Shown: in pieces, positions 1 through 23,016 of the stretch
Numbering within the stretch: position 1 is the first letter of the stretch
How the letters are laid out: every line of letters begins with the position of its first letter
Origin: a virus
Strand: one strand, 5' to 3'
DNA: 23,016 nt
IMG/VR virus record: IMGVR_UViG_3300007344_000267
Location: 1 to 23,016 of that record
The notes under the pieces: generated by a model
What the model was told of the DNA's origin: nothing
The model's database searches: none
Seen by the model: only the letters and a program-made list of their open reading frames with translations
Made by a program: the position numbers and the translations under genes

Positions 1-654
1 ACCAAAAGAATATTTATCATTTGGTAAACTCATTGACAATTCTAATTCATTATAGACTCCAATTTTTGTACCATCATGTTGTAAATCTAAACCTATAAGA
101 TTTCTTGTTTTTTCATCTGCTTTTATGATCTCAGCTCTTCTTGAACATCTATCTAATATAGCAGCATCTATTATAGTTCTGTTTTCTTTTATCTTAAGAA
201 ACTCAAAGTAATCTATACCTTTTACATCTGCTATTTTTTCAATTCTTTTAGAATCTTCTTTTAGTCTTTGATGTAAATTCTTTTCTTCAAGTTGTTTTAG
301 AATGACAGATTCATAATCTCTTAATGATTTAGAAGGATCAGGATCTAATTCATATTCTTTAAAGACATTGTTAATAATTTCTATAGAACTTTCGCTTGGC
401 AAAGATTGCGGAGCTACAATAAATTTGCTGTCAAAATCTAAACCATCAAGCACTAAGTAATGTATAACAATTCCCTCTAGTAAATACTTAGCAATTTTCT
501 CCTCTTTATCTTTAAGAACATATTCTTTATAAAATCTTTGAGGAGATTCAAGCAGCTTATTTAAGCTGCTATAACTAAAATTAAATTCTTTGTTGAAGAA
601 TTCTGTCTCTAACATGTTTTTGTCAACTGTATTGACTGTATTTGTATTAATCAT
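1..654 (-). CDS. PD-(D/E)XK-type nuclease, N-terminal part (runs off the window)
   Basis: The frame is open from an ATG at 654 to the left edge (218 codons, no stop), so the gene is cut by the window. The N-terminus reads FSYSSLNKLLESPQRFYKEY and then LEGIVIHYLVLDG. This is the usual opening of the RecE/DUF3799-like PD-(D/E)XK exonuclease family, where a short S-L-SP-F helix precedes a G..xH..vL helix. The catalytic D and ExK residues normally come later and would lie beyond position 1, so activity cannot be judged here. The last visible part, after NELELSM, is where the nuclease core usually begins. It is the most downstream gene seen in the minus-strand series, and its link with SSB-like and Sak4-like genes suggests phage recombination or end processing. 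Confidence 0.7.
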   Translation of the reverse strand, partial: MINTNTVNTVDKNMLETEFFNKEFNFSYSSLNKLLESPQRFYKEYVLKDKEEKIAKYLLEGIVIHYLVLDGLDFDSKFIVAPQSLPSESSIEIINNVFKEYELDPDPSKSLRDYESVILKQLEEKNLHQRLKEDSKRIEKIADVKGIDYFEFLKIKENRTIIDAAILDRCSRRAEIIKADEKTRNLIGLDLQHDGTKIGVYNELELSMSLPNDKYSFG

Positions 655-666
655 TTATATGTGGTT

Positions 667-1728
667 TTATGAATCAAATTCTTCTGCTTCAATTTTTAAA
701 CAAGGACCCGGTATATAATATTGTTTTATATTAGCATTATCAAAATTAATATAATCTACAGTACATAAAGTTGTTATTGCTTGTACATTAGCTCTAGTAA
801 ACTTCTTATTGTCTTTAAGAATATTTGTTAATGTCATAAGACTCATTGATTTTACTGACTCCTTATCTAAATTAAAATAACTTAATAAACTTTTAAAATT
901 TACATGGTTAAACTCTTTATATTTTATAAAAGATTTTCCATATTTTTTTAATATCATTAGTATATACATAAAACTTTTTTCATAATTACTATTAGCAAGT
1001 AATTCCATAGTCATTATTATAGAAGCATCATCCTCACTAGCACACATTAATACTAGGTCTTGATACTTTTCTTTATCTATAATAATAGAATCTTCATTAA
1101 TATACTTTAGTAATTCATCTTGTTTATATACTAAACAATTATCAGAAAGACTTTTAATTTTAGAATTTATAGGCACAATAAACAATGTTCTAGAGCCTTG
1201 AGCATATCCTTGTTTAATAGCCCATGAACCATCACTTGTATAAAGTTGCAATCCTGTTTGGACATTGCCAGAAGGATCTTTGGGTGATCTATAATAAAAC
1301 TCACTTGCTATAGAACTTTTTATGTATACATGTGAAAAATCATTAGCATCAACAAGCATTTTAAATCTTGTTTCTTTTGGATGATTTATATAACGTAACC
1401 AATGTTTAAAGTCATCAGATTTCATTTTATAAACATCACGTTTAAACAAGTGATCATTTGTTCTAGGTATTAAATCTGCTGGTGGAATAAATGCTATTGT
1501 AGCTTTCTTAGGTAGAATAGTAAAATTAAATTTTTCTTTAGCTTTAAACCTTGGCACTGTTGTTCCAGGAAATAAATATATTGTTTCTTCTTCTAATTTA
1601 TTTCTTTCTAACTCATTTTGAATATTACAATGATGTTCAAAGTCTTCAAATAAACCACCATGTTCAATTCTTATATCTAACTGATTATGACTTATATAAT
1701 CTATGTATAAATATTTAGTTAAATTCAT
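667..1728 (-). CDS. Hypothetical protein, 353 aa
   Basis: This is a full-length gene from an ATG at 1728 to TAA at 667. I do not recognise the family. The protein is soluble and mixed alpha/beta, with no signal peptide or membrane segment. A glycine-, proline- and aromatic-containing part lies in the first half and a lysine-rich helical part in the second (about residues 240-320). It sits between the nuclease gene (12-base gap) and the MoxR-type gene, from which it is separated by a strong terminator. It may therefore be expressed by read-through or from its own promoter; no clear promoter box is visible in the 38-base gap. Confidence 0.75.
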   Translation of the reverse strand: MNLTKYLYIDYISHNQLDIRIEHGGLFEDFEHHCNIQNELERNKLEEETIYLFPGTTVPRFKAKEKFNFTILPKKATIAFIPPADLIPRTNDHLFKRDVYKMKSDDFKHWLRYINHPKETRFKMLVDANDFSHVYIKSSIASEFYYRSPKDPSGNVQTGLQLYTSDGSWAIKQGYAQGSRTLFIVPINSKIKSLSDNCLVYKQDELLKYINEDSIIIDKEKYQDLVLMCASEDDASIIMTMELLANSNYEKSFMYILMILKKYGKSFIKYKEFNHVNFKSLLSYFNLDKESVKSMSLMTLTNILKDNKKFTRANVQAITTLCTVDYINFDNANIKQYYIPGPCLKIEAEEFDS

Positions 1729-1743
1729 GTCTTTAAAATTTTT

Positions 1744-1765
1744 AAAAGACCCCGAAGGGCCTTTT
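1744..1765 (-). terminator. Intrinsic terminator with UUCG tetraloop
   Basis: On the minus strand AAAAGGCCC-TTCG-GGGTCTTTT forms a nine-pair stem (one G.U) closed by the very stable UUCG loop and ending in a U run. It starts only two bases after the stop of the MoxR-type gene, so it should end the transcript coming from the genes at 1767 and above. Confidence 0.85.
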
Positions 1766-1766
1766 A

Positions 1767-3071
1767 TTATTTCATAACTAATTTTTGTAACTGAGGATCA
1801 ATAAATAGTTTTTGGAACTTTGTTTTATTCCCGTGTATAATCTTCTTAGCTAAGTGATATTTTAAATCATTAGTAAATACATCAGGATGTTTAATCAAAG
1901 CACTAATTCTATTTACAATTTCTGGTGTTACTGGATTAGACTCTGCATAATTAAGCGTAAAGTTAATTAATCTTGTAGATAAAATGCTAGCTATATCTGC
2001 TCTATAATCTACAGCTGGATTACCTCCATCACATATAGAACTAAGCAGCTCATCAATTACTTCTTTCTCATCTTTATGTAAGAGCATTCTTTTAGGACTA
2101 ATGATTCTATCTAATCTATTGTTAATAAAACTTGTAAACAATGTAGATACTTCAGGGCCTACAGAGCCTTCACCACACATTTGAATTAATGGTAAATCTT
2201 TTTCAAATGATGGAATAGTTTCTAGTAGTTTAAAGAATGTAGTTAGAGATCTTGGATTAACTTTTTCATTAACAACTTCAGGATTCATCAATACAAAGTT
2301 AATACATCTACCATCAACCTTTTGAGTCTCTGCCCATTCAGCCCAACGTTCATGATTCCACTTCAATATTACTGAAACAAATCTAGTTCTTTGAGCAACG
2401 TCAATAGAGTTTACCAAATAGTTTCCGTCATCTGGATTAGCTGTAAGAACAATGTGCCAATCATCAGGAAGTTTCCAAGAAAGATATTCTTGTCTATCTA
2501 CTAACTCCATAACAGCTTGAATAAACTTTACATCAGCACGATTCCAGTCATCAAGAATAAGTATACCGCCTCCTTCTTTGTTTGCAATCCATTCAGGTGG
2601 ACAATAAGACATTCTTTTTTCTCCGGTAAATCTGTAACCTTGTTTTAGATATTCATTAGTAGCATTTTCATCAACCCAAATACATTCAGATTCTGATCCG
2701 CCTGGTACTTCTACAGTTTCATTAACTTTTTTAGTTACTTCCATACCATTAGGAAGCTTAACTTTTTTAAGAACTTGTCTAACTTCTGTTTTCTTTTCTG
2801 TACTTGTTCCTTCTTTACATAATTGAAACTGACGCAATGGAAAACCTACAAGATCACCTAAGTCTTCTATCTGTGCTAAGTTTAATTTAACACAACTTAA
2901 GTTGTTTTCTTCTGCAATTTGTAAAGCAACGCTTGTCTTACCAAGACCAGATTCACCAATAACTTCTGTTGCTACAGGTTTCTTACCGTCTTTTTGAATG
3001 TGTCTGTTGTTGTTAATAATGTGTTGCAAAAATGATTTCATTTCTGCAGAGTCTAAGCTAACTTGATTCAT
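1767..3071 (-). CDS. MoxR-type AAA+ ATPase (AAA_5 family)
   Basis: The protein has 434 residues. A Walker A motif GESGLGKTS lies at residues 39-47, Walker B ILILDDWNRAD at about 170-180, and a sensor-1 segment IVLTANPDDG at about 207-216. This is the layout of MoxR/dynein-related AAA+ proteins, which remodel partner complexes together with VWA-domain proteins. An unusual insertion rich in K, E and T (about residues 85-130) separates the strand after Walker A from the Walker B region. The ATG at 3071 overlaps the stop of the VWA gene by 4 bases (ATGA), so the two are probably translationally coupled and work together. The substrate in a phage is unknown. A terminator follows directly. Confidence 0.88.
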   Translation of the reverse strand: MNQVSLDSAEMKSFLQHIINNNRHIQKDGKKPVATEVIGESGLGKTSVALQIAEENNLSCVKLNLAQIEDLGDLVGFPLRQFQLCKEGTSTEKKTEVRQVLKKVKLPNGMEVTKKVNETVEVPGGSESECIWVDENATNEYLKQGYRFTGEKRMSYCPPEWIANKEGGGILILDDWNRADVKFIQAVMELVDRQEYLSWKLPDDWHIVLTANPDDGNYLVNSIDVAQRTRFVSVILKWNHERWAEWAETQKVDGRCINFVLMNPEVVNEKVNPRSLTTFFKLLETIPSFEKDLPLIQMCGEGSVGPEVSTLFTSFINNRLDRIISPKRMLLHKDEKEVIDELLSSICDGGNPAVDYRADIASILSTRLINFTLNYAESNPVTPEIVNRISALIKHPDVFTNDLKYHLAKKIIHGNKTKFQKLFIDPQLQKLVMK

Positions 3072-4270
3072 AATTCTAATTTAATAGTTGTTCCTGGCAA
3101 TTCATCCCAAGCATTACCTTGTGAAGAAAGTACCCATAAAATATTTCCTTTTGCGTTTTCAGGTGCTGAACATTCTCCATCTGTAAAATAGAATAGACAA
3201 CTAAACTCATTGAGTTTTTCATTGTAATAATCTATAACAGGTTGAAAGTCTGTCCCACCTCTACCGTGTATTTCTAAATCTTTTCTTGGATTAAATTTAC
3301 TTATGTTAGATATTGCTGTATCACATTGTATAATTGTAACATCAGAACCTGTCTTCTTTATATGATGTAATTCATTAAGAAATTCTTTGAGTTCTTTTGT
3401 ATTAACAGAAGCTGATGTATCTATAGCTGCTAGTACATGCTTGTGCTTTTTAAATTTTAAACCAGGAAAGTCTGGTAATCTTTTGTTGAACTTTCTTCTA
3501 GAAACTTTAGTATAAGTTCTTGTAGATTTACCAATAAACCTTCTCATATATCCTTTCCAATCAAACTTTGGCGGATCTATTTGTTTAAGCTTTTCAATTA
3601 TACTTGCAATCTCACCAGGTACTGTACCACGCATCTTTTTTACCTGATCAGCTACTTGATCTAAGACATGTGCTGTTTGTGACTTTATCAATCTCTGAGT
3701 TGCTTCACTTATTTCTTCACTATCCCATTCATGTTCAGGAGTTGTAATTTCAGTTCCGTCACTTAAAGTAACACTGTTATCATTTCCTTCACATAAATCT
3801 TTTAAAGCATTACCTAACTCACTGTCTTCATTTTTTATCTTACTAAGCTCTTTGTAATAATATCTTGTACCAGCTTTGTAATCTAACTTATACCCTTGGT
3901 TAATATAAGTTTCTATAAAACAACCATCTTCAGGCAACCATGATCTTTCAATGTATTGATTAATCTCAATATCCATTGCTATATTTAATAGCTTTTTATC
4001 TTGAAGATCATTATAGTCTGTTAAATGAAAGAAAGCAATGTGTAATAACTCATGTTTTAATATGCCTACTTTTTGTATTGGAGAAAGTGTTTGCCAAAAA
4101 TCAGGATTAATAGCTAACTCATAGTTAATACCTTTAACGCAAACACCTGCTGTAGGCACTTTCTTTTGGGACCAAATTTTATTTAGTGACATAAGAAGAA
4201 GCCCGTAATAGGCTTCTCTTAACATAAGTTCTTTAGATGCTTTAGCTAAACTTTCTATATTATCTCTCAT
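3068..4270 (-). CDS. DUF2201-like metallopeptidase-fold plus VWA-like protein, MoxR partner
   Basis: The 400-residue protein has two parts. The N-terminal part carries HELLH at residues 73-77, a zinc-metallopeptidase HExxH signature, followed by NIAMDIEIN, as in the DUF2201 N-terminal family. The C-terminal part is a VWA-like domain with a full MIDAS: DTSAS at 284-288, Thr in RGGTDFQ near 340, and Asp in FTDGE near 364. Such proteins pair with MoxR ATPases, and the ATPase gene follows with a 4-base overlap. An RGTVPGE segment and a lysine/arginine-rich linker (residues 240-280) join the two parts. Whether the HExxH site is catalytic is unknown. The gene overlaps the upstream 146-aa gene by 11 bases. 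Confidence 0.88.
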   Translation of the reverse strand: MRDNIESLAKASKELMLREAYYGLLLMSLNKIWSQKKVPTAGVCVKGINYELAINPDFWQTLSPIQKVGILKHELLHIAFFHLTDYNDLQDKKLLNIAMDIEINQYIERSWLPEDGCFIETYINQGYKLDYKAGTRYYYKELSKIKNEDSELGNALKDLCEGNDNSVTLSDGTEITTPEHEWDSEEISEATQRLIKSQTAHVLDQVADQVKKMRGTVPGEIASIIEKLKQIDPPKFDWKGYMRRFIGKSTRTYTKVSRRKFNKRLPDFPGLKFKKHKHVLAAIDTSASVNTKELKEFLNELHHIKKTGSDVTIIQCDTAISNISKFNPRKDLEIHGRGGTDFQPVIDYYNEKLNEFSCLFYFTDGECSAPENAKGNILWVLSSQGNAWDELPGTTIKLEL

Positions 4271-4700
4271 CTTTAATTTTTATTATTACATCTTCAACAA
4301 AAGTATATCCGGTATCAATAAGTTTATTCTTAAAATCCATTGAAAAAGAATCTATTAAAGATTGTTTTGCTTCATAATCAAACTTGCCTTCATTAACTAT
4401 TTTAAATAATTGTTTATATGTAAGGTGTGATATACCAGGTCTAAAATCATCATCTAAGTAATCTTTTACTGCATTAGTTAGATTATCATAAAAAGTTTTA
4501 TAGTTTGTCTTTATATGTTTATCAGCTACAATACCTTGTTTAAGTACAAGTAATATGTTTATCACATTATAATCTGTTAGTTCTAAATTTTCCATTATGG
4601 TTAAACCAACAGTCCAGTTCTCATGATCTCTTGAAGATATCATAGACAGTATAGAATCAAACTCTTGTTTTTCTAGCATTTTGTTTTCCATATTAGTCAT
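4260..4700 (-). CDS. Hypothetical helical protein, 146 aa
   Basis: I do not recognise this protein. It is acidic and predicted mostly helical, with no cysteine pairs, signal or membrane segment. It overlaps the VWA gene by 11 bases and the DUF6915-like gene by 8, so it belongs to the same tightly coupled cluster as the MoxR-VWA pair and may be an accessory or substrate adaptor. That role is inferred from position only. Confidence 0.75.
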   Translation of the reverse strand: MTNMENKMLEKQEFDSILSMISSRDHENWTVGLTIMENLELTDYNVINILLVLKQGIVADKHIKTNYKTFYDNLTNAVKDYLDDDFRPGISHLTYKQLFKIVNEGKFDYEAKQSLIDSFSMDFKNKLIDTGYTFVEDVIIKIKDER

Positions 4701-5040
4701 TTAATTTTTCTGTTCTTATCATCCACATAGGTGGCTTTTTTGCATTTATATTATCTACCCATTCTTTTGCTGAAGGTATATAACCAAAGCAGTCTTCTTT
4801 AACATGTTGTTCTCCAACATATCTGGTATAAACTGTTTTACCATCTGAATTTGTAAATGATTTACCAAATTTAGATTCACATTCAAATATACCTTCTGAA
4901 TGATGCCTGAATATTCTATGTTTGCTATGACCTAGCCAACTCTTAGTTTCATCAAACCATTCATGTATATGAATATAATCTTCTATTATACCACCAAATT
5001 TTCTAACTGAAGATTTTGCATGTTGTAAAGGATGTGCCAT
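4693..5040 (-). CDS. DUF6915-like small protein, 115 aa
   Basis: The protein opens MAHPLQHAKSSVRKFGG and continues with a histidine-rich core (IHEWFDETK, HRIFRHHSEGIF), then GEQHV and YIPSAKEWV. This matches my memory of the uncharacterised DUF6915 family, found in bacteria and phages. The repeated His residues (HIHEW, RHH, EQHV) could bind a metal, but this is not shown. It overlaps both neighbours; its start shares one base with the stop of the upstream gene (TAATG), a coupling seen elsewhere in this window. Confidence 0.75.
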   Translation of the reverse strand: MAHPLQHAKSSVRKFGGIIEDYIHIHEWFDETKSWLGHSKHRIFRHHSEGIFECESKFGKSFTNSDGKTVYTRYVGEQHVKEDCFGYIPSAKEWVDNINAKKPPMWMIRTEKLND

Positions 5041-5450
5041 TAAAATAAACTTTTAGAATGACCATAAAAATGAGTTTCTACATATCTTACATTATTATTA
5101 ATGTTACACTCACCTGTAAATACATTTATGGTTATTATTCCAAACCCTCCATCATTATTATACCAATCTTCTATATCTTCTAGTAAATTATACATAATAT
5201 CTTCTATTTCAGCTTCTAGTCCTGAATCAAGTTTTTTATCTATAGATAAATCTTCATGATGTATATAATTATCTTCTGAAAAATCTTCAAAGCTTAAGTT
5301 TTTTATTTCTGCTTTTTTATTATCAATATACAGTATCTCTTCTATAGCTCCACTATCTCCAGAACCTTCATAATATCCTTGTATATAACTTATTCCTAAG
5401 TCTTGTAGTTTAAACAATAGGATTCTGTTATCATCATCTAACTTTTTCAT
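5040..5450 (-). CDS. DUF6878-like small acidic protein, 136 aa
   Basis: The motif YYEGSGDSGAIEEI at about residues 26-39, a central acidic helix, and a later GGFGIITINV strand fit the pattern I associate with DUF6878, a family of unknown function in bacteria and phages. The protein is strongly acidic and has no cysteine-based metal site or membrane segment. Its stop overlaps the start of the DUF6915-like gene by one base. Nearness to DUF6915-like and MoxR-VWA genes suggests a shared module. The family call is from recall of the GSGDSG motif and needs a profile search. Confidence 0.65.
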   Translation of the reverse strand: MKKLDDDNRILLFKLQDLGISYIQGYYEGSGDSGAIEEILYIDNKKAEIKNLSFEDFSEDNYIHHEDLSIDKKLDSGLEAEIEDIMYNLLEDIEDWYNNDGGFGIITINVFTGECNINNNVRYVETHFYGHSKSLF

Positions 5451-5453
5451 AAA

Positions 5454-5876
5454 TTAAGTTTTATAAAATCTTCCTAAAATATTTTTATTTAAATACTCAT
5501 CTTTTTCAAGAACTTCATTTACAAATTGAAACTTTGTTTCTTGATAAGTAAGCTCTGTTTTAGAGTAGCATATCTTAAGTATAGTTCTAACTATAGATAT
5601 ACCTTCTTTATGTGCTTTCTTTAATACTTCATTACTACTATAATACTTTTCATAGTCTGTTTTTTTAACCATAGTATATTTCTTAGCTCTTTTATCTGTC
5701 ATAGCTGCAATAGCTTTCTTTCCAAATTTCTTTTTTCTAATTGAATAGAAATTCTTTTTGCCAATATACTTTACAAGTTTACCTTCAATTACCGCAGTCA
5801 TTTCATATATAAAACCTACAGCGTTTTCAGGAATCATTTCTTCTGTAAATGTTTGATGGTTTAAAATCCAGCTCAT
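5454..5876 (-). CDS. GIY-YIG nuclease-like protein (SegE-like)
   Basis: The 140-residue protein has GFIYEM at 21-26 (GIY equivalent), KYIGKK at 36-41 (YIG equivalent), YYSS at 78-81, a Glu in TYQET near 113 and a C-terminal NKNILGRF. This is the order of motifs in the phage SegE-type GIY-YIG family, a single-domain nuclease related to free-standing homing endonucleases. No extra DNA-binding domain is present. It lies 9 bases from the primase gene and is in step with the replication genes, so it may serve DNA processing rather than homing. The 10 K/R residues between 43 and 66 could contact DNA. Confidence 0.75.
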   Translation of the reverse strand: MSWILNHQTFTEEMIPENAVGFIYEMTAVIEGKLVKYIGKKNFYSIRKKKFGKKAIAAMTDKRAKKYTMVKKTDYEKYYSSNEVLKKAHKEGISIVRTILKICYSKTELTYQETKFQFVNEVLEKDEYLNKNILGRFYKT

Positions 5877-5885
5877 AATAAATAT

Positions 5886-6887
5886 TTAAGTAGGTAATTC
5901 TTTGCTTTCTCCTGTAAGAGCTTTTGTAATTAATGGATACAAATGATACATAGTATTTCTAACACCGTGTTGTTCTACTGAGTCTGACAGATCTTTCTCA
6001 AGCTTTAAGTGTACATAAGGGATATTATATTCTTGATTATATTTTTGCATTGCTCTTAGCCCTGCTTCATCATTATCAAATAATACACATACCTTTTTAT
6101 ACTTTTGTATAAACTCATTCATTAATGAATCAGGAAGCATTGTGTTTTCAGAATCTGGTGCAATACTTTCTATATTCTTCATACCGAGTTTATGTAAAGC
6201 TAATAAATCTTTCATAGAGCTACAGATGACTAAATATGGTTTATCATATTTTAGCTGGTCTAATCCTTGTATATAGCTTTTTACTTTAAAGAACTTCTTT
6301 TTTAGTTTAGGTGTATAGATTTTGTATAACTCATTCTTATCATTAAAATAGCCATACATGAATTGAGCTTTGATCTCTAATCTCTTTTCAGTATCTTCTT
6401 TTTCTAAAATATATGATTCTAAAGGTTGTATGTTATATGCTTCTAATATTTTAGAATCAATGTTATACTTAGTCCAATAGCTTTGATCTAACTTATTCCA
6501 ATTACGCGGGTTTATAGTTTTGACTTTGTACTTTCCTTCAACTTTAAAATCTTTTACTTCAAACTTTTTATTACCACTTTTAAGATAATCACTATAGTCT
6601 TTAATAATTTTAACCGCAGCTTGAGCTTTAGACTTTAAATCATAAATTTCTTTTACTAAACTTAAAGCATCACCACCTCTATTTGTAGAATAATCTTTAA
6701 ATAAATATTTGTCAGCTTCTTTATCAAAGTAAATAAACATTGATGGTCTGGTTTCTTTAGGATTAAATATAGATGTTATCTGTATATCCTGACCCTTTAA
6801 GTTTTCAGAAAGCTTTAGATAATATTTAAAGATCCACTCTGGAGGTATGCTATTAATATCTGATACTACATGTTTTGTTCTTATCAT
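5886..6887 (-). CDS. DnaG-like primase with TOPRIM domain
   Basis: The 333-residue protein starts with a segment resembling a primase N-terminal fold (FNPKETRPSMFIYFDKE, then YSTNRGGDALSLV at about 66-78), but it lacks the CHC2 zinc ligands. A TOPRIM-like region follows: YLVICSSMKDLLALHKLG at about 218-235, IESIAPDSE near 239-247, and CVLFDNDEAGLRAM at about 267-280. The DND pair expected to bind metal is present, but the usual glutamate of the first motif is replaced by Ser/Met. It probably makes primers for replication, beside the SSB-like, Sak4-like and helicase genes. Similar short primases lacking the zinc finger are known in phages. The 333 aa length is well below bacterial DnaG. Confidence 0.8.
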   Translation of the reverse strand: MIRTKHVVSDINSIPPEWIFKYYLKLSENLKGQDIQITSIFNPKETRPSMFIYFDKEADKYLFKDYSTNRGGDALSLVKEIYDLKSKAQAAVKIIKDYSDYLKSGNKKFEVKDFKVEGKYKVKTINPRNWNKLDQSYWTKYNIDSKILEAYNIQPLESYILEKEDTEKRLEIKAQFMYGYFNDKNELYKIYTPKLKKKFFKVKSYIQGLDQLKYDKPYLVICSSMKDLLALHKLGMKNIESIAPDSENTMLPDSLMNEFIQKYKKVCVLFDNDEAGLRAMQKYNQEYNIPYVHLKLEKDLSDSVEQHGVRNTMYHLYPLITKALTGESKELPT

Positions 6888-6901
6888 AATTAATATGTAA
6901 T

Positions 6902-6931
6902 AAAAAAGGAAAGCCTAAAAAGACTTTCCTT
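6902..6931 (-). terminator. Intrinsic terminator after SSB-like gene
   Basis: On the minus strand AAGGAAAG and CTTTCCTT pair (8 bp, loop of 10) and run into TTTTTT. It stands 30 bases after the stop at 6961 and before the primase start. Confidence 0.75.
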
Positions 6932-6960
6932 GTAATTATAAAGTATACGTTCCTATTTAT

Positions 6961-7653
6961 TTACCAAGCAAACTCTGTATTGTCTGCAGAATCATCAGTT
7001 GTATTGTCAAATTCTTCTACTTCTTCTGGTTTTTCTGCTTTCTTTAAATGTAAATCTTCATTATATACATGAACTTTTTCATTTGCATCTGCTTTAGCAA
7101 AACCTTTAGTGCCTTGAGAATATTTAGCAAACCAAAGGTTATGTCCAATATAACCATTTTGTTTGTAATATTCAGAACCTGCAACACAACATTCTAACCA
7201 TTTGTCTGCAAAAGGTGCTTCTTCATTAAAACCTTGTACAAAATCTTCAATTGTTTCATACTTACCATCTGCATCATCAAACCATTTTTCACAGTCTGTT
7301 TCTTTACAAATGTTTTTGATGAACTTTAAAATTTGCATGTCTCTTTTAATTTCAACACCCTTATTGGTTACATTGTCTTTGTATGGCCAATCACTTGCTC
7401 TCACATTGCCTACTTGACCTTCATGTCTACCTAAAGATTCATTGTTTTTATCAATCCAAAAACCTTCAAAGTTTTCTATGGGTTCTGTTTCAACGCTTAA
7501 TAGAATATGATAAGCATCATTTCTTTTCAAATAACTATTGTTTTGAATTAAACTGATGTTATTAATTTTCAATTTGTGATTACCAGGAGATATTACTTTT
7601 GGTATACCTCCTCCTTCTCCTGAAGAAACGTTTACGTCTTTTGTACTTAACAT
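6961..7653 (-). CDS. Probable single-stranded DNA-binding protein
   Basis: The 230-residue protein has a beta-rich body (residues 20-75 and 145-180 contain alternating hydrophobic strands and aromatic residues). It ends in a long acidic, disordered tail, EEVEEFDNTTDDSADNTEFAW, ending on aromatic residues. Such a tail with an aromatic end is a hallmark of phage ssDNA-binding proteins of the T7 gp2.5 and related groups. The position fits too: it lies between the Sak4-like recombination ATPase and the primase. I see no classical bacterial SSB signature, so it would be a phage-specific OB-fold type. Function is inferred from tail and context. Confidence 0.6.
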   Translation of the reverse strand: MLSTKDVNVSSGEGGGIPKVISPGNHKLKINNISLIQNNSYLKRNDAYHILLSVETEPIENFEGFWIDKNNESLGRHEGQVGNVRASDWPYKDNVTNKGVEIKRDMQILKFIKNICKETDCEKWFDDADGKYETIEDFVQGFNEEAPFADKWLECCVAGSEYYKQNGYIGHNLWFAKYSQGTKGFAKADANEKVHVYNEDLHLKKAEKPEEVEEFDNTTDDSADNTEFAW

Positions 7654-7672
7654 TTTTTTCTAATTTAATTTA

Positions 7673-8416
7673 TTAATCTATGTATACTTTATCCCAATTT
7701 GTTTTAACTCCTTCTTCAGTCATTTCTGAAATAACAATTTGTTGATTTCTTAAGTGATCTGGTCTAGCTCCACAAGCAACATCATCACTTGTTTTGAAGT
7801 TAAGAATGTTCTGATTACCTTTTCTATATAGATAACCAATAGCATCTGACTGTGAAGAAATTATTCTTTTAATTTTACCTGTTAAATCTAGATCTGAACT
7901 TGTAAACTCAGCACCAGCTTTCTCTAGCATTATATCTTTTACGTGACCTACAATTATAATTCTTGGAGCAAGAGTCTTTATGTATTCTAGAACACTTGTT
8001 ATAGCTTGTCTTAGCCATACATAACCTGCACCATTAGGTAAGTTTAAGATGTTACCATAAGTTTGCTTGCCTGTTTTAAACCAATTCTTTCCCATTGAAG
8101 ATTTAGAATATAATTTTTCAGCAACAGGAATACATTTTTCTTCTAATGCAGTTACTGTATCTACAGCTATATATTTATAAGGATGGCCTTGTTCTTTTAT
8201 TTCTGCACCAATAAGTTTTAAATCTTCAACAGTATCTACTTTTAGTTTTAAAGCATCTACATAATCAGAACCGTCTTCAAAATCTAATATAAGACAGTTT
8301 TCTAAATCAGCTAAGAGAGATGTTTTACCTACTTTAGGTTTAGAAAAAATGATAAGATTTTTAGGGCTTTGTGCAGAAGCTTTTATTTTCTTCTGTGGTA
8401 ATACAATTTTTGTCAT
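7673..8416 (-). CDS. Sak4-like P-loop ATPase (AAA_24), single-strand annealing/recombination
   Basis: The 247-residue RecA-fold protein has a Walker A motif SKPKVGKTS at 25-33, LILDFEDGSDYV at about 42-53, Walker B YIAVDTVTALEE at about 82-93, and a later IIIVGHVKDIM strand. This is the arrangement of the AAA_24 / Sak4 family, phage RecA-like ATPases that act with an SSB in homologous recombination and annealing. The SSB-like gene lies 19 bases downstream, which supports the role. It overlaps the preceding 178-aa gene by 4 bases, so translation is probably coupled. Confidence 0.85.
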   Translation of the reverse strand: MTKIVLPQKKIKASAQSPKNLIIFSKPKVGKTSLLADLENCLILDFEDGSDYVDALKLKVDTVEDLKLIGAEIKEQGHPYKYIAVDTVTALEEKCIPVAEKLYSKSSMGKNWFKTGKQTYGNILNLPNGAGYVWLRQAITSVLEYIKTLAPRIIIVGHVKDIMLEKAGAEFTSSDLDLTGKIKRIISSQSDAIGYLYRKGNQNILNFKTSDDVACGARPDHLRNQQIVISEMTEEGVKTNWDKVYID

Positions 8417-8949
8417 TTTAAATTATTTATTAAGTTATTTAACCATGCTTTATGACTGACAGGAAGTTTCCATTGTATAGCTGCATAATCTCTAAGTGTC
8501 ATTGAACTATATGGAACATCTGCATCAGCATCTGGTAATGGTTCAAATATTAATTCACCTTGCTCAGCTACTTTTGTAACTTCAATTAATTCATCTTTAG
8601 GTATTAGATAACGTCTATCACCAGAAGTAGGATGAGGATCAGATTTTTCATACTCTGTATCATACGCATCATGATAAATCCATTTCCATAATCTTCTTTC
8701 TGGATCTTCAGGTTCATAATCTCTACTTACAAATTCAGTATAGATGTCTTGACCTTTAGTTATTTCACTTGGATAAAATGAAACAACCAGTTCACCTTTG
8801 TGCATATAACACATTTTAGGTATAAATTTAGGTTGTTTAACTTTTTCTTGTTTAAACAAATCTAAATGTTTGTCTTTTAATAATTCTATTTTCTGTTTTT
8901 TGCTTAATATATCTTTCTTTTTTTCATCAAGCTTTGTTGATAATCCCAT
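8413..8949 (-). CDS. Hypothetical protein, 178 aa, with C-terminal RDYAA motif
   Basis: The N-terminus (residues 1-40) is a lysine-rich coiled helix. The middle holds aromatic and acidic stretches (RLWKWIYHDAYDTEYEK). The end reads SMTLRDYAAIQWKLPVSHKAWL, close to a short RDYFA-type motif common in small phage proteins of unknown function. It overlaps the Sak4-like gene by 4 bases and follows the helicase gene, so it is part of the replication operon. No enzymatic motif is visible. Confidence 0.75.
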   Translation of the reverse strand: MGLSTKLDEKKKDILSKKQKIELLKDKHLDLFKQEKVKQPKFIPKMCYMHKGELVVSFYPSEITKGQDIYTEFVSRDYEPEDPERRLWKWIYHDAYDTEYEKSDPHPTSGDRRYLIPKDELIEVTKVAEQGELIFEPLPDADADVPYSSMTLRDYAAIQWKLPVSHKAWLNNLINNLK

Positions 8950-8959
8950 ACTTTAATAT

Positions 8960-9961
8960 TTAATTTGATCTTATATTTCTTACATGCATGCCTGGAGCAG
9001 GCATTTCTATAACTTTCATTTGATTGAATAATGCTTTGAAAAAACTTACTCTAGTATCACCGTTTCTACACTTAAGAAAGTGCCATACCAATACTGTATC
9101 ATCATCAATTATATATCTTTCTGGTCCGTAGTATTTAATAAACTTTTTTGCTGGTCTATTAACACCTATTACAATATCTGCATGTTGAAATAAAGCATCA
9201 CCGCCTAAGATGTCTGTTTCTAAAACATAGTTTCCGTACTTTCCATCTTCATTTCTTTCAGGTTTTTCTACATCACGTTTTAGTTGTGAAAGAACAATGA
9301 ATGCAATAGGATACCGTTTCTTTAAATCTGTTAATGCTTCTCCTAAATTATAAAGCATATCTGTTTTACTATTTTCAGATCTGCCTTGCTTAAATAAATT
9401 AGAGTGATCTACAGTTACTACAGTATTAATATATACTTTCTTACCATCAATTTCTTGAGCATAAGTTTCCATATAATCTGTAACAATAGATTTAAATGTT
9501 TCTACAGTACATGCTTTCTCAACAATATCTACAGGAAACTTGTCTATATCAACCATCTTTTTAGCATGCTCATGTAATTTTTGAAAGTCTTCTACTGTTA
9601 GTTTATCATTTTCATCTGCACTACAAATGTATTTGTATGGTTTATTTAATGCTGAAGAAAACTCTCTTACTTTAGAAGCTCTGGCAACCATTTCAAATTG
9701 GAATTCTAAAACTCTAATTGTTTGACCATTGTTTATTTCAAAACCTTCTCTTACAATTTGATCTTTGATAAGGGTTTTTCCTGTACCCGGTCTTCCGCCT
9801 ATTACAGTTAGAGATTGCCATTCAAAACCGTTTACACCTGCATCATTTACTTTAGGCCAAGGAGTTTTGTAACTAGTTATTAATCCTTGTCTTCTTGCGT
9901 GTATATAACTAAGGGCTTCTTGATAGCCTTTCTTTTGACTCTGCCAAGCTTTATTACTCAT
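8960..9961 (-). CDS. DnaB-family replicative helicase (C-terminal ATPase domain)
   Basis: The 333-residue protein consists mainly of a RecA-fold motor. Walker A GGRPGTGKT lies at 55-63, the strand VLEFQFEM at 84-91 stands where DnaB has its LEMS-type motif, Walker B VVTVDHSNLF lies at about 181-190, and FIVLSQLKRD at about 221-230 matches the DnaB sensor. GGDALFQHADIVIGVNR and WHFLKCRNGDT follow, as in DnaB motifs H3/H4. The N-terminal primase-interacting domain of bacterial DnaB is missing, hence the shorter length. It should unwind DNA at the phage fork, working with the primase. The start at 9961 is preceded by ATATCAAAGTT, a pattern repeated before other genes here. Confidence 0.85.
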   Translation of the reverse strand: MSNKAWQSQKKGYQEALSYIHARRQGLITSYKTPWPKVNDAGVNGFEWQSLTVIGGRPGTGKTLIKDQIVREGFEINNGQTIRVLEFQFEMVARASKVREFSSALNKPYKYICSADENDKLTVEDFQKLHEHAKKMVDIDKFPVDIVEKACTVETFKSIVTDYMETYAQEIDGKKVYINTVVTVDHSNLFKQGRSENSKTDMLYNLGEALTDLKKRYPIAFIVLSQLKRDVEKPERNEDGKYGNYVLETDILGGDALFQHADIVIGVNRPAKKFIKYYGPERYIIDDDTVLVWHFLKCRNGDTRVSFFKALFNQMKVIEMPAPGMHVRNIRSN

Positions 9962-9991
9962 AACTTTGATATTATTATAGGCTTTTATCTG

Positions 9992-10180
9992 CTATTCTAT
10001 GCCCATTTTTACTTTAGTAAATTTACAAAAATACTCTAAGATTCCCAACAAAAACTCTATAATAAAGTATTGAATAATAGACATTTTTATAATAAAAATA
10101 TTGATTATTGTATAGGCTAATAAACTAAATAAGATGCCTAAAATTACTGTGTTTACATGATAAAATGTTTTTGATTTCAT
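9992..10180 (-). CDS. Small membrane protein, 62 aa
   Basis: Two hydrophobic segments (about residues 12-32 and 36-50) give a predicted helical hairpin in the inner membrane, with basic residues at both ends. The start shares one base with the stop of the upstream gene (TAATG). The stop is TAG. I do not recognise it. Small two-helix proteins of this kind in phages range from holins to superinfection proteins, but its place inside the replication operon gives no hint of lysis. Confidence 0.6.
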   Translation of the reverse strand: MKSKTFYHVNTVILGILFSLLAYTIINIFIIKMSIIQYFIIEFLLGILEYFCKFTKVKMGIE

Positions 10181-10794
10181 TATACTACTTTTTGACGGAA
10201 TATTGGTTTATCATCCATTTCTGCTCCTGACTCTACTAGTTCACAATAATCAGCAAGTTTGCTAATAAATGTTCTAGTTCCTGCGGGTTGTTTTCTAATA
10301 AAATACTGAGAACATGTCATGTACTTATCATCAAGTTCATATTCAGATACATATCTCTCAGTTGCTTTTAGAATAAGATCCCAAGAATAGTCATGATTTT
10401 CAAAAAACCATCTGAAACAAGTTTCTAAATTCTTAGTAGCACTTCTTGCTGCTCTACCGCTAGGAAGTTTTTTGTTTGGAAATAAATTTTTAAACACTAA
10501 AATGTTTTCTTTATAATTTTTATTCATTAACTGAGTTGATGTTTTAGTTTTTTGTATTTTAAAAAGCTTTTCAACCTGGTTAATAATTGTATGTGATTTG
10601 GGTTCTAATAAGTATTTGTTTTCTTTTTCTACAATCCACTTATCTTCTATTAAACTTTTTAGCTCTAATCTAAAATTCATTCTAATAGGTGTAACAGAAT
10701 CATTTATACAACAAAGCAAATAGTATTGATTTGGAGTTAGTTCTGCAGTTGTTATCATATCAAACAACTCCATCTGTTTTAATAATTTACTCAT
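10180..10794 (-). CDS. Probable replisome organizer / helicase loader
   Basis: The 204-residue protein has an N-terminal helical part that could be a winged helix (LTPNQYYLLCCINDSV, then LKSLIEDKWIVEKENKYLL, about residues 19-62). A lysine-rich linker and a C-terminal helical part follow, with DDKYMTCSQYFIRKQ at about 155-169. A winged helix plus a C-terminal helical domain, placed just upstream of the DnaB-like gene, is the usual design of phage replisome organizers. Crassvirales carry such a gene near their helicase. DNA binding at the origin and helicase recruitment are inferred. It is divergent from the plus-strand spanin-like pair, with 27 bases between the starts. Confidence 0.6.
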   Translation of the reverse strand: MSKLLKQMELFDMITTAELTPNQYYLLCCINDSVTPIRMNFRLELKSLIEDKWIVEKENKYLLEPKSHTIINQVEKLFKIQKTKTSTQLMNKNYKENILVFKNLFPNKKLPSGRAARSATKNLETCFRWFFENHDYSWDLILKATERYVSEYELDDKYMTCSQYFIRKQPAGTRTFISKLADYCELVESGAEMDDKPIFRQKVV

Positions 10795-10810
10795 CTTGAT
10801 AAAAATTTTT

Positions 10811-10818
10811 TATATTTG
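10811..10818 (+). promoter_or_regulatory. Bacteroidota -7 box (TATATTTG) for the plus-strand pair
   Basis: TATATTTG fits the TAnnTTTG -7 consensus of Bacteroidota promoters. It ends three bases before the ATG at 10822, so transcription would begin at or next to the start codon and give a leaderless mRNA. No well-spaced -33 TTG is visible (the nearest, 10796-10798, is too close), so the call is moderate. Confidence 0.4.
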
Positions 10819-10821
10819 TTA

Positions 10822-11151
10822 ATGATCAATAAGCAAAATATAATATACATACTTTTAGGTATAATATTAATTATGTTCTTGTATATAATCTTTAGAAAAC
10901 CATCTGAGATAACTAAAGTTATAACTAGCACTGAAGATTTAGAGAATATGATTAAAGCTAAAGAAGAGGAAAATCTTTTATTGCTTCAAACTATTGATTC
11001 TCTAAATAACAACAGAGCCTCTTTATATAAACAAATAGATAGTTTAGATAAAGTGAAAAATAAAATAAAAATAGAATACCGTGAAATATACAAGTATATT
11101 GATAATGCTACTAATCATCAACTTGACAGCATTATCCGCGCAAACTGGTGA
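10822..11151 (+). CDS. Small membrane-anchored coiled-coil protein, possible inner-membrane spanin
   Basis: An ATG at 10822 gives 109 residues; an upstream TTG at 10816 is also in frame but less likely. One N-terminal membrane helix (about residues 6-24, IIYILLGIILIMFLYIIF) is followed by a long charged coiled coil (about 35-90, with EEENLLLLQTIDSLNN and further heptads). This type-II topology matches phage i-spanins, which span the periplasm during lysis. The next gene starts inside its 3' end in another frame, as Rz1 often does in Rz. No holin or endolysin is visible nearby, so the lysis role is inferred. Confidence 0.55.
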   Translation: MINKQNIIYILLGIILIMFLYIIFRKPSEITKVITSTEDLENMIKAKEEENLLLLQTIDSLNNNRASLYKQIDSLDKVKNKIKIEYREIYKYIDNATNHQLDSIIRANW

Positions 11152-11497
11152 TACATTGACTTGCTTTAATAACGCTGAGTTACAGAAAATAGCTAACAAA
11201 GTTGTTTATGCTAATGAGTGTGACTCTACGCTTGGTGTCTTGAATCAAGAAATAAAGCTAAAAGATACCGTTATAGATAATCTCTCAGAGACTATAACTT
11301 TCCAAGACTCAATGCTTCTCAATAATGCATACGTTATTAAACAAAGAGATTTAATAATAGATATAAAAAAGACTGATCTTAACAATCTCTATAAGAAGTA
11401 CAAAAAAAAGAATGCAGCTACTAAATGGTTGCAAGCTGGTTGGATTGCTACATCTGTGAGTTTAGTTGCAATATTGATAGCAGTTGCTGTGAGGTAG
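11081..11497 (+). CDS. Secreted coiled-coil protein with C-terminal membrane helix, spanin-like
   Basis: The GTG start at 11081 lies inside the previous gene and gives a clear signal peptide (MKYTSILIMLLIINLTALSAQ), with a likely cleavage after ALSA. The later ATG at 11105 would lose the lysine and is less likely. The mature part is a coiled coil (about 45-110) ending in a membrane helix (about 118-137, GWIATSVSLVAILIAVAV) and Arg. A signal peptide, coiled coil and C-terminal membrane anchor recall a unimolecular spanin, but there is no lipobox cysteine. It overlaps its partner by 71 bases. The stop is TAG. Confidence 0.55.
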   Translation: MKYTSILIMLLIINLTALSAQTGDTLTCFNNAELQKIANKVVYANECDSTLGVLNQEIKLKDTVIDNLSETITFQDSMLLNNAYVIKQRDLIIDIKKTDLNNLYKKYKKKNAATKWLQAGWIATSVSLVAILIAVAVR

Positions 11498-11536
11498 AGA
11501 AGAGAGGATGATAGTAACTACCATACAATCTTCTCT
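11496..11536. terminator. Inverted repeat between convergent genes, possible two-way terminator
   Basis: AGAGAAGA (11496-11503) and TCTTCTCT (11529-11536) pair around a 25-base loop that contains the stop codons of both converging genes. There is no good U tract, so termination is uncertain. The loop also holds GGATGATAGTAA, a partial match to the first block of the bipartite element near 19.0 and 23.0 kb. Confidence 0.25.
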
Positions 11537-12234
11537 CCGTTATTCTCTTCTAATACTTTGTTAATATTGTTAAATAAGTCTCCACTATTCCATTTCTTTT
11601 GTTTTGCATAACCTGCAGCAGCAGGGTGAGGCGCAAAGAATTTATAGTTTATACTAGGTATATGTTTAGCCCACACTTTAGCTTTATTACCTAAGAATAC
11701 ATATATAAGCCCCGAGTTATAATGCCCTAATATGTCTAAGAGATATACAATAAAAGGTTTCCATAAATCTATGTGTGAACCTATCTTACCTATACGGCAT
11801 GTAAGAGCTGTATTAAGCATTAGAATACCTTGATTAGACCATCTTGTTAAATCAGGATCCCACTCCATACCTTCTGGATATACTGTGTCTTCTATTTCTT
11901 TAAGCATGTAACGTAAAGAAGGTTGTGGTTTTTTAGAATAAGAACAACTAAAAGATATGCCGTCTGCAACTCCTGCTTGAGGGTAAGGGTCTTGACCTAT
12001 AACAACAACTCTTAGGTCATTGTATGGACATTCAGTAAATGCTTTAAATATATCTTTGATTACTGGTGTGAAGCGATTACCGCTATTCATTTCATCCCAC
12101 AAGTCATCTAGTATATTATAAAACTCTTTACTTAGTATAAAACTTTTTAATTTATCAGCCCATCCTGATGGAATAAGCTGTTCATATAATTTTTTTTGTA
12201 TATCTGTCAGCTTGTCTTTTTTACTTTGTTGCAT
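11518..12234 (-). CDS. ung: Uracil-DNA glycosylase, family 1
   Basis: The 238-residue protein has the water-activating motif GQDPYP at residues 80-85 with catalytic Asp82, SFSC at about 94-97, the uracil-binding ILMLNTALTCR at about 137-147, and the DNA-intercalation loop APHPAAAGYA at about 201-210 with catalytic His203. The usual HPSP is HPAA here, a modest change. Length is typical of bacterial Ung. It removes uracil from DNA; in a phage it keeps the genome free of misincorporated or deaminated bases. UDG is one of the conserved genes of Crassvirales. It is divergent from the gene at 12267 with a 32-base gap. Confidence 0.92.
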   Translation of the reverse strand: MQQSKKDKLTDIQKKLYEQLIPSGWADKLKSFILSKEFYNILDDLWDEMNSGNRFTPVIKDIFKAFTECPYNDLRVVVIGQDPYPQAGVADGISFSCSYSKKPQPSLRYMLKEIEDTVYPEGMEWDPDLTRWSNQGILMLNTALTCRIGKIGSHIDLWKPFIVYLLDILGHYNSGLIYVFLGNKAKVWAKHIPSINYKFFAPHPAAAGYAKQKKWNSGDLFNNINKVLEENNGEKIVW

Positions 12235-12242
12235 TTTATAAT

Positions 12243-12250
12243 TATATTTG
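12243..12250 (+). promoter_or_regulatory. Bacteroidota -7 box (TATATTTG) before the gene at 12267
   Basis: TATATTTG again matches TAnnTTTG. It is the same octamer as at 10811, the only other place where a plus-strand gene begins. Transcription would start near 12254, leaving a leader of about 13 bases. A TTTG at 12225-12228 is closer than the usual -33 spacing. Confidence 0.45.
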
Positions 12251-12266
12251 TTTAAAACTATTAGTT

Positions 12267-12689
12267 ATGGATAATAAGAGAAATGTTAAAACTTATTCTA
12301 TACCTTTAGATGAAACTGTTGATATTACAATATCAGGTAAAGCTTTAAGAGATCTTAAATATGTTTATGAAGCTTATATGCGAACTGCTAATGAACAAAA
12401 ACAAATGGCAGCTATGTTATTTATTAGTGGTGTTTTTGAAGCTAAGATGCATGAATTAGAAAAAAATGAAGCTGAACGTGAGCGTAAAGTTAAAGAATTA
12501 AACGCTGTTTATGGTAAAGATTCTTTTGTTTTTAACGCCTTAACTTTAGCCACTTTCATAGGTGTTATAGAACAAACTTTTGCTGAAAAAGGTAAAGCTA
12601 AAGAAAAAGAAATAGAAGTAAACTTCTCTTCAGAATCAATAGCTAAGTTTTATGATGAACAATTAAAAGAATCTAAAAAGAAAGATTAA
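12267..12689 (+). CDS. Hypothetical helical protein, 140 aa
   Basis: I do not recognise this protein. It is alpha-helical and highly charged, with a central lysine/glutamate coiled stretch (HELEKNEAERERKVKEL, about 73-89) and a lysine-rich C-terminus. No signal or membrane segment is seen. It has its own promoter-like box and is the only lone gene on the plus strand in a minus-strand region. That suggests separate timing, perhaps early or regulatory. Its 3' end overlaps the converging NinB-like gene by 17 bases. Confidence 0.75.
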   Translation: MDNKRNVKTYSIPLDETVDITISGKALRDLKYVYEAYMRTANEQKQMAAMLFISGVFEAKMHELEKNEAERERKVKELNAVYGKDSFVFNALTLATFIGVIEQTFAEKGKAKEKEIEVNFSSESIAKFYDEQLKESKKKD

Positions 12690-13062
12690 CTAATTTTCCT
12701 ATATCATTTAGCGTTTCAATAACTAAAGATAATTCTTCCTTAGAACAATCTGCAAATGATTTAGCATATCCTTCTGATGACCACAAATCTCCACGTACAA
12801 GCCCTGATTTTTGCTTTACTGTTAGTTTCATATCTTCAAAGGTATATCCTATCTCAGAAGCTAATTTTCTAATGCATGCGTGTATCTTAGCTAGCTGAGC
12901 TTTTGTACCATCTCCTGCATTAGCTTCTAGAAATATTTCAATTACTTGACCTTCAGATAAAGCATCTACAAATTCTTTATATTGTATCTTATCAAAAGCT
13001 GTTACATGTGTTAGTTTACCATTAACTTTTTTTAGTTTGATGGTAGTGATGTTATCTTTCAT
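12673..13062 (-). CDS. NinB-like recombination protein (tentative), 129 aa
   Basis: The middle and end of the protein (QLAKIHACIRKLASEIGYTF, KQKSGL, then KSFADCSKEELSLVIETL) follow the spacing of phage NinB/Orf-like proteins. In those, an N-terminal helix in a Q-l.-.i family motif is followed by a basic loop and a final 'S-k-E-f...i' helix. NinB binds ssDNA and helps recombination. The match is weak and by eye. The gene overlaps the WGR-like gene by 11 bases and meets the plus-strand gene tail to tail. Confidence 0.5.
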   Translation of the reverse strand: MKDNITTIKLKKVNGKLTHVTAFDKIQYKEFVDALSEGQVIEIFLEANAGDGTKAQLAKIHACIRKLASEIGYTFEDMKLTVKQKSGLVRGDLWSSEGYAKSFADCSKEELSLVIETLNDIGKLVNLSF

Positions 13063-13297
13063 TTATTTGATATCCTTTTCTAATTTTTTTATAAACTTGA
13101 TTCTGCAATAAATGCATAGCATCACTATAATCTAAAGGTATTTTGTTGCCTCTATATTTAGATTTATGTCCATATATTCTACCGTAAGTAAATATTACAT
13201 CATATTTCTTTTCTTGATCTTGACTTTCTACTACTTCTGCTTGATACATTTTATATGCTGTACCTTCTGTATTAGTTAAATATACACTGGGACCCAT
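13052..13297 (-). CDS. Stand-alone WGR-domain-like protein, 81 aa
   Basis: The whole protein looks like one WGR domain: a first strand YKMYQAEVVES (15-25), a second strand ending TYGRIYGHKSKY (37-48, with YGR in place of WGR), a helix DAMHLLQNQVYKKIRK (59-74) and the closing KGY (74-76). WGR domains bind nucleic acid ends, for example in PARPs, and occur alone or fused to other domains in bacteria. The Trp-to-Tyr change is known to be tolerated in the family as far as I recall. It may bind DNA or RNA ends during infection. It overlaps the NinB-like gene by 11 bases. Confidence 0.7.
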   Translation of the reverse strand: MGPSVYLTNTEGTAYKMYQAEVVESQDQEKKYDVIFTYGRIYGHKSKYRGNKIPLDYSDAMHLLQNQVYKKIRKGYQINER

Positions 13298-13300
13298 AAT

Positions 13301-13648
13301 TTATTGTTTATTGTGGTAAATACATAACAGTTGTGACTTATCATTTTTAACCATCACAACTTCATTCTTCTTATCTACAAACATTTCAAAACCTTTTTCA
13401 GTTCTGAAGTATGTGTATCTGTTAGTTTCTTTTTCCTTAGATAGAATTGCGTATTTAAAATACATAACAGGATCTGTTTCTGTTTTTACATAAACGCTAT
13501 CTTCTGTAAATTTAAAACTAGTTCTATCAGGATTAGTTTTCTTTACACCTGTAGTTAAATTCTCATAATCATAACTTTCATAGTTATAAGTTTGAGAAAA
13601 ACAACTTACAGAGGCTGTTAAAATTGTTATAAATGCTATTGCTTTCAT
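13301..13648 (-). CDS. Secreted or periplasmic hypothetical protein, 115 aa
   Basis: A signal peptide is clear: MK, a hydrophobic stretch AIAFITILTASVS, then CFSQ at about residue 19. Cleavage after FSQ gives a 95-residue beta-rich mature protein with many Tyr and Lys residues. The Cys at about 16 might act as a lipobox cysteine, but ASVS before it is not ideal. I do not recognise the family. In a phage such a product could change the host envelope, for example to exclude other phages, but nothing here shows this. Confidence 0.65.
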   Translation of the reverse strand: MKAIAFITILTASVSCFSQTYNYESYDYENLTTGVKKTNPDRTSFKFTEDSVYVKTETDPVMYFKYAILSKEKETNRYTYFRTEKGFEMFVDKKNEVVMVKNDKSQLLCIYHNKQ

Positions 13649-13650
13649 AA

Positions 13651-14046
13651 TTAAAATGGTTCTGAGCCGGGAGTCAAATCAAATTCAGATAACATATCCA
13701 ACCCGTTGTTTTCTAATTTTTGTATAAGTTCAGTAAATTCTTCTGTTTCAATTGTAATGTTTGGTTCAAATCCAGGAACCCATTCTATAGTGGTAGTCTT
13801 ATCTTTTTCATACATAGTTTCTACCATTATACTTTCAAAAAACTTATTCTTTTCTTCTTTATCTGTGACTTTAATGATTTTTCCAAACTGATCTCTCTTC
13901 CAATAAAAAGTATGTCTAAAGTTACATTCTTTATTAAAGCATATTAGATCAGCTTCATGTTTATCATTCATAAAAGTAACGCTCAACATATCTTCATTAC
14001 ATTGACGACATTTGTTTACGCTTTTTACAACTATTAAATCTTTCAT
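13651..14046 (-). CDS. Zinc-ribbon protein, 131 aa
   Basis: Cysteines at residues 13, 16, 36 and 41 (CRQC and CFNKEC) form a four-ligand zinc ribbon in the N-terminal third. The rest is acidic (TETEEFTELIQKLENN), with no other motif. Small zinc ribbons of this kind in phages often touch nucleic acid or the transcription machinery. The start is 10 bases from the next gene, so it is in the same operon. Confidence 0.65.
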   Translation of the reverse strand: MKDLIVVKSVNKCRQCNEDMLSVTFMNDKHEADLICFNKECNFRHTFYWKRDQFGKIIKVTDKEEKNKFFESIMVETMYEKDKTTTIEWVPGFEPNITIETEEFTELIQKLENNGLDMLSEFDLTPGSEPF

Positions 14047-14056
14047 TGTTTTAGTT

Positions 14057-14299
14057 TTAAAATGGTAAATCTAACATTACTTGAGCTATGTGATTATCAT
14101 CTACCTTATACTTGGTCATAAGATCTATCATATCTCCATTACTCATACCTGTAAAGATACTGCATTCATTTAATATAATGTCATCATCTTCATCTTCTGG
14201 ATTATTATCAAACACTTGGAAAAAATATCCTGATGCATGATCAAATCCATAGGCTATTGTATAATCTTTTTCTTCTAACTGTTTAGTATATCTACTCAT
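14057..14299 (-). CDS. Hypothetical acidic protein, 80 aa
   Basis: I chose the ATG at 14299 (MSRYTKQLEEKDYTIAYG). An in-frame extension to 14344 would run through the end of the small membrane protein gene at 14305-14460 and is unlikely. The protein is acidic (NNPEDEDDDII) and small, with no known motif. It lies 5 bases downstream of the small membrane protein gene and 10 bases upstream of the zinc-ribbon gene. Confidence 0.6.
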   Translation of the reverse strand: MSRYTKQLEEKDYTIAYGFDHASGYFFQVFDNNPEDEDDDIILNECSIFTGMSNGDMIDLMTKYKVDDNHIAQVMLDLPF

Positions 14300-14304
14300 A
14301 ATTT

Positions 14305-14460
14305 TTAATTTAAACGTCTGCCCCAAAAATATCCAAGAGCACAAGTTAATATGGCAAGCAAAGCAGGTGCATGTTTTGCCATTATACCAATCATAATTAA
14401 TAAGATAATAACTAAAGATAAAGCTGTTAGAATATCTAATAATTTATTTATATCAATCAT
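14305..14460 (-). CDS. Small membrane protein, 51 aa
   Basis: The ATG at 14460 opens a frame of 51 codons ending in TAA at 14305. The protein (MIDINKLLDILTALSLVIILL and onward) has two hydrophobic stretches, about 9-27 and 30-45, and ends GYFWGRRLN. It fits tightly before the next gene, leaving 5 bases. A leader of about 70 bases precedes it. Function is unknown; a two-helix inner-membrane protein is predicted. Confidence 0.55.
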   Translation of the reverse strand: MIDINKLLDILTALSLVIILLIMIGIMAKHAPALLAILTCALGYFWGRRLN

Positions 14461-14520
14461 ATTTATCTTTTTTTATTATATTTAAATTGACAATTTATTT
14501 TTTATCTAGGGTTTCGGGAT

Positions 14521-14552
14521 AAGAGCTACTGGTCAGGTAGCTCTTTTTTTAG
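14521..14552 (+). terminator. Hairpin with U tract reading on the plus strand
   Basis: AAGAGCTAC (14521-14529) and GTAGCTCTT (14537-14545) form a 9-bp stem with a 7-base loop, followed on the plus strand by TTTTTTT. On the minus strand the arm ends in TTATCCC, a poor U tract. The minus-strand stop codon at 14533 lies in the loop. No plus-strand gene leads into it, so it may stop antisense transcription or act weakly for the minus-strand gene. Confidence 0.5.
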
Positions 14553-14775
14553 CTTCTTTTAACTCATCAAGTAAACCAAGATTATAAGTATAATTTCTAT
14601 CAAATGTTTCTTGATCATGTGTATAACCGAACTGTTCTTCAAAATGATTTATAAGATTTTGTTTAGCCTCAATAGCAGTGTCAAGGTTTTTAAATAGAGT
14701 AGACTCTATATTAGCGGCCATAGCTCTGCCATCAGACCTTCCGTCCATGTAATTTAAATCTTTGGAGTAATGCAT
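14533..14775 (-). CDS. Hypothetical helical protein, 80 aa
   Basis: I do not recognise it. It is predicted helical, with acidic and aromatic stretches (LINHFEEQFGYTH) and a lysine-rich end (KEAKKRAT). The start is one base from the end of the upstream gene, so it is in the same operon. The last codons double as the arm of a stem-loop. Confidence 0.65.
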   Translation of the reverse strand: MHYSKDLNYMDGRSDGRAMAANIESTLFKNLDTAIEAKQNLINHFEEQFGYTHDQETFDRNYTYNLGLLDELKEAKKRAT

Positions 14776-14776
14776 A

Positions 14777-15139
14777 TTAATTTTGTCTATAGTAATCTAT
14801 ATCATCATCTGACATATGATTCAGGTCAACTTCTAAATTCTTGTCAATATTCTCATACCCTTCTGGATTAAGTTCAGGGTCTGTTGACATGTTTGTTATT
14901 AACTGATTCTTTTCTGCAGCTTCTTTTCTTAAATTAGAATGAAACTCTTCTTCAGATTCTGACCTATAATAGATTAAAGCCTCTCCTTTTGGAGTCCAGC
15001 TGTTATCACAATGATTAACTGTTACAACAAGTACAGGTTCTCCATCATTCTCAGTAACGTTACCTATATGTGTACTTATCATTATTCTTTGATAAACATC
15101 TTCAATGTTTGTCTTAATTTTTAAACTTGTTAAAGCCAT
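14777..15139 (-). CDS. Hypothetical acidic protein, 120 aa
   Basis: The first half is beta-rich (VLVVTVNHCDNSW, ALIYYRS) and the second half very acidic (VDLNHMSDDDIDYYRQN at the end). No family was recognised. It overlaps the helicase gene by 10 bases, so it is probably co-translated with it and may be a helper, but this is only positional. Confidence 0.7.
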   Translation of the reverse strand: MALTSLKIKTNIEDVYQRIMISTHIGNVTENDGEPVLVVTVNHCDNSWTPKGEALIYYRSESEEEFHSNLRKEAAEKNQLITNMSTDPELNPEGYENIDKNLEVDLNHMSDDDIDYYRQN

Positions 15140-16257
15140 GATTTAGTATTTTGATATATGGGTTCTACCCATTTTATTTTAGATTGATCAAGGTGTTTTG
15201 TAGCATCCTTAACCCATTTTTTATCTATGCTATTTTCATAACAAAGGATGTGTATATCTGCTTTATCATCAGGATTTAATCTAAGCAGTCTACCAATCTT
15301 CTGAGAAGCTTTTCTATTATTCCCGTAAGAATGCAGTATGATGCCGCATTTTAATCCTGGTATAGTTACACCTTCACTAAGTTGTTCAACAGCACTTAAT
15401 TTATTTATTATACCTTCTTTAAAATCATTTAGATTTTCTTTAGATTTTTTGTTTTTAGAATGTACACTGTGTCTACAAATAGCATCAGCTTGCTGTTGAG
15501 TGCTTGCAAATGCTATAGTCTTTTCTTTAGAATGATATAGCAAATGTTTTGCGTACTCTACTTTTAAAGGAAATTTTTGTAACAATTTCATCCTTTGTAT
15601 TGTAGCTATTTGTTTTGCTTTAGGTGTAACAGCTCCATCAACTCTACTGCACCAATAGTTGTAATCACTTATTTCTGATGTATAAAATGTACGTGATCCA
15701 TCTCTGGTTAATTTTGGTATTGTTTTTTCATTACTCAACATTAGCTTATGAACATATATCTGATAATCATTTAAGATTTTATCTTCAACAGCTTCATCAG
15801 TTTCATATTCATAAACAATAGGACAAAACCTGTTACACATTTTACCTTTCTCAGAAGTTTTATATACAGGATAAGTACCAGTAAGACCAATGATTTTACC
15901 ACCTCTACTTTCAAACTCACTAAGCCAAGGTTTATAGTTTTCTTTTAAACTATGACACTCATCTAAATATACAATATCATAATGAAAATCTTGTTTCAGT
16001 AATGATACATAAGTTGTAAAGTTTATATGGTCTAATAAATATTCATAATTCCATTGCTCAGCATCATCTGTCCATGAATCAAATATCTTAACTCTAGGGG
16101 CTACTACTAAATATCTACATGTATCTGTATAATTTTTAGCCATATGCTTTAAACCAAGCAATGTTTTACCAACTCCCATTGATATTTGAACTCCTGCGTT
16201 ATACTTGTTACCTATTGCGTTTAATGCTTCATTTTGTATTTCATTTTTAGTTTTCAT
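15130..16257 (-). CDS. Superfamily 2 DEAD/DEAH-like helicase
   Basis: With the start at 16257 the protein has 375 residues; an in-frame ATG at 16278 would add seven. Motif I is SMGVGKT (about 26-32), motif II DECH (about 99-102), motif III GLTGTYP (about 124-130), and motif VI QKIGRLLR (about 318-325), with motif V near SEGVTIPG. This is a compact two-domain SF2 DNA translocase like those in phage replication or recombination modules, here with no extra domain. I prefer 16257 because its ATG overlaps the stop of a tiny upstream frame by 4 bases and opens MKTKNE. Crassvirales carry an SF2 (SNF2-type) helicase; this one looks like a different branch. Confidence 0.85.
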   Translation of the reverse strand: MKTKNEIQNEALNAIGNKYNAGVQISMGVGKTLLGLKHMAKNYTDTCRYLVVAPRVKIFDSWTDDAEQWNYEYLLDHINFTTYVSLLKQDFHYDIVYLDECHSLKENYKPWLSEFESRGGKIIGLTGTYPVYKTSEKGKMCNRFCPIVYEYETDEAVEDKILNDYQIYVHKLMLSNEKTIPKLTRDGSRTFYTSEISDYNYWCSRVDGAVTPKAKQIATIQRMKLLQKFPLKVEYAKHLLYHSKEKTIAFASTQQQADAICRHSVHSKNKKSKENLNDFKEGIINKLSAVEQLSEGVTIPGLKCGIILHSYGNNRKASQKIGRLLRLNPDDKADIHILCYENSIDKKWVKDATKHLDQSKIKWVEPIYQNTKSWL

Positions 16258-16322
16258 AACTCTTTCATTATGTGACATTCTGGTTGCTCATCTCCAGGAT
16301 CACTTATTATTGTAAACTTCAT
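16254..16322 (-). CDS. Possible 22-aa leader peptide coupled to the helicase
   Basis: ATG at 16322 opens MKFTIISDPGDEQPECHIMK and stops at TGA (16254-16256), overlapping the helicase ATG at 16257 by four bases. It may be a leader peptide or a chance frame; it is too short to judge by composition. Confidence 0.25.
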   Translation of the reverse strand: MKFTIISDPGDEQPECHIMKEL

Positions 16323-16352
16323 TTATTTAAATATTATATATTATAAAGATAA

Positions 16353-16769
16353 TTAATTTATTCTAGATATGCTAAACCCTTTTTCTTTAGATTCAATTGG
16401 ATGTTCTTCTATCCACATGTGACACTGTCTACATACAGGTAACCAAGTGCTTTCATCTAAAAAATTCTTACCAACTCTTCCTGCCTTATGATGCACATCT
16501 GTGGCAAATACAGTACAGACTCTCAATAATTTAGCTTTACAAAGAGTCTTAGAGTTTAAAAAAATTTTTCTCTTTAAGGCATATATAGTTTCTTCTTTAC
16601 TTTTTTTAACGGAGCGGGCAGCAATAGGTTTATAAGTTTTTTTACTGGCAGTCTTTGTCATGGCCTGTTGGTTCATTGAACAAAACTTACAATACTTCTT
16701 GCCTTTTATATTTTTCCAAATATATTTTTCTTGCCCGCACCCGTTACATATTTTAGTTTTTGCTTTCAT
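16353..16769 (-). CDS. HNH endonuclease-like protein with N-terminal zinc knuckle
   Basis: The 138-residue protein has CNGC at 8-11 and CKFC at 27-30, forming a zinc ribbon. The HNH core is DVHHKAGRVG at 91-100, WLPVCRQCHMWIEEHP at about 109-124, with Cys77/Cys85 and Cys113/Cys116 likely binding zinc. A basic linker (35-70, many K/R) joins the two parts. Such short proteins are common in phages as nicking or resolving enzymes (HNH/NinG-like) or as free-standing homing nucleases. It overlaps the next upstream gene by 17 bases, so it is part of the operon rather than a recent insertion. Confidence 0.75.
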   Translation of the reverse strand: MKAKTKICNGCGQEKYIWKNIKGKKYCKFCSMNQQAMTKTASKKTYKPIAARSVKKSKEETIYALKRKIFLNSKTLCKAKLLRVCTVFATDVHHKAGRVGKNFLDESTWLPVCRQCHMWIEEHPIESKEKGFSISRIN

Positions 16770-17235
16770 TCAAGCTAAAATAATTTTTTGGTAATATTCC
16801 TTCTTGAAATAATTTAAGAATAACATCTGCTTTTTTCAAACCTAACTCTTTAAAAGTTAATGTTGAAATAAAGTTTTTATCTGTGTACTCACATTCTTTT
16901 ATATTTTTGCTTATAGGGCTATTATAAAAGATTTTTTCAAAGAAGTTTGACGTATATTTATTTACGAGTTCTTGCTTCCAAATGTTAATAACTTCTTGTG
17001 CTCTCTTATGTACTTTCATAATTCTTTTCTTCTTATGCCAGTGCATAGTTTGAAGTTCTTTTTTATCATACATTTTTAATCCAAAGAGAGCTTTCTTATA
17101 CAAGAAATTTTGATAAGAAGATAGTTGATCACTATCTATTAACTGATAGTGTTTCTTGTAATAAGAACTAAGTTCTTGGAAGTTGTGGAATATGCCATCA
17201 TATATTATTGACTGTGTGTTTTGACTTGCTTTCAT
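16753..17235 (-). CDS. Hypothetical basic protein, 160 aa
   Basis: The protein is lysine- and tyrosine-rich and predicted helical, with HWHKKKRIMKVHKRAQEVI at about residues 65-83 forming a strongly basic helix that could touch nucleic acid. No family was recognised. It overlaps the HNH gene by 17 bases and follows the terminator of the 17314 gene, so it may begin a transcript of its own. Confidence 0.65.
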   Translation of the reverse strand: MKASQNTQSIIYDGIFHNFQELSSYYKKHYQLIDSDQLSSYQNFLYKKALFGLKMYDKKELQTMHWHKKKRIMKVHKRAQEVINIWKQELVNKYTSNFFEKIFYNSPISKNIKECEYTDKNFISTLTFKELGLKKADVILKLFQEGILPKNYFSLNESKN

Positions 17236-17254
17236 TTTTCTATTTTTATTTGAT

Positions 17255-17300
17255 TAAAAATTGTATAAAGGGAGCTGTTACACTCCCTTTATCTATACAA
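17255..17300 (-). terminator. Intrinsic terminator after the 17314 gene
   Basis: On the minus strand ATAAAGGGAG and CTCCCTTTAT pair (10 bp) around an 8-base loop. The stem extends outward (ATACAA with TTGTAT) and is followed by a TTTTTA tail. It is strong and ends 14 bases after the stop. Confidence 0.85.
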
Positions 17301-17313
17301 TAATTAGTAATTT

Positions 17314-17796
17314 TTACAGCAGATCTAAATCATCTCCTGCATATGAAGACATTACTTGTTCTTCATCTTCTTTTAAGGCAGCATAAGCAGCAATGATGTC
17401 ATCACCATTAGTATGTTCTACTTTAATATCAGTAGCTTTCATATTTAAGGTGTAAAAATTTCTACGGTAAATAGGCATGCCATCTTGACAGCATACTACA
17501 CCGCTTCTACCTGCTACTTTGTAATCACGTTCTGGAAATTTCTTGTTAAAAGGTTCTAATGAATCTTTTACAATGATTTGTCCATCTACTTCTTGGTCTT
17601 TAGTCCAGCCAAAACATTTAAGATCTTCAACTGTGCCTGGAATAAGAGCAGAAAGTTTGCGTTTACGTGCAAAACCTGAGTCATCAATTATCATTTTGAT
17701 TTGCTCAACTCTGATGTGTCCGTAATCTGGATTCTTTGGACTTCTGACAATTACATTACCTGCTTCATCAGCAGTAACTTTTACTTTTGAATTCAT
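17314..17796 (-). CDS. Hypothetical protein with acidic C-terminus, 160 aa
   Basis: I do not recognise the family. The N-terminal half is beta-rich (KVKVTADEAGNVIVRS, DGQIIVKDSL) and the end is acidic (KEDEEQVMSSYAGDDLDLL), the shape of a small ssDNA-binding or scaffolding protein. It stands alone between two terminators, with AAATCAAAGTT just before its ATG, so it is a separate unit that may be highly expressed. The sequence CCQDG at about 101-105 has paired cysteines but no full zinc site. Confidence 0.7.
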   Translation of the reverse strand: MNSKVKVTADEAGNVIVRSPKNPDYGHIRVEQIKMIIDDSGFARKRKLSALIPGTVEDLKCFGWTKDQEVDGQIIVKDSLEPFNKKFPERDYKVAGRSGVVCCQDGMPIYRRNFYTLNMKATDIKVEHTNGDDIIAAYAALKEDEEQVMSSYAGDDLDLL

Positions 17797-17841
17797 AACT
17801 TTGATTTATAAAATTGATTTGAAAAATGCACCAAAAAAAAA

Positions 17842-17875
17842 ATAAAAAAAACAGAAGTGGTGCTTTTCTTCTGTT
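17842..17875 (-). terminator. Intrinsic terminator overlapping a stop codon
   Basis: On the minus strand AACAGAAG and CTTCTGTT (8 bp) enclose a 10-base loop and run into TTTTTTT. Its 5' arm starts inside the stop codon of the 17874 gene. Confidence 0.85.
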
Positions 17876-18113
17876 ATTCTAAATTATCTAGGTTGATAGG
17901 ACCGCGTGTATCTGTTTCATCATCATCAGGTTTATAATCTAAATCATCTTCTATAGATTTAAATTTCTGCTTTCTCCCTGTGAAACTTGCATTTGGTGAC
18001 ATATACTCACCATATCCGCTATTAGATAGCTGATGTAATTCTTCATCTGTAAGACTTAAGTATTCTTCAACAGATAAATATAAGACTTTACCATTAGGCA
18101 ACTGATAAAACAT
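17874..18113 (-). CDS. Short phage protein with LPNGK..LS.EEYL..TDEE motif, 79 aa
   Basis: The N-terminus (FYQLPNGKVLYLSVEEYLSL then TDEELHQLSNSGYGEY) resembles short proteins recurring in Bacteroidota phages, including crAss-like ones. The rest is acidic and probably disordered (IEDDLDYKPDDDETDTRGPI). Function is unknown. It has a good promoter 20 bases upstream and a tight terminator, so it is a single-gene unit and may be abundant. Confidence 0.65.
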   Translation of the reverse strand: MFYQLPNGKVLYLSVEEYLSLTDEELHQLSNSGYGEYMSPNASFTGRKQKFKSIEDDLDYKPDDDETDTRGPINLDNLE

Positions 18114-18132
18114 TTTTTACATACATGATAAT

Positions 18133-18163
18133 TTCAAATATAGCATATTTACTTTGTATCAAC
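18133..18163 (-). promoter_or_regulatory. Bacteroidota-type promoter for the 17874 gene
   Basis: On the minus strand TTGTTG precedes TATATTTG with 17 or 20 bases between, matching the TTG-N(17-23)-TAnnTTTG pattern. It is the clearest promoter in the window. The start would fall about 15 bases before the ATG at 18113. Confidence 0.65.
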
Positions 18164-18212
18164 AATTATTAATATTTCTGCTATTTAAATAATACGCACT
18201 ATATAGCTACAA

Positions 18213-18461
18213 TTATTTAAGCGTAAATATTTTACCATTTTTTTGTATGTAATCTTTAGAATTTAATTCTTTTATTGCTCTTTCTGTGGTCCTTCTGCTT
18301 ACGTTTAATAACTCTGATATATGTGTTATAGATGGAAAACAAGTTCTGTCTTTTCTTGCATATGTGCATAACAACGCATAAACAGCTTTGGCAGTTGTAG
18401 ATAAAGACGGATCTTGGATAACATCTGCATCTACAATACCAAATCTTGTTTTCCTTTTCAT
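18213..18461 (-). CDS. HTH_36-type winged-helix regulator, 82 aa
   Basis: The sequence FGIVDADVIQDPSLSTTAKAV, YALLCTYA, CFPSITHISELLNVSRRTTE and RAIKELNSKDYIQ is a textbook HTH_36 domain: a helix pair, then the recognition helix and wing at about 45-80. It has no second domain. Such proteins bind DNA as regulators or replication initiators. It follows a 162-aa gene with a TAATG overlap, so the two are coupled. Confidence 0.8.
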   Translation of the reverse strand: MKRKTRFGIVDADVIQDPSLSTTAKAVYALLCTYARKDRTCFPSITHISELLNVSRRTTERAIKELNSKDYIQKNGKIFTLK

Positions 18462-18949
18462 TATACTATTTCTAAATTAACAGGATAATCTTCTACTAAA
18501 CCTTTTATAGCTTTTTGAGAAATCTCAATAGTGTTTGTTTTTAAAGGATTATCATCAGTATAATATAAATAGTTATATGTTATGGTATATTGTTCCGTAT
18601 ACTTGTTATATTCTTCTACAGTAGCTTTTACCATATCTTTGATGATTAGACCTTTTTCTTCCATTAGCTCTTTGGCTATGTTCCAGGTTTCAATATAGCT
18701 TGTACCAACGTATACCTCATCATTAGCCGTATACTGACCTTCTTCAGGGTATACTCCTAATGTAGCTAAGAAAAGCTTTTTTACATCAAGATTTGATGCA
18801 GATATTAAAGATACAACAGCTTCTATTATTTCTGGATCATTGACTGTATTTTTGTTGATATTCTGCAGCCTGCTCTGTATCATAGATAAGGCAATTGTTT
18901 TATCTATGTTGAAATCTAATTCTATGCTTTTTTTGTTTTTTCTTTTCAT
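18461..18949 (-). CDS. Hypothetical protein, 162 aa
   Basis: I do not recognise this protein. It is mixed alpha/beta and lysine-rich at the start (MKRKNKKSIEL), with a Tyr-rich central part (YTEQYTITYNYLYYTDDN) and no membrane or metal motif. Its leader carries copy B of the bipartite element, placing the ATG three bases after the second block. Coupling to the HTH gene suggests a joint regulatory unit. Confidence 0.7.
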   Translation of the reverse strand: MKRKNKKSIELDFNIDKTIALSMIQSRLQNINKNTVNDPEIIEAVVSLISASNLDVKKLFLATLGVYPEEGQYTANDEVYVGTSYIETWNIAKELMEEKGLIIKDMVKATVEEYNKYTEQYTITYNYLYYTDDNPLKTNTIEISQKAIKGLVEDYPVNLEIV

Positions 18950-18952
18950 GAT

Positions 18953-19006
18953 TTGAATTTACTCTGTGTAATCTAGATTTAGTTAGGAAGAGATGATGAT
19001 AGTAAA
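18953..19006 (-). promoter_or_regulatory. Bipartite leader element, copy B
   Basis: Minus strand: block 1 TTTACTATCATCATC then CTCTTCC-like, a 19-base spacer, block 2 CAGAGTAAATTCAA. Copy C at 22961-23016 has the same two blocks with the same 19-base spacer. It stands just before the 18949 gene and just after the terminator of the DUF2828 gene. A phage promoter, or a recognition site of a phage factor, is the likely reading. Confidence 0.5.
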
Positions 19007-19043
19007 AAATAAAGAGACTACAAGAAAGAATCCTGCAGTCTCT
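19004..19043 (-). terminator. Intrinsic terminator of the DUF2828 gene
   Basis: On the minus strand AGAGACTGCAGGA and TCTTGTAGTCTCT form a 13-bp stem (two G.U) with a 5-base loop, followed by TTATTTTTT. It begins 33 bases after the stop. Confidence 0.85.
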
Positions 19044-19075
19044 AAAAGTTTATATGTGCAGAACTGCAAACGCGC

Positions 19076-20470
19076 TTACGCTATGACTATACGGTCATAA
19101 CGCTCTACGTTTACAGTTCTGAGCATCAGCTCCATAGGAGTCTCTACAGACCCTTGAAGAACTGACTGTAGCACGGAAGGGCTAAATCCACTGACCAATC
19201 CCACACCTTGAGTATTGCACTTTGCAGGTACATTACCAAGTCTTCCGTTTACGTTCCAAAAGATGATATCAGGTCTGACATAACCTGCTTCAGCATACAT
19301 CCTGCTAATGTATTGCAAAGCACTCTCCTTGGTATCAGTAGCCTGATTAAACTCCATATCACTAATGATAAGTAGCTTAGTTGGCATATCTGATGGAGAT
19401 ACGTTATGTTCAACTGCTTTATCTAGTATAAGTTTAAAAACTTTTTCTAGATCAGTGCTCATCCCCCAATCTGCTTGATACAGACTTGTAGCTCTCTCAT
19501 ATATGTTGTTACCAACTACATGATGGAACTGGGGATTTTCACTGAAGGTCATCACATAATCCTTGAAACAAGACTTGTTTCTTTCAGATATGTAAAGCCC
19601 TAAAGCAACAGACACCTCCATAGGCAAACCGCTCATAGAGCCTGAGACATCGCAAATTGGAAACAACCTCTCCTCACTACCCTCCATATAATCTATAAGA
19701 TTACTCCACTGAGCCTGAATGGCATCAATGTTGTCTCTTTCTAGCTTAAGGATAAGTTCATGAGGATGAAGCACACCTGCATTGATAGAGGTTTTGCCCG
19801 CAAGGACATTCTCTATATACTTGGTGTAACGTTTCTCATCTTTGACAGCAAAGGTTCTACCATAGTTCTTCATGGCAACAGATGGTACATGCTCATATTG
19901 GATGTTACTCCAATCTTGCGCGCACATCTTCTGCTCAACCGTTTGGGATTTGGATACAATGTACTTGCGTAAATCTTTAGGTGTACAACCTTTGTATTTA
20001 CGCATAGCATTGAACCATTCTCCCTTTCTCGGAAAGAACTTAGCGAGTAAGCCTGCGTTATCTGATTCCTCCAACTGAGTAGCTAAATAGTTTAGCATAT
20101 CAGCATCAGGCTGGGCAGATTTGAAGATATCTTTCCAATAACCATACTCCTCAATATGTATAATAAGCTGTGAGAATAAATCTCTATCAACTTTATACAA
20201 GTAAGACATTATGGTTTGGAATAATCTCTTCTCTCCTGCCCCTCCTCTGCAATCTCTTGCCCAATACAAGATTTTACAGGCTAGTTGGGGGTTTTCAGCA
20301 TAGGCACTGTTCCAAACTCTAATGATATCATCAGTAGACATATGTCTAGATGCTCCTGCTAGGAAGAACATATCTAGACATTTGTCCATAGATGTCTGGT
20401 TGGTTACACAACCGTTATCAGTTAAAGTTTGGATGTCTTGTAGTGCTTGTGTTAGTGTTACGTTTGTCAT
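19076..20470 (-). CDS. DUF2828 protein: TROVE/Ro60-like helical domain plus VWA domain
   Basis: With the ATG at 20470 the protein has 464 residues. The N-terminal half is helical with YWARDCRGGAGEKRLF at about 69-84, EEYGYWKDIF at about 107-116 and VPSVAMKNYGRTF at about 195-207, all hallmarks of DUF2828. The C-terminal VWA domain has a full MIDAS: DVSGS at 274-278, Thr in GMSTD near 339 and Asp in ISDMEFNQA near 371. DUF2828 occurs in plants, fungi, giant viruses and phages and has the same domain order as Ro60, which binds Y RNAs and misfolded RNAs. An in-frame TTG at 20560 would add 30 residues, but the AAATCAAA leader pattern favours 20470. Upstream lies a structured, gene-free RNA-like region; the gene is richer in G+C than its left-hand neighbours. 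Confidence 0.88.
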   Translation of the reverse strand: MTNVTLTQALQDIQTLTDNGCVTNQTSMDKCLDMFFLAGASRHMSTDDIIRVWNSAYAENPQLACKILYWARDCRGGAGEKRLFQTIMSYLYKVDRDLFSQLIIHIEEYGYWKDIFKSAQPDADMLNYLATQLEESDNAGLLAKFFPRKGEWFNAMRKYKGCTPKDLRKYIVSKSQTVEQKMCAQDWSNIQYEHVPSVAMKNYGRTFAVKDEKRYTKYIENVLAGKTSINAGVLHPHELILKLERDNIDAIQAQWSNLIDYMEGSEERLFPICDVSGSMSGLPMEVSVALGLYISERNKSCFKDYVMTFSENPQFHHVVGNNIYERATSLYQADWGMSTDLEKVFKLILDKAVEHNVSPSDMPTKLLIISDMEFNQATDTKESALQYISRMYAEAGYVRPDIIFWNVNGRLGNVPAKCNTQGVGLVSGFSPSVLQSVLQGSVETPMELMLRTVNVERYDRIVIA

Positions 20471-20512
20471 AGCTTTGATATTTGTGATTTGATTTAGATT
20501 TGATTTAATTTT

Positions 20513-20536
20513 GGGGAGAGCTATTACACTCTCCCC
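20513..20536. other. GC-rich hairpin in the leader of the DUF2828 gene
   Basis: GGGGAGAG and CTCTCCCC pair (8 bp, 8-base loop). No U tract follows on either strand, so it is not a normal terminator. On the minus strand it is 43 bases before the ATG and could mark the 3' end of the upstream structured RNA or control translation. Confidence 0.5.
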
Positions 20537-20550
20537 TGTTGTTAATTTGT

Positions 20551-20960
20551 GGCTTTCCAAGGGGTGTTAAATAGTACAGATTATGGATTCCCCTTATACG
20601 GAAAGCCTCTCTAGTGTTGTTGTAGTTATAGAGACTGCTGACATAATCTTTGTTTTTAAATAACGGTCAGGATGTTATGTGTAGTTAATGATTATAGATA
20701 CTGCTGAATCATCCTTTAGCCGTTGGTGTAATCAGATTGATCTGTGTGTTGCTTTATTACTGATGTATTAATGCTGAATCAATCTTTCAAAAAACTTATT
20801 CTTTTGACAAGTTTTTAAACACACCTACTAATCTTCGGTGTGTCTAAGGCAGTTCCTAGGAAACTGTTGTCTACCTACAGCATTCACCGCTATGGTGTCT
20901 ACGCTGCCAACTCCTCCTGAGTGCACCTGGAGATTATTCTCCAACGCTTTGGGCTTAAGC
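20551..20960 (-). ncRNA. Candidate structured non-coding RNA upstream of the DUF2828 gene
   Basis: No reading frame here looks coding, yet paired segments are dense. (1) GGCTTTCC/GGAAAGCC (20551-20558 with 20600-20607) plus GGGG/CCCC (20561-20564 with 20590-20593). (2) AGATTATG (20578-20585) in that loop pairs with CATAATCT (20642-20649), a possible pseudoknot. (3) Two further repeats at 20662-20724 and 20734-20785. (4) A 7-bp hairpin at 20819-20843. (5) GGCAG/CTGCC (20848-20852 with 20904-20908) enclosing CACC/GGTG. (6) TGGAG/CTCCA at 20928-20943. Strand is inferred from the neighbouring genes. No tRNA, intron or known RNA motif was recognised. The boundary of the RNA is not known. Confidence 0.5.
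20578..20785 (-). repeat. Three diverged stem-loop repeats with compensatory stems
   Basis: Three units, minus strand: a 6-8 bp closing stem, then TCAGCA(G) directly inside its 5' arm, then an A/C-rich 3' side. Stems: AGATTATG/CATAATCT (20642-20649 with 20578-20585), AGGATG/CATCCT plus AACGG/CCGTT (20710-20715 with 20669-20674; 20720-20724 with 20662-20666), AGATTGAT/ATCAATCT (20778-20785 with 20734-20741). Stem letters change while pairing and the TCAGCA loop stay, which argues for selection on RNA shape. Confidence 0.55.
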
Positions 20961-20981
20961 ACCTGTTTATTCTGACCCAAA

Positions 20982-21191
20982 TCAGATTACTGGATTCCAA
21001 TGATATGTTGAGTACAAGTACTCTGTCATTGCATCTACATCTGAACCTGTTATTTCAGGTATATCAGATAAGATATCATCTAATCCATGTATGTTATCTA
21101 CTATGACAATTTTGTACATGTCATTTCTGTATGTTTTGATTGCAAGTTTTACCTTTCCATTAGGTGTAGCTTGCCATGCTACTATTTTCAT
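20982..21191 (-). CDS. Hypothetical protein, 69 aa
   Basis: The small protein starts MKIVAWQATPNGKVKLAIK and has two beta-like stretches (VKLAIKTYR, YKIVIVDNIHG) followed by an acidic helix (GSDVDAMTEYLYSTY). No family was recognised. It precedes the structured RNA region and the DUF2828 gene on the same strand and shares their higher G+C. Its leader holds AAATCAAAG followed by a lysine-coding-like A/G tract before the ATG. Confidence 0.6.
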   Translation of the reverse strand: MKIVAWQATPNGKVKLAIKTYRNDMYKIVIVDNIHGLDDILSDIPEITGSDVDAMTEYLYSTYHWNPVI

Positions 21192-21250
21192 ACGCTTTAC
21201 TCTTTCTTTGATTTAATAAAGGTAATAAATTTTAAGTGATTTTACAAGAA

Positions 21251-21290
21251 TGCGACACTGGTGACGCATAGGTACGACACCTGTGACGCA
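21251..21290. promoter_or_regulatory. Two palindrome-like 18-bp sites, possible operators
   Basis: Site 1 (21251-21268) TGCGACACTGGTGACGCA and site 2 (21273-21290) TACGACACCTGTGACGCA are near-palindromes with starts 22 bp apart, about two turns of DNA. Site 3 at 21405-21422 is TGCGTCACTGATGACGCA. Shared core: CAC-NN-NTGACGCA. They sit in the leader of the 69-aa gene, where a dimeric repressor or phage regulator could bind. Confidence 0.45.
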
Positions 21291-21351
21291 AAACTTGTAT
21301 CTAAATTCACTTTTAACTCACTAGCTATGAACCACTTACGTGGCTTTTCTT

Positions 21352-21403
21352 ATAACCTAACAATAGAATATAACATAAGAAGTATATACTCTATTGTTGT
21401 TAT
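21352..21403. other. 52-base inverted repeat between small genes
   Basis: ATAAC-(CT)-AACAATAGA (21352-21367) pairs with TCTATTGTT-GTTAT (21390-21403): 14 bp with one 2-base bulge. ATAT/ATAT extends the stem inside. It is followed directly by site 3. No U tract favours a plain terminator, so a regulatory or small-RNA hairpin is possible. The remaining part of the 234-base gap (21192-21425) holds a small CCAC/GTGG hairpin and no gene. Confidence 0.4.
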
Positions 21404-21404
21404 G

Positions 21405-21427
21405 TGCGTCACTGATGACGCATTTTT
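21405..21427 (+). terminator. Palindromic hairpin with U tract (also operator-like site 3)
   Basis: TGCGTCA-CTGA-TGACGCA is a perfect 7-bp hairpin followed on the plus strand by TTTTTATT. It could end antisense transcripts, or the similarity with sites 1 and 2 could mean it is a protein-binding palindrome. No plus-strand gene runs into it. Confidence 0.4.
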
Positions 21428-21758
21428 ATTCTTTTGTGAGGTATTCTTCATAATGATTACCATGTTCATCTACAGATATTCCTATAATCATACGCTCTCC
21501 TGGCTTAAGCTTTTCAAACTCTTCATTGAGTTTTTCATTGTCATACTTGTTTTGCAGGAAGTAGAAATAGTTTTTCTCCTCATCTGTATAGTCATCTAGA
21601 GGTGCAAGTGACTGGACTCTGATTCCCATAGCTGTGGCATCATACTCTGACATGTTGTAATGCTCTAACAGCCAGTATGGCATTTCCATTCTGTCATTAT
21701 TCTCACAGAGGTGTTGCCACTCAAATAGGTCATGATAATAATTTTTTATTCTGCTCAT
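21426..21758 (-). CDS. Hypothetical acidic protein, 110 aa
   Basis: The protein is acidic and aromatic-rich (YYHDLFEWQHL, DDYTDEEKNYFYFL), and ends with GERMIIGISVDEHGNHYEEY. I do not recognise it. It lies between two structured gaps in the block of higher G+C, and no other gene is close enough to be coupled to it. Confidence 0.6.
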   Translation of the reverse strand: MSRIKNYYHDLFEWQHLCENNDRMEMPYWLLEHYNMSEYDATAMGIRVQSLAPLDDYTDEEKNYFYFLQNKYDNEKLNEEFEKLKPGERMIIGISVDEHGNHYEEYLTKE

Positions 21759-21822
21759 GTTCTATTAACTTTGTAGCTATATAGTATATTACTTTAGCTG
21801 TGTTAGCAATTTTGGTTTAATA

Positions 21823-21910
21823 CAAGTACGGAGAATGTGGTAGGAGGTTGGTTCCTACTCACATATCTCCACATACTTGAAGTTTTTCCACGGTTTTACC
21901 CGCAAAAACT
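21823..21910 (-). ncRNA. Candidate small structured RNA: long bulged hairpin plus second hairpin
   Basis: In the 155-base gap 21759-21913, CAAGTA-(C)-GGAGA-ATGTG-GTAGGA (21823-21845) pairs with TCCTAC-(T)-CACAT-(A)-TCTCC-(ACA)-TACTTG (21853-21879): 22 bp with three small bulges and a 7-base loop. A second hairpin, AGTTTTT/AAAAACT with CGG/CCG inside, spans 21881-21910. Neither is followed by a good U tract on the minus strand. The long bulged stem recalls the general shape of Y RNA stems, but no Ro-binding motif was recognised. Confidence 0.45.
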
Positions 21911-21913
21911 CTC

Positions 21914-22300
21914 TTATAAGTCCTCTAAACTTGCGTCTGCAGTGTTTTGAACAGTGTTTTGAGGTGCAGGTGCTTTAAATACACCTAAAATGCTCTGTGC
22001 TGCTTGTGCTGCAAGTGCATCTCCAAAGTTACCACCATACTGCTGAGCTAAGCTTGCAGCCTGATCAAATGCTGACATGTCTGGTACCACATTGCCATTT
22101 GACGTGATAATCAGCTTACCACTTGGTCCAACACATCTTGTTGTAAACCATAGAGGTGTTCCTGTTTCTTCATCTACTCTGTGGTAGTCTCCTTGTGCAG
22201 CCTCAAACTCTGCTAATTCTGTTGCGTTACCTGATACTCCGTAAACAAAGGTAGGATTTCCGTTTTTTGATCTGTAAGATCTGATTAGTGTAATGTTCAT
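21914..22300 (-). CDS. Hypothetical protein with acidic C-terminal tail, 128 aa
   Basis: The N-terminal 80 residues look beta-rich (NITLIRSYRSKNGNPTFVYG, DEETGTPLWFTTR, GKLIITSNGNVVP), followed by an Ala/Gln helix (about 85-110) and a Pro/Asn-rich stretch ending DASLEDL. The order of strands and acidic tail resembles small ssDNA-binding or OB-fold proteins, but I cannot name a family. It has a long leader (340 bases) with repeats, and AAATCAAAATT just before its ATG. Confidence 0.7.
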   Translation of the reverse strand: MNITLIRSYRSKNGNPTFVYGVSGNATELAEFEAAQGDYHRVDEETGTPLWFTTRCVGPSGKLIITSNGNVVPDMSAFDQAASLAQQYGGNFGDALAAQAAQSILGVFKAPAPQNTVQNTADASLEDL

Positions 22301-22309
22301 AATTTTGAT

Positions 22310-22339
22310 TTGGTTAAAAAATTGTTGGTTAAAAAATTG
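22310..22339. repeat. Perfect 15-bp tandem repeat in the leader of the 21914 gene
   Basis: TTGGTTAAAAAATTG occurs twice without a gap (22310-22324 and 22325-22339), between the start of the gene and the rest of the leader. It might be a duplicated binding site or slippage product. Confidence 0.7.
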
Positions 22340-22398
22340 ATTACTGATTCTGACATATATTCATTACTTGCTCATAACGCTTATGCTAATAGAGCTGT

Positions 22399-22627
22399 AA
22401 TAAATATATTAAGGAAAAGAAAGGAAAAAAAGTGGCTTTAAATGACTTTAAAAGACTTTTTACCCTAAACAAGCTGACATAGCTCAATTACAGTATGACT
22501 ATAAGAGCTGACGTAGCTAAACTTGCGCAGAAAACGCAAGTAAATATTAATAAAAAGAAAGGAAAAAAAAAGAGTTGAAAAAAGAGTTGAAAAAATAACT
22601 TTAAAAGTCTTTAAAAGACTTTAAAGG
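22399..22627. repeat. Repeat-rich AT tract, possible origin or control region
   Basis: The tract holds two copies of AAAAGAAAGGAAAAAAA (around 22415 and 22554), GACTTTAAAAGACTTT-type blocks near 22443 and 22600 (three 10-bp CTTTAAAAG units in tandem at 22599-22627), a 12-bp GAGTTGAAAAAA tandem pair near 22571, AGCTGACATAGCT (22472-22484) and AGCTGACGTAGCT (22506-22518), and the hairpin ACTTGCG/CGCAAGT (22521-22541). No gene fits in 22301-22640. The mixture of iteron-like sites and an AT-rich stretch suits a replication origin, but transcription control is equally possible. Confidence 0.4.
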
Positions 22628-22640
22628 AGTTGACAGAGAT

Positions 22641-22937
22641 TCATTTCTTACTAGACTTGCCATTCTTACCATTTCTAGCGCGGTTAGTAGAGCGCTTTTC
22701 TCTTACTAGCTTGCCTGATTTAGTGTGGGACACGTCCATACCCGGTATACTCTTCTTTCTTGTGACCTTATTAAGCTTGGCTCTGTATTTCTTGCGCTCT
22801 GGTGTGCTGTGGTATTCTTTGTTGTAGGCATTCTTCTTTGCTCTTGCCTTGGGATTCTTAGCAAAGTATTTTGCTGACTTGCTTTTGCCTGTGCTTTTGC
22901 CAGCGTTGCGGTTTCTCTTATTTGTCTGTTTGCTCAT
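22641..22937 (-). CDS. Small very basic protein, possible nucleic-acid binder, 98 aa
   Basis: I chose ATG 22937 (MSKQTNKRNRNAGKS); an ATG at 22952 adds MYIRN. The protein is about a third Lys/Arg. It contains NKEYHSTPERKKYRAKLNK, followed by GMDVSHTKSGKLV and TNRARN, which resembles short phage proteins related to HNH-like folds (YHxTPExKKxR..., DxxHxxGxxxxxxxxNxR). The catalytic histidines are reduced to one, so nuclease activity is doubtful. Binding to DNA, RNA or the packaged genome is the likely role. Confidence 0.65.
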   Translation of the reverse strand: MSKQTNKRNRNAGKSTGKSKSAKYFAKNPKARAKKNAYNKEYHSTPERKKYRAKLNKVTRKKSIPGMDVSHTKSGKLVREKRSTNRARNGKNGKSSKK

Positions 22938-22960
22938 ATTTCTAATATACAAAAAATTTC

Positions 22961-23016
22961 TTGGATTTCCTCTGTATTCTGTATAATGTAGAAGGAAGGA
23001 GGATGATGATAGTAAA
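22961..23016 (-). promoter_or_regulatory. Bipartite leader element, copy C (may continue past the window)
   Basis: Minus strand: TTTACTATCATCATCC, CTTCC, a 19-base spacer, then CAGAGGAAATCCAA. It precedes the 22937 gene by about 23 bases. Block 2 matches copy B in 12 of 14 positions and block 1 is nearly identical. Confidence 0.5.

Follow-up and report, generated by a model that had tools for sequence, protein, structure and literature searches.

The DUF2828 gene of the viral DNA analysed here (the window, positions 1 to 23,016 of IMG/VR record IMGVR_UViG_3300007344_000267, 23,016 nt in all) is preceded on its own strand by a block of structured RNA, in which a Pistol self-cleaving ribozyme is followed by a recurring short hairpin that carries the motif CAGCA. 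Both this hairpin family and its genomic link to DUF2828 genes are well supported. Judged by its sequence, the RNA at this locus combines a Pistol ribozyme with CAGCA hairpins resembling the Class I RNAs of Dictyostelium, and it is not a recognised Y RNA. Our working hypothesis, which we consider probable though by a modest degree, is that the locus specifies a Ro-like ribonucleoprotein in which the CAGCA hairpins serve as RNA partners of a non-Y kind, with an RNA block processed by the Pistol ribozyme and a role in chaperoning or checking RNA.

The DUF2828/DUF7788 protein gene lies at 19076–20470 on the minus strand (ATG at 20470, stop at 19076) and encodes 464 aa; the listing of open reading frames also holds an alternative TTG start at 20560, which would give 494 aa. 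Pfam matches of the 464-aa protein at E<=1 were DUF7788 (4.9e-49) and DUF2828 (3.4e-35), with no TROVE profile among them, and in a sequence search of the PDB, TROVE entries reached only E 0.91–0.92. The PHROGs match was phrog_850, 'RNA-binding protein' (3.2e-126). An AlphaFold model, computed with 25 relatives as input (mean pLDDT 88.3, pTM 0.88), has a helical part followed by a vWA domain, a fold like that of the human Ro60 autoantigen. Comparison with Ro60 by Foldseek, a check proposed in an earlier note on this DNA, gave 11 PDB chains at E<=0.001, every one a Ro60 or TROVE structure, and VIA-align placed 406 residues of the model on the Ro autoantigen 1yvp_A with Z 21.1 (rmsd 4.3, 11% identity), the top non-Ro row of the list having Z 9.4. 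Residues D274, S276, S278, T339 and D371 are invariant across 25 aligned sequences, and we take D274-S276-S278, T339 and D371 to be the MIDAS of the vWA domain. Since the structural matches of the model are Ro60 and the presumed MIDAS residues are invariant, the protein is, as modelled, Ro-like in fold with an intact MIDAS, just as that note had read from the letters.

Y RNA genes adjoin rsr in bacteria. The present locus is like Ro60 and bacterial Rsr in its ring-plus-vWA fold with MIDAS and in the non-coding RNA that adjoins the gene, but it differs from them in the Pfam families of its protein (DUF2828/DUF7788, no TROVE at E<=1) and in its RNA, a short CAGCA hairpin in several copies that matches no Y RNA family. 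Ro-like proteins in phages as such are already known and are not new: the PDB includes the Ro60 of Thermus phage phiLo (9l5y), which like the present protein is a Ro60 fold encoded by a phage, a likeness extending to the mycobacteriophage proteins recorded under the name 'Ro-like RNA binding protein' (gp55 of Faith1 is DUF2828/DUF7788), and phage Ro-like proteins are mentioned in PMC8375218, PMC7824862 and PMC7765460. The DUF2828 protein family has matches in hundreds of phage records, 674 of 50,697. No partner RNA is named for phage Ro-like proteins in the phiLo and mycobacteriophage records or in the accessible parts of those three papers, and a literature search, outside which most subscription papers and bioRxiv preprints fell, found no prior report tying DUF2828 to an RNA in the portions of text that it reached.

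The interval upstream of the DUF2828 gene (20471–20981, 511 nt) contains short ORFs only, none of them credited, and it folds strongly: the predicted energy of 20500–20924 was -111.1 kcal/mol, whereas shuffles averaged -80.25 (z -5.50) and none of 100 was as low, and with the Pistol ribozyme included z was -5.68. The gene-free, paired stretch described in the earlier note is thus real (511 nt, z about -5.5). Its coupling of a structured RNA with a Ro-like gene holds in part: the RNA is conserved with the gene family, but it bears no mark of a Y RNA. The Rfam matches of 18960–21480 up to E 5 include no Y RNA family, nor do those of the upstream regions of 14 relatives up to E 1; such a missing match is not proof of absence, because Y RNAs diverge. 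A search for homologues of the whole RNA in GenBank phages yielded none, the sole DNA match to 18900–23016 falling inside the protein gene. Among the minor features on the minus strand are a plain hairpin at 20819–20843 (ACACACC/GGTGTGT, from sequence and predicted pairing) and a strong GC hairpin before the start codon at 20513–20536, an inverted repeat with predicted pairing that is not followed by a T run on this strand and is listed as terminator-like on the plus strand. The Pistol ribozyme and the recurring CAGCA hairpin had both been missed in the earlier note.

The Pistol ribozyme lies at the start of the gap, at 20921–20986 on the minus strand, as a full-length match above threshold (RF02679, 51.1 bits against a gathering score of 34.5, positions 1–68 of 68), and overlaps the stop codon of an upstream 69-aa ORF (20982–21191). 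We take the cut to fall between 20926 and 20925, as is usual for the family, so that 20925 would be the first base of the product. Right after this predicted cut is a conserved element (20873–20925, minus strand), recognised by sequence comparison with the contigs L073 and L178; window and L073 agree at 72% over 54 nt from the cut site, and L178 and L073 at 87% over 46 nt. In a pattern scan the element was found only in the window's group, the L178 contig, L073 and L145. The L073 and L145 contigs have a Pistol match of 33.9 bits, just below threshold, and then the element, but L178, a DUF2828 phage, has in the place of the Pistol a hammerhead-like motif with the core letters present and a predicted cut at the matching letter. 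This motif is sub-threshold in Rfam (RAGATH-1, 32.6 against 56.3 bits; Hammerhead_3, 24.6 against 48.5) and is probably a hammerhead. Because the element behind the Pistol of the window and L073 recurs behind the hammerhead-like motif of L178, unrelated ribozymes seem to have been exchanged before one RNA element.

An association of Pistol ribozymes with phage genes is known from the part of PMC4604425 available, and Pistols are common in viral contigs (at least 120 stretches); what distinguishes the present one is its place in front of the RNA block that adjoins a Ro-like gene. The Pistol can be rejected as a partner of DUF2828 genes in general: it occurs in three of 24 DUF2828 records, every one of the window's group, and in none of 50 records of a further mixed set above threshold, L073 and L145 being sub-threshold. 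Since 21 of the 24 DUF2828 records have no Pistol and the L073 contig has no match to the DUF2828 protein profile, the ribozyme and the post-cut element are not tied to DUF2828. It is a serious possibility, though not the likelier one, that ribozyme and element form a mobile phage module that stands before this gene by chance and is unconnected with the Ro-like protein. The same pair in a contig without a DUF2828 match (L073) and in L145 (where the check for DUF2828 concerned a 12.6-kb locus), the abundance of Pistols in viral contigs and their restriction to the window's group among the 24 DUF2828 records all favour such a module; yet what may hold for the ribozyme and element leaves the CAGCA hairpins untouched, the link of which to DUF2828 is much wider.

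Behind the post-cut element are three CAGCA hairpins that differ in their stems and share a plan: an A, a stem whose first letters are A/G and G, a spacer of at most 3 nt, CAGCA, a loop, the second arm of the stem, and then G and U/A. All three lie on the minus strand and were located with a descriptor of this plan. Hairpin 1 (20734–20785) has arm AGATTGATT, CAGCA, a loop of 29 nt and arm GATCAATCT, followed by GA; hairpin 2 (20669–20715) has AGGATG, ATT, CAGCA, a loop of 27 nt and CATCCT, followed by GA; and hairpin 3 (20578–20649) has arm AGATTATG, T, CAGCA, a loop of 50 nt and arm CATAATCT, followed by GT. A search with R1, a model of 29 hairpins of which none is from the window, gave E 0.0045 for hairpin 1 (as L001 4684–4740, not in the training set) and E 0.029 for hairpin 2 (as L001 4754–4805), and did not list hairpin 3 at E<=1. 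Hairpin 3 may form a pseudoknot (20551–20607, minus strand), in which two blocks of its loop would pair with downstream complements, GGCTTTCC (20607–20600) with GGAAAGCC (20558–20551), and AAGGGG (20595–20590) with CCCCTT (20564–20559). The arrangement recurs in relatives with other letters, single cases being weak: 2.3% of mononucleotide shuffles were as good as the 8-bp block of hairpin 3, and across the window and eight close relatives the figure ran from 0.7% to 29%, with 7% and 76% at two distant loci.

In 11 of the 14 close relatives (L178–L189, L202 and L232; 47–58% identity) the nearest ORF of at least 50 aa on the same strand is 245 nt or more from the gene. Of the window and its close relatives, most have a last hairpin copy, possibly pseudoknotted, that ends 73–119 nt before the gene. 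The descriptor, applied to a set of 14 that comprised L178–L185, L187–L189, L202, L232 and L196, found a clear copy within 700 nt upstream of the gene in 12; the copy in L196 is poor, and L232 has no descriptor copy within 700 nt upstream, R1 finding one there. The conserved upstream structure that the earlier note had expected in related phages is thus present in 12 of 14 close relatives, but 57 of 92 bacterial and named-phage loci have no near copy (R1, E<=0.1). More distant relatives may have their hairpins just downstream of the gene or far away. Three clear copies lie upstream of gp165 in Listeria phage P100, between a tRNA and gp165. Across 121 viral DUF2828 loci (1.05 Mb, duplicates included) there were 46 descriptor matches in the 700 nt upstream of the gene, 45 downstream (mostly within a few hundred nucleotides of it) and four further upstream, none inside the gene; the opposite strand, taken whole, had two. 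In the 92 bacterial and named-phage loci there were 11 upstream, one downstream, two elsewhere and four on the opposite strand; the downstream match, in Cronobacter S13, overlaps annotated tRNAs and was not credited.

The stems are conserved in pairing rather than in letters. Between L188 and L189 a stem change is compensated, GGGCTTTCA/TGGAAGCCC against GGGCTTCTA/TAGAAGCCC, and in alignment A3 all (100%) of 203 cells are paired, with changes on both sides in six of seven pairs; because the descriptor had selected for pairing, the covariation of A3 was set aside for a pairing-free test. The copies of the window's own group, being identical over the RNA, are useless for covariation. In the pairing-free test the 5' half alone (A, A/G, G, then 7–9 nt, then CAGCA) was searched in 213 loci, which gave 330 halves in the 344 kb near the gene, 166 in the rest of the gene strand and 112 in the 1.68 Mb of the whole opposite strand, and a partner arm was counted where an exact 6-nt complement followed by G lay within 10–135 nt, the arms being shuffled among loci 500 times. 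A partner arm was present for 72 of the 330 halves near the gene, where the shuffles averaged 4.2 and never exceeded 12; it was present for 10 of the 166 other gene-strand halves (1.0 expected) and for none of the 112 on the opposite strand (0.7 expected). Thirty-three different arms were paired, in counts that are not fully independent because some of the loci are related.

Searches with R1 place the hairpins in the same neighbourhood. In the 92 bacterial and named-phage loci 83 of 85 matches at E<=2 were on the gene strand, and 39 of 42 at E<=0.01 were on that strand no more than 800 nt from the gene, in a zone amounting to 11.4% of the searched space; four of the 39 are training copies, without which the figure is 35 of 38. 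A near match was present in 28 of these loci at E<=0.01 and in 35 at E<=0.1. In 77 viral loci 95 of 96 matches at E<=1 (training copies included) were on the gene strand. At the level of records, 44 of 50 with DUF2828 had a match at E<=0.1 (best 3.3e-14, training records included), and so had 17 of 50 controls (best 3.7e-5), some of which may carry the gene off the fragment, because many of them are fragments and two such fragments, L255 (100% identity) and L257 (99% identity), are of the same kind as the window; DUF2828 was searched for in the whole records of 40 of the 50 controls. All 11 named DUF2828 phages outside the training set (KVP40, FelixO1, P100, NCTC12673, Faith1, S13, OC, Ahp1, Milchi, Alsa_4 and phiM7) have a match at E<=0.1, nine of them at E<=0.01. 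One of five other named phages has a match, SPO1 (E 0.019), there being none in T4, phiKZ, RB49 and crAss001; the DUF2828 protein profile finds no match in T4, phiKZ, SPO1 and RB49 and a weak partial one in crAss001. A 158-nt ncRNA, to which the part of PMC6024767 seen ascribes the densest transcription of any feature in Campylobacter phage NCTC12673, was considered as a CAGCA hairpin RNA and rejected, as it contains no CAGCA.

The positions of the copies bear on how the RNA might act. Five of the 11 named phages have copies no further than 1 kb from the gene (P100, FelixO1, NCTC12673 and, as weak matches, KVP40 with E 0.06 and Faith1 with E 0.04), and the remaining six have them at least 3 kb from it; distant copies are found about 7 kb away in KVP40, about 50 kb in OC and about 15–43 kb in the L019 and L029 contigs. 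An alternative explanation is that the hairpins are cis-acting elements of an mRNA leader, by binding to which the DUF2828 protein or another factor controls synthesis of that protein and which the ribozyme trims, with no free small RNA being made. Such a leader would look like what the window and its close relatives have, with copies immediately before the gene and, in most of these genomes, a last copy that ends 73–119 nt from it, but the copies of other phages come after the gene or many kilobases off, in FelixO1 between tRNA genes, and several copies per genome are common. Copies that follow the gene or stand kilobases from it favour an RNA that works in trans, and we regard the leader explanation as unlikely.

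The window itself contains no tRNA. In other genomes the DUF2828 gene is often near tRNA genes: in four sets of DUF2828 loci those with at least one tRNA gene numbered 14 of 28, 7 of 63, 30 of 80 and 6 of 12, and in two control sets 2 of 73 and 7 of 78, locus lengths differing between the sets. The gene sits among 22 and 18 tRNA genes in L188 and L189, gene and hairpins together lie among many tRNA genes in two Chloroflexi contigs, and hairpin copies occupy gaps between tRNA genes in FelixO1. This nearness suggests, and does no more than suggest, that tRNAs are clients of the Ro-like protein. That the hairpins are instead small RNAs or processing signals of phage tRNA clusters, with which DUF2828 also travels, its protein not binding them, would suit the filled gaps of FelixO1, the tRNA arrays that enclose gene and hairpins in L188, L189, L349 and L350 and the excess of tRNA genes in DUF2828 over control loci, but it is made distinctly improbable by the hairpins that occur with no tRNA in the window and in L178, L179, L181–L187 and L202 (ARAGORN; Rfam has one in L184) and by the three P100 copies that stand between a tRNA and gp165.

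The hairpins also resemble an RNA class of social amoebae. In about 3.7 Mb of DNA from 50 DUF2828 records, RF01414, an Rfam model built by others from amoeba RNAs, had 26 matches at E<=0.01, spread over 18 of the records, and 19 of these also reached E<=0.001; the 50 control records, which are imperfect controls and total about 2.5 Mb, had three at E<=0.01 and none at E<=0.001. Thirteen of the 26 were on the gene strand, no more than 1 kb from the gene. One copy, in the contig of L232, exceeds the gathering score (41.7 against 41.5 bits); at E<=0.5 five of 14 well-known genomes match, none above threshold, and the hairpin copies of the window have no match up to E 5. The RF01414 alignments of the phage hairpins run through a stem, CAGCAA, an A/U-rich loop, a stem and CUG. 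According to the accessible part of PMC7919456, Class I RNAs start with AAG and end with CUGU, have a conserved motif beside the 5' arm, keep the pairing of their short stem through compensating changes and are confined to social amoebae, being absent from every other organism tested there. Their features, with the letters CAGCA taken from the RF01414 consensus, are found in the window copies (AAAG..CAGCA..CTGA/CTGT) and in relatives. The likeness thus extends to the order of stem, CAGCAA beside the 5' arm, variable loop, stem and CUG end, to a length of about 60 nt and to stems that differ yet pair; the differences are that the Class I RNAs belong to amoebae and have a DUSE promoter and an RRM partner, Rnp1A (PMC7919456, in the part seen), and that a single phage copy passes the threshold while those of the window do not match.

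With so short a motif, the likeness as read from sequence may reflect shared ancestry or convergence on one kind of binding protein. It is tempting to speculate that DUF2828 proteins are a second widespread branch of Ro60 with an ancient CAGCA partner RNA of its own (in phages, bacteria and an archaeal metagenome bin), that the orphan Class I RNAs are its eukaryotic branch and work with a Ro-like protein, and that the RNA of the window is released by a ribozyme at a point where unrelated ribozyme classes have been exchanged; we put this forward tentatively, as a proposal rather less likely to be right than wrong.

Returning to the Ro-like ribonucleoprotein that we prefer, its protein component would be the DUF2828 member of the Ro60 fold, as modelled, and its RNA partners the CAGCA hairpins, which the protein would bind and which offer a variable closing stem, an unpaired CAGCA by the 5' arm and a variable loop. 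The Pistol ribozyme, if it cuts where predicted, would cleave a shared transcript just before the RNA block, parting the block from the upstream mRNA and leaving it with a defined 5'-OH end. By analogy with Ro60, the hairpin stem may stay outside the ring, with the unpaired CAGCA or an RNA tail reaching the cavity. Self-regulation of the protein may run through hairpin 3, the perhaps pseudoknotted copy close to the start codon. The job of the particle, which is the weakest step, would likely be chaperoning, protecting or checking phage RNAs, tRNAs being candidate clients. That protein and RNA form a particle with a role for the phage is what we infer from these parts.

The definition of a candidate partner RNA makes the biochemistry of phage DUF2828 Ro-like proteins testable at once. 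A ribozyme exactly at the start of the RNA block would give the phage Pistol a concrete role. Should the likeness to Class I RNAs reflect homology, a candidate protein partner would be at hand for these RNAs of unknown function.

In one close relative (locus L178), the place held by the Pistol ribozyme in the window is probably occupied by a hammerhead ribozyme (about 3590-3700), whose predicted cut falls at the letter that matches the predicted Pistol cut of the window. Upstream of the CAGCA hairpins in two further close relatives there is a second conserved, hairpin-like block, with 90.7% identity over 75 nt between L179 (231-305) and L181 (3424-3498). The RNA block of the window itself shares an exact 22-nt repeat (20784-20805, minus strand) with the coding sequence at 13651-14046, where it lies at 13832-13853, also on the minus strand.

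Matches to R1, the model of the CAGCA hairpin, were also seen far from the DUF2828 gene: on G015, the whole contig of locus L029, six lie in a cluster at 103131-119481, all on one strand and 23-40 kb away from that gene. In L352, a contig titled Lokiarchaeota, two R1 matches (1410-1470 and 1602-1662) are found upstream of a DUF2828 gene; the title may reflect a binning error or a virus.

On viral contigs, tmRNA genes are found near DUF2828 genes (L035, 10323-10744; L199, 7729-8218). In L188 there is an above-threshold match to the freshwater-1 RNA family (2910-2971) within a tRNA array upstream of the DUF2828 gene. The DUF2828 gene of another relative (L024, 3724-5975) is interrupted by an inserted ORF of 291 aa (4148-5023), which, from its sequence as judged by eye, appears to encode a LAGLIDADG-type homing endonuclease.
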